From NCBI RefSeq assembly GCF_041261445.1, contig NZ_JBGCCU010000002.1, positions 1 to 64,000 on the forward strand: DNA of 64,000 nt. Direction: 5' to 3'. Within the stretch, counting starts at the first letter, position 1, and every line of letters begins with the position of its first letter. The position numbers and the translations under genes are program-made. Origin of the DNA: Catenulispora sp. EB89. GTDB lineage: Bacteria > Actinomycetota > Actinomycetes > Streptomycetales > Catenulisporaceae. Below, one piece after another: positions 1-64,000 of the stretch. A model generated the notes under the pieces. That model ran no database searches and was not told the origin of the DNA. It saw nothing but the letters and a program-made list of their open reading frames with translations.

Positions 1-497
1 GGAATCTTCTGATTCGTCAACTTCTCAGCGATCTTCCGGATCACCCACTTCGCCGGGATCCGCAACAACCGATGCGACCCCATCTCCGCCCTACGAGCCC
101 CCACCACCTGATCGATGTCCGCATCGAAATCAAGCATCTCCACCAACTCGGGGATCCGCTCATTCGGATACGACATATCCGCATCCGTCCACACCACGAT
201 CTCACCCCGGGCCATCTTCGACCCGATCCGCCGCACCGTCCCGGCCCCACCGTTCCGGTTGAACGCCACCACCTTCACCGACGGATACTCGATCTCAGCC
301 TTCCGCAACACCTCCAACGTCCCATCCGTGGAGGCATCATCGATCGCCAACACCTCATAGGGGTACTCCGTGGCATCCAACGCCGCGCAAATCCGCTGGA
401 TCTCCAGCAGAACATGCGCCTCCTCGTTGTAACACGGCAGAACCACACTGACATGGGGAGGAAGCTGCTCGGGCTCCAAGGATCCAGCCCCTTTCAT
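1..497 (-). CDS. Family 2 glycosyltransferase, 3' end missing
   Basis: Dolichyl-phosphate-mannose-synthase-like GT2 enzyme, probably moving a sugar from a nucleotide sugar to a lipid carrier or growing glycan. Only the first ~165 codons are inside the window; the C-terminus lies beyond base 1. The translated start is MKGAGSLEPEQLPPHVSVVL, followed by the nucleotide-binding segment LPCYNEEAH, then AIDDASTDGT, NRNGGAGTVRRIGS and the metal-binding WTDADMSYP (DxD type). The ATG at 495-497 is the first plausible start; no strong ribosome site precedes it. Codon choice favours G-ending codons (TTG, GTG, CGG, GGG) and more AT-ending ones than the neighbours, so this gene differs in composition. It is followed upstream by an intergenic terminator, so it is likely its own transcription unit. 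Confidence 0.85.
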   Translation of the reverse strand, partial: MKGAGSLEPEQLPPHVSVVLPCYNEEAHVLLEIQRICAALDATEYPYEVLAIDDASTDGTLEVLRKAEIEYPSVKVVAFNRNGGAGTVRRIGSKMARGEIVVWTDADMSYPNERIPELVEMLDFDADIDQVVGARRAEMGSHRLLRIPAKWVIRKIAEKLTNQKI

Positions 498-593
498 CAG
501 GCATGGTGCGGACTCGTCTCGAGTAGGGGAGATCAGTCTCCGCGAGGACTCTTAGAGTTTCGTGAAGCCCGTCAAACCGAAGTAAAGAACGCG

Positions 594-635
594 TCAGGGC
601 CTCCGAGACCGGATACCCGGTTTCGGAGGCCCTGA
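594..635 (-). terminator. Intrinsic terminator of the sugar-biosynthesis operon
   Basis: A 19-bp stem (arms 594-612 and 617-635, one G-U pair) with a 4-base loop lies just past the stop of the oxidoreductase gene. On the minus strand it is followed by a T-containing stretch (TTCTTTACTT). It separates the operon from the GT2 gene. Confidence 0.8.
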
Positions 636-722
636 TCACTTCGCGTCCTCAGCTGGTCAACGGCCTCTTCCGGCCAGCGCGTTTCCCGCCACGGAACGTA
701 TGTTCGTCGTCACTTCAGGCGA

Positions 723-1739
723 TCACAGCTCGACGGTCGCGCCCTTGGCGGCCGAGTCCAGCGCGGCCTCGGCGACCCGCACCACCTGCAGGCCCTGGCG
801 CATGCTGACCACGCGCTCGCGGCCGCCGTCGACGTCCAGGACCGCGTCCCGGAACGCCTCCAGCTCGGTGCGCAGGGGCTCGGGCTTCGGGATGGCGAAG
901 CGCACCATGTCGCCCTCCGATACTCCTCGGAAGGCTTGCATCGCCTCCCAGGTGGGGATCGTCGGGGCCGAGGCGTTCGCGTAGAACGTCAGATCGGCGG
1001 CCAGCGTGTCGGCGACGAAGCAGCCCTTCTCGCCGGTGACGATGGTGACCCGCTCCTTCATCGGCGAGAGCCAGTTCACCAGGTGGTTGACCACGGTGCC
1101 GTCGGCCAGCCGGCCGGTCATCGCGATCAGGTCCTCGTGCTCGCGGCCCGAGCGGTACGCGGTGTGGGCCGAGATCGAGGTGTAGGGCTGCCGGGTCACC
1201 CAGGCCGTGGAGTCGATGTCGTGGGTGGCCAGGTCCTTCACCACGCCGACGTCGGCGATCCGGTTCGGGAACGGGCCCTGGCGCCGGGTCACGACCTGGA
1301 AGACCTCGCCGAGCTCGCCGTGCTCCAGCCGCTTGCGCAGGTTCTGCAGCGAGGGGTTGAAGCGCTCGATGTGGCCGACCGCGCCGACCAGGCCGGCCCG
1401 CTCGAAGGTCTCGGCGAGCTGGGTCGCGGAGTTCACGTCCGGCGCTAAAGGCTTCTCGATCAGGGTGTGCACGCCGGCCTCGGCCAGCGCCAGGCCGATC
1501 TCGGTGTGGAACACCGTGGGCACCGCGACCACCGCGAAGTCGATGCCCGCGGCGATCAGCTCCTCGACGTTCCCCAGCACCTGGCGGCCGTTGGCCACGC
1601 CGTGCGCGTCGCCGCCGGGGTCGGCGATCGCGACCAGTTCCACGCCGTCCAGCGAGCCCAGCACCCGGGCGTGGTGCCGGCCCATCATGCCCAGGCCGAT
1701 CAGGCCCGCGCGCAGCTTCGTGCCATTCGTGCCGCTCAC
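723..1739 (-). CDS. Gfo/Idh/MocA-family oxidoreductase, WbpB/WlbA-like
   Basis: Likely oxidises the C3 hydroxyl of a UDP-sugar (UDP-GlcNAcA in the Wbp pathway), giving the 3-keto substrate for the adjacent aminotransferase. 338 aa. The N-terminal Rossmann fold shows GLGMMG (residues 15-20); the family motif EKP is at 95-97, followed by a C-terminal alpha/beta substrate domain. The GTG at 1737-1739 overlaps the aminotransferase stop as GTGA, indicating translational coupling; a longer in-frame extension would run through the aminotransferase gene and is rejected. Role in the Wbp pathway is inferred from the three-gene context; other Gfo/Idh substrates cannot be excluded. Confidence 0.88.
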   Translation of the reverse strand: MSGTNGTKLRAGLIGLGMMGRHHARVLGSLDGVELVAIADPGGDAHGVANGRQVLGNVEELIAAGIDFAVVAVPTVFHTEIGLALAEAGVHTLIEKPLAPDVNSATQLAETFERAGLVGAVGHIERFNPSLQNLRKRLEHGELGEVFQVVTRRQGPFPNRIADVGVVKDLATHDIDSTAWVTRQPYTSISAHTAYRSGREHEDLIAMTGRLADGTVVNHLVNWLSPMKERVTIVTGEKGCFVADTLAADLTFYANASAPTIPTWEAMQAFRGVSEGDMVRFAIPKPEPLRTELEAFRDAVLDVDGGRERVVSMRQGLQVVRVAEAALDSAAKGATVEL

Positions 1740-2839
1740 AGCGCGTTCACCCCGGCCACGATCCGCTCCAGCTCGTCCTGGGCCAGGGTCGGCATGACCG
1801 GCAGCGACAGCGCCTCGGCCGCCGCCTTCTCGGTCTCGACCAGCTCGCCGGCGACGCGCGAGGCGACGTCGGGGCGCTGGAAGGACGGCAGGCGGTGGAT
1901 CGGGATCGGGTAGTACATCCCGGTGCCGATGCCGCGCTCCTTCAGCCGCTCGGCCAGACCGTCCCGGCCACCCTCGACCTCGTCCGTGACCCGGATCGTG
2001 TACTGGTGGTACACGTGCTCGGCCCCGGCAACGACCGGCGGAACGCCGACGCCCTGCAGGTGCGCGTCGAAGTACCGCGCGTTCTCCTGACGCTGCTTGG
2101 TCCAGGCCGCCAGCTTGGTCAGCTGCACCCGGCCGACCGCCGCGTGCACGCTGGACAGCCGGTTGTTCAGGCCGATGACCTCGTTCTTGTACCGCTCCTC
2201 CATGCCCTGGTTGCGCAGCAGGCGGACCTGGCGCGCGACCTCGGCGTCCGGGGTGACGACGATGCCGCCCTCGATGGAGTGGATGTTCTTGGTCGGGTAC
2301 AGGCTGATGCACGCGGCGTCGCCGAAGGTGCTGATCGCCTTGCCGTCCAGCGTGGCCCCGACGGCCTGCGCCGAGTCCTCGATGACCTTCAGGCCGTGCT
2401 TGCGCGCGATCTCCATGATCGCGCCCATCGCGGCCGGGTGCCCGTACAGGTGCACCGGCATGATCGCCACGGTCCGGTCGGTGATCGCGGCCTCGATCGC
2501 GGCCGGGTCGATGTTGAACGAGTCCCGCTCGATGTCCACGAACACCGGCACCGCGCCGACGATCGCCACCGAGTTCGCGGTCGCCGCGAAGGAGAACGAG
2601 GGCATGATCACCTCGTCGCCCGGCTTGACGCCCAGCGCCAGCACCGCCAGGTGCAGCGCGGAGGTGCCGGAGTTCACGGCCACACAGTGCAGGCCGTCGA
2701 CCAGCGCCGAGAACTCCTGCTCGAAGGCCTCGACCTCGGGGCCGGCGGCGACCTGGCCGGTCCGCATGACGCGCACCACGGCCTCGATCTCGTCCTCGCC
2801 GGTCACCGGCCGGGCCGGGGGAATGAACGGGAGCGTCAT
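1736..2839 (-). CDS. DegT/DnrJ/EryC1 sugar aminotransferase, WbpE-like
   Basis: PLP-dependent enzyme converting a 3-keto UDP-sugar to the 3-amino sugar, with glutamate as the usual donor. 367 aa, normal family length. Motifs: NSGTSALHLA (phosphate-binding, ~56-65), EDSAQAVGA with D155 to contact the PLP nitrogen, and the Schiff-base lysine in YPTKNIHSIEGG (K184). It starts at an ATG overlapping the acetyltransferase stop (ATGA, 2836-2839) and ends overlapping the oxidoreductase start (GTGA), so it is the middle gene of a tightly coupled operon. A pathway to a 2,3-diamino uronic acid is inferred from neighbours. Confidence 0.92.
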   Translation of the reverse strand: MTLPFIPPARPVTGEDEIEAVVRVMRTGQVAAGPEVEAFEQEFSALVDGLHCVAVNSGTSALHLAVLALGVKPGDEVIMPSFSFAATANSVAIVGAVPVFVDIERDSFNIDPAAIEAAITDRTVAIMPVHLYGHPAAMGAIMEIARKHGLKVIEDSAQAVGATLDGKAISTFGDAACISLYPTKNIHSIEGGIVVTPDAEVARQVRLLRNQGMEERYKNEVIGLNNRLSSVHAAVGRVQLTKLAAWTKQRQENARYFDAHLQGVGVPPVVAGAEHVYHQYTIRVTDEVEGGRDGLAERLKERGIGTGMYYPIPIHRLPSFQRPDVASRVAGELVETEKAAAEALSLPVMPTLAQDELERIVAGVNAL

Positions 2840-3456
2840 GCCTTCTCCTTCAGAACACCGTCGATCTCTACGTACTCAGAGCCGTCTTTGGGGCACACGA
2901 ACAGACCGTCGCCGCGGTCCTCCAGCGGCTCGCCGGCCTTGCCGACCCAGCGCAGGCGCCTGGCCGGGACGCCGGCCACCAGCGCGAAGTCCGGGACGTC
3001 CTTGGACACCACGGAGCCCGCCGCGACCAAAGCCCAGCGGCCGATGGTGACCGGCGCGATGCACACCGAGCGCGCGCCGACCGAGGCGCCCTCGCGCAGC
3101 GTGACGCCGACCGGACTCCAGTCGTGGGCCGACTTGGGGGTGCCGTCGGCGTTCACCGCGCGCGGGTAGTGGTCGTTGGTCAGGACCACCGCCGGGCCGA
3201 TGAAGACCCCGGGCTCCAGCACCGCCGGCTCGTAGACCAGCGCGTGGTTCTGGATCTTGCAGTTGTCGCCGACCGGCACGTTCGGGCCGATGTAGGCGCC
3301 GCGGCCGATCACGCAGTTACGGCCGACCCGCGCGCCCTCGCGCACCTGGGCCAGATGCCAGACGCTGGTGCCCTCGCCGAGCTCGGCGCGGTCGTCCACG
3401 TCGGCGCTGGGCAGGATCCGCACGCCTTCCCGGCTACCCTGCTTCTGTTCAGTCAC
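2836..3456 (-). CDS. Left-handed beta-helix N-acetyltransferase, WbpD-like
   Basis: Probably acetylates the 3-amino group made by the next enzyme, using acetyl-CoA. 206 aa from the GTG at 3454-3456, which has GGAG eight bases upstream; a longer version from 3519 has no better support. The body is made of hexapeptide repeats (for example EGARVGRNCVIGRGAYIGPN, then VFIGPAVVLTNDHYPRAV with the catalytic-type His-Tyr region), ending in a short domain carrying FVCPKDGSEY. It is the first gene of the acetyltransferase-aminotransferase-oxidoreductase operon. Confidence 0.9.
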   Translation of the reverse strand: MTEQKQGSREGVRILPSADVDDRAELGEGTSVWHLAQVREGARVGRNCVIGRGAYIGPNVPVGDNCKIQNHALVYEPAVLEPGVFIGPAVVLTNDHYPRAVNADGTPKSAHDWSPVGVTLREGASVGARSVCIAPVTIGRWALVAAGSVVSKDVPDFALVAGVPARRLRWVGKAGEPLEDRGDGLFVCPKDGSEYVEIDGVLKEKA

Positions 3457-3544
3457 TCTCGGTTCTCCGGCGATCGTACGTGCGAGCGGTCGGGTCGCGG
3501 CCCGCTGGACCGTGGGCACGGCGACCCACTATGGCTTTAGAGCG

Positions 3545-4663
3545 TCAGTGCTTGACCAGCCCGCGGATCTCCTCCGCGAGCTTGTCGTACGGCGAGGCCC
3601 CGGTGAGGTGCTCCGCAGCCCACTTGCGGGCGTTGTGGCGCGCCTGTTCCAGCTCGTCGTACTGCTCCGACCACCGCCGCAGCGTAGCCGACGCGGCGGC
3701 GGGGTCCGCCACCACCTCGCCCGCACCGGAGGCGGAGATCAGCTCGGCCATCCGCGGCAGCGGTGTCGCCACCACCGCCAGGCCGACGGCCAGGTACTCG
3801 TACAGCTTGCTCGGCACCGCCTCGCGGAAGGCCGGGGTGTCGTCCAGGAGCACGAGCCCCGCCCACGCGCCGTCGGCCAGCGCCCAGGCCTTCTGAGGGT
3901 CCAGACGCCCGTGAAACCTGATCCGGTTGCGCACCTGCTCGCTGGACGTCGCGTGCCAGGTGTCCAGCCAGGCCTGGTCGCCGGGCTGCACCGGGCCGAC
4001 CACGTCGAGCTCCCAGGTGTAGGTGCCCTCCACCGCGGCCAGCATCGCCTGCAGGCCGCGCGAGCGCCGCACGTCGCCGATGTAGATGGCGCGCGGGGCG
4101 GAGTGGTCCGGCTCGCCGGCGGCCGGCAGGAAGGAGAAGTCCGGGAGGTTCTTCACCACCAGGCGGTTGCGGCCCTTCAGCGGCGGCACGTGGTCGTCGG
4201 CGACCACGGTGATGTTCGCGCGCTTGGTCCAGAACGTGCAGATCCGGACCGCGAAGGTGGCCGCGCTCTTCTTCCACGAGGCGCGGGCCCAGGCCCGGTC
4301 CTTGAGCAGCTTCAGGTAGTCCTCGTGGACGTCGGCCACGACCTTGCGGCCCTTGAACCAGCGGGCCAGCGTCGCGCCCGGGACCATGTCCGGGTCGACG
4401 GTCAGCAGGACCTTGCCGCGGGCCTTGAACGGCAGCGTCAGGTCCGCCTTGAGCCGCTTCTTCGCCGAGCGGGAGCCGAGGGTGCGCACCAGGCAGTCGG
4501 CCGGGCCGGCCTCGGGGAGCCCGAGACCGACCACTTCGACGCCCAGGCCGGCCCGGCGCAGCGCGGCGGCCAGGCGGTGCAGCCGCGCGTCCGCCACGTC
4601 GTGCCCGCCGGTGATGATCGACACGTCAATACTGCTGCTGTTACTGCTGCGGTCAGCGGCCAT
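3545..4663 (-). CDS. GT4/GT-B-fold glycosyltransferase
   Basis: 372 aa. Likely adds a sugar to the exported polysaccharide. The N-terminal part carries IITGGHDVADARLHRLAAAL, typical of the acceptor domain of GT-B enzymes; the C-terminal donor domain shows YIGDVRRSRGL, a segment around RFHGRLDPQKAW, and the E-x7-E-like PAFREAVPSKLYEYLAVGL. The ATG at 4661-4663 lies 7 bases after the stop of the ABC ATPase gene, so it belongs to the export operon; longer in-frame readings run into that ATPase and are rejected. Donor and acceptor are unknown. Confidence 0.85.
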   Translation of the reverse strand: MAADRSSNSSSIDVSIITGGHDVADARLHRLAAALRRAGLGVEVVGLGLPEAGPADCLVRTLGSRSAKKRLKADLTLPFKARGKVLLTVDPDMVPGATLARWFKGRKVVADVHEDYLKLLKDRAWARASWKKSAATFAVRICTFWTKRANITVVADDHVPPLKGRNRLVVKNLPDFSFLPAAGEPDHSAPRAIYIGDVRRSRGLQAMLAAVEGTYTWELDVVGPVQPGDQAWLDTWHATSSEQVRNRIRFHGRLDPQKAWALADGAWAGLVLLDDTPAFREAVPSKLYEYLAVGLAVVATPLPRMAELISASGAGEVVADPAAASATLRRWSEQYDELEQARHNARKWAAEHLTGASPYDKLAEEIRGLVKH

Positions 4664-4670
4664 GCCTTGC

Positions 4671-5675
4671 TCAGACGTCCTCTCCGATGGCCTTCTGCAG
4701 CGCTTCCTTGGTCTTCTCGGCCTTGGCCGCGAGCGCCTGGTCCTCCTGGACCTCCTTGGCCTCGGCGGCGGCCTTCTTGGCGTCGGCCGCCTCGCGGTCC
4801 TTGCGCTGCTGCTCGATGTAGGCGTCGATGACCTCGTCGGGGTCGCCGCTCTGCACCAGGTTGCCGTGGTCCATCCAGATGCAGTGGTTGGACATGTGGC
4901 GGACCGTCTCCAGGCCGTGCGAGACCAGCACGATGGTGCGGGCGTTCTCGCACAGCTCCAGCATCTTCTCGGTGGCCTTCTCCTTGAACCGCGCGTCACC
5001 GGCGGACAGGGCCTCGTCCACGAGCAGGATGTCCGGGTCCATGTGCACGCCGACCGCGAAGGCCACGCGCGCGTACATGCCCGAGGAGTACGTCTTCATC
5101 GCCCGGTCGATCGCGCCCTCCGAGAGCGTGTCGAGGTCGGCGAAGTCGATGATCGCGTTTTCCTTCTCGCGGATCTGGTCCTTGGACCAGCCCTGCGCCA
5201 GCCCGCCCAGGACGATGTTCTCCCGGCCGGTGAGGTTCTGGTTGAAGCCGACGCCCAGGGCCAGCAGCGTCGACACCCGGCCGCGCACCTCGACGCGACC
5301 CTGCGTGGGGGGCAGGATCCCGGAGAGCGCGCGCAGCAGGGTGGACTTGCCGGCGCCGTTGTGGCCGATGACGCCCAGCACGGTGCCGTGCGGCACCTCG
5401 AAGGAGACGCCGTTGACCGCCTTGATGACCTTCTGCTCGACCTTCTGGCGCTTGGCCTTGCGGATCAGCGCGGCCTTCAGGGTCGGGTTCGCCTCGGCCT
5501 TGGTGCGGTAGTACAGGTGGAGATCCTCGACCTTGATGGCCAGGCGGGGCTCCAGCTGCTTGTCGACGAGCTTGGCCGCCGGCTGCTCGATCGGTGCCGG
5601 GGTGGCCTCGGCGGACTCGGCAGACTTGGCGGTGTCCACGGTCTCGACGGTTTCAGAGGCGGACAGCGAACTCAC
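4671..5675 (-). CDS. ABC transporter ATPase for polysaccharide export (Wzt/TagH type)
   Basis: Energises export of a lipid-linked polysaccharide or teichoic-acid-like polymer across the membrane with the adjacent permease. 334 aa. Walker A GHNGAGKST at 104-112, signature YSSGM, Walker B ILLVDEAL, and the switch His in VLVSHGL. The region between Walker A and the signature (TLLALGVGFNQNLTGREN) is typical of the Wzt/TagH class. It has a ~45-residue Ala/Pro/Glu-rich N-terminal extension and a charged Ala/Lys/Glu C-terminal helix (~285-334) probably forming a coiled coil; no Wzt carbohydrate-binding domain is present. GTG start with GAGG just upstream, overlapping the permease by 23 bases. Confidence 0.93.
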   Translation of the reverse strand: MSSLSASETVETVDTAKSAESAEATPAPIEQPAAKLVDKQLEPRLAIKVEDLHLYYRTKAEANPTLKAALIRKAKRQKVEQKVIKAVNGVSFEVPHGTVLGVIGHNGAGKSTLLRALSGILPPTQGRVEVRGRVSTLLALGVGFNQNLTGRENIVLGGLAQGWSKDQIREKENAIIDFADLDTLSEGAIDRAMKTYSSGMYARVAFAVGVHMDPDILLVDEALSAGDARFKEKATEKMLELCENARTIVLVSHGLETVRHMSNHCIWMDHGNLVQSGDPDEVIDAYIEQQRKDREAADAKKAAAEAKEVQEDQALAAKAEKTKEALQKAIGEDV

Positions 5676-6657
5676 GCTCCCTCGACATGAAGTACCAGGC
5701 GCCGACGACCAGGGCGACGATCGCGAACACGGCGCCGACCAGGATCTCGGTCAGCTGCGGGTTATAGGAGGCGGCGGCGTAGAAGTGGCCGTTGATCGTC
5801 CCGCCCTTCCAGAACGGCCGCGGCCCGTCGCCGACCAGCGCGGTGTTCCAGGAGTTGATGATCGGCGAGAACGGGTCCCACTTGTAGACGGCCTCGATCG
5901 CGTGCGGCAGCTTCCCGGCCGCGACCTCCGACTTCACGTAGGACAGCGAGAACAGCACCGGGGTGATGTACATCCAGATGCGCAGCACGTAGGGCAGCAG
6001 CGTGGACATGTCGCGGAAGTACAGCGTCACGGCCGCGAACAGCAGCCCCAGCCCGAAGCTGAAGACCGTCTGGATGATGAAGATCGGGATGATCCACAGG
6101 ATCCCGACCGCCACCGCATGATGCACGAAGATGTAGAAGCACGCGTAGACCAACAGCGTCGGGAAGTACGTCAGCATCGCCGTGAACGTCGTCGACAGCG
6201 GCAGCAGGATCTTCGGGAACGACATGTTGATGATCATCTTGCCGCCGCCGGTGATCGAGCTGGCGGCGAACTGGATGACGTTGCGCGTGTAGAAGAACGC
6301 GAACAGGCCCGTCAACAGCCCGACGAAGTGGTTCATCGCGCTGGTGCCGGCTCCGCTCTGCCCGCCCAGCACGCTGGTCAGCAGGAAGTACACCAGCGCC
6401 AGCAGCATCGGGTTCAGCACCAGCCAGAACTGGCCGAAGAAGCTGTCGAAGTGCTGGCCCTTCAGGGTCGAGGACGCCATGTGGGTGGCGAACTGACGCC
6501 GGGCCCAAACGTCCCGGAAGTACGGTCCCAACTTGGGCAGCGCGTATCGGTAGGGCTCGAAGACGTGAACCTGCTCGGTCGCGCGCGGAGGCTCGGGGGT
6601 CTTCGTCCGGGTCTCCTCCACGGATCCCGTCTCACTGGTGGCGGTCGCCACTCTCAC
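5653..6657 (-). CDS. ABC-2 type polysaccharide export permease (Wzm/TagG type)
   Basis: Membrane channel subunit of the exporter; partner of the ATPase encoded immediately downstream (23-base overlap). 334 aa with an ~60-residue cytoplasmic N-terminus and about six hydrophobic segments, beginning near FWLVLNPMLLALVYFLLTSV. Contains the amphipathic segment FFYTRNVIQFAASSITGGG and the ABC-2 motif region LYFRDMSTLLPYVLRIWMYI, and ends with the charged tail FMSREREFAVRL. GTG start at 6655-6657 with GGAGT just upstream. It is first in the export operon; the 110 bases upstream are the likely promoter region. Confidence 0.92.
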   Translation of the reverse strand: MRVATATSETGSVEETRTKTPEPPRATEQVHVFEPYRYALPKLGPYFRDVWARRQFATHMASSTLKGQHFDSFFGQFWLVLNPMLLALVYFLLTSVLGGQSGAGTSAMNHFVGLLTGLFAFFYTRNVIQFAASSITGGGKMIINMSFPKILLPLSTTFTAMLTYFPTLLVYACFYIFVHHAVAVGILWIIPIFIIQTVFSFGLGLLFAAVTLYFRDMSTLLPYVLRIWMYITPVLFSLSYVKSEVAAGKLPHAIEAVYKWDPFSPIINSWNTALVGDGPRPFWKGGTINGHFYAAASYNPQLTEILVGAVFAIVALVVGAWYFMSREREFAVRL

Positions 6658-6767
6658 ACTCCACTTGCTTTAGGTTGCACCTGTTTGGGGGGTCAGGGTT
6701 GTGCTGTAGATCGGTCACACTATCGGGCAACGCTTTGCGGTCCGCCGAATGTCCCCGTGGTTACACC

Positions 6768-8246
6768 CTAAGCGTTCGGCTCATCCGTCTCACCGAACGC
6801 CCGGACCCCCGTCCGCGGTTCCGGTTCCCGCCCGAGCAGTCGCGCGTAGACCCCGCCCAACACCTCGGCCTGGCCCTCCCAGGAGTTGGCCGCCAGCAGG
6901 TCGTCAGTGTAGCGGGACGCGTAGGCGGGCCGGTCGGCGAGAACCTTGGCGACCGCCTGAGCGTACTCGTGGGCGTCCTCGGCGGTGAAGACCTCGCCGT
7001 TGCCCAGCTCCCGGGTGAAGTCGGCCATGGCCTGCACGTCGGAGACCACGATCGGCAGCTTGGCGTGCATGTACTCGTAGTACTTCGTGATCAGCGCCAC
7101 CTCGTGGTTCGGGGTGTGCAGGATCGGGATCACGCCGATGTCCGCGGAGGCCAGGTACTGCGGGACCAGGTGCGGCGCGACGTAGCCGACCATGTGCAGC
7201 CGGTCGGCTACGCCGAGTTCCTCGGCCTGCTTCTGCAGTGCCCGGGTGAACTCGGTGTCGGCGCCGCGGACCACGGCCACGTGCACGTCCGGCAGCTCCG
7301 GCAGGCCGGCCACCATGGTCGCGATGCCGCGCATCGGCGAGACCGCGCCGGAGTAGACGAGCAGCGGGACGTCGTCGGCCAGACCGCAGGCCTTGCGCAG
7401 GCTCGGCGCCTCAGCGGAGTCCGTATCGCCCGATTCGCCATGTTCGTCACCGGGGACGTGCAGCATCGGCGCGTTGGCCACGACGCCGGGCGTCTCGGTG
7501 AGGTGGTAGCGCTCCTGCAGCCACTGCGCGAGCAGCGGGGAGACCGTGATCACCGCGTCGGCCTTGCGGACGTACTCGCCCTCCAGGCCGACGTAGGCCA
7601 GCCGGCGCTGCTCGGGCATCGAGACGCCGGCCACGAACTCGTGGGCGTCGTAGAGCACCTTCGGCCGCGTGCCCTTGCGCCCCAGCTTGTCGGCGACGCG
7701 CACCGCGATGCCGGGGGTGTGCATGTCGTGGGCGTGGATCAGGTCCGGCTCGAACTCCTCGATCAGCGCCGACCAGCTCGACTCCAGCCACAGCAGGTGC
7801 CGGGCCGTGCGCCGCCAGTCGCCGTCGCGGAAGTAGACCTTCCAGAGCATCTCCTTGGCGCGGTGCTTCATGCTGCCGTCGCCGGTGCCGGGCTCCTTGA
7901 TGCGCTGCACGATGCGGCGCCGCGCCTTGTAGTCCAGCGACGACGCGAACGACAGCGCCCGGAACGGCATCAGCCGCAGGCTCGGCGCGCCGTCGTCCTT
8001 CAGCGGCCACTGCGCGATCTGCCACTTGTTGTGCAGTCCGGTGCGCACGACCTGCGCCGCGCCGATGTAGGCCGGATCCGATGGACGCCCCTTGCGGTTC
8101 GGCTCGTAGCCGAGCAGGAGGACGTCGTAGCCGGCCTCCGCGGCGCTGTATGCGGCTTTCTGCACCCGCGAGTCCAGACGGACGTCGTTGGCGACGAGCA
8201 TCGCCAGGCGTGGGCGCCGAGCACTGGGGCGGCGGTCGTTTGTCAC
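6768..8246 (-). CDS. GT4-family glycosyltransferase
   Basis: 492 aa, GT-B fold. N-terminal MLVANDVRLDSRVQKAAYSA is the marker of a group of actinobacterial surface-sugar transferases repeated elsewhere in this window (18.2, 21.6 and 25.4 kb). DLIHAHDMHTPGIA and VLYDAHEFVAG sit in the acceptor domain; VYSGAVSPMRGIATMV begins the donor domain, and the nucleotide-sugar binding E-x7-E region is around ALITKYYEYMHAKLPIVVSD. GTG start at 8244-8246; the ATG two bases away is out of frame. No strong ribosome site is visible. Donor and acceptor not determinable. Confidence 0.88.
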   Translation of the reverse strand: MTNDRRPSARRPRLAMLVANDVRLDSRVQKAAYSAAEAGYDVLLLGYEPNRKGRPSDPAYIGAAQVVRTGLHNKWQIAQWPLKDDGAPSLRLMPFRALSFASSLDYKARRRIVQRIKEPGTGDGSMKHRAKEMLWKVYFRDGDWRRTARHLLWLESSWSALIEEFEPDLIHAHDMHTPGIAVRVADKLGRKGTRPKVLYDAHEFVAGVSMPEQRRLAYVGLEGEYVRKADAVITVSPLLAQWLQERYHLTETPGVVANAPMLHVPGDEHGESGDTDSAEAPSLRKACGLADDVPLLVYSGAVSPMRGIATMVAGLPELPDVHVAVVRGADTEFTRALQKQAEELGVADRLHMVGYVAPHLVPQYLASADIGVIPILHTPNHEVALITKYYEYMHAKLPIVVSDVQAMADFTRELGNGEVFTAEDAHEYAQAVAKVLADRPAYASRYTDDLLAANSWEGQAEVLGGVYARLLGREPEPRTGVRAFGETDEPNA

Positions 8247-8314
8247 ATGGGAATGCTAGTGGGGCGGCGCCCCGGGGCGGGAAAGCCGCCACCATGCCGG
8301 ACGGGTGACCCCGG

Positions 8315-9886
8315 CTACCCGCGGCTCACGGGCGTCTCCCGGGGCACGTAGACGTCGATCCAGGACCCGGCTGTGAATCGTGCCGCAAGTCGGTAACGGC
8401 TCATGATCGCCCGGTACGCGGCCGCCTCGCCCGGGTGGTGCGCGGGATCGGCGAGGAAGCGGCCGGCGGCGTGCTCGGTGAGGATGAGCGCCCGGGCCCG
8501 GACCCCCGGCCGGTCGGTCGCGAAGGTGAGCGGCACGAGGTGGTAGCGCGCGGGGTCCAGCCAGGGGCCGTAGCTCTCCACGGCGACCGGCGCGTGCCCG
8601 GGGACGTGCGCGGCGACCCACGCCGCGGCCTGGACCCGCGAGTGCTCGTCGAGGCGGGGGTAGAGGCGGACGGCGGAGGCGAGCGGGAGGAACGCCGCCG
8701 CCACGGCCACGGCCCCGGCTGCGGCGCCGGCCGCGGCGCCGACGACCCGCCGTCGCGTCCACGGGGCGGCAGCCGGGACGACAGCCGGGACGACAGCCGA
8801 GACGACGGCCGGCACGGCCACGCCGGCGAGGACGGCGAGCGCCGGGGTCAGCGGGACGAGATTGCGGTCGAAGCGGACGGTCATCACCGCCAGGAGAAGG
8901 AACTGCGGAATCACATAAGCGAAGACGATGATCAATGTCCTGCGAATGAGCTCGGTCGCGCGGAACAGCGCGACGAGTGCCACCGCCACGGCGGCCAATG
9001 GCAATGGCTGATCGCGGAAGAGGGCGCCGAGGTAGTAGCCGGGTGCGCCGCCCTGCGCACCGACGTGGCCATCTTGATAATGGACGGCTTCCGATCGCAC
9101 GCCGTCCAGAACGGAGAGGGGGTCCGTGAGGATCCCCGGCGTGGTCAGCGCGAACACCGCTGCCGCGACGGCGGCGGCTTGCGCGATTCGGATCACCGGC
9201 TTGTCGCGCCGGGGACTCAACACATAGGCGACAACTACCGGAAGAGCTGCGACGGCCGCGTATTTGGCGCCTAATGCGATCCCCACGCCGAGACCGCAGA
9301 GAAGGTCTCCATAGCGCGCGTCACGGAGAACCCGAGTAGCGCCGTACAAGGTAAGCGCTACGGCGAGCCCGACATATACGTCCGGCGTCGCGTAAACACT
9401 GTTGGCTGCCGCTAAGGGGGAAACCGCTACGGTCGCCGCAGCGACGGCGGCAGCGATACGTCCCCATCGCTCCGGCAGCTCTGCCGCCTTCAGTACTTCC
9501 CGTACGGCGGCCCACACCAGTAAGCAGGTGGCTACCGCGGCGAAGACTCCGACGAACCGGACCGCCACGATGAACGCGCGGGCGTCCGTGTGGGCCACGC
9601 CGAGGTTCTCGATGCGCATCGCGCCGTGTGCCGGTACGTGGATCCCTACCGCGCGGAAGGCGGTCGTCACTCCGGCGATCACCTCATAGAGGAGTCCCGG
9701 GTAACGGTAGGTGTGCGCGTTCAGCATCCCGTCCGACGCCATGCGCAGCCCGACGGAGATGTTCAACGGCTCGTCCGAGTTCCCGTCTCCCGGCAGCGCG
9801 GCCATCACCAACGGCACCCGCAGCGCCAGGGCGAGCACGGCCACCGCCGCCGCCAGGGGGTCGATCCTCCGCAACGCCATTCGCAT
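8315..9886 (-). CDS. GT39-like multi-spanning glycosyltransferase
   Basis: 523 aa integral membrane protein resembling the ArnT/PMT (GT39) superfamily, which moves sugars from polyprenyl-phosphate carriers on the outer membrane face. Supporting signs: an N-terminal membrane helix, then the acidic loop motif GNSDEP (~residues 35-40), a following RYPGLLYEV segment, about 11-12 hydrophobic stretches and a C-terminal ~120-residue extracytoplasmic domain (RVQAAAWVAAHVPGHAPVAV onwards). Ala/Val-rich repetitive helix VPAVVSAVVPAVVPAAAP near residue 355. ATG start. Substrate unknown. Confidence 0.8.
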   Translation of the reverse strand: MRMALRRIDPLAAAVAVLALALRVPLVMAALPGDGNSDEPLNISVGLRMASDGMLNAHTYRYPGLLYEVIAGVTTAFRAVGIHVPAHGAMRIENLGVAHTDARAFIVAVRFVGVFAAVATCLLVWAAVREVLKAAELPERWGRIAAAVAAATVAVSPLAAANSVYATPDVYVGLAVALTLYGATRVLRDARYGDLLCGLGVGIALGAKYAAVAALPVVVAYVLSPRRDKPVIRIAQAAAVAAAVFALTTPGILTDPLSVLDGVRSEAVHYQDGHVGAQGGAPGYYLGALFRDQPLPLAAVAVALVALFRATELIRRTLIIVFAYVIPQFLLLAVMTVRFDRNLVPLTPALAVLAGVAVPAVVSAVVPAVVPAAAPWTRRRVVGAAAGAAAGAVAVAAAFLPLASAVRLYPRLDEHSRVQAAAWVAAHVPGHAPVAVESYGPWLDPARYHLVPLTFATDRPGVRARALILTEHAAGRFLADPAHHPGEAAAYRAIMSRYRLAARFTAGSWIDVYVPRETPVSRG

Positions 9887-9975
9887 GTCGGGTCAACGAT
9901 CGACCGGGGTGGTCGGAAACGCACTGACGGTCACATATGGGTTCACAACGCACAAGAGGTGCGCTCCACATATAA

Positions 9976-10014
9976 GAGGTGCACCCCGCTGAGAGTTTCA
10001 GAGGGGCACACCTC
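9976..10014 (-). terminator. Probable terminator after the peptide operon
   Basis: Arms 9976-9987 and 10003-10014 pair over 12 positions with two mismatches, and the loop can form its own small stem (CTGA/TCAG). On the minus strand it is followed by TTATATG. The 9-mer AAGAGGTGC occurs twice nearby (9953 and 9974 areas). Confidence 0.5.
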
Positions 10015-10044
10015 CTACAGCCGGGTGCCGGGCCGGCCACACAC

Positions 10045-10413
10045 TCAGTTGTGCAACGGACTCCGGCGGTCCTCGAGGTCGTCGAGCCCACCCAGGAGCT
10101 CGTACCCGTAGGGGCCCTCGACCCAGTCCACACTCCAGTCCTCCAGCATCGGCGAGGTGGTCAGGGCGCGCCGCACCAACGCGGTCGCGGTGTCACGGAC
10201 CGAGTACGGAACGTCCGGATCGGACGCGAGGTACAGTCCGGCCACGAGGCGGGCCGGGAAGACGCCGGCTTCGTCGACTACTACGTGAGCGTGCTCCAGG
10301 GCGCGGGGAGAGTCGCCGGAGACCGCCTGCAGGGCGTAGCGGAGAGTTGCCGCTGCCAGACCGCGGTCTCCCGCGAAGCCGGCGCGCTGCACCGCAACCA
10401 TGATCAGATCCAT
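10045..10413 (-). CDS. Hypothetical protein, partner of secreted peptide
   Basis: 122 aa, family not recognised. Soluble, helical, Ala/Leu-rich N-terminal two thirds, acidic C-terminus (LEDWSVDWVEGPYGYELLGG). ATG at 10411-10413 with AAAGGA four to five bases upstream. It starts only 18 bases after the stop of the 61-aa secreted peptide gene, so the two are almost certainly co-transcribed. A cytoplasmic partner, immunity or maturation role for the peptide is possible but there is no direct evidence. Codon usage is normal for the window. Confidence 0.65.
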   Translation of the reverse strand: MDLIMVAVQRAGFAGDRGLAAATLRYALQAVSGDSPRALEHAHVVVDEAGVFPARLVAGLYLASDPDVPYSVRDTATALVRRALTTSPMLEDWSVDWVEGPYGYELLGGLDDLEDRRSPLHN

Positions 10414-10431
10414 GATCTTCCTTTCTCCTTT

Positions 10432-10617
10432 TCAGCTTCCGCCGAGCTCCCAGCAGCCCCCACAGTCCGTCGTGACGACCCCGGCGGCCGTGGCGGCCGC
10501 GCTGGTGACGGAAGCGGTGGGGGCGGCGGTCTGCCGGGCGAGAGCAGGGACGGCCGGTACCGCGACAAGGGCGACCGCAGCCGCGGCGCCCATGAGGGCA
10601 TGCTTGAATCGAGACAC
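10432..10617 (-). CDS. Small secreted Cys-containing peptide
   Basis: 61 aa. Basic N-terminus (MSRFKH), a hydrophobic Ala/Val core and a signal-peptidase-like ALA cleavage after residue 27, leaving a mature peptide of about 34 residues. The mature part is Ala/Thr-rich and ends in DCGGCWELGGS with two cysteines (52 and 55) and the only Trp. GTG start at 10615-10617; the ribosome site is weak. All codons follow the GC-rich third-position pattern, which supports it being real. Function unknown. The C-X2-C tail could form a disulphide, bind metal or be a modified peptide core, but no modification enzyme is nearby. Confidence 0.6.
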   Translation of the reverse strand: MSRFKHALMGAAAAVALVAVPAVPALARQTAAPTASVTSAAATAAGVVTTDCGGCWELGGS

Positions 10618-10910
10618 GGCGAATCCATTCTTCGGGGCGGGTTTTCAGGGCCCGAACAGATGCGTGGGGCGGGCCGTTGCGCCTGGATCTGGCGCCGGTC
10701 TGAGTCTCGCCCGGGGCGGGTGTCGCGGGGAATGGAGCAGGCCCGTCCGCCTTAGGACAGGCCGGTCCCGGCCAGAGTCCGGCCACAGCCCGCCCGAAGC
10801 GCGGCCACAGCCTGTATCCGGAATGGTGCGGTATCCCCCTTGATCGCCAAGGGTCCTGCTGCGAGCATGGGTCCGGCACGGGAGACCGGATATTCCAAAG
10901 GGGGTGTGCC
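10618..10910. promoter_or_regulatory. Divergent promoter region of peptide operon and LuxR gene
   Basis: No gene seen. Near the LuxR side there are related sequences TATCCGGAAT (about 10815), GGTATCC (about 10832) and CCGGATATTCC (about 10886); these may be regulator sites, but no clean palindrome or confident -10/-35 pair could be assigned. Confidence 0.35.
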
Positions 10911-11855
10911 GTGCTTGGTTCGCTGGGGCTCGATCCGCTTGCACAAGCGGTCTACAGCGCGATGCTCGCCGACCCTTCAGTAGGTGTCCGCGAGCTGAAG
11001 GAGCGTCTGGGCCAGGAGGAGGACCGGATCCGGGACACCCTGGACCGGCTCGTCGAGCTGGCCCTGCTCCGCCCTTCCCGCGATCAGCCCGGCGAGTTGT
11101 ACCCGGTTTCGCTGGTGGCCGGGATGCAGCGGCTGGTACAGCGGCAGGAGGAGGAGCTGGCCGCCGGGCGCGACGCCGTGGCGGCGGGCCGGGCCGCGGT
11201 GGCGGACCGCCAGCCGGCCCAACAGCTGCTCGGGCTGGACGCGGTGCAGTCCGAACTGGAGCAGCTACTGGCCGGAGCCACCGTCGAGGTGCTCTCGATG
11301 GTCCCGGGCAGCGCGGTGCGAGCGGCGACCCTCAAAGCGGCAGAGTCGCTGGACGAGGACATGACCCGCCGCGTCCGCTCCCGCATCCTCTACCACTCCA
11401 CGGTCCGCCAGGACCCTGCCACCATCGCCTACGGCCGCTGGATGGCCGAGCGGGGCAGCGAGGTCCGGCTCTCCCCCTCCGTGACCCGCCGCCTGCTCAT
11501 CGTGGACGGCAAGACCGCCGTCGTCCCGCTCAAACCGAACGAAACCAGCGTCGGCGCCCTCTGCGTCCGCGAACCCGGGCTGATAGACCAACTCACCGCC
11601 CTGTTCGAACTGATCTGGACCGACGCCGTCCCGCTGGGCATGCCCGCCAAGTCCGATTCCCCGGCCGGCCTGACCCCCACCGACAACCACCTCCTGCGCC
11701 TGCTCGCCGACGGCCTGACCGACGAAGCCGCAGCGAAGCGCCTGGGCATCTCGGCACGCACGGTGCGCCGCATCATGGCCGATCTGATGGTCCGCCTCGG
11801 CGCCGAGAGCCGCTTTGAGGCCGGGGTCGAGGCGGCGCGGCGCGGCTGGCTCTGA
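10911..11855 (+). CDS. LuxR-type regulator with TrmB-like N-terminus
   Basis: 314 aa transcription factor. Residues ~1-70 look like a TrmB-type winged helix (LDPLAQAVYSAMLADPSVGV, then ELKERLGQ), followed by a coiled region (~75-100) and a phospholipase-D-like/effector segment in the middle. The C-terminal LuxR helix-turn-helix is clear: LTPTDNHLLRLLADGLTDEA then KRLGISARTVRRIMADLM. GTG start at 10911 with AAAGGGGG 6-7 bases upstream. It is divergent from the secreted peptide/122-aa gene pair across a 293-base region, so that operon is a plausible target (inference). Confidence 0.85.
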   Translation: MLGSLGLDPLAQAVYSAMLADPSVGVRELKERLGQEEDRIRDTLDRLVELALLRPSRDQPGELYPVSLVAGMQRLVQRQEEELAAGRDAVAAGRAAVADRQPAQQLLGLDAVQSELEQLLAGATVEVLSMVPGSAVRAATLKAAESLDEDMTRRVRSRILYHSTVRQDPATIAYGRWMAERGSEVRLSPSVTRRLLIVDGKTAVVPLKPNETSVGALCVREPGLIDQLTALFELIWTDAVPLGMPAKSDSPAGLTPTDNHLLRLLADGLTDEAAAKRLGISARTVRRIMADLMVRLGAESRFEAGVEAARRGWL

Positions 11856-12221
11856 AAAATCGGCGCTGCTGACCTGTGTGTGGGTGCTGGTGGCTGGGTG
11901 TGGGTGGCTGGTGGGTTTATAAGAGCCTTTTTACGGCTTCGCCCAAGGTTTGGTGACCTCGCTGGGTGGCGGCCCACGACACGCGACCGCCGCCCGCCCG
12001 CCTGACGCGTGCGCAGTGACTCGGACCCTCGCGCGGTCGTGAACGCCCCAACCAGAAGCGCCAAAAAATCCGGTCACCAGATTGCGGCTTCCGTAACCGC
12101 CCGGATACAGCTCATGAGCGGACGTGAGACGTCCGCCGCACTCACATAGAGTTGGCGCGACGCTGCGTCGCTTCGGCGGCGCGTGGCGGGATTCGACGGG
12201 ATTCGACCAGACGGAGTCATC
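11856..12221. other. Intergenic region, no gene
   Basis: Contains a GT-rich stretch (about 11877-11918, repeated GTGGCTGG/GTGGGT), a weak hairpin near 11920-11945 (AAGAGCC / GGCTT around a T-run) and, close to the dehydrogenase gene, a perfect inverted repeat at 12118-12136. No supported coding region on either strand. Confidence 0.5.
12118..12136. promoter_or_regulatory. Inverted repeat upstream of wbpA-like gene
   Basis: GCGGACGT-GAG-ACGTCCGC: perfect 8-bp arms with a 3-base spacer, about 85 bases before the start codon and just ahead of a possible -10 (CATAGAG at about 12145). Candidate operator; regulator unknown. Confidence 0.4.
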
Positions 12222-13478
12222 ATGCACGTAGTCGTCGCCGGCCAGGGGTACGTCGGCCTGCCGCTCGCGGTCCGCGCGGCCGAGGTGGGGCACCGGGTCG
12301 TGGGCTACGACGTGGATCCGCACCGGGTGAAGCAGCTGGCGGCCGGCGAGTCGTACGTCGAGGACGTCGCCTCCGAGCGGATCCGCGCCGTGCTGGACTC
12401 CGGTGCCTACTCCGTCACCTCCGACGCCGCCGCGCTGGCCGGCTTCGACCTGGCCGTGATCACGGTGCCGACGCCGCTGCGCGACGGCGTGCCGGACCTG
12501 AGCTACATCGAGTCCTGCTCCCGCACGCTCGGCGCGCATCTGCGTCCCGGGGCGACCGTGGTGCTGGAGTCCACGACCTACCCGGGCACCACCGAGGAGC
12601 TGATGGTGCCGATCCTGGAGGAGCTCTCCGGGCTGGCCGCGGGCCGCGACTTCCACGCCGGCTTCAGCCCCGAGCGCATCGACCCGGGGAACCAGAACTG
12701 GCCGTTCGAGAAGACCCCGAAGGTGGTCTCCGGCGTCGACGCGGACTCGCTGGCGGTGATCAAGGGCTTCTACGACGACCTCGTCGAGACCACGGTCCCG
12801 GTCTCCGGGCCGAAGGAGGCCGAGCTCGCCAAGCTCATCGAGAACACCTTCCGGCACGTCAACATCGCGCTGGTGAACGAGATAGCGATGTTCGCCAAGG
12901 CGCTGGACGTGGACGTCTGGGAGGCGATCGGCGCCGCGGCGTCCAAGCCCTTCGGCTTCATGAAGTTCACCCCCGGCCCCGGCGTCGGCGGGCACTGCCT
13001 GCCGATCGACCCGTCGTTCCTGTCCTGGAAGGTGGAGCGCACGGTCGGCGTCCCGTTCCGCTTCGTGGAGCTGGCGAACGACGTGAACAACCACATGCCG
13101 GACTACGTCGTGCGGCGCCTGATGGAGGGCCTGAACGCCCGCCGGCAGACGGTCAACGGCTCGCGCGTGCTGTTGCTGGGCCTGGCGTACAAGCCGAACA
13201 CCTCCGATGCCCGCGAGTCGCCCTCGACCCGGGTCGCCGAGCTGCTGCTGAACCTGGGCGCGCAGGTGCGCGGGGCGGACCCGCACGTGGTCGACGACAT
13301 CCACGCCGACGCCCGGCTGGTGCGCGTCGAGGCCGGCGCCGAGGAGATCGCCGCGGCCGACGCGGTGGTCCTTCTGGCCGACCACGCAGAGTTCGATTAC
13401 GACCTCGTAGCGAAGCACGCGAAATATGTCCTCGACTGCCGGAACCGGATGGCCGGCCCGAACGTCGAAGTGTTGTAG
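12222..13478 (+). CDS. Nucleotide-sugar 6-dehydrogenase, WbpA/WecC-like
   Basis: NAD-dependent enzyme oxidising C6 of UDP-GlcNAc or UDP-ManNAc to the uronic acid in two steps. 418 aa. Rossmann motif GQGYVG at 7-12; second-domain catalytic Lys204 and Asn208 in ELAKLIENTF; nucleophile Cys259 in GVGGHCLPIDP. The segments FSPERIDPGN and FMKFTPGPGVGGH match the UDP-HexNAc branch better than UDP-glucose dehydrogenase (compare the separate Ugd gene at 48 kb). ATG at 12222 with GGAG five bases upstream; the in-frame extension upstream lacks a ribosome site. With the WbpB/E/D-like genes at 0.7-3.5 kb and the epimerase at 15.8 kb it could complete a Wbp-type pathway. Confidence 0.9.
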   Translation: MHVVVAGQGYVGLPLAVRAAEVGHRVVGYDVDPHRVKQLAAGESYVEDVASERIRAVLDSGAYSVTSDAAALAGFDLAVITVPTPLRDGVPDLSYIESCSRTLGAHLRPGATVVLESTTYPGTTEELMVPILEELSGLAAGRDFHAGFSPERIDPGNQNWPFEKTPKVVSGVDADSLAVIKGFYDDLVETTVPVSGPKEAELAKLIENTFRHVNIALVNEIAMFAKALDVDVWEAIGAAASKPFGFMKFTPGPGVGGHCLPIDPSFLSWKVERTVGVPFRFVELANDVNNHMPDYVVRRLMEGLNARRQTVNGSRVLLLGLAYKPNTSDARESPSTRVAELLLNLGAQVRGADPHVVDDIHADARLVRVEAGAEEIAAADAVVLLADHAEFDYDLVAKHAKYVLDCRNRMAGPNVEVL

Positions 13479-13531
13479 GACGCGCGACCGCGCCGGCGTT
13501 GTGGGGCGCCGAACCGGTCGCCGTGACACGG

Positions 13532-13582
13532 GTCGAGGCCCGGCTTCCCCAGTGGGGTGGGGGGCCGGGCCTCGACGCGTTT
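13532..13582 (+). terminator. Intrinsic terminator after wbpA-like gene
   Basis: Perfect 13-bp stem (13532-13544 with 13564-13576), a G-rich loop, then GCGTTTT. Lies between convergent genes. Confidence 0.85.
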
Positions 13583-13652
13583 TCCGTTGTCCTTCCGGTG
13601 TTTTCGACTGGTCAGCGTTCTTGGCTGGTCGTGTTCTCAGCTGGTCAGCGCC

Positions 13653-15158
13653 TCACTTGGCGGCGGCCAGGCGCTGCACGGCCTGGTGCGCGATCTGCCG
13701 CACCCACGCGTCACCGCCGGGGATCGGCTGGTCCGCCGACGAGCCGCCCGCCAGCACGTCGAAGGTGATCAGCTTGCCCCCGACCCGGATGGCGACCGTG
13801 ACGCCGCCCCGCTCCCCGGCCCAGTGCTTGATCCAGGCCTGGTCGCCGAGACCGGACAGCGGCTCGGACTTGGCCTTCGTCTGCTGCGTGGACTGGTCGT
13901 AGGCGGCGAGGCCGGTCTGCGCGGCCGAGGCGTCGGCGAACGTGTAGACGCCCTCGTTGACCAGGAACTCGCCGTCGCCACTGGAGATCGTGCCGCGGAA
14001 CATCATCCCGGAGACCGCCGTGGCTCCGATGATCTGGCTCTGGCCCGACTGCCAGGCGTCCTGGGTGTCCGCCCCGAAGGACGGTCCGAGGTCCGCCGGG
14101 GCGAACAGGAAGCCGTCCACCGGCTGCGAGACCGGGAGCGGCGCGGACGAGGGCACGGACGAGGGCACGGACCCGGGCGCCGAACCGCCGGTCGGCGGGG
14201 AGGTCGGCTGCGTGGTCGCCGGCACCGGCTCCGGAACGTCGGTCCGCGGCGCGTTCCGCACCCGGTCCGCAGCCTTCTTCGACACGGCCGTCAGCCAGTC
14301 GGCGGACACCCCCCACACCGCCTCGGCGGACTCGGGCATGAGCTCGTTCACGACGACGACCTGTCCTTCGAGGACGACGGCGCTGACGGCCATGGTCGGA
14401 CCCCCGTAGTTCCGCTGCGTGAACATCGCGTCCCCGGCGCCGCCGACGTCCTGGAAGGACGACACGGCTCCAGCCCCGTCCCGACACCCGCCGGCCTGCG
14501 CGGCCGACCGGACCTCGGAGAAGGCCGCCTTCGCCGAAGCCGCGTCCGGGAACTGGTACAGATGCTCGCTTTCCACGATCCCGTTCTCCTTCGAAGAGGG
14601 GTGGGCGAACTCCCGCTGGGCCGTGGAGCCGACGACGGAGACCGGCGCGATCGGCGCGCAGAACAAGCCCCGGAAAGGCCCGGGCGGCCCGACGGTCCCC
14701 GCGGTGGTGTAGTCGGGGCCCAGATCAGCGGGCTGCATCAGGGCCTCGCTCACCTTCACGTAGCGGCCGGGCGCGGCCGTGGTGGACCGGCCGGCGGTGA
14801 CCGCGCCCGGGCCGGGGGCCGACCTCCCGGTGGCCAGCCCCGCGCTCGTCGCGGCGACCGCCGCCGCCACTATCGCGACGCCCGCGGCCGACGTCGCGGC
14901 CACCCGCCGGCGCCGCTGGTGGCCGCGCCGGCGCACGGCCGCGCCGGGGCCCGCGTATCCGGCCCAGGCGCGGCCGTCCAGCACGTCGGCCAGGACGCCG
15001 CGGAAGTCGTCGTTCATCTCGTCGCCGATGGTGCTGACATCGCCGGTGTCGCCGGCGCCGATGCCGCCGATGCCGCCGACACGGCCGATGTTCGTCTCGC
15101 CGATGTTCGTCTCGCCGCCCACACCGTCGTTCCTCATCGCGTCCCTCATCTCAGGCAT
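13653..15158 (-). CDS. Membrane-anchored secreted protein, sigma-factor partner
   Basis: 501 aa, family not firmly recognised. The cytoplasmic N-terminus (~1-80) contains a short duplication (GETNIGETNIG, then GGIGGIG) followed by NDDFRGVLADVLDGRAWAG, then a basic run and one membrane helix (~88-112, VAATSAAGVAIVAAAVAATS). The exterior has two copies of a similar domain, each beginning with a PADLGP segment (LMQPADLGPDYT and LFAPADLGPSFG), separated by a Pro/Ser/Thr-rich linker (TTQPTSPPTGGSAPGSVPSS). Its start overlaps the end of the ECF sigma gene by 8 bases. An anti-sigma or signal-sensing role is inferred from position only; no zinc-binding anti-sigma motif was seen. Confidence 0.7.
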   Translation of the reverse strand: MPEMRDAMRNDGVGGETNIGETNIGRVGGIGGIGAGDTGDVSTIGDEMNDDFRGVLADVLDGRAWAGYAGPGAAVRRRGHQRRRRVAATSAAGVAIVAAAVAATSAGLATGRSAPGPGAVTAGRSTTAAPGRYVKVSEALMQPADLGPDYTTAGTVGPPGPFRGLFCAPIAPVSVVGSTAQREFAHPSSKENGIVESEHLYQFPDAASAKAAFSEVRSAAQAGGCRDGAGAVSSFQDVGGAGDAMFTQRNYGGPTMAVSAVVLEGQVVVVNELMPESAEAVWGVSADWLTAVSKKAADRVRNAPRTDVPEPVPATTQPTSPPTGGSAPGSVPSSVPSSAPLPVSQPVDGFLFAPADLGPSFGADTQDAWQSGQSQIIGATAVSGMMFRGTISSGDGEFLVNEGVYTFADASAAQTGLAAYDQSTQQTKAKSEPLSGLGDQAWIKHWAGERGGVTVAIRVGGKLITFDVLAGGSSADQPIPGGDAWVRQIAHQAVQRLAAAK

Positions 15159-15663
15159 GCGTCATCTCCCAGCCCTCGGTCCCGGCCGGGTCGGCCAACA
15201 GCCCGGCGAGCGCCGCCCGGCCCCGGGCCAGCCGGGCCTTGACCGTGCCCTGCGGTATCTCCAGCGCCTCCGCGACCTCGGCCACCCGCAGCCCGCCGAG
15301 GTAGTACAGGACCAGCGCGGCGCGCATGCCCTTGGGCAGCACGGCCAGCGCGTCGCGGACCGCGATCGCGTCCGCGGACGGCGGCGGCAGGTCCGGCGGC
15401 ACGCCGTGCCGGGCCATGGCGCGCAGGCCCGCGGTGTAGTGCCGCCAGCGCGAGATCGCCAGCCGGTAGGCGGTGGTCTTGACCCAGCCCACCGGGTCGG
15501 CGCCGTCCCGGGTCAGCCGGTCCCACCGGGTCCAGGCCCGGGCATAGGCCTCCTGGACGCAGTCCTGGGCCTCCGGCAGGTCGCCGATGACCAGGTACAG
15601 CTGGCCGATCAGACGCGGCGCGGTGGCCGCGTAGACCTCGTCGAATTCACTCGGCGACGCCAA
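15151..15663 (-). CDS. ECF RNA polymerase sigma factor (SigE-like)
   Basis: ~170 aa. Region 2: FDEVYAATAPRLIGQLYLVI then DCVQEAYARAWTRWDRL; region 4: VLPKGMRAALVLYYLGGLRV, then EIPQGTVKARLARGRAAL, the helix-turn-helix contacting -35. The TTG at 15661-15663 is preferred because GAGGGG lies eight bases upstream and region 2 starts right after it; a longer reading from 15768 would add ~35 unrelated residues and reach almost to the divergent epimerase gene. Co-transcribed with the downstream anchored protein (8-base overlap), which is the usual arrangement for a regulator of the sigma factor. Confidence 0.85.
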   Translation of the reverse strand: MASPSEFDEVYAATAPRLIGQLYLVIGDLPEAQDCVQEAYARAWTRWDRLTRDGADPVGWVKTTAYRLAISRWRHYTAGLRAMARHGVPPDLPPPSADAIAVRDALAVLPKGMRAALVLYYLGGLRVAEVAEALEIPQGTVKARLARGRAALAGLLADPAGTEGWEMTHA

Positions 15664-15819
15664 GTGCCGCTCCCCTCGGTGCGATCTTCGGGCAGCCACG
15701 ATGCTCGTGCCCGCCCCCGGTTCCGAGCACTGCACGCGCTCAGCCCCGATCGGGTTGCATGCGGGCATGTTCTACAGTTGCCGGGTCAGGCAGCGGAACG
15801 AGCATGGACGGCGGCAGCC

Positions 15820-16923
15820 TTGAGGATCATCTGCGTGGCGGGGGCCCGCCCCAACTACATGAAGATCAAGCCGGTCATGGACGCCCTGGAGGCGCGCGGG
15901 GCCGAGGTGGTGCTGGTGCACACCGGCCAGCACTACGACGAGGCGATGAACGACGTCTTCTTCCGCGACCTCGGGATCCGTCCGCCGGACCGCTACCTGG
16001 GCGCCGGATCCGGGAGCCAGGCCGAGCAGACCGCGCGCATCATGCTGGCCTTCGAGCCGGTGGTGGCCGAGCTGGCGCCGGACGCGGTCGTGGTGGTCGG
16101 CGACGTCACCTCCACCGTGGCCTGCGGCCTGGTCGCAGCCAAGGCCGGGACGCTCCTGGCGCACGTCGAGGCGGGCCTGCGGAGCCGCGACTGGTCGATG
16201 CCCGAGGAGGTCAACCGGGTCGTGGTGGACCGGCTGTCGGACTACCTGCTGGCCCCGTCCCCGGACGCCGTGGACAACCTGCGCGCCGAGGGCTACCGCG
16301 AGGACCAGGTGCACCTGGTCGGCAACGTCATGATCGACACCCTGTTCGCCAACCGCGACCGCGCCCTGGCCGCCGGCGCCCTGGAGCAGCTGGCCCTGAC
16401 CCCCGGCGGCTACGGCCTGGTGACCCTGCACCGCCCGGCGAACGTCGACTCCCCCGAAGCCCTGGCCCCCCTGGTCGGCGCCCTGACGAAGGTCGCCGAG
16501 GAACTGCCGCTGATCCTCCCGGCCCACCCCCGCGCCGCCACCGCGCTCCGCGAGCTGGTCACGACCGACCGCATCCGCCTGATCCCCCCGGCCGGCTACC
16601 TGGACTTCGTGGCCCTGCAGGCCGGGGCCCGCATCGTGCTCACGGACAGCGGCGGCGTACAGGAGGAGACGACGGCCCTCGGCGTCCCCTGCGTGACACT
16701 GCGCGACAACACCGAGCGGCCGATCACGGTCAGCGAGGGCACGAACATCCTGGCCGGGCTCGACCCCACCCGCATCGTCGAGATCGCCCAGCGGGTGCTG
16801 GCCGACCCGCCGCCGCCGCGGCGCCCCGCGCTGTGGGACGGGCACGCCGGGGACCGGATCGCCGAGGTGCTGTTGAGCGGCGGGAGCGCCGCTACGCGGC
16901 TGCGGCCCACGGATCTGGCGTAA
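15820..16923 (+). CDS. Non-hydrolysing UDP-GlcNAc 2-epimerase, WecB/WbpI-like
   Basis: Inverts C2 of a UDP-N-acetyl sugar (UDP-GlcNAc to UDP-ManNAc, or the 2,3-diacetamido uronic acid in the Wbp pathway). 367 aa, normal family length. N-terminal GARPNYMKIKP (8-18), then HTGQHYD, VVGDVTST, HVEAGLRSRDW with its conserved Glu, TLHRPANVD and DSGGVQEE, all hallmark active-site segments. TTG start at 15820; the ATG at 15803 is out of frame, and no in-frame ATG or GTG fits as well. Divergent from the ECF sigma gene. Which of the two substrates is used cannot be told from sequence alone. Confidence 0.9.
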   Translation: MRIICVAGARPNYMKIKPVMDALEARGAEVVLVHTGQHYDEAMNDVFFRDLGIRPPDRYLGAGSGSQAEQTARIMLAFEPVVAELAPDAVVVVGDVTSTVACGLVAAKAGTLLAHVEAGLRSRDWSMPEEVNRVVVDRLSDYLLAPSPDAVDNLRAEGYREDQVHLVGNVMIDTLFANRDRALAAGALEQLALTPGGYGLVTLHRPANVDSPEALAPLVGALTKVAEELPLILPAHPRAATALRELVTTDRIRLIPPAGYLDFVALQAGARIVLTDSGGVQEETTALGVPCVTLRDNTERPITVSEGTNILAGLDPTRIVEIAQRVLADPPPPRRPALWDGHAGDRIAEVLLSGGSAATRLRPTDLA

Positions 16924-16946
16924 CGCGCTTCACAAGAACACAGCAG

Positions 16947-16982
16947 TCCCCGCCACCCGACCTGTGGCGGGGATTTCGCGTT
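16947..16982 (+). terminator. Intrinsic terminator after epimerase
   Basis: Perfect 10-bp stem TCCCCGCCAC / GTGGCGGGGA (16947-16956 with 16964-16973) followed by TTTCGCGTTT. Confidence 0.85.
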
Positions 16983-17034
16983 TGCGGGGGCCGTACCGCA
17001 CCAGTCAAGGTTCTGCTTCGAAACCGCTTTATTG

Positions 17035-17063
17035 TTGACTTGTCGCGAATATGCCGCAATCTT
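17035..17063 (+). promoter_or_regulatory. Possible promoter of small LuxR gene
   Basis: TTGACT at 17035-17040 is a good -35; a weak -10 candidate (AATCTT) follows after 17 bases. The octamer GAGGCGCC then occurs twice (about 17092 and 17103) before the start codon. Confidence 0.3.
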
Positions 17064-17127
17064 TGATATTGCTCGGCAATACACGGGGAAAGAGGCGCCG
17101 CCGAGGCGCCAACGGGGGTGAGCACAC

Positions 17128-17418
17128 GTGTCCAGCACGACGTTCGACAATTCCGTCTGCCCTGTCTGTCTGGCCATGGGGGACGAGCACGACCGCTCGG
17201 AGCGTCCTGCGGAGCTGTCGCAGCGTGAGCAGGAGGTCTTCGCACTGCTGGCGTCCGGGCCGTCGAACAAGGACCTCGCCGAGGAGCTGCACCTGACGGA
17301 GCGGACCGTCAAAGCGCACATCGCCAGCATCCTGCGGAAGCTGGCGATGTCCCGACTCCAGGCGTGCCTGCTGGCACAGGCCTACCGGCACGCCCGGGTC
17401 TGCCGATCGGAGGACTGA
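17128..17418 (+). CDS. Small LuxR-type DNA-binding protein
   Basis: 96 aa, essentially one LuxR/GerE helix-turn-helix (LSQREQEVFALLASGPSNKD, then EELHLTERTVKAHIASILRK). A short N-terminal tail carries a CPVC motif (Cys11 and Cys14) that could bind metal or sense redox; no receiver or ligand domain is present. GTG at 17128 with GGGGGTGA about eight bases upstream. Convergent with the secreted 120-aa gene; the stop codons are 7 bases apart. Target unknown. Confidence 0.8.
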   Translation: MSSTTFDNSVCPVCLAMGDEHDRSERPAELSQREQEVFALLASGPSNKDLAEELHLTERTVKAHIASILRKLAMSRLQACLLAQAYRHARVCRSED

Positions 17419-17425
17419 ACCGGAC

Positions 17426-17788
17426 TCAGCTGTAGTAGAACGCCGGCCCGCACGCGTAGTACGCGGACAGGTCGGGAGTGACGAAGCAAGCCTGCAGGCT
17501 GTGGACGCCGTCACCGAAGTACTCGGAGGCGCCGGCCGGGAAGATCTTCGAACCGCCGCTGTTGTGGTTGATCTGCAGGATGCCGATCCCGCCGCCGCCG
17601 CAGCCGCCGTATCCGGTGGCGTAGGCGTAGTTACTGCTGGTCGCGACCAGGTAGGCGTCCCCGCCGCAGGCGTAGACGTCGCTGCCGGAAAGGTAGCTGC
17701 CGGCGAAGGCGTCGGTCGTCCCCATCGCCAGGGCCCCGGCCGCCGCGGCGGCGACGATACCGCCCTTGACCTTCTTGCTGATCCTCAT
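17426..17788 (-). CDS. Small secreted Gly/Tyr-rich protein with four cysteines
   Basis: 120 aa, no family recognised. Clear signal peptide (basic MRISKKVKGG, Ala-rich core, cleavage after AFA at 29). The mature ~91 residues are rich in Gly, Tyr and Ser, with cysteines at 41, 63, 101 and 113 (two possible disulphides) and a GYGGCGGGGIG stretch; it ends ACGPAFYYS. Start ATG at 17786-17788 with AGGGGAGA four bases upstream, a convincing site. The composition suggests an extracellular structural or antimicrobial-like protein; function is not assigned. Confidence 0.8.
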   Translation of the reverse strand: MRISKKVKGGIVAAAAAGALAMGTTDAFAGSYLSGSDVYACGGDAYLVATSSNYAYATGYGGCGGGGIGILQINHNSGGSKIFPAGASEYFGDGVHSLQACFVTPDLSAYYACGPAFYYS

Positions 17789-17924
17789 CGTGTCTCCCCT
17801 TGAACGAAGTTCGGTGGTCGACTTCCAGGACCATTCCAGCCGAACCGCGCCGGGACGGATATTGTCCTCGGGGACATAAATCAGGGCCCTCATTCGCTCA
17901 CGAGGACCCCGGATCCGCGCGACG

Positions 17925-18146
17925 TCAGGCCGCCGACCCGCCGCCGGCGTGGGGCTCCACCACACACAGCCGTCGGCCGTCCCGTTCCGGGGAAATGAGG
18001 ATCTGGCGTATCGCCTGGTGACACGACGTGTACCGGACGCCGTCCCGGGCAACCCTGGTCGGCCGCGTGACGATCCATTCCCAGCGGCCGTTGTTGCCGA
18101 TGCCGTGACACCGCTCGTTGCCGTGTTCGTCCAGCTCCATTCCCAT
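17925..18146 (-). CDS. Small hypothetical protein
   Basis: 73 aa, unrecognised. Third codon positions are strongly GC and the sequence is hydrophilic with spread aromatic residues (RWEWIVTRPTRV, YTSCHQAIRQIL), which looks protein-like rather than random. The ribosome site is weak (GAG just before ATG). Lies 136 bases upstream of the secreted 120-aa gene on the same strand. Confidence 0.45.
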   Translation of the reverse strand: MGMELDEHGNERCHGIGNNGRWEWIVTRPTRVARDGVRYTSCHQAIRQILISPERDGRRLCVVEPHAGGGSAA

Positions 18147-18222
18147 AAGCTCGGCGAAAGATGCTGTGACTAGACGGCCGCCGCGCCGTCGCTCAGCCGC
18201 TACGGCTTGCCGGTCAAAGCCG

Positions 18223-19773
18223 CTACCCCTTGCCGGTCACCTCGCGGTACAGCCCGAGCATCGTCTCGGCCTGCCCCTCCCACGAGTACTGGCGCAGCGT
18301 CTCCTCGCTGTAAGCCTTCGTGTACGCGGCCGGGTCCTTGAGCACCTTGCGCGCCGCCTCGACGAACGACGGCACGTCGCCGGCGGTGTAGACCTCGCCG
18401 TTGCCGAGCTCGCGGGTCAGTTGCGAGGTGGCCTTGACGTCGCTGGCGACCACCGGGAGCCCGGCGCTGATGTAGGACCAGAACTTGGTGGTGATGGTGA
18501 GCTCGTGCAGCGGGATGTGGAGCAGGGTGTCGATGCCGACGGTGGCCGAGCGCAGGTACGCGGTCAGCTCCTCGCTGGGGACGTAGTCCAGGAGGTGGAA
18601 GCGGTCTGCGACGTCCAGCTCCCGCGCCCGCGCCAGCAGTTCGGCGACGTAGCCGTCGCGGCGGCCGACCAGCAGGGCGGCGTGCACGCCTTCGAGCTCC
18701 GGCAGGGCCTCGACCACGGTCTGCAGGCCGCGGACCTTGGTGACGCTGCCCGGGTGCACCAGGAGCGGGACGTCGGCGGCCAGGCCGAGGGCGCCGCGGA
18801 CGCCGGGCACGTCGTCGCCGGAGGCGGCCAGGTCGGCCAGTGCCGGCATGTTCTTGACCAGCACCGGGGCCTTGCGGCCGGGGAACTTCGCGATGCCGTG
18901 GAACTCGACCATGGCCTCGGCGTAGCCCTCGATCGGGCTCATCACCGCGTCGGCCAGCGGCAGGTACTTGGCCTCCTGGGCGGCCATGGCCGGGGCCCAG
19001 GTCGGGTTGTCGCGGGTGTCGCCGGCGAAGAACTCGTGGGCGTCGTATATGACCTTCACCGTGCGGCCCCTGGCCTTGGCCCGGGCCGCCGCACGTACCG
19101 CGACGCCGAGCATCTCGGCGTCGTTGGCGTGTATCAGGTCCGGCTCCAGCTCGTCGGCGGCGCGGCCGAAGGAGTCCTCGAAGTCGACCAGGCGCGGCTG
19201 GGCGTTCCACACCGCGCCCTCGCCGCCGCGGCGGACCCGCAGCTTCTCCAGCGAGGTGCTCGGCGAGTCCTGCACGATGTTGTAGTTGTGGTCCAAGGCC
19301 TGCTTGCGGGCCGAGATCCAGTAGCCGGCGGCCTTCACGCCCAGCGACTTGGCCGCCAGCACCGCTCCGTCGACCAGCTTGGCCGCCGGGTTCAGGCCGT
19401 CGGCGGACCGGCGGGACAGCAGCTCGCGCTCGACCGCCAGGTTGGACTGGCGGATGCGCTGGCGCTGGTGCTTGACCTTGCCGAGCTCGACCGTGGAGTA
19501 GGCGATCAGACCGCTGACACCGCTGCGGCGCGGGTGGTAGGTGCGGTACTTCGTGGCCGCCATGCTCTCGGCCGGGCGCAGGATCGTCACCTCGCCGAAC
19601 TGGGACTCCTCACGCTTGCCGCTGCGCGAGCGTCCGACCAGGTAGGTGTCCCAGCCGGCCTCCGCCGCGGAGCGGGCCTCCTTCTGGACGCGGGAGTCCC
19701 CGTCTATGAAGTTCCCGACCAGCATGACAACGCGTGGGCGCACATCAACGCGGCGCTGGTCGGGAGTGGTCAC
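18223..19773 (-). CDS. GT4-family glycosyltransferase (module copy A)
   Basis: 516 aa GT-B enzyme. Starts MTTPDQRRVDVRPRVVMLVG, then the shared motif GDSRVQKEARSAAEAGWDTY. Acceptor side: DLIHANDAEMLGVAVRAAAR, VIYDAHEFFAGD. Donor side: VHPGSVTKVRGLQTVVEALP and ELTITTKFWSYISAGLPVV in place of the E-x7-E loop. GTG start at 19771-19773 with a strong GGAGG four bases upstream. Very similar along its length to the gene at 21642-23303, so these are recent paralogues; the partner gene 19875-21386 precedes it. Confidence 0.9.
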   Translation of the reverse strand: MTTPDQRRVDVRPRVVMLVGNFIDGDSRVQKEARSAAEAGWDTYLVGRSRSGKREESQFGEVTILRPAESMAATKYRTYHPRRSGVSGLIAYSTVELGKVKHQRQRIRQSNLAVERELLSRRSADGLNPAAKLVDGAVLAAKSLGVKAAGYWISARKQALDHNYNIVQDSPSTSLEKLRVRRGGEGAVWNAQPRLVDFEDSFGRAADELEPDLIHANDAEMLGVAVRAAARAKARGRTVKVIYDAHEFFAGDTRDNPTWAPAMAAQEAKYLPLADAVMSPIEGYAEAMVEFHGIAKFPGRKAPVLVKNMPALADLAASGDDVPGVRGALGLAADVPLLVHPGSVTKVRGLQTVVEALPELEGVHAALLVGRRDGYVAELLARARELDVADRFHLLDYVPSEELTAYLRSATVGIDTLLHIPLHELTITTKFWSYISAGLPVVASDVKATSQLTRELGNGEVYTAGDVPSFVEAARKVLKDPAAYTKAYSEETLRQYSWEGQAETMLGLYREVTGKG

Positions 19774-19874
19774 TGTTCCTCCGGGGGCAGGTGTGGACTG
19801 GCTCGGATTCTAGCAACGGTAAATATGACCTTCACCCCGACGGGGATATGGCGGGATGCGGCCGGGACACGTCC

Positions 19875-21386
19875 TCAGCCGCGCAGCCACGGCTCCAGCG
19901 CCGCGGCGGACTTGCGGCCGTCGTGGTACTCGCGGACGAACGCCCGGCCGGTCGCGGCCACGGCGCGCGCCTTGTCTCGGTCGGCGAGCACGCCCTCGAT
20001 GACCTCGGCCAGGGAGTCCGGGTCGGCCTGGAGCGTCGGGATCTCGGCCGGGACCCGGTCCCGCACCCGCTGGTCGATGTTGGCGATGCTCACCCGGCCG
20101 GCGGCCATCGCCTGGCAGGTCATCACCCCGTAGTTGCCGATCACGAAGTGGTCCAGCACGATGTCCGCGTCCTGCACCACGCCGACCAGCTCGGCCTGCG
20201 GGATGTGCTCCAGCCGCCGGTACTCGATCAGGCCGCGGGACTCCAGGTCGCGCAGCGTCGGCTCGATCAGGTCCGAGCCCTTCATGAACGGCCGCGACGG
20301 CGCGTGCACGACCACCGGCACCTCGCGCTCCAGCGGCGTGCGCGTCCCCTCGGTCCACTGCTCCAGGTCCACGACCACCGGCAGCCAGGTGGCGCGCGGG
20401 ACGTCGTCGATCAGGTCCGGGGTGGAGACGAAGACCGGGCCGTCGAACTCCTCGACCCACTTGGCCATCTCGGCGGTCTTGCCCCGCAGCACCTCGGTGA
20501 GCTTCTGGTCCTCCTCGCTGACCGGTGCGCGGAACGGCGAGAACTTGTAGAGCTCGATGTGCCGGTCGGGCGAACGGATGTCGGAGCCGTGGAACAGCAG
20601 CGCGGTCCGGATCCCGGCGCGCCGCAGCTCGGGCAGGTCGTCGGCGAGCTGGCCGCCGTTGAGCCGGCCCAGGACCGCCAGGCCGCTCTCGGACAGGACG
20701 TGCGTGACGGTGTCCAGGGTGTCGGCGACCCGGCCCAGGCCCCACACCGGGTCGACCCAGTCCTTGTCCTCGGCCTTGATGTCGGAGCCGTAGGCGAAGG
20801 CGTAGCTCTTCTTCTGGAGGTTGCGGGACGGGATCCCGGCGTGCTCCCGCACGGCGACGGCCCAGGCGTGGCCCATGCCGGCGTTGTTGTTGGAGCCGAT
20901 GAGCAGCGAGGTCTGCGGGCTCTTGGCGGCCGGCTGCGCCTGGCCCGGCGCCACGGCGGCGCGGCCGAGCTTGGCCACCGCCTTCTCGGCGGTCTTGTCG
21001 CAGGCCACGACGACGTCGGGGGCGAAGGCGTCGAGATACCGGCCGATCTCGCCGGCGACGTCGGCGGCGGACCAGGTCGCGGCCGGGTTGCCCAGGGCCT
21101 TGCCGCGGGCGTTGCGCGTGGTCAGGACGGCCTTGCGGCCGAGCTTGCCGAGGGCGCCGGGCGCGGAGTCGAAGGAGGTGCCGACCCGGACCTCGACGAC
21201 GTGCACCCCGCCGCGCGACGGATCGGGCTTCCGCTTCCCGAACGCCGGCGTGAGGAACAGGACGCTGTACCCGGCGGCGAGGAGCCGGTCGGCCTCGGCG
21301 CGCGCGGCCGTGGCGGCGGCCGCCGGGGCCGCGGAGACGACGGCGGCGCGGCTGCGCGCGGCGGCGGGCTGGTCCTGCTCAGACAT
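19875..21386 (-). CDS. GT-B glycosyltransferase (module copy B)
   Basis: 503 aa. The N-terminal half is a Rossmann-like acceptor domain (ADRLLAAGYSVLFLTPAFGK; LLIGSNNNAGMGHAWAVAVR) with an Ala-rich start; the donor domain includes VVVHAPSRPFMKGSDLIEPT, then ADIVLDHFVIGNYGVMTCQA. The last ~230 residues clearly resemble the 420-aa protein at 24052-25314. ATG at 21384-21386. Acts in surface-glycan assembly by context; substrate unknown. Confidence 0.83.
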   Translation of the reverse strand: MSEQDQPAAARSRAAVVSAAPAAAATAARAEADRLLAAGYSVLFLTPAFGKRKPDPSRGGVHVVEVRVGTSFDSAPGALGKLGRKAVLTTRNARGKALGNPAATWSAADVAGEIGRYLDAFAPDVVVACDKTAEKAVAKLGRAAVAPGQAQPAAKSPQTSLLIGSNNNAGMGHAWAVAVREHAGIPSRNLQKKSYAFAYGSDIKAEDKDWVDPVWGLGRVADTLDTVTHVLSESGLAVLGRLNGGQLADDLPELRRAGIRTALLFHGSDIRSPDRHIELYKFSPFRAPVSEEDQKLTEVLRGKTAEMAKWVEEFDGPVFVSTPDLIDDVPRATWLPVVVDLEQWTEGTRTPLEREVPVVVHAPSRPFMKGSDLIEPTLRDLESRGLIEYRRLEHIPQAELVGVVQDADIVLDHFVIGNYGVMTCQAMAAGRVSIANIDQRVRDRVPAEIPTLQADPDSLAEVIEGVLADRDKARAVAATGRAFVREYHDGRKSAAALEPWLRG

Positions 21387-21641
21387 GGCTCGGCGGCTTT
21401 CTGGTGGGGCGGGCTGGGGCGCCGCGCCGTGGTACGGGTCGCACGAAGCAGCGCCGCCACGTTAGCCGATTCGGGTGAGGCGGGTGGGGTCGACGGCCGG
21501 TCCGCGGCGGCCGGATGGGCGAGTGCACGCCGGGGCTTGGCTCGCCGCAGTCGGCCAGCTCGCTGCCGGCTGCCCGCCGCGCAGGAGCCAACAGCCCTGC
21601 ACCAAGCCGTTCGCACGCCGCCGCCGCGCACCAGCGCGCCG

Positions 21642-23303
21642 CTAGCCGCGGGCGACGCTCCCCGCCACCTCGGCGGGGTCCGGGCGTGAGGTCGGCACCC
21701 GGCCGCCGCCCTCGCCGTCCCCGTCCTCCTCGTCCTCGCCGCTGTCGCCTCCCGCGCCTCCCGCGCCGCCCGACACCGGCCGCAGCCCGCTCACCCGTTC
21801 GTACACCTCCAGCAGCGCCGGCACCTGCCGCTCCCAGCTGTGCGCCGCCAGCATCTCGTCCGTGTAAACCGCCGCGTACCGCTCCCGCTCCGCCGCGACC
21901 TTGCGCACCGCCGCCGCCAGGCCGTCGACGTCGTCGACCTCAAACACCTCGCCGTTGCGCAGCCGGCGGGTCAGCTCCCCGGCCGCCTTCACGTCGCTGA
22001 CCACCACCGGGAGGCGGGCGCCGATGTAGGACCAGTACTTGGTCGTGATCGTCAGTTCCTGCGTGGGGATGCGGCGCAGCGTGTCGACGCCCGCCGTCGC
22101 CGAGGCGATGAAGTCGGTGAGCTCCTCGACCGGCACGTAGTCCAGGACGTGGAACCGCTCCGCCACGCCGAGGCGGGCCGCCAGCTCGGCCAGCTCCGCG
22201 ACGTGCCCGGCCCGCGAGCCGACGAGCAGGGCCAGGTGCGCCTCCGGCAGCTGCGGCAGTGCGCGCACGGCGGTGTCCAGGCCGCGGATCGGCGTCACCG
22301 AGCCCGGATACACCAGCAGCGTCGCCTCCGGCCCCAGTCCCAGCCGCCCGCGCAGGCCCGGGCCCCGGCCGCCGGGCACGCTGAACGTCGCGGCCTCCGG
22401 CATGTTCCGCACCACCGTCGGCCGGACCGCGAGGCCGTGGTGCTCGACCAGCTTGTCGGCGAAGTTGTCGACGGCGGTCACCACCGCGTCGGCCATCGGG
22501 ATGTACTTCGCCTCCTGGGCCGTTATCACCGGCGCCCAGGTGACGTCCTCCGGCCGGATGTCGCCGGCGGTGTACTCGTGCGAGTCGTAGACCACCGCGA
22601 CCCGTCGCCCGGCGCCCCGCGCCCGCACCGCCGCCCGCACCGCGACACCGAGCATCTCGGCGTCGTTGGCGTGCAGCACGTCCGGCATCAGCTCGTCGGC
22701 CATCCGCCCGAACGAGTCCTCGAAGTCCGCCAGCCGGGGCTGCGCCGCCCACGCCGCCGCCTCACTGCCCCGCCGCACCAACAGCCGCTCCAGCATGCTG
22801 CTCGGCCCGCCTCCGGCCGCCGCCGCGTAGTTGCGGTCGAAGGCCTGCTTGCGCACCGCGATCCAGCGCCCCCGCAGCCGCACGCTCAGGACCCGAACAC
22901 GCAACACCAAACGCGCCCCCAGCACCTCGAGCGCACCGGCCCCGTCCGCGACCCGCCGCGCCAGCAACTCCCGATCCGCGCCCAGATCCCGCTGCCGCAA
23001 CCGCTGCCGCTGATGCCGCGTCCGGCTGAGCTCCGCCGAGCGATACGCGACCAGGCCCCGAACGCCCCGCCGATGCGGATGCGAGGCGCGATACCGCGTG
23101 GCGGTCATGGTCTCGGCGGCGCGCACGACGGTCGCACCGCCCAGCGCGTACTCCTCCCGCCGCCCGCTCGGCGACCGCCCGACCAGATACGTGTCCCAGC
23201 CTGCGGCAGCGGCGTACCGCGCCTCCTTCTGGACGCGCGAGTCGCCGTCCACGAAGTTGCCGACCAGCATGACGACGCGGGGTTTGTGGTCGCTGGGAGT
23301 CAT
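21642..23303 (-). CDS. GT4-family glycosyltransferase (module copy A', acidic tail)
   Basis: 553 aa, paralogue of the gene at 18223-19773 (same MLVGNF-DGDSRVQKEAR start, DLIHANDAEMLGVAVRAA replaced by DVLHANDAEMLGVAVRAAV, ELTITTKYWSYIGARLPVV). It differs in a C-terminal low-complexity acidic tail of ~45 residues (GGAGGAGGDSGEDEEDGDGE). Good GC third-position bias throughout, including the tail. ATG start. Its upstream neighbour on the plus strand is the Uma2-like gene. Confidence 0.88.
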   Translation of the reverse strand: MTPSDHKPRVVMLVGNFVDGDSRVQKEARYAAAAGWDTYLVGRSPSGRREEYALGGATVVRAAETMTATRYRASHPHRRGVRGLVAYRSAELSRTRHQRQRLRQRDLGADRELLARRVADGAGALEVLGARLVLRVRVLSVRLRGRWIAVRKQAFDRNYAAAAGGGPSSMLERLLVRRGSEAAAWAAQPRLADFEDSFGRMADELMPDVLHANDAEMLGVAVRAAVRARGAGRRVAVVYDSHEYTAGDIRPEDVTWAPVITAQEAKYIPMADAVVTAVDNFADKLVEHHGLAVRPTVVRNMPEAATFSVPGGRGPGLRGRLGLGPEATLLVYPGSVTPIRGLDTAVRALPQLPEAHLALLVGSRAGHVAELAELAARLGVAERFHVLDYVPVEELTDFIASATAGVDTLRRIPTQELTITTKYWSYIGARLPVVVSDVKAAGELTRRLRNGEVFEVDDVDGLAAAVRKVAAERERYAAVYTDEMLAAHSWERQVPALLEVYERVSGLRPVSGGAGGAGGDSGEDEEDGDGEGGGRVPTSRPDPAEVAGSVARG

Positions 23304-23497
23304 CGTGCCATTGCATCATGGTGACGCGGGAAGGTTCGGGGACCGGCGCGCGGGTTGCTCAGGGCTTGCCAGGGAAGATGGTGATTACTCGTTCGAGCGG
23401 AGCTCATGGGCCGAACGGGTGAATTAGAGGAAAAGAAAGGGGCTGATCCCCGATGGGTTCACCGGATGATGGCAGGCGAACCGAAGGAGGTTTCGAC

Positions 23498-24049
23498 TTG
23501 AACTCCATCTTGTACACCTCCGATCCATTCACCACCAAAGAGTTCTTCGCCCTCGATGTGGACGAGAAGCTCAAGGTGGAGCTCTTCGGAGGTGCACTGG
23601 CCGTGAGTCCTTCACCAAAGCATTGGCACGGGCTTGTCTCGCTCAAGCTCCGTGATGCCTTGACCACAGCGCTGGGCGAGTCATTTATTGTCTACCTCGA
23701 CCTCGACGTCATCGTGGATGAGGAGAACGTCCCCCGCCCAGACGCCTTCGTCGTACGCTCCGAGCCGTACGACCCCGATCGCGTCACGGAAGCCGCCGAC
23801 GTACTGCTGGCCGTCGAAATCATGTCGCCGGGCTCACAGGTGAACGACCGCCGTATCAAACCCTCGCTCTACCGCGACGCCGGCATCCCGTCATGGCGCA
23901 TCGAGCGCAGCGGAAAGCACCTCGTGCTCTTCGAAATCCCGCTCAGTGGCGAAGAAGTAACTCACCTCGACCAGGTCACCCTCAAAGTCGCGGGTATCGA
24001 TGTCCCGATCGACCTCGAAGCCATCGCCCGCTACGCCCTCGGCGGATAG
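23498..24049 (+). CDS. Uma2-family PD-(D/E)XK nuclease-like protein
   Basis: 183 aa, Uma2/DUF820 fold. Active-site pattern: acidic residue in VELFGGALAVSPSP, Asp in RPDAFVV, Glu in AVEIMSPGSQVNDRRIK. The TTG at 23498-23500 is preferred: a perfect AAGGAGG lies seven bases upstream. An in-frame ATG at 23453 would add 15 residues. It is the only plus-strand gene between 18 and 28 kb, has visibly lower GC than its flanks, and splits two glycosyltransferase genes, so it was likely acquired separately. Uma2 proteins are common, multi-copy and of unclear function. Confidence 0.85.
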   Translation: MNSILYTSDPFTTKEFFALDVDEKLKVELFGGALAVSPSPKHWHGLVSLKLRDALTTALGESFIVYLDLDVIVDEENVPRPDAFVVRSEPYDPDRVTEAADVLLAVEIMSPGSQVNDRRIKPSLYRDAGIPSWRIERSGKHLVLFEIPLSGEEVTHLDQVTLKVAGIDVPIDLEAIARYALGG

Positions 24050-24051
24050 CC

Positions 24052-25314
24052 CTACTTCAGCTTCTTCCGCAGCCCGCGATAAGCCCGGTCCGCCTTCCGC
24101 ACCGCCAGATGCAGCCCCGGCCGCTCCTCCAGCCGGTCCCGCCGCGTCAGCCCGGGCAGCGGCTCGCCGTTCGGGCCCAGCTGCGCGCGCAGGCGCTCGA
24201 TCTCGGCCTCCAGCTCCCGCACCCGCTTCTTGCCGGTCGACTCCGGCCACTCCGGGTACGCACTGACCACACGCCCCCGCTCACGCGTGTACGCGGCCAG
24301 TAGCTGCGCCGCCACCACCTTGCTGTCGTGGCGCTGCGTCACCCAGGTCAGGCCCTCGGCGCGCAGCCGCGTGCGCTCCGCCGGGTCGCCGGCCAGTTTG
24401 CGGACCACCTCGGCCAGCGTGGCGCCGGTGGCCTCGACGATCGGCACCTCCGACACCGGCGCGCCGGGCATCGTCTCGCGGGCTCGGACGCGCTCGTGGA
24501 TGTGCGCGATCGCGATCGCGCCGCTGGCCATCGCCTCGCAGGAGACCACGCCGTGGTCGCCGATGGTCAGCGAGTCGACCACCAGGTCCGCCTTGGCGAA
24601 CTCCGCCTTCACCTGGTCGCGGGTCAGGCCGGACAGCGGGCGGTAGACGATCACGCCCTCGTCGTGCAGCGGCCGCAGGGCGGCGTCGACCAGGTCGGAG
24701 CCCTTCGTGGCGCGGCGGGAGGGCATGTGCACCACGACCGGGACGGCCGGTTCGGAGCCGCGCGCGGTGTGCCAGGCCGCGACGTCCAGGGCCAGCGGCA
24801 CCAGCTCGGCGTCCGGGACGTAGTCCGGCAGGCCCGCGGTGGAGACGAACATCGCGTCACAGAAGCGGCGCGCCACCGAAACGCGGGCCAAGATGGCGTC
24901 CTCGTCGACGACGGCGCCGGCCAGATAGGAGTCCGCCTCCCGCTCGGCGTGCACCGACGGCAGCCGCACGTCCGAGCCGTGCCAGTGCATGTAGACCCGC
25001 TTGCCGAGCGAGCGCAGGAGCGGCAGGTCCCACAGCTCGGGCAGCACCGGCTCCCTGGCGTCCAGCAGCCCGCGGCCGTACTGCAGGTGGAACACGTCGA
25101 ACCCGTGCACCGCCTCGTCCAGCGCCTGCCACCGGTACATCGGATCGGCCAGCAGCCGGTCCTGGTCCCACTCGCGGTCCGGCCGCAGGCCGAACGCCGG
25201 CTCGCCGAACGACCACACCTGCGCGTCCACGCCTTGCGCGCGCAGCGCCTTGGCCCACTCGGACGGCTGGCCGGCGATGTCCCTGGGGGCGTACAGGACG
25301 CGGAGCTTCGACAC
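24052..25314 (-). CDS. GT-B glycosyltransferase (module copy B') with coiled-coil tail
   Basis: 420 aa. Starts MSKLRVLYAPRDIAGQPSEW; acceptor region HLQYGRGLLDAREPVLPELW and HWHGSDVRLP; donor region VVVHMPSRRATKGSDLVDAA and LTIGDHGVVSCEAMASGAIA closely match the gene at 19875-21386. The C-terminal ~60 residues are a charged predicted coiled coil (KKRVRELEAEIERLRAQL) then a basic end. GTG start. Convergent with the Uma2-like gene (2 bases between stops). Confidence 0.83.
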   Translation of the reverse strand: MSKLRVLYAPRDIAGQPSEWAKALRAQGVDAQVWSFGEPAFGLRPDREWDQDRLLADPMYRWQALDEAVHGFDVFHLQYGRGLLDAREPVLPELWDLPLLRSLGKRVYMHWHGSDVRLPSVHAEREADSYLAGAVVDEDAILARVSVARRFCDAMFVSTAGLPDYVPDAELVPLALDVAAWHTARGSEPAVPVVVHMPSRRATKGSDLVDAALRPLHDEGVIVYRPLSGLTRDQVKAEFAKADLVVDSLTIGDHGVVSCEAMASGAIAIAHIHERVRARETMPGAPVSEVPIVEATGATLAEVVRKLAGDPAERTRLRAEGLTWVTQRHDSKVVAAQLLAAYTRERGRVVSAYPEWPESTGKKRVRELEAEIERLRAQLGPNGEPLPGLTRRDRLEERPGLHLAVRKADRAYRGLRKKLK

Positions 25315-25376
25315 GGACCGACCCTACTGCTCCGGCCCGGGCCGGAACCACTCCGGAACCACTCCGGAACGACTCG

Positions 25377-26543
25377 TCAGTCGCCGCGCGGGGTCAGGCG
25401 CCCGTAGATCCCCTTCAGCACCTCGGAATCGGCCTCCCAGCTCAAGGCCGGGGCGGCCGCGCGCACGTTGACCGCGTAGGTCGCGTAGTTGTCCGCGACC
25501 TCCTGCAGCGCGGCGGCCAGCGAGGCCGCGTCGCCCGGCGTGTACAGCGCGCCGAGCTTGTGCTCCTCGACCACGCGCCGCAGTTCCTGCACGTCGGTGC
25601 CGACCACCGGGACCCCGGCGCGCACCGCGTGGAACAGCTTGTTCGGCATGGCCAGCCGGTGGTTCAGCCACTTGTCGGAGTGGGTGACAAGCGAGATGCC
25701 CAGCTCCCGCAGCAGCGCGTCCACCTCGTCCACCGGACGCGCGCCGACCACCTCGGCGGCCTTGGAGTCGTAAGAGCCCAGATACGTGTCGTCGGCCGGG
25801 CCGGCGATGACGATCCGCAGCGGCTTCACCAGCTCCGACGCCCCGGCGATGGCCTCCAGCTCGCGGAACGGCGCGATGCGGCCCGCGTATACGGCTCCTG
25901 ACACCGACTTCGGCGGGTCCACCGGACCGCCGGCGGGCATCGGGAAGGTGTTCCGGACGACCTCGACGTGCCGCCAGCCGTACGCCTCGTGCAGCGCGTC
26001 GGCCACGCCCTGCCCGACGGTGATCACGGTCGCCGCCCGCGCGCCCCACGCCTGTTCCTGCCTGGCTTCCCGGCGCTTCTGCAGCGGCGTCGGCCGGCCG
26101 ACGCGCGGTCGGCCCTGCCACAGCTCGTGCGTGTCGTAGACGAGCGGCACGCGGTGCTCCTGCGCCAGCTCCACGCCGAGCGGCAGGGTGTTGAAATCGT
26201 GCGCGTGCACGACGTCGAACTCCTGCCCGGCGGCCAGCTGCCGGGCGTTGGCCCGCCACCCGGCGAACGCCGAGTTCCGGTGCTGCGGCAGCAGCAGCCA
26301 GCGCGCGGCCCGCAGGTGCGGCGGCAGCTTGCGGCGCGCGCCCAGCGATTCGGCGCCCTCCTTGCGGAACGCCGACCCGGCGCCGACGCTGGCCACCGTG
26401 ACGCCCTCCGGCGGCTCGTAGCCGGTCGAGACGTCCTTGCCGATCACGTGGACCGCGTGGCCGGCGCCGGCCAGCGCCGCGGCCTCGCGCATCACCCGGG
26501 TGTCGGTGGCGACGTTGGAGATGACGAGCATCAGGATGCGCAT
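25377..26543 (-). CDS. GT4-family glycosyltransferase
   Basis: 388 aa GT-B enzyme: MRILMLVISNVATDTRVMRE, acceptor DVVHAHDFNTLPLGVEL and VYDTHELWQGRP, donor AVYAGRIAPFRELEAI and NKLFHAVRAGVPVVGTDVQE (nucleotide-sugar site). Starts 6 bases after the stop of the membrane GT2 gene, forming an operon with it. ATG start with no strong ribosome site visible, suggesting coupling to the upstream gene. Confidence 0.88.
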   Translation of the reverse strand: MRILMLVISNVATDTRVMREAAALAGAGHAVHVIGKDVSTGYEPPEGVTVASVGAGSAFRKEGAESLGARRKLPPHLRAARWLLLPQHRNSAFAGWRANARQLAAGQEFDVVHAHDFNTLPLGVELAQEHRVPLVYDTHELWQGRPRVGRPTPLQKRREARQEQAWGARAATVITVGQGVADALHEAYGWRHVEVVRNTFPMPAGGPVDPPKSVSGAVYAGRIAPFRELEAIAGASELVKPLRIVIAGPADDTYLGSYDSKAAEVVGARPVDEVDALLRELGISLVTHSDKWLNHRLAMPNKLFHAVRAGVPVVGTDVQELRRVVEEHKLGALYTPGDAASLAAALQEVADNYATYAVNVRAAAPALSWEADSEVLKGIYGRLTPRGD

Positions 26544-26549
26544 GCGCGG

Positions 26550-27626
26550 CTACTTCTTAGGGGTCTTGGAGGATTTGCCGGTGGCCTTGGCCAGCCGCGC
26601 GGGGGAGGTGAGGAAGCCGTAGCCCCAGGAGCCGTGCATGGTGGCCAGCACCAGCGGCAGCCGGGCCCGGACGCCCGCGGGCAGGCCGCGGGACTCGTAG
26701 AGCGCGCCGGCGGTCAGCGCGCCGAAGTAGCCGGCGGGGATCACGAAGCCGAGCGCGGCGATCCCGGGACCGCCGGTGACGCCGGCCAGCCCGACGACCG
26801 TGCCGGCGGCGACGGCCAGCAGCGCGCCGGGCGGCGCGAGGTAGCGCAGGCTGGCGGTGCCGGCGTGGGTGCGCATCACGACGCGGCGCCAGCGGCCGTA
26901 CTCCTTGTACTGCTTCGCCAGCGCCTTCAGGTTCGGGCGCGGCCGGTAGGTCACCGACAGGCTCGGGTCGAACCAGATCAGCCGGCCGGACTCGCGGATC
27001 CGGTGGTTCAGCTCCCAGTCCTGGGCCCGGGTGAAGTGCTCGTCGTAGCCGCCGAGCTCGTCGAGCACGTCGCGCCGGAAGACCCCGAGGTAGACGGTGT
27101 CCGACGGGCCGCTCTGGCCGCCGGTGTGGTTGGGGGCGTTGCCGACGCCCAGCTTGCTGGTCATGGCGCGGGCCACGGCCTGCTCGAAAACGGTGACGCC
27201 CTCGGCGCGCATGACGCCGCCGACGTTGGCCGCACCGGTCTCTTCGAGGAGCCGCACCGCGGTCTGGACATAGCCGGGGACGAGCTCGCCGTGGCCGTCG
27301 ACGCGGACCACGATGCCGTGCTTGACCTCGGCCAGGGCCGCGTTCAACGCGGCCGGGGTACGGCCGGTGGGGTTCGGCACGCTGCGCACCCGGGGGTCGG
27401 CGGCCGACAGTTCGTCGGCGACCTCCTGGGTGCGGTCTGTACTGGGGCCGATCGCCAGGATCAGCTCCATCTCGCCGGGGTAGCCCTGGGCCAGGACTCC
27501 GTTGACGGCGAACGCGAGGTGGCGCTCCTCGTTGAGGACCGGCATGATCACCGATACCGGGGGCCAGGCGGTCCTGGTCTCCTCAACGGATCCCGCGGTG
27601 GGTGCGGAGGGTTCTGAGACGTTCAT
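26550..27626 (-). CDS. Membrane-associated GT2 glycosyltransferase (ExoA/succinoglycan type)
   Basis: 358 aa. N-terminal GT2 catalytic domain: VSVIMPVLNEERHLAFAVNG, VRVDGHGE in place of the DxD, and TRAQDWELNHRIRESG (catalytic ED-type and QxxRW-like region). About three C-terminal hydrophobic segments (~255-330) anchor it, and a basic tail ends SSKTPKK. ATG start. First gene of a two-gene operon with the following GT4. Likely builds lipid-linked oligosaccharide units. Confidence 0.87.
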   Translation of the reverse strand: MNVSEPSAPTAGSVEETRTAWPPVSVIMPVLNEERHLAFAVNGVLAQGYPGEMELILAIGPSTDRTQEVADELSAADPRVRSVPNPTGRTPAALNAALAEVKHGIVVRVDGHGELVPGYVQTAVRLLEETGAANVGGVMRAEGVTVFEQAVARAMTSKLGVGNAPNHTGGQSGPSDTVYLGVFRRDVLDELGGYDEHFTRAQDWELNHRIRESGRLIWFDPSLSVTYRPRPNLKALAKQYKEYGRWRRVVMRTHAGTASLRYLAPPGALLAVAAGTVVGLAGVTGGPGIAALGFVIPAGYFGALTAGALYESRGLPAGVRARLPLVLATMHGSWGYGFLTSPARLAKATGKSSKTPKK

Positions 27627-27705
27627 CGTCGGTCAGATTACCGGCCTACTCTGAACCCTCGGGGCAGATGCACGGACTGCGACCATCCGGTGACCAAACA
27701 GATCT

Positions 27706-28083
27706 TCAGTCGACGGCATGTCCGGCCGCCCGCAACGCCGCGACCGCCCGCTCGGTGTCGGATTCGGGCACCAGCACCAAATCGGCGTGGAACGTGGAGG
27801 CGACGAACACCGGCACCGCTGCCGCCGCCAGCGGCTCCAGCAGCGCGGCGAGCATGCCCGGCAGGTTCAGGCCGTGCGCCGTGTCGCCGCCGTAGAGGGC
27901 GCGCCACAGCTCGGCGTCCGCGCTCTCGTGCTCGACGACCTCGCGGACCACGGTCAGCCCTTCGGGGGCGCGGACCTGCGCGATCCAGCCGCTCGGCGGC
28001 GCGACGGCGGCCGGCAGGTGCTCGACCGCGAAGCGTCCGGGCACCAGGCGCAGGCGCTGGGCCCGCTGGCCGGCGGCGCTCAC
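27706..28083 (-). CDS. ACT-domain protein
   Basis: 125 aa. C-terminal ~65 residues match the ACT_7/CASTOR-type fold: LNLPGMLAALLEPLAAAAVP, then VFVASTFHADLVLVPESD. Such domains bind amino acids; the target here is unknown. Starts with GTG overlapping the thioesterase stop (GTGA), so translationally coupled. Small enough to be a stand-alone sensor. Confidence 0.75.
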   Translation of the reverse strand: MSAAGQRAQRLRLVPGRFAVEHLPAAVAPPSGWIAQVRAPEGLTVVREVVEHESADAELWRALYGGDTAHGLNLPGMLAALLEPLAAAAVPVFVASTFHADLVLVPESDTERAVAALRAAGHAVD

Positions 28084-28706
28084 CGGGCGGCCTCGGGGCT
28101 ACTCGCCGGGCCGCTCGCCGGGCCGCTCGCCGCGGCCAGCGCGGCCTCCTCGGCGGCCCGTCCCGCCTGGTCCCGCCCGGCCTGGTCCCGCGCGGCCTGG
28201 ATGGCGCGGCGACGCGCCAGCCGGTGGCTGCGCCGGATCTCGGCCTCGCCGTGCCGGCGCCGGTCCAGATCGGTCTCCAGCACCAGCGGCGGCACCGAGC
28301 GCGGCTGGCCCTTGTCGTCGACGGCGACGAACACCAGGTAGGCGCTGGCCACGTGGCGCGGCGCGGTGCCGGCCTCGTTCCAGGGCTCGGCCATCACCCG
28401 GACGCCGACCTCCATCGAGGTGGCGCCGACCCAGTTCACCTGCGCGTAGGCGTGGACCAGGTCGCCGACCCGGACCGGGTTCAGGAACTGCATCTCGTCC
28501 ATGGCGGCGGTGACCGCCGGTCCGCCGGAGTGCCGCCCGGCCACGGCCCCGGCGACGTCGTCGACGAACTTCATGACCACGCCGCCGTGCACGGTGCCCA
28601 GAAGGTTCACCTCGGTGGGCCCCATGATGTGGGACAGCATGGTCCGCGAGGCGGCGGTGGTGCGGGGCGCGGGCCCGGGGGTGCTGCGCGAGGCGTCATC
28701 GGTCAC
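28080..28706 (-). CDS. Hotdog-fold acyl-CoA thioesterase
   Basis: 208 aa YciA/ACOT7-like thioesterase, hydrolysing acyl-CoA. Hallmark: NLLGTVHGGVVMKFVDDVAG (catalytic Asp in VDD) and a second part of the fold VNWVGATSMEVGVRVMAEPW. The C-terminal ~55 residues are a basic then Ala/Gly/Ser-rich tail (RRAIQAARDQAGRDQAGRAA), unusual in length. GTG start. Operon with the ACT-domain gene. Confidence 0.88.
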   Translation of the reverse strand: MTDDASRSTPGPAPRTTAASRTMLSHIMGPTEVNLLGTVHGGVVMKFVDDVAGAVAGRHSGGPAVTAAMDEMQFLNPVRVGDLVHAYAQVNWVGATSMEVGVRVMAEPWNEAGTAPRHVASAYLVFVAVDDKGQPRSVPPLVLETDLDRRRHGEAEIRRSHRLARRRAIQAARDQAGRDQAGRAAEEAALAAASGPASGPASSPEAAR

Positions 28707-28867
28707 CCCTTCAGCGTAGATCGTCCCGGGACGTGCCTCGATCCGGGCATCGGTCCCGAAGTGCGACCGGACGATAGCGCCGGTGAGACCCGGGTAAGGG
28801 GGCTATCCACGCCGCGCTCCCAGGGACAAAATCGCAGGGAGCGGATACTAGACAGGGGGCGTCCGGC

Positions 28868-29701
28868 ATGACACACAACATCTCCGCGAGACGCGGGGCG
28901 AAGATAGCGGTTTTCCCGGCACTGGTGCTCTTGATCCTCGTCGCCGCCTTCGACAACCAGTGGACCCGCCACTGGCGCGACGGCAGGTCGGCCGAGGGCG
29001 GCAACGCGATGCACAGCTGGATCGCCGGTCCCGTCAGAGGGCTGAGCGCGCTGGCGTGGCGGGCGACCAAGGAGGCCGGCGAGCCGGCCCGCGTCTTCTT
29101 CGGCATGATGGCCGAGCCGGTGATCACCGTGGTCCTGACGTTCCTGCTGCTGATGGTGGTCTGCCGCGGCGTGGCCGCCCGGCGCGGACGCTGGACCCTG
29201 TTCCTCGGCTCCTGGTTCGTCACCGGCCTGGCCGCGGCCGTCGCGCTGATCGCCGGTTCGGCCATCGCCGGCACCGGCATCGCCAACGGCGTCACCGACG
29301 GCACCGGGAACACGCAGTTCGGGCGCGGGGACACCTACTACACGCTGATCGCGATGGGCCTGGCGTTCGGGCTGTTCGCGGGCTGGCTGGTCGGGTTCGT
29401 GGCGGTGCTGGTCTACGGGTCGACGGAGCTCTCGGAGCCGATGAGCACGACCCAGGAGTACGAGGCGCCCTCGTACGCCGACTACACGTCGTCGGCGATG
29501 TCCTCGGCGGCGCCGTCGTTCGGAGCGAGCTCGAGTGAGGACTACTCGTTCACGCCGACGTCGCCGTACTCCTCGGGTCCCCCGGTGCCCACCAGCGGGA
29601 GCGGGGGCTACGGCGGCTATGAGTCGGAGCCGACGAGCACCACGACGGAGCTCACGCCGCCGCACGAGAGCGACCCGTACGGCGGCGCGCGGCCCTACTG
29701 A
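28868..29701 (+). CDS. Membrane protein with Tyr/Ser-rich tail
   Basis: 277 aa, family not recognised. Four predicted membrane helices (about residues 12-29, 80-100, 108-133 and 158-182), then a ~90-residue disordered tail rich in Ser, Tyr, Thr and Pro (EYEAPSYADYTSSAMSSAAP and onward), probably cytoplasmic. Good start: ATG at 28868 with AGGGGG about seven bases upstream and a possible -10 (GATACT at about 28843). Function unknown; the tail could be phosphorylated or bind partners. Confidence 0.75.
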   Translation: MTHNISARRGAKIAVFPALVLLILVAAFDNQWTRHWRDGRSAEGGNAMHSWIAGPVRGLSALAWRATKEAGEPARVFFGMMAEPVITVVLTFLLLMVVCRGVAARRGRWTLFLGSWFVTGLAAAVALIAGSAIAGTGIANGVTDGTGNTQFGRGDTYYTLIAMGLAFGLFAGWLVGFVAVLVYGSTELSEPMSTTQEYEAPSYADYTSSAMSSAAPSFGASSSEDYSFTPTSPYSSGPPVPTSGSGGYGGYESEPTSTTTELTPPHESDPYGGARPY

Positions 29702-29734
29702 GCGCTCTCTAAGTGCTCTGAGCGCGCTGACTGC

Positions 29735-30289
29735 TCAGTCCTCGGCCGGGCCGTAGACGACGTGCAGGGTGCCGGACTTGAAGACGTCGCACTTGATCAG
29801 CCGCAGCTTGATCGGCTCCTCCAGGTCCTCCGGCCACACCCGGAGGCCCTGGCCGAGGGCGATCGGGTGGATGAACAGGTGCAGCTCGTCCAGCAGTCCG
29901 GCACCGAGCAGCTGCCGCACCACCGAGACCGATCCGGACACCGCGACCGGGCCGCCCTCGCCGGCCTTGAGCTCGCGGACGAAGTCCAGCAGGTCGCCCT
30001 CCAGCTGCTCGGAATTGCGCCAGGTGAGCTCCAGCTTCTCGTGCGAGACGACGATCTTGCGCGCGTCGCCGAGAATCCTCGCGAACTCCAGGTCCTGACC
30101 GGCCTCCTCGCGGGCCGGCCACGCGGCGGCGAAGCCGTCGTAGGTCGTGCGGCCGAACAGCAAGGTGTCGGTGAGCTGCTCCGTCACCGCGGCGCCGAGC
30201 TCGTCGCTGAAGTACGGGAAGTGCCAGTTCTGGGGCTCGGCCACGACGCCGTCGGCGGCGGAGAAGAAGCCCGCGGTGATGGTGCGCAT
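29735..30289 (-). CDS. RibD C-terminal/dihydrofolate-reductase-like protein
   Basis: 184 aa, NADPH-binding RibD_C fold: MRTITAGFFSAADGVVAEPQ, then LLFGRTTYDGFAAAWP, and a phosphate-binding segment VAVSGSVSVVRQLL. Such proteins reduce unknown substrates. ATG at 30287-30289 with AGGAG seven bases upstream. Often near ECF sigma genes of the type at 30.7 kb, as here, but on its own transcript. Confidence 0.88.
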   Translation of the reverse strand: MRTITAGFFSAADGVVAEPQNWHFPYFSDELGAAVTEQLTDTLLFGRTTYDGFAAAWPAREEAGQDLEFARILGDARKIVVSHEKLELTWRNSEQLEGDLLDFVRELKAGEGGPVAVSGSVSVVRQLLGAGLLDELHLFIHPIALGQGLRVWPEDLEEPIKLRLIKCDVFKSGTLHVVYGPAED

Positions 30290-30455
30290 GATCTGACTCC
30301 TGTGAGGTCCTCGGTGCCTTCGACGGGCTCCGTGTCGGTCGCTTCACAGGGTCAGACGGAGGCGCGGCGCCGAACTCATCGCCGCCCGGCGCGGATTTTC
30401 CGCCACGTTTTCGCCGCGACGATGAATCGCGGCGCCGGAGCGGGTCTGTCATGGC

Positions 30456-30689
30456 GTGGGACGCATCGAGCGGTACGACGTGTCGTCGATCGAGCAGCCG
30501 ACCAGGGCGGACCTGGAACGGCTGGCCCGGCGGCGGCTCGAGGCCCGGCGCCGGGGCTGCCGGCTGGTGCTCGTCGGGGTCGGCGAGCGGCTGCGGCTGC
30601 TGTTGGCGCTGACCGGGTTGGAGGAGGTGTTCGTGATCGGCGGCGCGGCTCCGCCGGAGGAAGGAGCGGAGCTGGAGCCTGACCGCTGA
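30456..30689 (+). CDS. Short STAS-like protein
   Basis: 77 aa. Residues ~17-60 resemble the second half of an anti-sigma-factor antagonist STAS domain (DLERLARRRLEARRRGCRLV, then LRLLLALTGLEEVFVIGG). The N-terminal half of the fold, including the phosphorylated Ser region, is missing, so it may be a truncated gene or a degenerate STAS. GTG start at 30456; an ATG at 30451 is out of frame. Confidence 0.55.
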   Translation: MGRIERYDVSSIEQPTRADLERLARRRLEARRRGCRLVLVGVGERLRLLLALTGLEEVFVIGGAAPPEEGAELEPDR

Positions 30690-30710
30690 GACTGAGCCCG
30701 ACAGGCGGGC

Positions 30711-31700
30711 TCAGGCCGGCGTGCCGTCGGCCCGGAGCCGCGCGGGCATGCCGAACAGCGGGAACAGCCGGTCGGTGTCCAGGTAGCTGCCGATGCCGGC
30801 CAGCCGTCCGTCCCGGATCTCCAGGATCATGATCGCCCACGGCGTGAACCCGTCGCCGTCCTCGGCCGGACGGTACTGCGCGAACGCCGGGGACCCGTTG
30901 GCCTCGACGGCGAACAGCCGCGAGCCGCGGCAGCCGCCGCCGGCGCCGTTCCACCAGGCGCGCAGTTCGTCGACGCCCCGGAGCCACAGCTGGTAGGGCG
31001 GCATGTTGAGCGAGACGTCGGCGCGCAGGAGCTCGGTCAGGCCGTCGATGTCGAAGGACTCGAAGGCCTTGACGTACTTGCCCAGGAACTCGCGCTGCTC
31101 CTCGTCCAGCGGCTTGGCCGTGTCCCCGCCGGCGGCGCCGTCCTCGGCCAGCGTGGCGCGCGCCCGCTGCAGCGCGCTGTTCACCGAGGCCACCGACGAG
31201 TCCAGCAGTTCGGCGGTCTCCGCCGCCGACCACGCCAGCACCTCGCGCAGGATCAGCACGGCCCGCTGCCGGGGCGCGAGCTTCTGCAGCGCGGCGACGA
31301 ACGCCAGCCGGATGCTCTCCCGCCCCACGGCCACCTCGGCGGGGTCCCCAGCGAGCACCCGCTCGTCCGGGATCGGCCCGACCCAGATGTTCTCCTCCAG
31401 CTGCGCCAGGTTCGGCGCGGTCGCCGACCCCGGCGAGCACAGGTCCATCGGCCGCGCCCGGCGCTGCGCCGCCGGCGCCATGTCCAGGCACACGTTCGTC
31501 GCGATCCGGTACAGCCAGGTCCGCAGCTGCGACCGCCCCTGGAAGCCGTCGAACTTGGACCAGGCGCGCAGCAGCGTCTCCTGCACCGCGTCCTCCGCCT
31601 CGAAGGCGGAGCCCAGCATGCGGTAGCAGTAGGCGGTCAGCTCGCGGCGAAAGGGTTCGAGCTGGTCGGCGACGGCGTCGCGGTCGATGGTCGTGGACAC
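30711..31700 (-). CDS. ECF sigma factor with SnoaL-like C-terminal domain
   Basis: 329 aa. Region 2 FRRELTAYCYRMLGSAFEAE then DAVQETLLRAWSKFDGFQGR; region 4 LAPRQRAVLILREVLAWSAA, then SSVASVNSALQRARATL. Followed by a SnoaL/NTF2-like domain (~195-320) with LRGVDELRAWWNGAGG. This belongs to the SigG/TIGR02960-like ECF type, where the C-terminal domain controls activity in place of an anti-sigma. GTG at 31698-31700 has GGGTGA upstream; a GTG nine bases earlier is an alternative. No anti-sigma gene is adjacent. Confidence 0.85.
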   Translation of the reverse strand: MSTTIDRDAVADQLEPFRRELTAYCYRMLGSAFEAEDAVQETLLRAWSKFDGFQGRSQLRTWLYRIATNVCLDMAPAAQRRARPMDLCSPGSATAPNLAQLEENIWVGPIPDERVLAGDPAEVAVGRESIRLAFVAALQKLAPRQRAVLILREVLAWSAAETAELLDSSVASVNSALQRARATLAEDGAAGGDTAKPLDEEQREFLGKYVKAFESFDIDGLTELLRADVSLNMPPYQLWLRGVDELRAWWNGAGGGCRGSRLFAVEANGSPAFAQYRPAEDGDGFTPWAIMILEIRDGRLAGIGSYLDTDRLFPLFGMPARLRADGTPA

Positions 31701-31818
31701 GCTTTTCACCCTAACCCGGGGTTCTGACAGCCGGGGCGGTCCTCGACGAATCCGGGACGGCGAAACGCGCTGATCACGGGCCCGGCAGCGGATGGCCACG
31801 GGCCCGAGGGCGCCGCGC

Positions 31819-32478
31819 TCACGCCTTGTCGAGCAGCCCCGCGTCCCGTCCCACCAGGGCCGCCTGCACCCGGTTCGCGACGCCGAGCTTCGCCATCACC
31901 CGCGACACGTGCGCCTTCACCGTCGCCTCGCTCAGATACAGGTTCTTGCCGATCTGCGCGTTCGACAGCCCGCGCGCCACCTCGGCGAGCACGTCGCGCT
32001 CCCGCGGCGTCAGCTCCGCCAGCAGCTTCACGGCCTGCTCGGCGCGGTCCGCGACGCGCAGCCCGGTGTAGTGGTCCAGCAGCCGCTTGGTCACCGGCGG
32101 CGACAGCATCGCGTCGCCGCGCGCCACCACGCGCATCGCCGAGATCAGGTCTCGCGGCGGGGTGTCCTTGAGCAGGAAGCCGGTGGCACCCAGGCGCAGC
32201 GCCTCGAAGATGTACGCGTCCAGGTCGAAGGTGGTGAGCATGACCACCGGCGGCGGGTCCGGGGTGGCCTGCACGCGGCGCAGCGCCTCCAGGCCGTCCA
32301 CCCGGGGCATGCGGACGTCCATCAGGACCACGTCCGGGCGGTGCGCCGCGAGGGCGTCGACGACCAGCGAGCCGTCCTCGGCCTCGGCGACCACCCGCAG
32401 GTCCTCGGCGGACTCCAGGATGGTGCGCAGGCCGGCGCGGACCAGGCTCTCGTCGTCGACGAGCAGGATGCGGATCAT
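31819..32478 (-). CDS. NarL/LuxR-family response regulator
   Basis: 219 aa. Receiver domain MIRILLVDDESLVRAGLRTI with phospho-acceptor Asp54 (VVLMDVRMP), Thr and Lys in VMLTTFDLD and LLKDTP. C-terminal LuxR helix-turn-helix (LTPRERDVLAEVARGLSNAQ, SEATVKAHVSRVMAKL). Paired with the kinase gene immediately upstream (ATGA overlap). Targets unknown. Confidence 0.93.
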   Translation of the reverse strand: MIRILLVDDESLVRAGLRTILESAEDLRVVAEAEDGSLVVDALAAHRPDVVLMDVRMPRVDGLEALRRVQATPDPPPVVMLTTFDLDAYIFEALRLGATGFLLKDTPPRDLISAMRVVARGDAMLSPPVTKRLLDHYTGLRVADRAEQAVKLLAELTPRERDVLAEVARGLSNAQIGKNLYLSEATVKAHVSRVMAKLGVANRVQAALVGRDAGLLDKA

Positions 32479-33788
32479 GCGGCGGGCTCCGGGGAGGGGA
32501 TCAGGCGAGGGGCGTCCGGGTCGGCGGTGCGGCCGGCGCGGTCCCTCTCATCATCGGTGACGCAGGCCGTTCCGGCAGTCGGCCCCGTGCCGCGCTCGCG
32601 GCTCGCCGGGGACACGATGACACCGTAGTCCGCCTCGTCCTTCGCGTCGGCCTGCGGCCACGGCAGCCAGGCCAGCACCAGGAAGCCGCCGCGCAGCGTC
32701 GGGCCGGCCTCGAACGAGCCGCCGGCGACCTCCACGCGCTCGCGCAGCCCGGCCAGGCCCGAGCCGGCACCGGGCAGCGAGGTGCCCACGACCCGCGGCG
32801 CCTGGTTCTCCACCCGCACCTCTAGGCCGATGTCGGGCGCGCCGGAGAGCCGGACCGTGGTGGCGGCCGAGGCGGCGTGCTTGTGGATGTTGGTCAGCGC
32901 CTCCTGGACCACCCGGTACGCGGCGCGGCCCACCGCCTCGGGCACCGGGGCGTCCAGGCTCAGGCTGCTGTTCGGGACCAGCCGCACCGACACCCCGGCC
33001 GCGGCCGAGCGCTCGACCAGCTCGGCGATGTCCGCGAACCGCGGCTGCGGGGCCAGCGGGGCCGAGGTGTCACCGCTGGCCAGCACGCCGAGCACGTCGC
33101 GCAGGTCCTCCAGCGCCGAGCGCGCGGTCTCCCGGATCAGGCCGGCGGTCTGGCGGGCGGCGGCGGGCTCGGGGCGCTCGGTGATCTCCAGGCCGCCGGC
33201 GTGCAGCGCGATCAGCGAGATCCGGTGCGCCAGGACGTCGTGCATCTCGCGGGCGATCCGGGTCCGCTCGGCCAGCCGGGCGGCCTCGGCCCGGACCTCC
33301 TGCTCGGCCTCGGCCCGCTCGGCGCGCTCCTGCAGGCCGACCAGCCGATCGTGGCGTGCGCCGAAGTAGGCGCCGAACAGCACCAGGACCAGCACCCACA
33401 GCACGTTCACCAGCACGTCGGTGAAGGTCAGGTCGCCGTGGTTCTCGATCGCGGTCTGGGCCAGGAAGGCGGCGCCGCCGAGCGCGGTCAGGCCCCACAT
33501 CACCCGGTCGCGGCGCTTCACCGCCAGCGCGAACAGCATCATCGCCAGCGGGACCGACACCTGGCCGATCACGGCCAGCGGCATGGTCAGCACGACGACG
33601 CGCTCGGTGCGCGAGCGCCGCCACCACAGCGCGACGGTCCCGATCAGCGCCATGGAGCCCTGCAGCGCGGCCATCGGGAGGTCGTGCTTGTCCACGCCGT
33701 CCGTGTACAGGTCCGTCAGGCCCTCCAGCAGGGCCAGCGCCATGACCGCGATGTCGCGGGCGCGCGGGAGCCAGGCCGGGGATTTCAC
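32475..33788 (-). CDS. Sensor histidine kinase (HisKA_3 type)
   Basis: 437 aa. About four to five membrane helices in residues 10-145, a coiled linker, phospho-acceptor His183 in AREMHDVLAHRISLI, then an HATPase_c domain with QEALTNIHKHA (N-box) and GSGLAGLRERV (G-box). Short basic C-terminus of low complexity. GTG start. Phosphorylates the response regulator encoded downstream; signal unknown. Confidence 0.92.
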   Translation of the reverse strand: MKSPAWLPRARDIAVMALALLEGLTDLYTDGVDKHDLPMAALQGSMALIGTVALWWRRSRTERVVVLTMPLAVIGQVSVPLAMMLFALAVKRRDRVMWGLTALGGAAFLAQTAIENHGDLTFTDVLVNVLWVLVLVLFGAYFGARHDRLVGLQERAERAEAEQEVRAEAARLAERTRIAREMHDVLAHRISLIALHAGGLEITERPEPAAARQTAGLIRETARSALEDLRDVLGVLASGDTSAPLAPQPRFADIAELVERSAAAGVSVRLVPNSSLSLDAPVPEAVGRAAYRVVQEALTNIHKHAASAATTVRLSGAPDIGLEVRVENQAPRVVGTSLPGAGSGLAGLRERVEVAGGSFEAGPTLRGGFLVLAWLPWPQADAKDEADYGVIVSPASRERGTGPTAGTACVTDDERDRAGRTADPDAPRLIPSPEPAA

Positions 33789-33862
33789 CCCTTCAGCGTA
33801 GGTCGGGTGCGGAACGGCGCACGTCCGACTTTCGTAGGGGAACGATGGGGAACTAAGGCATC

Positions 33863-33997
33863 ATGACCGCGGACTCGGCCGGCCGGCCCACCGGCGCGTA
33901 TCTCGGCGCCACCGCCGCGGAGCTGGGGCACACCACCCCGCAGGAGACGGCGCAGGCCGGGTCGGCCAGCGCGCGCAGTTCCGGCGGCGCGGCGTGA
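33863..33997 (+). CDS. 44-codon reading frame coupled to the PH-like gene
   Basis: ATG at 33863 has AAGG five bases upstream and reads 44 codons to TGA at 33995-33997, which overlaps the next gene's GTG as GTGA. The peptide (MTADSAGRPTGAYLGATAAE and onward) has no recognisable domain. It may be a genuine leader gene, or the real 5' end of the next gene separated by a frameshift, because the other frame just before the GTG reads QRAQFRRRGVIILTPRELVL, which looks like continuous protein. Confidence 0.4.
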   Translation: MTADSAGRPTGAYLGATAAELGHTTPQETAQAGSASARSSGGAA

Positions 33998-34317
33998 TCA
34001 TTCTCACCCCGCGCGAGCTGGTGCTTTCCGGCTGGTCCGGGCAGTGCCGGGAGGAGGCCCTGCGGCTGCGCCGCGAGGACATCGTGAGCGTGGACGCGCG
34101 GTACACCGAGCTCTATGGGAGGTTCGTCGGCGGGATCCTCAACGCCGGAAAGCCTTTGATCCTCAGCACCCGCACGGAGGGAGTGATCTACCTGTTGATC
34201 GACTGGAAAGAGTTCACCGAGACGACGCGCGACCGACAGTGGGCGGCGGATATAAAAGCCTGGCTGGCTTCCGATCCGCTGGACACCGCTGCGAAGGGCA
34301 CCGCCGATGGCGACTGA
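33994..34317 (+). CDS. PH-like domain hypothetical protein
   Basis: 107 aa, unrecognised family but with a beta-rich pattern similar to bacterial PH-like domains (ILTPRELVLSGWSGQ, then REDIVSVDARYTELYGRFVG). GTG start overlapping the preceding short reading frame; stop overlaps the glutaminase ATG region by 11 bases. May lack its true N-terminus because of a frameshift upstream (see finding). Confidence 0.55.
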   Translation: MIILTPRELVLSGWSGQCREEALRLRREDIVSVDARYTELYGRFVGGILNAGKPLILSTRTEGVIYLLIDWKEFTETTRDRQWAADIKAWLASDPLDTAAKGTADGD

Positions 34318-35257
34318 GGAAGGCGCGGCGGTCTCGATCGACGACATCGCCTACGACGCGCTGCTGGAGTGGATCGCCGACGAGGTCGCGCCGTTCGTCG
34401 GCCAGGGCCGCGTCGCCGACTACATCCCGGCGCTGGCCCAGGTCCCGCCGGACCGGTTCGGGATGGCCCTGGCCACGGTCGACGGGCACCTGTACGGCGT
34501 GGGCGACTTCCGCGAGCGCTTCTCGCTGCAGAGCATCTCGAAGGTGTTCACGCTGGCGCTGGTAATGGCCGGCGACGCCGGGGCGCTGCGCGGCCGGGTC
34601 GGGGTGGAGCCCTCCGGCAACGCGTTCAACTCGCTGATCCAGCTGGAACTGGAACGCGGGATCCCGCGCAATCCGTTCATCAACGCCGGGGCCCTGGTCG
34701 TCACCGACATCCTGCAGACCCAGACCGGCGACGCGGCCGGCGCGGTCCTGGACTTCCTGCGCACCGAATCCGACGACCACACCGTCACGATCGACGGCGT
34801 GGTCGCGGCCTCCGAGGCCGAGCACGGCGATCTGAACCTGGCACTGGCGCACTACATGGCCTCGTACGGGAACATCGAGAACCCGGTCGGTCTCACCGCC
34901 GAGCACTACTTCCGGCACTGCTCGATCTCGATGAACTGCGCCGAGACCGCCATGGCCGCGCTGTTCCTGGCCCGGCACGGCGTGCGCGCCGACGGCACCC
35001 GGCTGCTGCCGGTGCTCGGCGCCAAGCGGGTCAATGCCCTGATGATGACATGCGGCGCGTACGACGCCGCGGGCGACTTCGCGTTCCGCGTCGGGCTGCC
35101 CGGCAAGAGCGGGGTCGGCGGCGGGATCGTCGCGGTGGTGCCGGGGCGGGCCGCGCTGTGCGTGTGGTCGCCGGCGCTGGACCCGCACGGGAACTCGGTG
35201 GCCGGGGTGGAGGCTTTGGACCGGTTCAGTGCGGCCACCGGGTGGTCGGTGTTCTAG
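34307..35257 (+). CDS. glsA: Glutaminase (serine-dependent, GlsA family)
   Basis: Hydrolyses glutamine to glutamate and ammonia. 316 aa, normal length. SxxK catalytic motif S76-I-S-K79 in FSLQSISKVFTLAL, then NPFINAGAL and the conserved CSISMNCAETAMAALFLA, NALMMTCGAYDAAGDFAF, and GKSGVGGGIVAVVPGRAALC. Starts inside the previous gene's end (11-base overlap). Short intergenic terminator follows. Confidence 0.95.
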   Translation: MATEEGAAVSIDDIAYDALLEWIADEVAPFVGQGRVADYIPALAQVPPDRFGMALATVDGHLYGVGDFRERFSLQSISKVFTLALVMAGDAGALRGRVGVEPSGNAFNSLIQLELERGIPRNPFINAGALVVTDILQTQTGDAAGAVLDFLRTESDDHTVTIDGVVAASEAEHGDLNLALAHYMASYGNIENPVGLTAEHYFRHCSISMNCAETAMAALFLARHGVRADGTRLLPVLGAKRVNALMMTCGAYDAAGDFAFRVGLPGKSGVGGGIVAVVPGRAALCVWSPALDPHGNSVAGVEALDRFSAATGWSVF

Positions 35258-35273
35258 GCGTTACCCCGACGAC

Positions 35274-35313
35274 AGCGGCGCCACCGGATCCGCAAGGACC
35301 CGGCGACGCCGCT
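35274..35313. terminator. Bidirectional terminator between glutaminase and pstB
   Basis: Arms AGCGGCG (35274-35280) and CGCCGCT (35307-35313) with additional GG/CC pairing inside; sits between convergent genes. Confidence 0.55.
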
Positions 35314-35337
35314 CCGCTGAAGAGAACGCGGCCCGGG

Positions 35338-36249
35338 CTAGCCGAACCGCCCGTTCACGTAGTCCGAGGTCCGCTCGTCCCGCGGGTCCTCGAACAGCTG
35401 CCGCGTCGGCCCCGCCTCCACGATCCGCCCCGGCGTGTCGTGCGTGGCCAGGAAGAACGCGCAGTTCTGCGACACCCGCGCGGCCTGCTGCATGTTGTGC
35501 GTGACGATCACGATCGTCAGCCGCCCGCGCAGGTCGGCGATGGTCTCCTCGACCCGGCGCGTGGACGTCGGGTCCAGCGCGGAGCAGGGCTCGTCCATCA
35601 GCAGCACGTCCGGCTCCACGGCCAGCGAGCGCGCGATGCACAGCCGCTGCTGCTGGCCGCCGGACAGCGCGCCGCCGGGCGAGCGCAGCCGGTTGCGCAC
35701 CTCGGTCCAGAGCCCGGCCTGCGTCAGGCTGGTCTCCACCAGCTGGTCGCGCCGCGCCTTGCCGGCCTTGATGCCGGCCAGCTTCAGGCCGCTGACCACG
35801 TTGTCGTAGATGGACATCGCCGGGAACGGGTTCGGGCGCTGGAACACCATGCCGACCCGGGCCCGGACGTCGGCCGGACGGCGCCCCGGCGCGTAGATGT
35901 CGTCGCCGGCCAGCAGCACCTGCCCGGCCAGCTGCGCCGACTTCACCATCTCGTGCATGCGGTTCAGGATCCGCAGGTACGTCGACTTCCCGCAGCCGGA
36001 CGGCCCGATCAGCGCCGTCACCTCGCCGGGCTCCATGGCCAGCGACACCCGCTCCAGCACCTTGTGGTCGCCGAACCAGGCGGACAGGTCGCGGGTCTCC
36101 AGGCCGACCAGCCGGCCCGGGCGGCCGGCGCCCGGGTCCCGGCCCGCGCCGGGGTCGTCCGGACCGCCCGGGACGGCCGGCAGCTGCTCGGTCGGAGCGT
36201 CCGCGGTCGAGGCCGTCGCCACGCCGCCGTACTCGTCTATCTCGGTCAT
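35338..36249 (-). CDS. pstB: Phosphate-type ABC transporter ATPase PstB
   Basis: 303 aa including an ~45-residue disordered N-terminus absent from most PstB. Walker [10 protein letters not shown] (82-90), signature [20 protein letters not shown], Walker [14 protein letters not shown], switch IVTHNMQQA; PstB hallmark NRMHEMV and [17 protein letters not shown]. Last gene of a six-gene operon; 13-base gap after the sortase-like gene. Energises PstC/PstA. Confidence 0.93.
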
Positions 36250-36262
36250 CGTGGTCCCAGAT

Positions 36263-37276
36263 TCAGTAGAGGTTCGGCAGCAGGACGGTGGCGTTCTCGT
36301 ACACGCACCACAGCAGCGCGGCCAGCACCGGCGCCATGGACAGGTACGCGGCCCGCCGGTTCCACACCACCGCGAGCGCCACCGTGGCCACCACCGCCAG
36401 GGCCAGCGCCAGCGCCCACAGCTGCAGGGCCGGCCAGGCGTCGGTGTCGGAGGCCAGCGGCTTGTCCAGGTCGGTGCGGGCCCCGGTCTGCCCGGAGCCG
36501 GCGTCGGCCGGGCCGTCCAGCCGCGCGCCGACGTAGACGGCGTGCGTCGGGATCCACGTCGAGTCCCCGGTGGCCAGCACCAGCCGGTTGGGGAAGGTGT
36601 CGGCGACCGGCTTGCTCCCCTGCCCGAACGCGTTGACGGTGTAGGTGTAGGTGCCCTCGCCGGTGGTGACGGTGATCTTGTCGCCGATCTCCAGCTTCGG
36701 CAGCCCCGCGAACGGCGCGCCGAACGTCCCGCGCCGACCCATCAGCACACTGACACCGGGCTGCCCGGGCAGCACCGTGTACCGCACGTGCCCCGGCCCG
36801 CGCGCCAGATCCGCGCCGGTGGTGCCCTCGACGACGACCGTCTGGTGCAGCCCGAGCCGGGGGATGTCCAGGATCATCAGCGGTGCGCCGTCGGGCGCCG
36901 GCCCGGTCGGTGCAGTGGCCTGGGCGAGCTCGCCGGCGAGCGCCCGGTACAGGTTGGCCTGGCTGTGCTGCTCCTGGAGCCCGCTCAGGCCGAACGCGTA
37001 GACGCCCCAACCGAGCAGCAGCACCGCCGCCAGGCTCGCGGCGGTGGAGGCCATCCGGACGGCGCGCAGACCCCGGCCCTCGCGCAGCCCGGCGCGCAGC
37101 GCGGCGAGCGACGGCCGCGGCACGGCCGGCTCCGCAGCGGGCCGCGGCTCGGCGGCGGCGGCGCCGACCTCCGGAACGGTCTCGGTCTCGGACTCAGACT
37201 CGACCTTCGGGACCGCCGGCGCGATCGGCTCCTCCGCGGCCGGGTCCACGGCGGGTTCCGCGGTGGGCGCGGTCAT
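36263..37276 (-). CDS. Catalytically degenerate sortase-fold membrane protein
   Basis: 337 aa. Disordered Ala/Pro/Glu N-terminus (1-75), a membrane helix (~77-96), an extracytoplasmic sortase-like beta-barrel (~130-255) and two C-terminal membrane helices (~285-305 and 311-328). The barrel aligns with class E sortases ([39 protein letters not shown]), but the catalytic His of the GHR motif is Arg181 and the Cys of the TC motif is Gly237 (LVLATGDS); the usual Arg near the end is also not seen. ATG overlaps the PstS-like stop (ATGA). Probably a binding or scaffold protein in the transporter rather than a transpeptidase (inference). Confidence 0.85.
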
Positions 37277-39165
37277 CTGCCGCGCCCCTTCTCCTCGCCG
37301 CCGGACTGGGACACCCCGGTCATGAACGCCGCGTCCCGCTCCGCTGCCGCGAGCTTGCGGCGCCGCACCAGCATGCTGCCGAACACCGGCGGCACGATCA
37401 CCACGGCCAGCAGTTCCAGCGAGGTGAGGCCGGCCATCAGCTTCGGATCACGGTGCTGGGGCACGTCGGCGACCACCGACGCGGCCCCGCCGACGGACCC
37501 TCCGCTGTCACCGCCGGTGCTTCCCGAGCTGTCGGTGGGCAGCCCGGTCAGCGGGTCGACCCCGCCTGCCGTGCCGCCGCCGGTGCCGCCGGCGGTCCCG
37601 CCGGTGGTGGTGCCGCCGGTGGTGGTGCCGCCGGTAGTGCCACCCGTCGTCCCGCCGGTGGTCCCGCCGCTCGACCCGGACGAACCACCGCTGGACCCGC
37701 CGGACGTCCCACCGCTCGTGCCGCCGGTGGTCCCGCTCTTCTTACCGCCCGACCCGCCGGTGGTACCGCCGGTCGACCCGCCCGAGGTGCCGCCGCCGGT
37801 GCCGCCGCCGACCGTGCAGTTCAGCGGCGCGCCGGCCTTGTCGCACGGGCTCGGCTGCGGGGCGTCGACCAGCACGGTCAGCTGACCGGCGGAGTTGAAC
37901 GTGGGGTTCTGGCAGTTGGCCAGGGTGTTGGGATCCACACCCGTCGCCTGTCCGGGGACGTGCGACAGCTGCAGCATCCCGCCGCGCACCAGGTTCCGCG
38001 GGATCGGCGAGTACCCCAGCCGGTCGGCTTCGGCCTGGCCGGCGCACAGGATGTAGGCGGCGTACTTGGACAGCGCGGCGCCGTGGTCGGTGCTGGCGCG
38101 GGGCAGTGCGGGCAGCGTCCCGGTGTCCCTGGGCACGATGATGTAGCTGTAGCTGGAGATCGGGTAGGACCGCGGGTCGGTCATCGTGTAGACGCCGTCG
38201 AGGTTCTGCTGCAGGTAGTTCGGGTCGCTCGGCGACGTGGTGTCGTCCACGCCGCGGATCTTGGCCGCGGTCAGCGCGATCGCCACGTTCGACGCCGTCG
38301 GGATCGTGTAGTACCCGGCCGGGTTCAGCACCTTGACGACCGGCCAGTTGTTCAGCTTGGCGTACGCGTACTCGTCGTAGCCGATCGCGCCCTCGCCGGT
38401 CGGGGACATGATGAAGTTGGCCACCACGTCCGAGCCGTTCTCGCTGTGCATGTTGCTGGTCGGGGGCGTCGGGAAGAACTCCGTGTAGTCGCCGCACGGG
38501 ACGCCGTTGATCGAGGTGCAGTAGGCGTCCCACTGGGCCTTGTGCGTGTGCTCCATGTACCGGGTCCACTGCGCGGTCGCACCGGAGCCGTCGGAACGCA
38601 CCACCGGGGTGATCGGCTCGTGCGGCAGGTTGCCCGGGTACTCGGCCTTGATCCGCGGGTCGTCCCACATCGTGATCTGGTTGGTGAAGATGTCGACCAG
38701 CACGTCCGGGGACAGCCGCAGGTTCGTGACCTGCTTGCCGCCGATGTGCAGGTTGTACATGAAGGTGGTGCCGCCGGCGGTCACCGGCACGTAGGAGTAG
38801 CGCCACGTCGGGTTCTCGACGGTGCCCTGGCCGTTCGAGTGCTGCGACTGGCTCAGGCCGGCGTCGTCCACGCTGCGGAAGGGCACGTCGGTGGCGGTGA
38901 AGTCGTCCAGGCCGTTCGTCCAGTCGGTGCGGCCGGCGGCCGAGCCGTTGGGGGCGTAGTTGATGTTGATGCCCAGCGGCAGCACGTCTCGGCGCCACTG
39001 GTCCAGCGCGGGCCCGCTCCAAGAGGAGCCGGAGCCGCTCAGCGCGGTGTCGGCGTGCGCCGGGGTGGCGGCCGGCAGCCCGGCGGTGGCGGCCAGCGCC
39101 GCGACGCCGACGGCGGCCGCGAACAGAAGCGGATTTCGAAATCTCAAGGCACGTACTGTCTTCAC
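37273..39165 (-). CDS. Membrane-anchored PstS-like protein with Gly/Thr/Ser linker
   Basis: 630 aa. Signal sequence (RNPLLFAAAVGVAALAATAG) then a PstS-type binding domain (~38-430) with GSGSSWSGPALDQWRRDV, TDVPFRS, IFTNQITMWDDP and VVRSDGSGATAQWTRYM. Next a Gly/Thr/Ser-repeat spacer of ~85 residues (about 453-535), one membrane helix (~580-599, TSLELLAVVIVPPVFGSMLV) and a cytoplasmic tail with RRRKL. GTG overlaps the pstA stop (GTGA). Longer readings overlap pstA entirely and are rejected. Differs from usual PstS, a lipoprotein or secreted protein, by the C-terminal anchor. No LPXTG. Confidence 0.88.
   Translation of the reverse strand: MKTVRALRFRNPLLFAAAVGVAALAATAGLPAATPAHADTALSGSGSSWSGPALDQWRRDVLPLGININYAPNGSAAGRTDWTNGLDDFTATDVPFRSVDDAGLSQSQHSNGQGTVENPTWRYSYVPVTAGGTTFMYNLHIGGKQVTNLRLSPDVLVDIFTNQITMWDDPRIKAEYPGNLPHEPITPVVRSDGSGATAQWTRYMEHTHKAQWDAYCTSINGVPCGDYTEFFPTPPTSNMHSENGSDVVANFIMSPTGEGAIGYDEYAYAKLNNWPVVKVLNPAGYYTIPTASNVAIALTAAKIRGVDDTTSPSDPNYLQQNLDGVYTMTDPRSYPISSYSYIIVPRDTGTLPALPRASTDHGAALSKYAAYILCAGQAEADRLGYSPIPRNLVRGGMLQLSHVPGQATGVDPNTLANCQNPTFNSAGQLTVLVDAPQPSPCDKAGAPLNCTVGGGTGGGTSGGSTGGTTGGSGGKKSGTTGGTSGGTSGGSSGGSSGSSGGTTGGTTGGTTGGTTTGGTTTGGTAGGTGGGTAGGVDPLTGLPTDSSGSTGGDSGGSVGGAASVVADVPQHRDPKLMAGLTSLELLAVVIVPPVFGSMLVRRRKLAAAERDAAFMTGVSQSGGEEKGRGR
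37561..37809 (-). repeat. Gly/Thr/Ser codon-repeat tract in PstS-like gene
   Basis: In-frame low-complexity DNA encoding GGT, GGS and TTGGTT units (about residues 453-535), with near-identical 9-12 bp repeats (for example around 37600-37650). Likely prone to length change. Confidence 0.85.
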
Positions 39166-40445
39166 GAGGCGGGCTCCGGTTCCGGATGGATGACGGCTGG
39201 GGCGGCGGGCACGGGGCGCTCCGCCGGCGGCCGGGACTCGACAGTCACCGCCGCCACGGCCCGGTCGCGGGCCATCTGCCGCAGACGGCGCCGCGACAGC
39301 TCTCCGGGCCGGCGGCCGCCCGCGATGCGCGCGGCGACGAACAGGATCATGACGATCGTCATCAGCGCCAGCGCGGCGCCGAAGGCCCGGACCTTCATGT
39401 CGGCCTGCGGGTAGCGGACGTAGTTCCAGACGTACAAAGGCAGGCTGATCTGTGCACCGCTGAAGGGATTCGCGTTCTTGCGCGGGGTGAAGCCGGCGGT
39501 CAGCAGGACCGGCGAGGTCTCCCCCACCGCACGCGCCATGCCGAGCAGGATCGCGGTGGTCAGACCGGAGCGCGCGGTGGGCAGCACCACTTGCCAGACG
39601 GTGCGCCACTGGCTGCCGCCGAGCGCGTAGGAAGCCTCGCGCAGGGTGTTGGGGACCACCCGGATCACCACCTCGGAGGCGCGGGTGACGATCGGCATCA
39701 TCATCACGGTCAGCGCCAGCGACGCGGCGAATCCGCTGCGGTCGAAGCCGAAGGCCAGGATCCACGCGCCCAGGACGAACAGGCCGGCGACGATCGACGG
39801 CAGCGCGGTCATCGCGTTGACCACGGTGCGCACCGGCTGCGCGAGCCGGCCGCCGATCTCGGACATGAACACCGCGGCCGAGATGCCCAGCGGCACCGCG
39901 AACAGCGTCGCCAGGCCCAGCTGCTCCACCGAGCCGATCATCGCGTGCAGCACACCGCCGCTGTTCAGGCCGTCCAGCGGCCCGGTCTTCTGCATGTCGG
40001 TGGTCAGGAAGTTGCCGTGTCCCAGCACGTCGGACCCGCGCCAGGCGACGTAGGCGATCTGGTCCGCCAGCACAGCCAGCACCAGCAGACCGGCGCCGGT
40101 GAACACGGCGGACGCGAGCTTCTCGCGCACGTGCCGGGCCTCCCACTGGGTCCGGGCGATCCCCCAGTAGAAGGACAGGAACGCCAGGTACCAGCACAGC
40201 CAGAAGCCCAGGGCGCCGGAGAAGGGCATGATCCGCTCGTACACCAGCCAGACCAGCCCGAGCGCGCCGGCCGCGGCACCGGCCAGGGTCCCGACATCGG
40301 CCGCGGTGACCGAGCCGGGCCGGACCTGGACCTGGCCGGCGTTGTCCAGGTAAGCGGTGCGCGCGCCGGAAGCGGTGGGGTCCACAGTGAAACTCCGTCC
40401 GGCGGAGTCGACGTACGTCATGGCGGCGTCAAACCTCTCACTCAT
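39162..40445 (-). CDS. pstA: Phosphate-type ABC permease PstA
   Basis: 427 aa, longer than usual (~290) because of an ~150-residue N-terminal region with two to three extra membrane segments (LGFWLCWYLAFLSFYWGIAR). Permease motifs: AVFMSEIGGRLAQPVRTVVN, MTALPSIVAGLFVLGAWIL, and the coupling EAA loop LREASYALGGSQWRTVWQVV. ATG overlaps the pstC stop by 8 bases. Confidence 0.92.
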   Translation of the reverse strand: MSERFDAAMTYVDSAGRSFTVDPTASGARTAYLDNAGQVQVRPGSVTAADVGTLAGAAAGALGLVWLVYERIMPFSGALGFWLCWYLAFLSFYWGIARTQWEARHVREKLASAVFTGAGLLVLAVLADQIAYVAWRGSDVLGHGNFLTTDMQKTGPLDGLNSGGVLHAMIGSVEQLGLATLFAVPLGISAAVFMSEIGGRLAQPVRTVVNAMTALPSIVAGLFVLGAWILAFGFDRSGFAASLALTVMMMPIVTRASEVVIRVVPNTLREASYALGGSQWRTVWQVVLPTARSGLTTAILLGMARAVGETSPVLLTAGFTPRKNANPFSGAQISLPLYVWNYVRYPQADMKVRAFGAALALMTIVMILFVAARIAGGRRPGELSRRRLRQMARDRAVAAVTVESRPPAERPVPAAPAVIHPEPEPAS

Positions 40446-41547
40446 TGGTCGCGGCGCCGGAGCGCGAGCGCGAGATGACCGCGGCCGCGACCAGGTTGAC
40501 CAGCAACGTGATCGCGAACAGCACGAGCCCGGCGGCCATCAGGGCGGACAGCGCGAGCTTGTCGGACTCGCCGTAGCGCAGCACGATCAGCGAGGAGATG
40601 GAGTTGGCTCCGGCCTGCAGCGGATGCGTGGTGATGACGAACACCGGCGAGATGATCAACGCCACCGCGATGGTTTCACCCATGGCCCGGCCGAATCCGA
40701 GCATCACCGCGCCGATCACACCGCCCTTGCCGAACGGCAGCACGACGGTCCGCACCATGCCCCACCGCGTGGATCCCAGGGCGTACGCCCCCTCGCGCTC
40801 CCCGACCGGCGCCTGCGAGAAGACCTCGCGCGACAGCGAGCAGACGATCGGTATCACCATCAGGGACACCACCACGCCGGCGATGAACGCCGACTGGGTG
40901 TAGGAGGCCGCGATGCCGCCGTTGCGCACTTTCAGGAACGGCAGCACACCGCCCAGATGGGTGGCCGCCCAGCGCTCGATCCCGATGATGCGGGGCGTGA
41001 GGAAGAACAGCCCCCACAGGCCGTAGACGATGCTCGGGACCGCCGCCATCAGGTCGATCAGCGAGATCAGGGCCCGGCGCGCCCCGGAGGGCGCGTACTC
41101 GGAGATAAACACCGCCGCGGCCAACGCCACGGGCACCGCGATCAGCAGCGCGATGCCCGCGATGATGATCCCGTCCAGCAGCACCGCGCCGACACCGAAC
41201 CGGTGCGCCGCTGTCTGCCACCGCTGCTCGGTCAGGAACGACCAGCCCGTGGCGTGCAGAGCCTGCGCACCCCGGGTGGCCAGGAACAGCGCGATCAGGC
41301 CCATGATGGCGAACACGGACAGACCGGCGGCCCGGAAGACCACCCGGAAGATCCGGTCCCCCCGGGAAACCCCGGGGATGATGTGGATCGGCGTCTGGTC
41401 CCCGGCGGCCGGATCACTCCCGGAGCCGGGATCGGACGGCGGCACGGGCGGTGCGCCGAAGATCTCGTCGACGAGGCCCTCGGCCCCCGCCGGACCGGCG
41501 CCGGCCATCGCCGGCCGGCGCCCCGTCGAAGCCTGCACCGCGCTCAC
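40438..41547 (-). CDS. pstC: Phosphate-type ABC permease PstC
   Basis: 369 aa with six to seven membrane helices. Motifs: EYAPSGARRALISLIDLMAA, VPSIVYGLWGLFFL and coupling loop EREGAYALGSTRWGMVRTVV. Contains an ~85-residue Gly/Pro/Ala N-terminal extension. GTG overlaps the large binding protein stop (GTGA). Confidence 0.92.
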   Translation of the reverse strand: MSAVQASTGRRPAMAGAGPAGAEGLVDEIFGAPPVPPSDPGSGSDPAAGDQTPIHIIPGVSRGDRIFRVVFRAAGLSVFAIMGLIALFLATRGAQALHATGWSFLTEQRWQTAAHRFGVGAVLLDGIIIAGIALLIAVPVALAAAVFISEYAPSGARRALISLIDLMAAVPSIVYGLWGLFFLTPRIIGIERWAATHLGGVLPFLKVRNGGIAASYTQSAFIAGVVVSLMVIPIVCSLSREVFSQAPVGEREGAYALGSTRWGMVRTVVLPFGKGGVIGAVMLGFGRAMGETIAVALIISPVFVITTHPLQAGANSISSLIVLRYGESDKLALSALMAAGLVLFAITLLVNLVAAAVISRSRSGAATNE

Positions 41548-44204
41548 TTCCCGAAGCGGCGCTTGGGCCGCGGCAGTCGCAGACCTCTGACCCGCGCGCC
41601 GAGTCCGCCCGGCGCCGACAGGAACAGCGCGGCCGGACCCGCGGCGACCAGCACCAGCCCGATCACGAGCAGGATCGGCAGGACGAGTCGGCCCGGCCCG
41701 GCCTTGTCGGCGGTCGCGTTGCCCACCGCGGCCGCCGCGGTCGTGGAGCCGCCCAGGCTCCGGACCGGACCGCTGCTGCTGACGGCGCCCTTCGAGGAGG
41801 AACCGGTCAGGCCGCTGGTGACGCCCCCGCCGCCGGCACCGAGGGTGCTGGTGAGGTAGGACACCGAGGGCGTGCCGTTCTTCGTGACCGTGACCGGCGT
41901 GACCACCAGGCTGCCCGAGGTGGTCGGCGAACCCGTCACCGTCGGACCGGAGCCCGTCACCGTGGTGGTCGGCCCGGGGCCTCCCTTGGGCCGGATCGCG
42001 GCGATCGCGACCCCCGCCTGGTTCTCCTGGGTCGGGGTGTTCGCCACGTAGCCGGGCGCGAGCTGGCCGGGCGCGGTGCCCGGCGACTGGCCGCTGCGGT
42101 TGTCGGTGACCGCGGCCAGGAAGTCGGCGATGTGGGTGGCCTTGGCGTCGGAGACACCCGAGGTCGGAGCCATCGCGTAGGCCGGCATGGTCAGCGGGTA
42201 CGCGGCGGTGTCACCGGCGTAGGCGGTGTGGGCGACACCCCACGGCAGCGACTGCGTGCCGGTCTTGGGATCGGTCACGTAGTCCAGGGCCGCGGACGCC
42301 ATACCGGGAGCGGTCGGGCTCACGTAGGACCCGGCGTCGTTGAGCAGGGACGCGGTCGGCAGGCTGAAGGCGGCCGCGCGACCGGTGTCCATGATGGCGA
42401 TCACGCCGCGGGAGCCCAGGTTCTCCGCCGCGCACTTGGGGTGCCCGCCGGTCACGTTGGACAGGTAGCCGGCACCGACGCACGTGGGCGTGGCCGCGAG
42501 CAGGTGCCGCAGCACGTCGTCGAGCCCGTCCTGGATCGGGTTCCACTCGAAGCTCTTGAGCACGCCGTAGTCCCGGGAGGTGCCCTGGGGGTCGACCGGC
42601 TGTCCGGTCGCCGGGTCGATCGCGCGGCCCGTGGTCGGGTCGATCGGCTCGCCGGTGGAGTCCTGCGGAACCAGGTTGTCGATCGGGTAGGGGTAGACCG
42701 ACGTCCGGTACTTGGTGTCGACGTGCATGCCCCACTGGTCGGGCGTGCCGCTGAGGAAGTCCCGGGCGTTCTTGTCGGACATGATCCAGGTCGTCAGCTG
42801 GTGGACCATGTCGGTCTTGCCGCCCATGACGATCGGCAGCGTGTCCGGGCCGGACAGCCCCGGGCACACCGGCCAGGAGAAGGCACCGCCGGTCGGGTTC
42901 AGGGCCAGGAACTCGGGGTCGTTGTACAGGCACGTGGGGTTTCCCGCCACCGACTGCACGTCGGCCTTCTGGCCGGTGAACGCCTCGAGGTCGTAGGACT
43001 GCGTCAGCAGCTTGGCGAGCAGCCGGGCGTTGAGCTTCATGTTCCTGATGGGCAGATGCGTCACCGGATCGTCGACGGCGAATGTGATCGCGATCCCGTC
43101 GTTGGCCAGCGGTACGTAGGTGTAGGGCCGCGCGCTGCTCGCCGCCGGATCGGCCGGCAGCGACGTGAACGCCACGTCGGCCCCGGGACCGCCGGTGAGG
43201 AAGTCGGTGCGGGCCTGCGGTTCGGTGAGACCGCTGGCGTAGTTGACCGTCACCGGGTTGTTCCCGGCCAGGCAGGAGCCCACCACCCACTGCGTCAGCG
43301 CGCGGTCGAGCATCGGCATGCCCTCGGCCGAGATACCGGTCGCGCTGGCGGCGCAGGCGCCGGGCACGGGGGCGAAGGAGATCGGGACGACCGTGCGGTT
43401 CTGCCAGGCGCACTGCTCGCCGCCGGAGAAGTTGAGACCGTCGAGGGAGTCGAAGGTCACGTCGGACGCCTCGTTGCCGCCCTGGACGGAGCTGGGGACG
43501 TCGAAGTCGTGGGCGTGCGGCCCGTTGCAGTTCGGCGAGAAGTCGGGGGTGCCGTTGCCCAGCGGGTCGCCGCCGTAGTTCGGCTCGACGACGATCGAGC
43601 ACTGATGGGTCGCGTCGCAGCCGAGGGTCGGGCTCTGGCTCGCGGTGTAGACCTCGAAGTCCAGGCTGCCGGTGCCGTCGCCGTTCGTGACCGCCGCCAG
43701 CTCGTTGTTGGGGAAGTCCGGCGCGTTCAGCCCGGTGGCCACCGCGTTCTGCTCGAAGCCGTCGACGGTGCCCGGGGCGGCGGTCTGGCCGTAGTGGTTG
43801 GACCCGTAGCAATCGGTGATCTTCGGGTTCGTGCCCTTGCATTCGTAGACGACCACCGGATAGGCGACCGTGTTCCAGCCCGGGGCCGCGCCGACGACGA
43901 CGTACGAGCCGCCGGTGCTGGGGGTGAACCCGGTCCAGGACACATGGACCACCTGGTCGACCAGGTTCTGCGTCTGGGAGACGGTCACGGTCCCGTCGGG
44001 ACCGGTCGTCTGCGTCGCCGGGAGCCACACCGGCGGTCCCTGGACGGTGACCGACGTGGCGTCGGCATGCGCGACGGCGGTGGTGTGCGCACCCGGAGGC
44101 AGCAGTACCAGGGCGGTCATGAAGGTGACCGTCCAGGCGAATACCGCGACGGAGTAGGCCCTCAGGCCTTTGCGACGCCGGGCTCCCGCTTCACGGGGCG
44201 ACAT
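41544..44204 (-). CDS. Large membrane-anchored PstS-related extracellular protein
   Basis: 886 aa, first gene of the operon. N-terminal membrane/signal segment (~16-46), an ~230-residue beta-rich, Cys-containing exterior domain of unknown type, then a PstS-like second half with GPGADVAFTSLPADPA and SDKNARDFLSGTPDQWGMHV. Includes an insertion with alternating PTTGRAIDPATGQPVDPQG (residues near 520), a Thr/Ser/Gly-rich spacer (~740-830), a membrane helix (~838-862) and a basic tail (RLPRPKRRFGK). ATG with GGAGG (itself part of palindrome GGAGGTACCTCC) nine bases upstream. Ligand unknown: phosphate is inferred from neighbours. Confidence 0.8.
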   Translation of the reverse strand: MSPREAGARRRKGLRAYSVAVFAWTVTFMTALVLLPPGAHTTAVAHADATSVTVQGPPVWLPATQTTGPDGTVTVSQTQNLVDQVVHVSWTGFTPSTGGSYVVVGAAPGWNTVAYPVVVYECKGTNPKITDCYGSNHYGQTAAPGTVDGFEQNAVATGLNAPDFPNNELAAVTNGDGTGSLDFEVYTASQSPTLGCDATHQCSIVVEPNYGGDPLGNGTPDFSPNCNGPHAHDFDVPSSVQGGNEASDVTFDSLDGLNFSGGEQCAWQNRTVVPISFAPVPGACAASATGISAEGMPMLDRALTQWVVGSCLAGNNPVTVNYASGLTEPQARTDFLTGGPGADVAFTSLPADPAASSARPYTYVPLANDGIAITFAVDDPVTHLPIRNMKLNARLLAKLLTQSYDLEAFTGQKADVQSVAGNPTCLYNDPEFLALNPTGGAFSWPVCPGLSGPDTLPIVMGGKTDMVHQLTTWIMSDKNARDFLSGTPDQWGMHVDTKYRTSVYPYPIDNLVPQDSTGEPIDPTTGRAIDPATGQPVDPQGTSRDYGVLKSFEWNPIQDGLDDVLRHLLAATPTCVGAGYLSNVTGGHPKCAAENLGSRGVIAIMDTGRAAAFSLPTASLLNDAGSYVSPTAPGMASAALDYVTDPKTGTQSLPWGVAHTAYAGDTAAYPLTMPAYAMAPTSGVSDAKATHIADFLAAVTDNRSGQSPGTAPGQLAPGYVANTPTQENQAGVAIAAIRPKGGPGPTTTVTGSGPTVTGSPTTSGSLVVTPVTVTKNGTPSVSYLTSTLGAGGGGVTSGLTGSSSKGAVSSSGPVRSLGGSTTAAAAVGNATADKAGPGRLVLPILLVIGLVLVAAGPAALFLSAPGGLGARVRGLRLPRPKRRFGK

Positions 44205-44374
44205 AGGGAGGTACCTCCGAGATCGAAAATCAGGGGACGCACATCATTGGCTCGCCCGAGGGCGACCAACGCCCGGCCACAGAGCGGCCAAGGCGGAAAC
44301 GCTGGCCGACCGCGAGTCGGCGCCGAGGGGAAAAAGCGGCGCTCGGCCCGCGGTCGGTGACGGGTGGGGCGTCT

Positions 44375-44959
44375 TCAGGAGGCCGGCGTGTAGCTGACGT
44401 TCAGGGAGCCGACGGTCTGCCCGGCGGTGAAGAAGGTGGTGTGCAGCGCGCTGTCCAGGTACGCGGCGCCGGCCGAGTCGAGGACGGCGTCGCCGTTCAG
44501 CGTCTGCGGCGTGGTGCCGATGCCGCTGCCGATGGTGTTCAGGCCCAGGTCGAACAGGGCGACCGGCGCGGTCGCGCCGTCGGGAACCGCGGCCAGCGCC
44601 TCGGTGTCGCCGCCGAGGGTGACCTGGTGCAGGCAGACGATCCGGCCGGTGCGGGCGTCCGCGAACGCCAGCCCGCCGCCGAGGGTGACGGTGCCGGTGA
44701 ACCGCGCCAGGTCGGCGTTGCCGCCGGTGACCGGGAAGGTCACGGTGGCGCCGGTGGTGCTGTTGTAGCTGCCGGTGGCGGACGGGAGCGGCACAGCCGC
44801 GATGCCGGACTGCAGCGCCGAGGTGATGAAGGCGTTGGAGGCGGTGAGGGCGACGGTGCCGGAGGCCGGGGTGCCGGTGGCGCTGGCGGCCGGGAGGGCG
44901 AACGCGGTCGCGGCGAAAGCGGCGGCGGCGGCGAGCGAACGCACGGCGATGCGGTTCAT
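44375..44959 (-). CDS. Secreted hypothetical protein (HtaA-like pattern)
   Basis: 194 aa. Signal peptide (MNRIAVRSLAAAAAFAATAF, cleavage near 28), then a beta-rich domain (FTGTVTLGGGLAFADARTGR, IVCLHQVTLGG) faintly reminiscent of HtaA-type haem-binding domains, but without a clear match. ATG with AGGAG five bases upstream. Separate transcript between two phosphate-type units. Function not assigned. Confidence 0.65.
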   Translation of the reverse strand: MNRIAVRSLAAAAAFAATAFALPAASATGTPASGTVALTASNAFITSALQSGIAAVPLPSATGSYNSTTGATVTFPVTGGNADLARFTGTVTLGGGLAFADARTGRIVCLHQVTLGGDTEALAAVPDGATAPVALFDLGLNTIGSGIGTTPQTLNGDAVLDSAGAAYLDSALHTTFFTAGQTVGSLNVSYTPAS

Positions 44960-44996
44960 GGGAACTCCTTGATTCTGGGACGGGAAAAGGAAAGAC

Positions 44997-45036
44997 CGGG
45001 CCCGCCAGCTCGTCCGCGGACGGTCCGACGGGCCCG
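44997..45036 (-). terminator. Terminator after secreted pstS
   Basis: Arms CGGGCCCG at 44997-45004 and 45029-45036; on the minus strand the stem is followed by T-rich GTCTTTCCTTTTCCC. The 9-mer TTCAGGTGC (and near copies) repeats at about 45045-45078 just upstream. Confidence 0.75.
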
Positions 45037-45130
45037 ATCGTTACTTCAGGTACTTCGGGTGTTTCAGGTGCTTCAGGTGCTCAGATCAGTACGGATCCGA
45101 TGCTCAGTCGGGCACAGAGCCCTGCTGATG

Positions 45131-46213
45131 TCAGATACCGGCCTGGGGCGTACCGCAGCCGCTGCCCAGCTTGTGGAAGCCGAAGCTCGTGACCACGGCC
45201 TGACCGGTGGTGCCACACAGCCAGCCGCCGGTGGTGCCGTTGTTGCGGCCCAGCAGGCCCTTCAGGCGCGGGCCCTCGGTGGCGTCGGACCAGTCGCTCT
45301 GACGCACGACGTGGTAGACGCTGCGGGTGTAGGTCCCCGACAGAGCGCTGTTCCAGTCCTGGCTCGCCGTCAGGATCTGCGCGGTGGTGTCCAGGGTGCG
45401 GACGGGGGACAGGTAGCCGGGCAGGTCGCTGCCGCCGCCCTTGCTGTCGTAGGCCTGGCCGACGTAGTGGCTCAGGGAGTACGGGTAGATGACGTCGGGG
45501 TCGTTGAACACCGCGTCAGTGCCCTCGTTCTCCTCCGGGCCGTAGGACTCCCAGCACGGCTCCGTCGTCGCCGTGATGCCCAGCGCCTTCAGGAAGAACG
45601 CGCGGGTGCCGGAGCTGGCCTGCGGGAGGTAGACCTTGATGGTGTCGGTGGAGGCGGTGTGGTTCGTGGGCAGGCTCGCCCACGTGGTGTAGGTGCAGTT
45701 GTAGATGCCGGTCAGCTCCGCGCTGGTCAGCGTCTTCGGCCCGTTGGTGTCGGCCGGGGAGGTCGAGGTCGGGGTCTTCGACGACCAGCCGACGCCGTCC
45801 ACCGCGAACGGGATGAACCAGTCGGTGGAGCCGGTGTTCGGGCCCCGCGAGGAGCGGGCGATGTCGACGGTGGAGTTGGTGGTGGCGTTCAGCTCGGTGA
45901 TACCCGCACCGGAGCCGTTCGGCCGGGCGATGCTGCCGGCGCCGGACTTCGGCGTGATCGAGGCGGAGCCGGTCGCGTCCCAGCTGTAGTACTTGCCGGT
46001 GCCGTCGGCCAGGCCCGGGTAACCGCCGGTCCGGTCCGACGAGATGCCGTTGTCGAGCGCCTGGATGGTGTCCGAGCCGACCGACACGATGTCGGTGGAG
46101 TTCGGGGTGACCGTCGGGTCGGCCGAGGCGGTGCCCATGGACGCCGCGACGACGCCCAGGCTGACCGCGGCGACCGCCGAGGTCATAGCAAGCTTACGGG
46201 TGACAGAGCGCAT
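45131..46213 (-). CDS. Secreted phosphate-binding-like protein PstS
   Basis: 360 aa. Signal peptide (MRSVTRKLAMTSAVAAVSLG, ASA cleavage near 30); mature start DPTVTPNSTDIVSVGSDT. Periplasmic-binding-type motifs: LTSAELTGIYNCTYTTWASL and YLPQASSGTRAFFLKAL. No lipobox Cys near the cleavage site and no C-terminal anchor, so secreted. ATG at 46211-46213 with AGGAGG six bases upstream; the longer in-frame extension is rejected. Separate transcript from the pst operon. Substrate (phosphate) not proven. Confidence 0.85.
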   Translation of the reverse strand: MRSVTRKLAMTSAVAAVSLGVVAASMGTASADPTVTPNSTDIVSVGSDTIQALDNGISSDRTGGYPGLADGTGKYYSWDATGSASITPKSGAGSIARPNGSGAGITELNATTNSTVDIARSSRGPNTGSTDWFIPFAVDGVGWSSKTPTSTSPADTNGPKTLTSAELTGIYNCTYTTWASLPTNHTASTDTIKVYLPQASSGTRAFFLKALGITATTEPCWESYGPEENEGTDAVFNDPDVIYPYSLSHYVGQAYDSKGGGSDLPGYLSPVRTLDTTAQILTASQDWNSALSGTYTRSVYHVVRQSDWSDATEGPRLKGLLGRNNGTTGGWLCGTTGQAVVTSFGFHKLGSGCGTPQAGI

Positions 46214-46434
46214 TACTTTCCTCCTGCAAGGGGGACTGGTCCTTGCGGGAATGACATTCGCCGAACGGCTCCGTCCCGACCAGGGTTCAAGGTCTTTACG
46301 GCCCGCGGCCGAGCGCGCCGCGCCCCGCACAGATGTGCTGCTGAGGGGGTGTGTGAGGACCCTGAAACACAGCGGGGCGGAACCCGGTGTGCTTCCGGCA
46401 GTGGCGCGGTAGTGCCGTCTTCGGGGCCCCGCGT

Positions 46435-46575
46435 TCATCTCCGGACGTGCCGGTAGCCGCACTCGTCGGTGATCTGGTTCCATCCGCGCACGGTGCCGTC
46501 GAAAATGCGCTGAAGGTCGGCGGGGCTCAGAACGCGCGGGGCGTCGCCGCCGGCGTACGCTGTGGGCCCCCGCAT
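46435..46575 (-). pseudogene. Possible PstS-like gene fragment
   Basis: A 46-codon reading frame (ATG 46573-46575, stop 46435-46437) contains LSPADLQRIFDGTVRGWNQI, which closely resembles the PstS segment seen intact in the two PstS-like genes nearby (LTSAELTGIYNCTYTTWASL; LSPDVLVDIFTNQITMW). There is no signal peptide or N-terminal half, and the match stops at the TGA. A shifted frame downstream reads TAGSTPGSAPLCFRVL, a weak likeness to the next PstS motif. Probably decayed; a genuine mini-gene is less likely. Confidence 0.45.
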
Positions 46576-46605
46576 TCCGGGACGTATTCAGTCATCCTCC
46601 GATGA

Positions 46606-46625
46606 GTCGGTAACTGCGTACCGAC
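46606..46625. promoter_or_regulatory. Inverted repeat between pstS fragment and DUF1508-like genes
   Basis: Perfect 7-bp arms with a 6-base spacer. Could be an operator or weak hairpin; no gene start is close enough to decide. Confidence 0.3.
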
Positions 46626-46820
46626 CACCATCACCGAAGGCGACTGATCGTCACAGCCCCCTCACCCACGGTCGCGGAAGCGCGCAAAGTCGCGCACGGG
46701 TACCCGCGAGCGGCGAACGGGCAGACCACAGCACACCCGCCGACCGCTCCCCCGCGGTGTCGCCCGCACCACGAGTGTTTCCCTCAGTACCGTCCCGGCG
46801 CCGTCCTGGACACGCCTCGT

Positions 46821-47180
46821 TCATCTCCCGCGGCGGGCGAATCCCGACAGGGCGTTCAGGAATCCGGTCGCTCCGCCGCGGCACTGGTCCGGGCGGAGGT
46901 AGCCGCGGGCGCTGCGGGCCACGATCACGCCCGCGCTCATGCCGGTGCCGGTCACGCGCACCGGCAACGCCGCCGACCACCACCAGTCCGGACCGTCGGC
47001 GTCCCGGCCCAGGCGGATGCTCAGGGCGTCCCGGTCGGCGACCAGTTCGCGCCAGGCCGCGTCCAGGGCCTCGTCGCTGCGGTAGGCGCCGGCGGAGCGG
47101 GCCAGGGGGCGGCCGTTCGCCGCCAGCAGGACCCAGACCAGCTCGCCGTCGCCACCGCGCACCACCAGCGCTCCGGGCAT
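46821..47180 (-). CDS. DUF1508/YegP-like protein
   Basis: 119 aa. One clear DUF1508-type unit (WVLLAANGRPLARSAGAYRS followed by DEALDAAWRELVADRDA) and a second weaker one (DWWWSAALPV ... VIVARSARGYL), like the neighbouring gene. Starts one base after the neighbour's stop, so the same operon. Function unknown. Confidence 0.65.
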   Translation of the reverse strand: MPGALVVRGGDGELVWVLLAANGRPLARSAGAYRSDEALDAAWRELVADRDALSIRLGRDADGPDWWWSAALPVRVTGTGMSAGVIVARSARGYLRPDQCRGGATGFLNALSGFARRGR

Positions 47181-47181
47181 C

Positions 47182-47523
47182 TCAGCCGTCGGCGGCCAGC
47201 AGCGCCAGGAACTTGGCGACCGCGATCTGGCAGGTGGCGTAGCGCTCGTAGGACCGGATCGACCTGGCCAGCGGGGTTCCGCTCGGGGACTGCAGGACCC
47301 AGGTCCAGCCGGCTCCGTCCTTCACATGACTGATGCGCGCCGACAGGTTGGGCGCGTCGCGCCGTAAGCGGGAGTAGGCCCGGCGTGCCTCGTCCGCGGC
47401 GGAGTACGCCGGGGCGGAGATGGCCACGATCCGTCCGTTGCTCGCCTTCGCCCGCCAGCGGTAGCGCCCGTTCTCAGCGCGGTCCACCAGCACCCGTCCG
47501 CTCTCGTCCCGAACAGTGTCCAT
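47182..47523 (-). CDS. DUF1508/YegP-like protein
   Basis: 113 aa. Two DUF1508 units: GRYRWRAKASNGRIVAISAP and WTWVLQSPSGTPLARSIRSY, both followed by helices. ATG at 47521-47523 is the best start (MDTVRDESGRVLV); a longer version from 47625 has no motif in the extension. First of a two-gene operon. Biological role of this family is not known. Confidence 0.72.
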   Translation of the reverse strand: MDTVRDESGRVLVDRAENGRYRWRAKASNGRIVAISAPAYSAADEARRAYSRLRRDAPNLSARISHVKDGAGWTWVLQSPSGTPLARSIRSYERYATCQIAVAKFLALLAADG

Positions 47524-47955
47524 GGCATTCCGCCCAACACTCGAGCTCAATTTTGAAGGTTCTCGAGCGATCAATCTAGGCGTGCTAAGCAAACCAAGCG
47601 CCGGGAAACGTCCGACCATGGACATCTGTTCGCCTACCCGTTGCGCCTTAGTCGCTTACGAGGCGTGATCACCTGTCAGAGCACTGAATCACCGGTGAGG
47701 AGCGCCCGGCCCGCGAGCCCCAGTCAACCGCTTCAGCAAACCGCCCGCCACCCGCCGTTCGGCCGTTCACAACCAGCCGAACCGGCGGACACCGAGCGAA
47801 GCCGGGCGCACACCCGGCGCGACCGATTGCTCGGCTCGATCACGGGTATGGCGGCATACCCGCAAAGAATTGGTGCTTTCACGGGACCGTTCCTCATAGC
47901 ATCGACGTCTACGCTGGCTTGGTTCGACAGGACACCCACCAGATCGGAGACACAC
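47524..47955. other. Intergenic region upstream of ugd
   Basis: No supported coding sequence. It holds divergent promoters presumably, and one perfect inverted repeat (CGGGTATG-GCGG-CATACCCG, 47843-47862) about 95 bases before ugd. Confidence 0.45.
47843..47862. promoter_or_regulatory. Inverted repeat upstream of ugd
   Basis: Perfect 8-bp arms with a 4-base spacer; candidate operator of the UDP-glucose dehydrogenase gene. Confidence 0.4.
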
Positions 47956-49275
47956 GTGCGGATCACCGTGATCGGCACCGGCTACCTCGGTGTCACCCAC
48001 GCCGCCTGTATGGCCGCCCTCGGCTTCGAGGTGATGGGGCTGGACGTCGACGTGGAGAAGGTCGCCGCCCTGGCCTCCGGCCACGTCCCGTTCTACGAGC
48101 CCGGGCTCGAGGAGCTGCTGCGCGAGCAGATCGCCGCCGGCCGGCTGTCCTTCACCTCCGACTACACCGAGCTGGCCGAGTGGGCCGGCGACGGCGCGGT
48201 GCACTTCGTCAGCGTGGGCACACCGCAGAAGAAGGGCGAGTACGCCGCCGACATGGTCTATGTCGACGCCGCGTTCGAAAGCCTCGCCCGGGCGATCGCG
48301 CACCAGGGCCGCTCGCTGCTGGTCGGCAAGTCCACGGTCCCGGTCGGCACGGCCGGCCGGATCGCCGAGCTGGTCGCGCAGCTCGCACCGAACGCCGAGC
48401 TGGCGTGGAACCCCGAGTTCCTGCGCGAGGGCTGGGCGGTGAAAGACACGCTGCACCCCGACCGCCTGGTCATCGGCGTGCGGTCGGAGCAGGCCGAGGC
48501 GGACCTGCGCCAGGTCTACGCTCAGCTGCTGGCCGAGGACGTGCCGCTGATCGTCACCGACTTCCCGACCGCCGAGCTGGTCAAGGTCTCCGCCAACTCC
48601 TTCCTGGCGGTCAAGATCTCCTTCATCAACGCCATGGCCGAGGTGTGCGAGGCGGCCGGCGCCGACGTCATGCAGCTGGCCGAGGCACTGTCCCACGACC
48701 CCCGCATCGGCGGCCGCTACCTGGTCCCCGGTCTCGGCTTCGGCGGCGGCTGCCTGCCCAAGGACATCCGGGCGTTCATGGCCCGGGCCGGCGAGCTCGG
48801 GGTGGACCAGGCGCTGGCCTTCCTCAAGGAGGTCGACGCCATCAACATGCGCCGCCGGGCCCGGACCGTGGACCTGGCCCGCGAGCAGTGCGACGGCTCG
48901 CTGCTCGGCAAGCGCGTGGCGGTCTGGGGCGCGGCGTTCAAGCCGGACTCCGACGACATCCGCGACTCCCCCGCCCTGAACGTCGCGGCGTCCATAAACC
49001 TGCAGGGCGCGCAGGTCACGGTCTACGACCCGAAGGCCACGGACAACGCCCGGAAGATGTTCCCGACCCTGTCCTACGCCGACTCGGCGATGGAGGCCGC
49101 GGACCAGGCGGACGTGATCCTGCACCTCACCGAGTGGCAGGAGTTCCGGGACCTCGACCCGGTGGCGGTCAGCGCCCAGGTGCGCCAGACCAGGATCATC
49201 GACAGCCGGAACGCGCTGGACGCGGCGGCCTGGCGGACCGCGGGCTGGACCTACCGGGCCCTGGGCCGGCCCTAA
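47956..49275 (+). CDS. ugd: UDP-glucose 6-dehydrogenase
   Basis: Makes UDP-glucuronate from UDP-glucose with two NAD. 439 aa. GTGYLG Rossmann motif at 7-12, catalytic Lys210 (TAELVKVSANSFLAVKISF) and Cys266 (GFGGGCLPKD). The HAACMAALGF start and GFGGGC motif match the UDP-glucose branch, unlike the 12.2-kb gene. GTG at 47956 with GGAGA six bases upstream. A longer in-frame reading upstream has no ribosome site. Confidence 0.93.
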   Translation: MRITVIGTGYLGVTHAACMAALGFEVMGLDVDVEKVAALASGHVPFYEPGLEELLREQIAAGRLSFTSDYTELAEWAGDGAVHFVSVGTPQKKGEYAADMVYVDAAFESLARAIAHQGRSLLVGKSTVPVGTAGRIAELVAQLAPNAELAWNPEFLREGWAVKDTLHPDRLVIGVRSEQAEADLRQVYAQLLAEDVPLIVTDFPTAELVKVSANSFLAVKISFINAMAEVCEAAGADVMQLAEALSHDPRIGGRYLVPGLGFGGGCLPKDIRAFMARAGELGVDQALAFLKEVDAINMRRRARTVDLAREQCDGSLLGKRVAVWGAAFKPDSDDIRDSPALNVAASINLQGAQVTVYDPKATDNARKMFPTLSYADSAMEAADQADVILHLTEWQEFRDLDPVAVSAQVRQTRIIDSRNALDAAAWRTAGWTYRALGRP

Positions 49276-49303
49276 CGGACCAGCTCGGACTCACTAGCCG
49301 ATC

Positions 49304-49338
49304 AAGGGCGGGCGCCGCGAGGCGACCCGCCCTTCTTT
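49304..49338 (+). terminator. Intrinsic terminator after ugd
   Basis: Arms AAGGGCGGGCGCC and GGCGACCCGCCCTT pair with one bulge, loop GCGA, followed by CTTTA. Confidence 0.8.
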
Positions 49339-49465
49339 ACATCTCTTTCACCGCGGTCCCGCGTTGTAAGACATCCGAGCAATCCCACTACCGCTTAGAG
49401 AAACTTACCCGCCGTAGCATTGGTAGTGCGCGCAACCTAACTTCTCACAACAGGGCGGGTTCCCC

Positions 49466-51370
49466 ATGACCAAGCAGGTTGAGAAGGTAGACCGGGTCAT
49501 CATCCGTTTCGCCGGCGACTCCGGCGACGGTATGCAGCTCACCGGTGACCGGTTCACCTCCGAGACCGCGGCGTTCGGCAACGACCTGTCGACGCTGCCC
49601 GACTTCCCCGCGGAGATCCGGGCCCCCGCCGGGACCCTGCCCGGCGTGTCCGCGTTCCAGCTGCACTTCGCCGACCACGACATCCTCACCCCCGGCGACG
49701 CGCCGGACGTCCTGGTGGCGATGAACCCGGCGGCGCTGAAGGCGAACCTGAAGGACGTCCCGCGCGGCGGCACGATCATCGTCAACACCGACGAGTTCAC
49801 GCCCCGCGCGCTGACCAAGGTCGGCTACCCCGCCGACCCGCTGGAGGACGGCTCGCTGGACGGCTACAAGGTGCACAAGGTCGCGCTGACCACGCAGACC
49901 GTGAAGGTGCTGGAAGGCCACGACATCTCCCGCAAGGACGCCGAGCGGGCCAAGAACATGTATTCGCTCGGCCTGCTGTCCTGGCTCTACCACCGGCCCA
50001 CCGAGGCCACGGTGGCGTTCCTGGAGAAGAAGTTCGCCAAGAAGCCGGCCATAGCGGCCGCCAACGTGGCGGCGTTCCGCGCCGGGTGGAACTACGGGGA
50101 GACGACCGAGGACTTCGTCGTCTCCTACGAGATCGCCCCGGCCCCGATGCCGAAGGGCACCTACCGGAACATCCACGGCAACCTGGCCCTGGCGTACGGC
50201 CTGATCGCGGCCAGCCACCAAAGCGGGCTGCCGCTGTTCCTCGGCGCCTACCCGATCACCCCGGCCTCGGACATCCTGCACGAGCTGAGCAAGCACAAGA
50301 ACCACGGCGTGCGGACCTTCCAGGCCGAGGACGAGATCGCCGGCATCGGCGCGGCACTCGGCGCCAGCTTCGGCGGGTCGCTCGGGGTCACCACCACCTC
50401 CGGCCCCGGCATCGCGCTGAAGGGCGAGACCATCGGCCTGGCGGTGAGCCTGGAGCTGCCGCTGGTGATCTGCGACATCCAGCGCGGCGGCCCGAGCACC
50501 GGCCTGCCGACCAAGACCGAGCAGTCCGACCTGCTCCTGGCCATGTTCGGACGCAACGGCGAGGCCCCGGTGCCGATCGTGGCGCCGCGCTCCCCGGCCG
50601 ACTGCTTCGACGCCGCGGTCGAGGCCGTGCGGATCGCCGTCACCTACCGCACCCCGGTGTTCCTGCTCTCCGACGGCTACCTGGCCAACGGCTCGGAGCC
50701 CTGGCACATCCCGGACGTCGCCGACCTGCCGGAGATCGCCCCGAACTTCGCCGCCGGCCCGAACAAGGTGCTCGAGGACGGCAGCGAGGTGTTCTGGCCG
50801 TTCCTGCGCGACCCGCAGACCCTGGCCCGGCCGTGGGCCGTCCCCGGCACCCCGGGCCTGGAGCACCGGATCGGCGGCATCGAGAAGCAGGACGGCACCG
50901 GCAACATCTCCTATGACCCGGCGAACCACGACCTGATGGTCCGGACCCGCGCGGCCAAGGTGGCCGGCATCGACGTCCCCGACCTGGAGGTGGACACCGG
51001 GCCCGATGCGAATTCAGGCTCCGGCGAGGCGAAGGTCCTGGTCCTGGGCTGGGGCTCGACCTACGGCCCGATCCAGGCCGCGTGCCGCCAGGTCCGGCGC
51101 GACGGGCAGGCCGTCGCTCATGCGCACTTGCGCCATTTGAACCCCTTCCCGGAGAATCTCGGGCGCATACTGAAGGAGTACGACAGAGTGCTCATCCCCG
51201 AGATGAACCTCGGGCAGCTCTCCATGCTCATCCGCGCCCGCTACCTCGTGGACGCGGTCGGCTACAACCAGGTGCGCGGCCTGCCGTTCAAGGCGGCCGA
51301 GCTGGCCGGAGTGATCAAGAACCTGATCGGGTCGGACGCGGTTGCCCAGGAAGAAAAGGCGGGGGTCTGA
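49466..51370 (+). CDS. korA: 2-oxoacid:ferredoxin oxidoreductase alpha subunit
   Basis: 634 aa; fused gamma and alpha subunits, as in actinobacterial KorA. N-terminal gamma part: FAGDSGDGMQLTGDRF; alpha part: YPITPASDILHELSKHKNHG, QAEDEIAGIGAALGASFGGS and TTTSGPGIALKGETIGLAVS. Oxidises 2-oxoglutarate (or a related oxoacid) with CoA and reduces ferredoxin. ATG at 49466; ribosome site is moderate (AGGGCGGG). Next gene starts immediately after its stop. Confidence 0.94.
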   Translation: MTKQVEKVDRVIIRFAGDSGDGMQLTGDRFTSETAAFGNDLSTLPDFPAEIRAPAGTLPGVSAFQLHFADHDILTPGDAPDVLVAMNPAALKANLKDVPRGGTIIVNTDEFTPRALTKVGYPADPLEDGSLDGYKVHKVALTTQTVKVLEGHDISRKDAERAKNMYSLGLLSWLYHRPTEATVAFLEKKFAKKPAIAAANVAAFRAGWNYGETTEDFVVSYEIAPAPMPKGTYRNIHGNLALAYGLIAASHQSGLPLFLGAYPITPASDILHELSKHKNHGVRTFQAEDEIAGIGAALGASFGGSLGVTTTSGPGIALKGETIGLAVSLELPLVICDIQRGGPSTGLPTKTEQSDLLLAMFGRNGEAPVPIVAPRSPADCFDAAVEAVRIAVTYRTPVFLLSDGYLANGSEPWHIPDVADLPEIAPNFAAGPNKVLEDGSEVFWPFLRDPQTLARPWAVPGTPGLEHRIGGIEKQDGTGNISYDPANHDLMVRTRAAKVAGIDVPDLEVDTGPDANSGSGEAKVLVLGWGSTYGPIQAACRQVRRDGQAVAHAHLRHLNPFPENLGRILKEYDRVLIPEMNLGQLSMLIRARYLVDAVGYNQVRGLPFKAAELAGVIKNLIGSDAVAQEEKAGV

Positions 51371-52390
51371 ATGCCGGAACTTCTGAAACTGACCACCAAG
51401 GACTTCAAGACCGACCAGGAAGTGCGCTGGTGCCCCGGCTGCGGGGACTACGCGATCCTGGCGGCGGTCCAGGGCTTCATGCCGTCCCTGGGCATCTCCC
51501 GGGAAGACATCGTGTTCGTCTCGGGCATCGGCTGCTCCTCGCGCTTCCCGTATTACATGAACACCTACGGGATGCACTCCATCCACGGCCGCGCCCCGGC
51601 GATCGCCACCGGGCTGGCCGCCTCCCGGCCGGACCTGTCGGTGTGGGTGGTCACCGGCGACGGCGACGCGCTGTCCATCGGCGGGAACCACCTGATCCAC
51701 GCACTGCGCCGGAACGTCAATCTGAAGATCCTGCTGTTCAACAACCGGATCTACGGCCTGACCAAGGGGCAGTACTCGCCAACCTCGGAGCAGGGCAAGA
51801 TCACCAAGAGCACGCCGTACGGGTCGCTGGACGCCCCGTTCAACCCGGTGTCGCTGGCCCTGGGCGCCGAGGCGACCTTCGTGGCCCGGACCATCGACTC
51901 CGACCGCAAGCACCTCACCTCCGTGCTCCAGGCCGCGGCCGAGCACCAGGGCACGGCGCTGATCGAGATCTACCAGAACTGCAACATCTTCAACGACGGC
52001 GCCTTCGAGAACCTGAAGGACAACTCCGTCCGGGACCGGCACCTCATCCGTTTGGAGCACGGGCAGCCGATCGCGTTCGGACCGGACGACGAGCGCTACG
52101 GCATCGTGCGGATGCCGGACGCCACGCTGAAGGTGGTGCCGCTGGAGCAGGCCGGGGATGCCGTGCTGATCCACGACGCCCACACCCCGGAGCCGGACCT
52201 GGCGTTCGCGCTGTCCCGGCTGCCGGACCCGGCGACGCTGTCCCCTACGCCGATCGGGGTCTTCCGGGACGTCACCCGGCCGACGTACGACCAGCTGATG
52301 GCCGACCAGCTCGACGACGCCGCGCGCACCCTCGGCTCGGGCAAGCTCGACGAGCTGCTGACGGGGTCCGACACGTGGACGATCTCGTGA
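51371..52390 (+). CDS. korB: 2-oxoacid:ferredoxin oxidoreductase beta subunit
   Basis: 339 aa. Thiamine diphosphate-binding subunit: GDGDALSIGGNHLIHALRRN, with a Cys pair in WCPGCGDYAIL (residues ~20-26) and GIGCSSRFPYYMNTYGMHSI (iron-sulphur/TPP region). Substrate preference of the complex not told by sequence. No ferredoxin gene in the window. Confidence 0.94.
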   Translation: MPELLKLTTKDFKTDQEVRWCPGCGDYAILAAVQGFMPSLGISREDIVFVSGIGCSSRFPYYMNTYGMHSIHGRAPAIATGLAASRPDLSVWVVTGDGDALSIGGNHLIHALRRNVNLKILLFNNRIYGLTKGQYSPTSEQGKITKSTPYGSLDAPFNPVSLALGAEATFVARTIDSDRKHLTSVLQAAAEHQGTALIEIYQNCNIFNDGAFENLKDNSVRDRHLIRLEHGQPIAFGPDDERYGIVRMPDATLKVVPLEQAGDAVLIHDAHTPEPDLAFALSRLPDPATLSPTPIGVFRDVTRPTYDQLMADQLDDAARTLGSGKLDELLTGSDTWTIS

Positions 52391-52480
52391 GAGGTCGATG
52401 ACACTCCCCCGTTCGGCCCTGCCGAGCGATGAGTTCGACCGTGATGCGACAGTCCTGGTCGCAAACGCAGAGCTCATGAT

Positions 52481-52520
52481 CGTGAACGCCCCTTCCCGCG
52501 TGCGGGCAGGGGCGTTCACG
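52481..52520 (+). terminator. Hairpin after korAB
   Basis: Perfect 13-bp outer stem (52481-52493 with 52508-52520) and an inner CCCGC/GCGGG stem, no T-run. Likely terminator. Confidence 0.6.
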
Positions 52521-52649
52521 CGGGCGCAAACGAAATGCAAACGCCCTCAAGTTGGATGATCTGATCTCCGAGGTGATAGGACAGACCTTCGGCATGGGCA
52601 TAGGGACCATGTTGGTCCTTTGTATCCCGCCGAGATGAGGCAACTTGCG

Positions 52650-55091
52650 ATGAGCAGAACCAGCACGGCCGCGCCGAAGCCGGCCGGCGCGGGGGCGAGC
52701 GCGGTACCTGTCGCGGCGCCCGGGGCCCTGGCCCCGGACGTCAACCTTCCCGAGAGTCTCAGCTACCGCGTCAAGAAGCGTCTGCTCGGCCAGCCTCTGG
52801 TGAACGACCAGCTGCACGGCGAGAAGCTGTCCAACCCGGTGGCGCTCGGCGTGCTGGCGCCGGACTGCGTGTCGTCCTCGGCGTACGGCACCGAGCAGAT
52901 GCTGACCCAGCTCGTGCCGTACTTCGGCACCGTGGGCTTCATGCTGGTCATGCCGGTCACCGGGGTGATCCTGGGACTGCTGCTCCTGCTCACCCTGTGC
53001 TACCGCGACGTGGTGCGGCACTACACCAAGGCCGGCGGCGCGTACGTCGTGGCCCGGGAGAACTTCGGGCAGAAGGTCGCGCAGATCGCCGCGGTCGCGC
53101 TGCTCATCGACTACATCGTGACGGTGGCGGTGCAGATCGCCGCCGGCACGGACGCCATCGCGTCCTGGATGACCTTCACCTTCCATGTCAACATCGACAA
53201 CTGGAAGATCTACATCTCGGTCTTCGTGATCATCCTGCTCTGCTTCGGCAACCTGCGCGGCATCCGCGAGGCGGGGCGCTCGTTCGCGGTGCCGGCGTAC
53301 TTCTACATCGTGATGGCCGGCGTGACCGTGCTGCTCGGCCTGGTCAAGCTGGCCACCGGCAACCTGGCGCACTCCACGAGCGTGCACGACCAGGCGAACG
53401 GCGCGCTGCACCTGGGCGGCTACACCGGAACGCTGTTCCAGGTCACCGCGATCCTGTGGATCCTGAAGGGCTTCGCCAACGGCGGCTCCTCGCTGACCGG
53501 CCTGGAGGCCATCTCCAACGGCGTGTCGGTGTTCAAGAAGCCGGCCGGCAAGAACGCCGCCAAGACGATGATCTGGATGTCCACGGCGCTGGGCTCGCTG
53601 GTGCTGGGCATCTCGATCCTGGCCTGGCAGCTCAAGACCGACCCGTACAGCAGCGGCAACCCCACGGTGCTGGCCCAGATCACCAAGCTGACCTGGGGCG
53701 GGCACGGCTTCGGGACGGTGATGCTGACCCTGGTGCAGCTGGCCACGGCGCTGATCCTGTACACCGGCGGCAACACGTCGTTCAACGGGTTCCCGTTCCT
53801 GACCTCGTTCGTCGCCGAGGACAACTTCCTGCCCCGGCAGTTCCTGGTCCGCGGGCACCGGCTGGCGTTCTCCAACGGGATCATCGTGCTGACGATCCTG
53901 TCGCTGGCGCTGCTGATCGGCACCGGCGGCAACCTGACGTCGCTGGTCGCGCTGTACGCGATCGGGGTGTTCACCGGCTTCGTGATGGCCTCGGCGGGTC
54001 TGTTCAAGTACCACCTGTCGCGCAACGAACCGCACCGCCTTTGGAAGATGTTCGTGGCCGGGTCGGCCTGCGTGATGTCGTTCGCGGTCGTGGTGATCTT
54101 CGCGACGGTGAAGTTCACCGAGGGCGCGTGGATGGTCGTCATCGTCTTCCCGCCGGCGGTGTTCGGCCTGATCCAGCTGAACAAGCGCTACCGCCGCGAG
54201 GCCGAGGCACTGGCCAAGGCCCCGGCCTCGGCGGAGCTGCCGACCCGCACCCAGACCTCGATCCTGGTCCTGGTCGACTCGGTGGACCTGGCCGTGATCA
54301 AGACCCTGCGCTACGCCCGCTCCCTGCGCCCGACCGAGGTCCGCGCGGTACACCTGATGGTCGACAACCTGTACGCCGAGCAGCTGCGCAACCAGTGGGA
54401 CGCCTCCCAGGCGGCGGACATCCCGCTGGAGGTCATCGAGGTCCCGGACCGCCGCATCCGCCGCGCGGCGATGGAGCTCGCGGCACGCGAGACCTCGGAC
54501 AGCTACGAGGTGACCGTGCTGCTGCCCCGCCGCACGTACTCCCCGGTCGTCGGCCGCCTGCTCCACGACCGCACAGCCGACCGCCTGGCCGAAGTCCTCT
54601 CGACCCTGCCGCACGTGGTGGCCACGATCGTGCCCTTCGACGTGGTCGAGGCCATCGAGGAACTGGAACTCGCCGAGAAGGGCCGCAAGAGCAAGGTCCG
54701 CGAAGCCGAGGGCACCGGAGCCGCCAAGCCCCGCTCCACGAAGAAGATGCTCCTCGACGCCGAATGCGCCAGCATCCCCGACCCCGGCCACGGCGTCCCG
54801 GTCCCCCTGACCCCGATCGGCACAGTCCAGTGGCGCCAGCGCGCGGCGGTCGAGGGCCGCATCCGCTCGGTGGCGGTGTCCCCGGTGAAGGGCTCCCCGG
54901 CACTGGAAGCCGAACTCTACGACGCCTCCGGCGGCATCACCCTGGTGTTCTACGGCCGCCGCTCCATCCCCGGCATCGAGCCGGGCGCGAGCATGCGCGT
55001 CGAGGGCATGGTCGGCGAGATGGAGGGGCACCTGGCGATGGCGAACCCGACATACAAGCTGCTGCCGCGCGAGTACGGGGATGACGAGTAG
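52650..55091 (+). CDS. KimA-like potassium transporter fused to OB-fold domain
   Basis: 813 aa from the ATG at 52650 (an ATG at 52635 is the alternative); GAGG about nine bases upstream. Residues ~35-540 form ~12 membrane helices of APC-superfamily KimA type (EKLSNPVALGVLAPDCVSSS, AYGTEQM, KAGGAYVVARENFGQ, GSSLTGLEAISNGVSVFKKP), followed by a ~130-residue cytoplasmic domain of USP-like pattern (TSILVLVDSVDLAVIKTLRY). The last ~90 residues form an OB-fold (VEGRIRSVAVSPVKGSPALE, LVFYGRRSIPGIEPGASMRV). OB-fold proteins of this type are normally separate genes. Potassium uptake is inferred. Confidence 0.85.
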   Translation: MSRTSTAAPKPAGAGASAVPVAAPGALAPDVNLPESLSYRVKKRLLGQPLVNDQLHGEKLSNPVALGVLAPDCVSSSAYGTEQMLTQLVPYFGTVGFMLVMPVTGVILGLLLLLTLCYRDVVRHYTKAGGAYVVARENFGQKVAQIAAVALLIDYIVTVAVQIAAGTDAIASWMTFTFHVNIDNWKIYISVFVIILLCFGNLRGIREAGRSFAVPAYFYIVMAGVTVLLGLVKLATGNLAHSTSVHDQANGALHLGGYTGTLFQVTAILWILKGFANGGSSLTGLEAISNGVSVFKKPAGKNAAKTMIWMSTALGSLVLGISILAWQLKTDPYSSGNPTVLAQITKLTWGGHGFGTVMLTLVQLATALILYTGGNTSFNGFPFLTSFVAEDNFLPRQFLVRGHRLAFSNGIIVLTILSLALLIGTGGNLTSLVALYAIGVFTGFVMASAGLFKYHLSRNEPHRLWKMFVAGSACVMSFAVVVIFATVKFTEGAWMVVIVFPPAVFGLIQLNKRYRREAEALAKAPASAELPTRTQTSILVLVDSVDLAVIKTLRYARSLRPTEVRAVHLMVDNLYAEQLRNQWDASQAADIPLEVIEVPDRRIRRAAMELAARETSDSYEVTVLLPRRTYSPVVGRLLHDRTADRLAEVLSTLPHVVATIVPFDVVEAIEELELAEKGRKSKVREAEGTGAAKPRSTKKMLLDAECASIPDPGHGVPVPLTPIGTVQWRQRAAVEGRIRSVAVSPVKGSPALEAELYDASGGITLVFYGRRSIPGIEPGASMRVEGMVGEMEGHLAMANPTYKLLPREYGDDE

Positions 55092-55108
55092 CGGGTGGTT
55101 GTGGTGAG

Positions 55109-55140
55109 GCGCCCTTCGGACTTCGGTCCGGGGGCGCTTT
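55109..55140 (+). terminator. Intrinsic terminator after transporter
   Basis: GCGCCC...GGACTTCGGTCC...GGGCGC stem with TTCG loop and TTT following. Confidence 0.75.
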
Positions 55141-55270
55141 GCTTTGGGGCGGGGCCGGCCTAGCTGCCGCGGGCGGCGGGGGGCGGCGGCATGAGTGCAG
55201 CTCGACAGCACGGCAAGTGCACGGCAGCAGCTGGCCAGCCACCGAGCACACAACCCTGGCATGGCGCGGC

Positions 55271-55338
55271 GGCACTCGGCAGCGCAGCGGCACTCGGCAG
55301 CGCAGCGGCACTCGGCAGCGCAGCGGCACTCGGCAGCG
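55271..55338. repeat. 18-bp tandem repeat, 3.8 copies
   Basis: Unit GGCACTCGGCAGCGCAGC at 55271, 55289 and 55307 are identical; the copy at 55325 matches for 14 bases then diverges. Confidence 0.95.
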
Positions 55339-55380
55339 GCTGGGCCGGCCGCCGAGCGGGGGGGCGGGTGTGCGTGTGCC

Positions 55381-55440
55381 TTGGCGGTTGCGTTGGCGTT
55401 GGCGTTGGCGGTTGGCGTTGGCGGTTGGCGTTGGCGTTAG
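55381..55440. repeat. GGCGTT-type short tandem repeat
   Basis: Interspersed GGCGTT and GCGGTT hexamers, about nine units. Confidence 0.85.
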
Positions 55441-55561
55441 CGGCGGTACTCGGCGTCGGCGGCGCGCAGCAAGTTGTCAGCGGGCAGGCCGCGCGCGGCC
55501 GTAATAGCCCAACCCCTGATCCACCTGTGACAGGAGCAGTTAGCCGCCCTATCCTTCCCTC

Positions 55562-56575
55562 ATGGCAGAGAGCGGGAGCGCCGCTGAGCAGCGGCTCGGG
55601 GTGGGGTTCGGGGTCGCGGCTTATGGGGCGTGGGGGTTGTTTCCGCTCTACTGGCCGTTGTTGGAGCCGGCGGGGGCCGGGGAGATTCTGGCGCACCGGA
55701 TGGTGTGGTCGTTGCTCGCTGTGGTGGTACTGCTTGGTGTGCGGCAGGTGCCGGGGGGCGCTGCGAGGTGGGGGTGGGTGCGGGAGTTCGTGCGGGCGCC
55801 TCGGAAGGTGGCGATTCTTGCCGGGGCCGCCGCTGCCATTTCTGTCAACTGGTTCGTCTACATCTGGTCCGTGAATCATGGGCACACCGTTGACACCGCG
55901 TTCGGGTACTTCATCAATCCGCTGGTGACCGTGCTCTTCGGGGTCTTCCTGCTGCGGGAGCGGCTGCGGCGGTTGCAGTGGGCCGCGGTGGGGGTCGGTG
56001 CGGTCGCGGTGCTGGTGCTGGCCGTCGGGTACGGCAAGGCGCCGTGGATCGCGCTGGTTCTGGCCGGGAGCTTCGGGACGTATGGGCTGCTCAAGAAGGT
56101 CGCGGCGGTGCCGGCCGCGGAGGCCATGGCGGTGGAGTCCGCGCTGCAGTTCGTGCCCGCCGTCGGCTACCTGGTGTGGCTCGGGACGCGGGGCACGCTC
56201 GACTTCGGGCACCACGGGGCCGGGAACACCGCGCTGCTGATGCTCGCCGGGCCGGTCACGGTGGTGCCGCTGATCTGCTTCGGGGCGGCCGCGAACCGGC
56301 TGCCGCTCTCGGTGGTCGGGCTGCTGCAGTTCCTGGCACCGATCCTGCAGTTCCTGTGCGGGGTGCTGGTGCAGCACGAGTCCGTGCCGCCGGCGCGCCT
56401 GGCCGGGTTCCTGATCGTCTGGCTCGCGCTGGTGCTGCTGACGGTCGACGCGCTGCGCACGGCCCGCCGACGGCCGGCTCAGCCCGCTCAGCCCACGTCC
56501 ATGTCCACGTCCACGTCCGACAGCGCGTCCAGCATCCGCGACAGCACCTTTACGCAGGCGTCCACGTCGGCCTGA
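55562..56575 (+). CDS. rarD: EamA-family transporter RarD
   Basis: 337 aa with ten predicted membrane helices in two EamA repeats. RarD hallmarks: GAWGLFPLYWPLLEPAGAGE, EILAHRMVWSLL, ISVNWFVYIWSVNHGHTVDT and the second-half FGTYGLLKKVAAVPAAEAMA. ATG at 55562. The C-terminal tail (SMSTSTSDSASS) is antisense to the MarR gene; the two coding regions overlap by 88 bases at their 3' ends. Substrate unknown. Confidence 0.92.
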   Translation: MAESGSAAEQRLGVGFGVAAYGAWGLFPLYWPLLEPAGAGEILAHRMVWSLLAVVVLLGVRQVPGGAARWGWVREFVRAPRKVAILAGAAAAISVNWFVYIWSVNHGHTVDTAFGYFINPLVTVLFGVFLLRERLRRLQWAAVGVGAVAVLVLAVGYGKAPWIALVLAGSFGTYGLLKKVAAVPAAEAMAVESALQFVPAVGYLVWLGTRGTLDFGHHGAGNTALLMLAGPVTVVPLICFGAAANRLPLSVVGLLQFLAPILQFLCGVLVQHESVPPARLAGFLIVWLALVLLTVDALRTARRRPAQPAQPTSMSTSTSDSASSIRDSTFTQASTSA

Positions 56576-56970
56576 GTCAGGTCGCCGCCGCCGATCTGGC
56601 CGAGCAGCCCGTGCTCCCGCGCGATCACCGCCTCGATCGCGCCGCGGCCGGCGTCGGTGAGCCGGATCAGCGACGACCGCCGGTGCGCCGGGTTCGGGAT
56701 CGCCTCGACGAACCCGTGCTCCGCCGCGTCGTTCACCATCCGCTGCACGAACTGCCGGCTCAGCGCCTGCGCCCGCCCCATCTGCGGCACGGTCATCGGC
56801 CCGCCGAGGCGCAGCATGTCCAGCACCGCGCGCACCCCGGCGCCGACGCCCTCGACCGCGTCGCCGAGCTCCACCTTGCGCAGCACGCGCCGGTACAGCG
56901 GCCCGACCAGCAGGTACACCTCGGCCAGCCGGGACGCCAGTTCCTCGGGCGGGAGCGGTTCGTCGGTCAT
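56488..56970 (-). CDS. MarR-family transcriptional regulator
   Basis: 160 aa winged-helix dimeric repressor: LRLGGPMTVPQMGRAQALSR (recognition region), then RRSSLIRLTDAGRGAIEAVI (wing). Divergent from the alpha/beta hydrolase gene across 57 bases containing a long inverted repeat, so it probably represses itself and that gene. Its last ~15 residues (SDVDVDMDVG) are acidic. 3' end overlaps rarD antisense. ATG start at 56968-56970. Confidence 0.9.
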   Translation of the reverse strand: MTDEPLPPEELASRLAEVYLLVGPLYRRVLRKVELGDAVEGVGAGVRAVLDMLRLGGPMTVPQMGRAQALSRQFVQRMVNDAAEHGFVEAIPNPAHRRSSLIRLTDAGRGAIEAVIAREHGLLGQIGGGDLTQADVDACVKVLSRMLDALSDVDVDMDVG

Positions 56971-56979
56971 GGCTCCAGT

Positions 56980-57029
56980 ATGACACCTAGGTTGCCAACC
57001 TCCAGAGAGAATGGCACCTTAGGTGTCAT
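56980..57029. promoter_or_regulatory. MarR operator inverted repeat
   Basis: ATGACACCTAGG (56980-56991) and its inverse CCTTAGGTGTCAT (57017-57029) match over 10 bases. The right arm covers the ATG of the hydrolase gene, so a bound repressor would sit on its start. Confidence 0.75.
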
Positions 57030-57840
57030 GAACGAGATCACTTTCGCGCCTCTCCCCGACGGCGGCCGCCTTGCCTACCGTGACGAGGGCACCGGCCCCC
57101 TCGTCGTCCTCCTCCACGGCGGCTTCCTCGACCACCGCCAGTGGACCGCGCAGCTGGCGACGCTGCCGGCGCGCTACCGCGTCGTCGCCCCGGACGCCCG
57201 CGGCCACGGCGACAGCACCAACGCCGAGGCCCCCTTCCGCCACACCGACGACGTCGCGGCCCTGATCCGCCACCTGGACGCCGGACCGGCCGTCCTGGTC
57301 GGCGTCTCGATGGGCGCCGCGACCGCGACCGACACCGCGCTGGAGCACCCCGAGCTGGTCCGCGCCCTGGTGGTCAGCGGCGCCGGCACCAGCGAGCCGG
57401 AGTTCGTCGACGACTGGACGCAGAAGACCCTGGACGCGGTCTGGCCGACGCTGTTCGCCGGCGACGTCACCGGCGCCCTGGAGGTGTGGAACAAGTTCAC
57501 CGTCGGCCCGCGCCGCGTCCCGTCCGACCTCGACCCGGCGGTCCCGGCGCTGGTCGCCGAGATGACCGTGAAGACCTGGATGAAGCACACCGCCGACGAG
57601 CGCGACTGGTCCACGCACGCCGCCGACACCTGGGCCCGCGCGGCCAAGCTGACCATCCCGGTGCTGGCCGTGATCGGCGGCTCCGACTCCGACGACCACC
57701 GCCACAACGCCGAACGGCTCGCCGACAGCGTCGCCGGCGCCCGCAAGGTCACGATCGACGACGCCGCGCACTACCCGAACATGGAACACCCGGCCGAGTT
57801 CGACGCGGTCCTCACCGAGTTCGTCGACGCCCTGGCCTGA
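57028..57840 (+). CDS. Alpha/beta hydrolase
   Basis: 270 aa. Nucleophile elbow GVSMG (Ser94), oxyanion HGG, Asp in VVAPDARGHGDS and catalytic His248 (DAAHYPN). Closest in style to 3-oxoadipate enol-lactonase/chloroperoxidase-type hydrolases; substrate unknown. ATG at 57028 is inside an operator and lacks a clear ribosome site, suggesting a leaderless message. Confidence 0.87.
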   Translation: MNEITFAPLPDGGRLAYRDEGTGPLVVLLHGGFLDHRQWTAQLATLPARYRVVAPDARGHGDSTNAEAPFRHTDDVAALIRHLDAGPAVLVGVSMGAATATDTALEHPELVRALVVSGAGTSEPEFVDDWTQKTLDAVWPTLFAGDVTGALEVWNKFTVGPRRVPSDLDPAVPALVAEMTVKTWMKHTADERDWSTHAADTWARAAKLTIPVLAVIGGSDSDDHRHNAERLADSVAGARKVTIDDAAHYPNMEHPAEFDAVLTEFVDALA

Positions 57841-57879
57841 AGGGCGGCCCAGGGCCGGGGCATCAAGGCCGAAAACAAA

Positions 57880-57909
57880 GCGCGCCGACGACACCAGTCG
57901 TCGGCGCGC
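57880..57909. terminator. Bidirectional terminator
   Basis: Perfect 13-bp stem (57880-57892 with 57897-57909), loop ACCA; A-rich side (GAAAACAAA) gives the T-run for the minus strand. Between convergent genes. Confidence 0.85.
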
Positions 57910-57942
57910 ATCGCGTATCCCGTATAGCGAATACGGAAATGC

Positions 57943-58998
57943 TCAGGTAGTCCGCGAGATCACCACGTCGCACAGCGCCCGCATCGCTTCCTTCGCCGGC
58001 ACCTCCGGCAGCGGCTCCAGCACCGCCTTCGCCTTCTGCGCGTACCCGCGCACCACGTCCCGCGCCTGCCCCATGCTCGGGTGCGCCCGCAGCAGCCCCA
58101 GCGCCTCGGAGAAGGCCGCGTCGTCGCTCGACAGGTCGGTGCGCAGCAGCTCCTGCAGCCGCGCGGTCTCGGGGTCCGCGGAGCCGTCCATCGCCAGCGC
58201 GATCAGCATCGGCAGGGTGTGCACGCCCTCGCGCAGGTCCGTGCCCGGCGTCTTGCCGGACTGCTCGGACTCCGACTCGATGTCCAGCAGGTCGTCGGAG
58301 AGCTGGAAGGCGACGCCGAACAGCTCGCCGAACTCCGCCAGTATCTGCTCCTGCTCGGCGGTGCAGCCGGCGAAGATCGCGCCGAACCGGCCGGAGGTGG
58401 CGATCAGCGAGCCGGTCTTGCCCGCCAGCACCTCCAGGTGGTGGTCCACCGGGTTCTGGCCGTTCTTGGGGCCCACCGACTCCGAGATCTGGCCGCTGAC
58501 CAGGCGCTCGAAGGTCTCGGCCTGGATCCGCACCGCGTCCGGGCCCAGCTCCGACAGCAGCGTGGAGGCCCGGGCGAACAGGAAGTCGCCGGACAGGATG
58601 GCCAGCGAGTTGTCCCAGCGCTGGTTCGCCGAGGCCACCCCGCGGCGCAGCGCCGCCTCGTCCATGACGTCGTCGTGATAGAGCGTGGCCAGGTGGGTCA
58701 GCTCCACCACCACCGCGGCCTCCACGATGCCGGGGGCGGCCGGGTCGCCGAACTGCGCGGCCAGCAGCACCAGCAGCGGCCGGGTGCGCTTGCCGCCGGC
58801 CTGGGCCAGGTGCGAGGTGATCTCGCTGATGTAGGCGTGGTCGCTGCGGGTGTAGTTCAGCAGCACCTCCTCCACGCGGAGCAGGCCGTCCTTCAGAGCC
58901 ACGGTCAGGCCCTCGTCCTGCTGCATGGCGATGCCGAAAGGACCCCAGCCCTGCGTCGTCTCTTGAAGCGGCGGGGTCAGCGTGCCGGGAGTACTCAC
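57943..58998 (-). CDS. Polyprenyl diphosphate synthase
   Basis: 351 aa from the GTG at 58996-58998 (GGAAGG eight bases upstream); the GTG at 59059-59061 would add 21 residues. First Asp-rich motif DDVMD (109-113) and second DDLLD (235-239), GGKRTRPLLV before them. Makes a long-chain prenyl diphosphate for menaquinone side chain synthesis, fitting its place next to the nuo operon. Own transcript, terminator on both sides. Confidence 0.92.
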   Translation of the reverse strand: MSTPGTLTPPLQETTQGWGPFGIAMQQDEGLTVALKDGLLRVEEVLLNYTRSDHAYISEITSHLAQAGGKRTRPLLVLLAAQFGDPAAPGIVEAAVVVELTHLATLYHDDVMDEAALRRGVASANQRWDNSLAILSGDFLFARASTLLSELGPDAVRIQAETFERLVSGQISESVGPKNGQNPVDHHLEVLAGKTGSLIATSGRFGAIFAGCTAEQEQILAEFGELFGVAFQLSDDLLDIESESEQSGKTPGTDLREGVHTLPMLIALAMDGSADPETARLQELLRTDLSSDDAAFSEALGLLRAHPSMGQARDVVRGYAQKAKAVLEPLPEVPAKEAMRALCDVVISRTT

Positions 58999-59169
58999 TG
59001 CGGCGGCCTTCCAGGTCGGGGCGGTGGGGGCGGGTGGGTCGGGGTCGCGCTCGTTCGTCACAGGTGCTTCACATGTTCGTCCTAGGTTATCTGGCAGCAC
59101 TTTCGAGGGTGAGGCGCCCCGGCCGGTCAACGTACCAGCGGCCCCCTCATACTCCCGAATACCGCAAAA

Positions 59170-59203
59170 GATGCCCCGGATCACCGAAGTGACCCGGGGC
59201 ATC
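59170..59203 (-). terminator. Terminator of nuo operon
   Basis: Stem GATGCCCCGG.TCAC / GTGA.CCGGGGCATC with CGAA loop, followed on the minus strand by TTTTGC. Confidence 0.85.
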
Positions 59204-59219
59204 GCGGTGCGTGCAGACG

Positions 59220-60893
59220 TTACTGCACGAAATACGCCGCCTTGTCCGCAAGGTCCAGAGCCATCTGCGGGACGACGCCGAGCGCGATCGTCAGCGCCAC
59301 CGAGACGGTGAGCGCGATCGTGGTCATCGGCGAGGGCACGACCACGACCGGCCCCGCCCCCTCCTCGCGCAGCGGCTCGCTGAAGTACATCAGGACGATG
59401 ACACGGACGTAGAAGAACGCCGCCGCCGCCGAGGCGATCACACCGACGATCACCAGCGGCCAGGCGCCGCCGTCGATCGCCGCCGTGAACAGCGCGAACT
59501 TCCCGGTGAAGCCGGAGGTCAGCGGGATGCCCGCGAAGGCCAGCAGGAACACCGTGAAACAGGCCGCCAGCAAGGGCGAGCGCCGCCCGAGGCCGGCCCA
59601 GGCCGACAGGTCGGTGGCCTCGCCGCCGACCGTGATCGAGTCGTCGTCGCCGCCGTCGCCGGCCTCCGATCCGCCGCGCACCGACTCGCGCACCAGCGTC
59701 ACCACGGCGAACGCGCCGATCGTGGCGAAGCCGTACGCCGCCAGGTAGAACAGCGTCGCGCTCACGCCCTTGGTGGTCGTGGACACGATGCCCAGCAGGA
59801 TGTACCCGGCGTTGAGGATCGCCGAGTACGCGAGCATCCGCTTGATATCCCGCTGGGTGATCGCCAGGATCGCGCCGGCCAGCATGGTCAGGATCGCCAC
59901 GCCCCACAGCACCGGCCGCCAGTCCCAGCGCAGGCCCGGCAGCGCGACGTACACGATGCGCAGCAGCGCGCCGAACGCGGCGACCTTGGTGGCCGCGGCC
60001 ATGAACGCGGTGATCGGGGTCGGCGCGCCCTGGTAGACGTCCGGGGTCCAGGAGTGGAACGGCACGGCGCCGATCTTGAACAGCAGCCCGACCGCCAGCA
60101 GCGCGATCCCGACCAGGACCAGCACGTCCGAGTGCGGGGCCGCGGTGATCGAGGCCGCGATGTCCGACAGCCGCACCGAGCCGGAGTAGCCGTAGAGCAT
60201 CGCGATGCCGTACAGGAAGAACGCCGAGGAGAACGCCCCGAGCAGGAAGTACTTCATCGCGGCCTCCTGCGACAGCAGACGGCGCCGGCGCGCCAGCCCG
60301 CACAGCAGGTACAGCGGCAGCGACAGCACCTCCAGCGCCACGAAGGAGGTCAGCAGGTCGTTCGCGGCCGGGAACAGCAGCATGCCGCCGATCGAGAACA
60401 GCATCAGCGGGAAGACCTCGGTGGTCCGCAGCCCGGCGGTGTCCGCCGCGCGCTCGCCGCCGGAGCCCGGCGTGGTCGCGCCCTGCGCGGTGAACGCGTC
60501 GAGGTCGACCATCGCGGTGCCGCGCTCGGCCACCAGCAGCAGCGCCAGCACCGCCAGCGCCAGGATGGTGCCCTGCAGGAACAGCGTGACGCCGTCCACC
60601 GACACCGCGTCGGCGGCGGTGGTCTCGGCCATGCCGTGGTTGGCGATCACGAAGCCCAGGGCCACCAGGACTCCGGCCAGCGACACCGCGACCTGGGCCC
60701 AGTAGCGCCGCGAGCGCGGCAGGAAGGCCTCGATGAGGATGCCGACCGTGGCGGCGCCGAACACCACCAGCATCGGCATCAGCGCCCGGTACTCCACCTG
60801 CGGCGCCGTGAAGGTGCTCACCGTCGCGGAGCCGGCGCCCGGGGCCGCCGGGCTGCCCGGCGCCGCGGCGAGCAGACTCGTCAGAACGCTCAC
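59220..60893 (-). CDS. nuoN: NADH-quinone oxidoreductase subunit N
   Basis: 557 aa, ~14 membrane helices; proton-pumping antiporter-like subunit of complex I. Conserved Lys/Glu motifs around GLLFKIGAVPFHSWTPDVYQ and RDIKRMLAYSAILNAGYILL. An ~25-residue acidic loop (GSEAGDGGDDDSITVGGEAT) is inserted near residue 430. GTG overlaps the nuoM stop (GTGA). Last gene of the operon. Confidence 0.95.
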   Translation of the reverse strand: MSVLTSLLAAAPGSPAAPGAGSATVSTFTAPQVEYRALMPMLVVFGAATVGILIEAFLPRSRRYWAQVAVSLAGVLVALGFVIANHGMAETTAADAVSVDGVTLFLQGTILALAVLALLLVAERGTAMVDLDAFTAQGATTPGSGGERAADTAGLRTTEVFPLMLFSIGGMLLFPAANDLLTSFVALEVLSLPLYLLCGLARRRRLLSQEAAMKYFLLGAFSSAFFLYGIAMLYGYSGSVRLSDIAASITAAPHSDVLVLVGIALLAVGLLFKIGAVPFHSWTPDVYQGAPTPITAFMAAATKVAAFGALLRIVYVALPGLRWDWRPVLWGVAILTMLAGAILAITQRDIKRMLAYSAILNAGYILLGIVSTTTKGVSATLFYLAAYGFATIGAFAVVTLVRESVRGGSEAGDGGDDDSITVGGEATDLSAWAGLGRRSPLLAACFTVFLLAFAGIPLTSGFTGKFALFTAAIDGGAWPLVIVGVIASAAAAFFYVRVIVLMYFSEPLREEGAGPVVVVPSPMTTIALTVSVALTIALGVVPQMALDLADKAAYFVQ

Positions 60894-62467
60894 TTCTGGT
60901 CCACCTTCTCCGAAGTCTGCGTCGCGTTCAGAGCCGGAGCCGGGTCCTGCTTGTGAACGTGTTGCAGAGTGGTGTTGACGGAGGGGTTCACGACGTCCAG
61001 CACCGGCTTGGGGTAGAAGCCCAGGCCGATGATCAGCGCGATCAGCGGCGCCACGGCGATCACCTCACGCGTGCGCAGGTCCTTCATGCCCTCCAGCCCG
61101 GCCTTCAGCGGGCCGGTCATGGTCCGCTGGTAGAGCCAGAGCACGTACAGCGCGGCCAGGATGATCGCGGTGGTGGCCACGATCGCCACCGCCTTGTACC
61201 GCTCGAAGGTGCCGACCAGGACCAGGAACTCCGAGACGAAGGAGGACAGGCCCGGCAGCGCCAGCGAGGACAGCCCGGCGATCAGGAACACGCCGGCCAG
61301 CTTCGGCGCGACCTTGTTCACGCCTCCGTAGTCGTCGATCAGCTGCGAGCCGCGCCGGGAGATGAGGAAGCCGGCGACGATGAACAGCGCTCCGGTCGAC
61401 AGGCCGTGGTTCACCATGTAGAGCGAGGCGCCGCTCTGGCCCCGCGAGGTCATCGCGAACACCCCGAGGGTGATCAGCCCGAAGTGCGAGATCGAGGTGT
61501 AGGCGATCAGGCGCTTGATGTCGGTCTGGCCGATGGCCAGCAGCGCACCGTACATGGTGCCGACGATCGCCATCCCGATCACCAGCGGCGTGAAGAACTT
61601 CGAGGCGCCGGGGAACAGCTCCAGGCAGTACCGGAGCATTCCGAAGGTCCCGACCTTGTCCAGCACGCCGACCAGCAGCACCGCCGAGCCCGGGGTGGCC
61701 TCGGCGGCGGCGTCGGGCAGCCAGGTGTGGAACGGGAACAGCGGGGCCTTCACGGCGAAGGCCACGAAGAACCCGAGGAACAGCGCCTTGGCCAGGCCGG
61801 AGCTGATGCCCAGCTGGCCGGAGCTCACCGCGTTGGCCAGCGTCTGGAAGTCGAAGGTCCCGGTGCCCAGGTGCTTGCCCGAGGCCACGTACAGGCCGAT
61901 CAGCGCGGCCAGCATGAACAGGCCGCCGAACAGCGAGTACAGCAGGAACTTCACCGCGGCGTAGGACCGCTGCGGCCCGCCGAACCCTCCGATGAGGAAG
62001 TACATCGGGATCAGCATGGCTTCGAAGAACACGTAGAACAGGAACAGATCGGTGGCCGCGAAGACCCCGATCATCATGGTCTCCAGCAGCAGGTACAGCG
62101 AGAAGTAGGCGCGTACCGAGCGGCGGCCGTCGACCTGCGCCTCGTCGGCGTCGTTCCAGGCCGCCAGCAGCACCACCGGCATCAGCACCGTGGTCATCAG
62201 GATCAGCACCAGGGCGATGCCGTCGACCCCGAGGCCGTAGTTGATGTTGAAGGCCTTGATCCAGTGGTGGCTCTCGATGAACTGGAACCGGGCGCCGCCC
62301 TTCTTGAACTGCGAGGCCATCGCCGCGGCGATGCCGAAGGTGGCGACGCTGAAGGTCAGCGCGATCTTCTTGGCGGCCTCGCTCCGCTCCTTCGGCAACG
62401 TGGCCACCAGCGCGGACCCGACCAGCGGGACCACGCCCATCGTGGTCAACCAGGGAAAGCTGCTCAT
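60890..62467 (-). CDS. nuoM: NADH-quinone oxidoreductase subunit M
   Basis: ~525 aa. Motifs: FFEAMLIPMYFLIGGFGGPQ, KAPLFPFHTWLPDAAAEATP and RLIAYTSISHFGLITLGVFA. ATG at 62465-62467 has AAGGGAG eight bases upstream; an ATG at 62473 is too close to it. Begins 13 bases after nuoL. Confidence 0.95.
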   Translation of the reverse strand: MSSFPWLTTMGVVPLVGSALVATLPKERSEAAKKIALTFSVATFGIAAAMASQFKKGGARFQFIESHHWIKAFNINYGLGVDGIALVLILMTTVLMPVVLLAAWNDADEAQVDGRRSVRAYFSLYLLLETMMIGVFAATDLFLFYVFFEAMLIPMYFLIGGFGGPQRSYAAVKFLLYSLFGGLFMLAALIGLYVASGKHLGTGTFDFQTLANAVSSGQLGISSGLAKALFLGFFVAFAVKAPLFPFHTWLPDAAAEATPGSAVLLVGVLDKVGTFGMLRYCLELFPGASKFFTPLVIGMAIVGTMYGALLAIGQTDIKRLIAYTSISHFGLITLGVFAMTSRGQSGASLYMVNHGLSTGALFIVAGFLISRRGSQLIDDYGGVNKVAPKLAGVFLIAGLSSLALPGLSSFVSEFLVLVGTFERYKAVAIVATTAIILAALYVLWLYQRTMTGPLKAGLEGMKDLRTREVIAVAPLIALIIGLGFYPKPVLDVVNPSVNTTLQHVHKQDPAPALNATQTSEKVDQK

Positions 62468-62480
62468 CTCCATCTCTCCC

Positions 62481-64000
62481 TTAGAGCTTCGCGAAGAGGA
62501 TCGCGGCGACCAGGGCGGCCGCGCCTCCGAACATGGACAGGGCATAGGAGCGGACGAATCCGGTCTGGAGCCGCCGCAGCCGGCCCGAGGTCCCGCCGAC
62601 CAGCGCGGCCAGGCCGTTGATCGCCCCGTCCACGCCGCGGTTGTCGGTGTAGACCAGGGTGCGCGTGAGGTACTGGCCGGGCCGCATCAGCGCCGCCTCG
62701 TTGAAGGCGTCGCCGTACAGGTCCTTGCGCGCCGCGACGGTGATGAAGCTGCCGCGCGGGGCGACGGCCGGGACCTTGCGGGTGCCGTACTTCACGATCG
62801 CGATCGCCACGCCCACGGCCACCGCGGCCAGCGTGATGATCGACAGCGTCGTGGAGTTCAGGCCGCCGGGCAGCTTGCCCTCCTCGCGCGGGCCGGTCAC
62901 CGGCTCCAGCCAGTTCACGAACGCCGAGTTCATCGAGAACAGGAAGCCCGCGGCCACCGAGCCGACGGCCAGCAGCAGCATCGGCAGGCCCATGGACAGC
63001 GGCGACTCGTGCGGGTGCGGCTCGTGGCCCTCGGCGTCCTCGACCCAGCGCTTCTCGCCGAAGAAGGTCATGATCACCATGCGGGTCATGTAGAAAGCGG
63101 TGATCAGCGCGCCCAGCAGGGCCGCGCCGCCGAGGATCCAGCCCGAGGTGCCGCCCTTGCTGAAGGCGGCCTCGATGATCTTGTCCTTGGAGTAGAACCC
63201 GGAGAACGGCGGACAGCCGATGATCGCCAGGTAGCCCAGGAAGAACGTGCCGAAGGTGATCGGCATGTACTTCCGAAGGCCGCCGTAGTGGCGCATGTTC
63301 ACCTCGTCGTTCATGCCGTGCATGACCGATCCGGCGCCGAGGAACAGCCCGGCCTTGAAGAAGCCGTGGGTGACCAGGTGCATGATCGCGAACGCGTAGC
63401 CGATCGGGCCCAGGCCGGCGGCCAGGATCATGTAGCCGATCTGCGACATCGTCGAGCCGGCCAGGCTCTTCTTGATGTCGTCCTTGGCGCAACCGACGAT
63501 CGCACCGAACAGCAGCGTGATCGCGCCGACGATGGTCACCAGCAGGCGCGCGGTCGGCGACAGGTCGAAGATGGCGTGCGAGCGGACGATCAGGTAGACG
63601 CCGGCGGTCACCATGGTCGCGGCGTGGATCAGGGCGCTGACCGGGGTCGGGCCCTCCATCGCGTCGCCGAGCCAGGACTGGAGCGGGAACTGCGCCGACT
63701 TACCGCAGGCGGCCAGCAGCAGCATGATGCCGATCGCGGTCAGCATGCCATGTGAGGCCTGCGGCGCCAGGCCGAAGACGCCGGCGCTGTTGGCGGCGAA
63801 GTCCTTGTACGGCTGAGCGCCGCCGAAGCTGAACGTCCCGAAGGTGACGAACATCAGCATGATCGCGATCGACAGCCCGACGTCGCCGACGCGGTTCACG
63901 ACGAACGCCTTCTTCGCCGCGGCCGCCGCGCTCGGCTTGTGCTGCCAGAACCCGATCAGCAGGTAGGAGGCCAGACCGACGCCCTCCCAGCCGACGTACA
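62481..64000 (-). CDS. nuoL: NADH-quinone oxidoreductase subunit L, 5' end missing
   Basis: C-terminal ~505 codons; N-terminus lies beyond the window. Begins inside the conserved [17 protein letters not shown] and continues through [40 protein letters not shown] and the long lateral C-terminal region ending AAILFAKL. Proton-pumping subunit of complex I. Confidence 0.95.

Follow-up and report, generated by a model that had tools for sequence, protein, structure and literature searches.

The window analysed in this study, a 64,000-nucleotide stretch of the Catenulispora sp. EB89 genome, carries on its minus strand an operon for a Pst-like ABC importer, and within this operon we found a gene for a sortase-fold protein in which the residues of the catalytic triad are replaced (hereafter PSRT; Table 1). 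In the order of transcription, the operon comprises the genes for PBP3, a small secreted protein, PBPbig, PstC, PstA, a PstS-like binding protein, PSRT and PstB. The last six genes are joined by overlaps and a single short gap, and gaps of ~170 bases separate the first two. An earlier interpretation made from the letters alone (the sequence-only reading) had reported an ATGA overlap between the PstS-like gene and the PSRT gene as well as a 13-base gap between the latter and pstB; we located the four overlapping bases at 37273-37276 and the gap at 36250-36262.

Table 1. Positions of the operon genes, of the PSRT features and of the wall proteins found in related operons (window coordinates unless a locus is given)
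Feature	Position	Strand	Basis or remark
PBP3, third protein, soluble, weak PstS similarity	45131..46216	minus	TIGR02136, 32.9 bits (cut-off 206.6)
Small secreted protein of no known family	44375..44959	minus	conserved beside related operons
PBPbig, second anchored binding protein, 886 aa	41544..44204	minus	model
PstC-like permease	40438..41547	minus	TIGR02138, 249.9 bits, over cut-off
PstA-like permease	39162..40445	minus	TIGR00974, 210.4 bits, over cut-off
PstS-like binding protein	37273..39165	minus	PBP_like_2, 104.5 bits; PDB PstS matches
DPLTG motif in the PstS-like stalk	37543..37557	minus	motif scan
PSRT, inactive sortase-fold protein, 337 aa	36263..37276	minus	open frame, Pfam match, AlphaFold2 model
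First membrane helix of PSRT, ~residues 79-97	36986..37042	minus	hydropathy; within model helix 57-118
Sortase barrel, PSRT residues 130-258	36503..36889	minus	AlphaFold2 strands and VIA alignment ranges
Arg181 codon, catalytic His site	36734..36736	minus	alignment
Gly237 codon, catalytic Cys site	36566..36568	minus	alignment
Ala246 codon, catalytic Arg site	36539..36541	minus	alignment
C-terminal helix pair of PSRT, residues 278-304 and 307-331	36284..36445	minus	model; hydropathy
PstB-like ATPase	35338..36249	minus	TIGR00972, 341.0 bits (cut-off 343.2); best family by far
Ig-like wall proteins	L063:10410-12086, L065:10740-12128, L067:7626-9449, L068:10780-12240, L069:7837-9516		inside pst-type operons

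The window system resembles PstSCAB in that the PstA- and PstC-like permeases scored above the NCBIfam cut-offs, the PstB-like ATPase scored just below its own, and the ligand motifs of the PstS-like protein are mostly kept. Phosphate is the putative substrate of the importer, as far as the sequences indicate. Unlike PstSCAB, the window system possesses three PstS-like proteins, two of which bear C-terminal membrane helices, in addition to the inactive sortase. The PstS-like protein encoded next to PSRT most likely starts at the GTG codon at 39165; its stalk is rich in Gly, Ser and Thr, and a membrane helix (residues 580-598 of P0124) lies at the C-terminus. Its score against TIGR00975 (158.4 bits) was below the cut-off of 205; its homology to PstS proteins of solved structure is clear. 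PBPbig consists of N-terminal beta strands, a PstS fold at residues ~286-742 and a C-terminal membrane helix; the fold was recognised from its model only, and sequence profiles barely detect it. Sequence searches against solved structures gave no convincing match for PBPbig (best E 0.31) or PBP3 (best E 0.29). The open frame of PBP3 extends to 46483, and the signal peptide points to a start near 46216. Five further loci from the same genus as the window keep the small secreted protein, flanked by PBP3 and PBPbig; its conservation in L059 is weak. In the PstS-like proteins of seven other loci (L063, L065, L067, L068, L069, L083 and L084), Glu takes the place of Asp in the ligand motif SDxP (giving SEIP), a change that might alter ligand choice. 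The same genome also contains a separate, ordinary-looking pstS-pstC-pstA set (G000:C2:747441), of which the PstS looks like a lipoprotein, and a second pst operon with an inactive sortase in another layout (L070; G000:C25:163000-182900). Two further ideas about the locus were rejected: control of the operon by PhoP boxes, as five pattern matches were found against 5.7 expected and none lay just upstream of the operon, and a phage origin, as there was no PHROGs match.

PSRT scored 57.6 bits against the Pfam family Sortase (PF04203; gathering cut-off 26.6), which places the protein in the sortase superfamily. Its score against NF033747, the NCBIfam family for class E sortases, was 72.9 bits, below the cut-off of 160, and this was still the best NCBIfam family. 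The sortase fold, already suspected in the sequence-only reading, was recovered by structure prediction and structural alignment; the AlphaFold2 model (pLDDT 89.3) contains a sortase barrel, and the best structural matches are sortases. Three membrane helices had been claimed as well, and the model indeed contains three long helices (residues 57-118, 278-304 and 307-331), though the third is below a simple hydropathy cut-off. The barrel presumably lies outside the membrane, and the N-terminal tail, which is long, acidic and modelled with low confidence, is taken to be inside. PSRT shares with class E sortases (NF033747; Streptomyces SrtE, PDB 5cuw and 5go5/5go6) the barrel, the N-terminal membrane helix with the Gln106 helix, and the GPGH and PGQ.G motifs, whereas it differs from them in the replaced His, Cys and Arg, a shorter strand 6-7 stretch and two extra C-terminal helices. 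PSRT has the same whole-length architecture as certain active class E-like sortases (e.g., P0274, L122 and L132), whose C-terminal hydrophobic pair ends near a conserved Pro and which are also close to the inactive clade in the tree; unlike PSRT, these two-helix sortases have His and Cys, and no pst genes lie beside them. We noticed five such loci away from pst genes (L122, L124, L125, L132 and L133), each with the hydrophobic pair and the conserved Pro near the end.

The replacement of all three catalytic residues was confirmed by alignment. The His of the GHR motif corresponds to Arg181 (residues 179-184 read MGRRGT), the Cys of the TC motif corresponds to Gly237 (residues 235-237 read ATG), and the usual Arg is absent, Ala246 standing in a column occupied by Arg in 39 of 39 active relatives. 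Among the relatives listed, the column of the catalytic His holds Arg or Lys in all 319 inactive proteins and His in all 39 active ones. The sole Cys of PSRT is Cys324 in the last helix, so that the Cys/His inventory offers no replacement Cys/His pair in the barrel. His residues are found at positions 104, 144, 163 and 245, of which His163 is kept in 97% of inactive and 95% of active relatives alike. A hidden active site was rejected, as the only Cys lies in a membrane helix, and PSRT is almost certainly non-catalytic, judging from the residues at these sites.

The relatives were retrieved in three sets, namely near relatives (best 120 of 138 found, the window protein included), type-2 relatives (best 120 of 1857 found at E <= 1e-15), and those found with the early-branching L083 member as query (best 120 of 160 found). 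The His site is Arg in 105 and Lys in 15 of the near relatives, the Cys site of which is Ala, Gly, Ser or Thr. All 120 type-2 relatives have Arg at the His site, and their Cys site is Ala in 119 and Ser in one. The third set comprises 39 proteins with His and Cys, two with His and Ser, and 79 with neither. Pooling the matches listed in the three sets gave 360 distinct proteins, of which 319 are inactive; the database names of the near and type-2 relatives are mostly 'sortase', 'sortase A' and 'class E sortase'. The closest named relatives of PSRT among the matches listed belong to Catenulispora, and full-length inactive proteins were found in Catenulispora, Kitasatospora and Streptomyces.

In a 70-row tree built without the triad columns, all 42 non-active rows fell on one side of a single branch (support 99/99, with the bootstrap not fully settled), and 17 of the 42 retain the triad Arg; many early-branching relatives combine this Arg with Ser at the Cys site. 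The inactive lineage apparently lost its chemistry once, and the most parsimonious order is a loss of Cys and His followed by a loss of Arg. This suggests an evolutionary series from active sortases, through forms that lost His and Cys and kept Arg, to forms that lost all three and have a shorter groove, although the ranges of the groove stretch overlap between inactive and active members. In a 113-row tree, which included the triad columns, the fork nearest the inactive clade unites L090 and six short active sortases (including P0312 and P0322), with the two-helix active forms just outside, and this fork is poorly settled. The two-helix active sortases possibly represent the ancestral architecture of the inactive clade. 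A separate observation concerns a sortase-like gene of G247 (L130:9641-10630), in which the codons for His and Cys are in one frame with an in-frame stop between them, and two in-frame TAG stops were read; the gene is either broken or read by another code. The core of PSRT appeared to be under purifying selection in the computed pairs (NG86, 0.07-0.40; YN00, 0.07-0.10), and the N-terminal tail showed weak constraint (dN/dS of 0.5-1.05); these values rest on three of seven pairs for the domain, two of seven for the longer stretch and three of seven for the tail. The length of the tail varies among relatives, as far as the called starts are trustworthy.

We surveyed the surroundings of relatives in stretches no longer than 20 kb and mapped the operon genes there by tblastn. 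The 36 distinct inactive loci are fetched search matches with a full-length alignment, a non-random sample of stretches of 3.5 to 20 kb, among which L005, L060, L093 and L094 are small contig fragments that carry few genes. Before the counts were made, we removed the short search loci and the duplicates (L055 = L003, L056 = L002 and L058 = L004). Among the 18 active loci are a Clostridium locus (L007) and L130 with its in-frame stop. Genes for the pst system lie beside the sortase gene in 36 of 36 inactive loci, and the tie to a phosphate-type ABC operon proposed for the window thus extends well beyond this genome. No pst gene was found within the fetched stretch in any of the 18 active loci, where the ABC ATPase matches of L007, L089, L091 and L122 (<150 bits) were not counted as pstB. 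The short search loci follow the same pattern wherever the triad is readable, and active L103 (the place of L122) and L121 show a match to the PstB query. The placement of the gene between a pstS-like gene and pstB held only in part: 31 of the 36 inactive loci have pstB as the operon gene that directly follows the sortase gene on its strand, and the sortase gene does not always adjoin pstS. Departures from the order are L083, L084, where the pst genes are on the opposite strand, L123 and L129; L088 ends before pstB. The context of the early-branching metagenome members is known from L083 alone.

PBPbig was detected in 30 of the 36 inactive loci. Four of the misses are contig pieces shorter than 10 kb and L004 ends inside pstC, leaving L083 as a true miss, in which the full 20-kb stretch has a second PstS-like gene in its place. 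In the order-level sample, the full-length inactive protein was present in 20 of 147 genomes and PBPbig in the same 20 (the PBPbig match in G021 being a 54-residue fragment). The chance of this agreement is ~4e-25, a figure that kinship makes much weaker in truth; the co-occurrence represents fewer than 20 independent events, because related genomes share operons by descent. Among the lower-scoring sortase matches in the same sample, all ten that were checked with loci (L043-L052) have His and Cys. We regard PSRT as very probably a dedicated part of this transporter system.

The operons occur in two main layouts, from which L083, L084, L123 and L129 depart further. The window type has the order PBPbig, pstC, pstA, pstS, sortase and pstB, and the second, found in Streptomyces-like genomes and as a second copy in the window's genus, reads pstC, pstA, pstS, PBPbig, PBP3, wall-linked protein, sortase and pstB. 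The wall-linked part is variable: five loci encode an Ig-like protein, and elsewhere it consists of a WxLIP protein or of Ig repeats that form part of PBP3. The Ig-like wall proteins have ends resembling sorting signals, namely LASTG in L065, L067 and L068, MASTG in L063 and MAATG in L069; the start of the Ig-like gene in L067 is mis-called, and the gene overlaps the preceding one. The WxLIP protein of L070 scored 41.7 bits, above the Pfam cut-off, and L070:11314-12555 and L070:12689-14284 form a region with a WxLIP/WxL-like pair. WxLIP matches by tblastn were also obtained in the actinobacterial pst-type operons of L071, L072, L081, L082, L092-L095 and L128, and a WxL-like partner was recognised by eye in eight of these ten loci. 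To our knowledge, WxL systems have been described from low-GC Gram-positives only. The wall-linked parts differ between operons whereas the inactive sortase is constant, so the role of PSRT is more likely to lie with the transporter than with a wall anchor. A tie to LAxTG-type wall proteins was rejected as a general role, as such proteins occur in five of the 36 loci.

A candidate ligand of the barrel may lie in the stalk of the PstS-like protein. The pattern [VILAM]DPxTG was found in the stalk of 22 of 32 PstS-like proteins, including those of distant L123 and L129, and apart from the motif most of the stalks are composed of a stretch of Gly, Ser and Thr. In 21 PstS-like proteins, the motif lies 65-96 residues from the C-terminal end. 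The ten without it are those of L059, L070-L072, L081-L084, L092 and L128. The same pattern scan, which was translated from the start of the BLAST match and can miss motifs nearer the N-terminus, gave no match in PSRT, PstB, PstA, PstC, PBP3 or three wall-linked families. In PBPbig, the pattern occurs in five of 30 proteins and plain DPxTG in eight of 30, and the window PBPbig has two IDPxTG copies in a low-confidence loop. DPxTG resembles the LPxTG of sortase substrates, with Asp in place of Leu. Similar turns occur in unrelated proteins, and we treat the motif as a lead, with a rather small chance of being the segment gripped by the inactive barrel.

We slightly favour the reading that PSRT is a pseudo-sortase, in which a class E-like fold has lost its chemistry and now serves as an accessory subunit dedicated to a Pst-like importer with C-terminally tethered binding proteins. 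Under this reading, one helix at the N-terminus and two at the C-terminus would hold PSRT in the membrane, with its barrel outside and beside PstCA. The old substrate groove, with the conserved Arg or Lys at the former His site, would grip without cutting a segment of a tethered binding protein (e.g., the DPxTG of the PstS stalk), and such gripping might dock or position the tethered binding proteins over the permease. Docking or positioning as the role of PSRT is a tentative proposal, for which the odds are a little short of even, drawn from the genetics, the retention of the fold and the stalk motif. Its most specific form, in which the change of His to Arg or Lys made an LPxTG groove a docking clamp for a DPxTG-type stalk motif and so delivers tethered receptors to the permease, seems to us improbable. 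Several observations speak against docking. The PSRT gene adjoins pstB more constantly than pstS, which fits a role at the permease or the ATPase; 10 of the 32 PstS-like proteins are without DPxTG; and PBPbig is not present in all loci (30 of 36, the full stretch of L083 being without it), nor do the pst genes of L084 share the strand of the sortase gene. Pst transporters of other bacteria function without such a partner.

The main rival of docking is a regulatory role at PstCA-B, in which the barrel would sense outside conditions or occupancy and PSRT would gate the transporter or signal via the acidic N-terminal tail. This possibility, which we consider unlikely, gains from the position of pstB immediately downstream in 31 of 36 loci, from the three membrane helices and from the acidic, low-confidence tail taken to be inside; nevertheless, the tail is weakly constrained (dN/dS of 0.5-1.05 in three pairs) and variable in length, and the co-occurrence of PSRT extends to an outside binding protein besides the pst genes. 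There is only a slender chance that PSRT acts as a cofactor or decoy of active class E sortases, binding the sorting signals of its neighbours in order to hand them over or hold them back. Apparently active class E sortases are encoded in the same genome (L011, L012 and L014), and in five loci the inactive sortase adjoins an Ig-like wall protein whose end carries LASTG, MASTG or MAATG, but these are five of 36, the window operon has no such protein, and other loci instead have genes of the WxLIP type or a PBP3 to which Ig repeats are fused.

It is very improbable that PSRT is still an enzyme using other residues. The Ser at the Cys site and the retained Arg of many early-branching relatives would agree with residual chemistry; on the other hand, the triad sites of the window protein are Arg, Gly and Ala, its sole Cys is in a membrane helix, and, among the relatives listed, 106 of 120 near ones carry Gly or Ala at the Cys site and 119 of 120 type-2 ones carry Ala there. 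Least credible of all is a decaying, functionless gene carried along in the operon. All catalytic residues are gone, as decay would have it, but a single loss was followed by wide diversification, the core is under purifying selection in the computed pairs, Arg or Lys occupies the His site in 319 of 319 proteins, and full-length proteins occur in three genera; the pseudogene reading was rejected on the grounds of selection and single origin.

Another transporter type comparable to the one reconstructed here is the anchored repeat-type ABC transporters of actinobacteria, which we take to be TIGR03770-TIGR03773. These are metal-type importers with LPxTG-anchored repeats, genetically tied to cell-wall-anchored proteins, and we know of no inactive sortase in them. 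TIGR03770-TIGR03773 were not among the 15 families matched by the window PstC. The novelty anticipated by the sequence-only reading stands in the literature that we searched, mostly non-subscription papers, in which we found no description of inactive sortases as a family or of a pst operon that contains a sortase. What is new here is probably a Pst-like importer with a pseudo-sortase subunit. We are aware of no other non-catalytic sortase family with a fixed partner system, and, if our reading is true, the present one would be the first. Many actinobacterial proteins named 'sortase' or 'class E sortase' would then not be sortases; 1857 were found at E <= 1e-15, and none of the best 120 of these has His or Cys at the catalytic positions. 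Docking, if true, would put the sortase fold to a new kind of use, and the finding opens the testable question of how receptor and permease meet in Gram-positive importers whose binding proteins are tethered.
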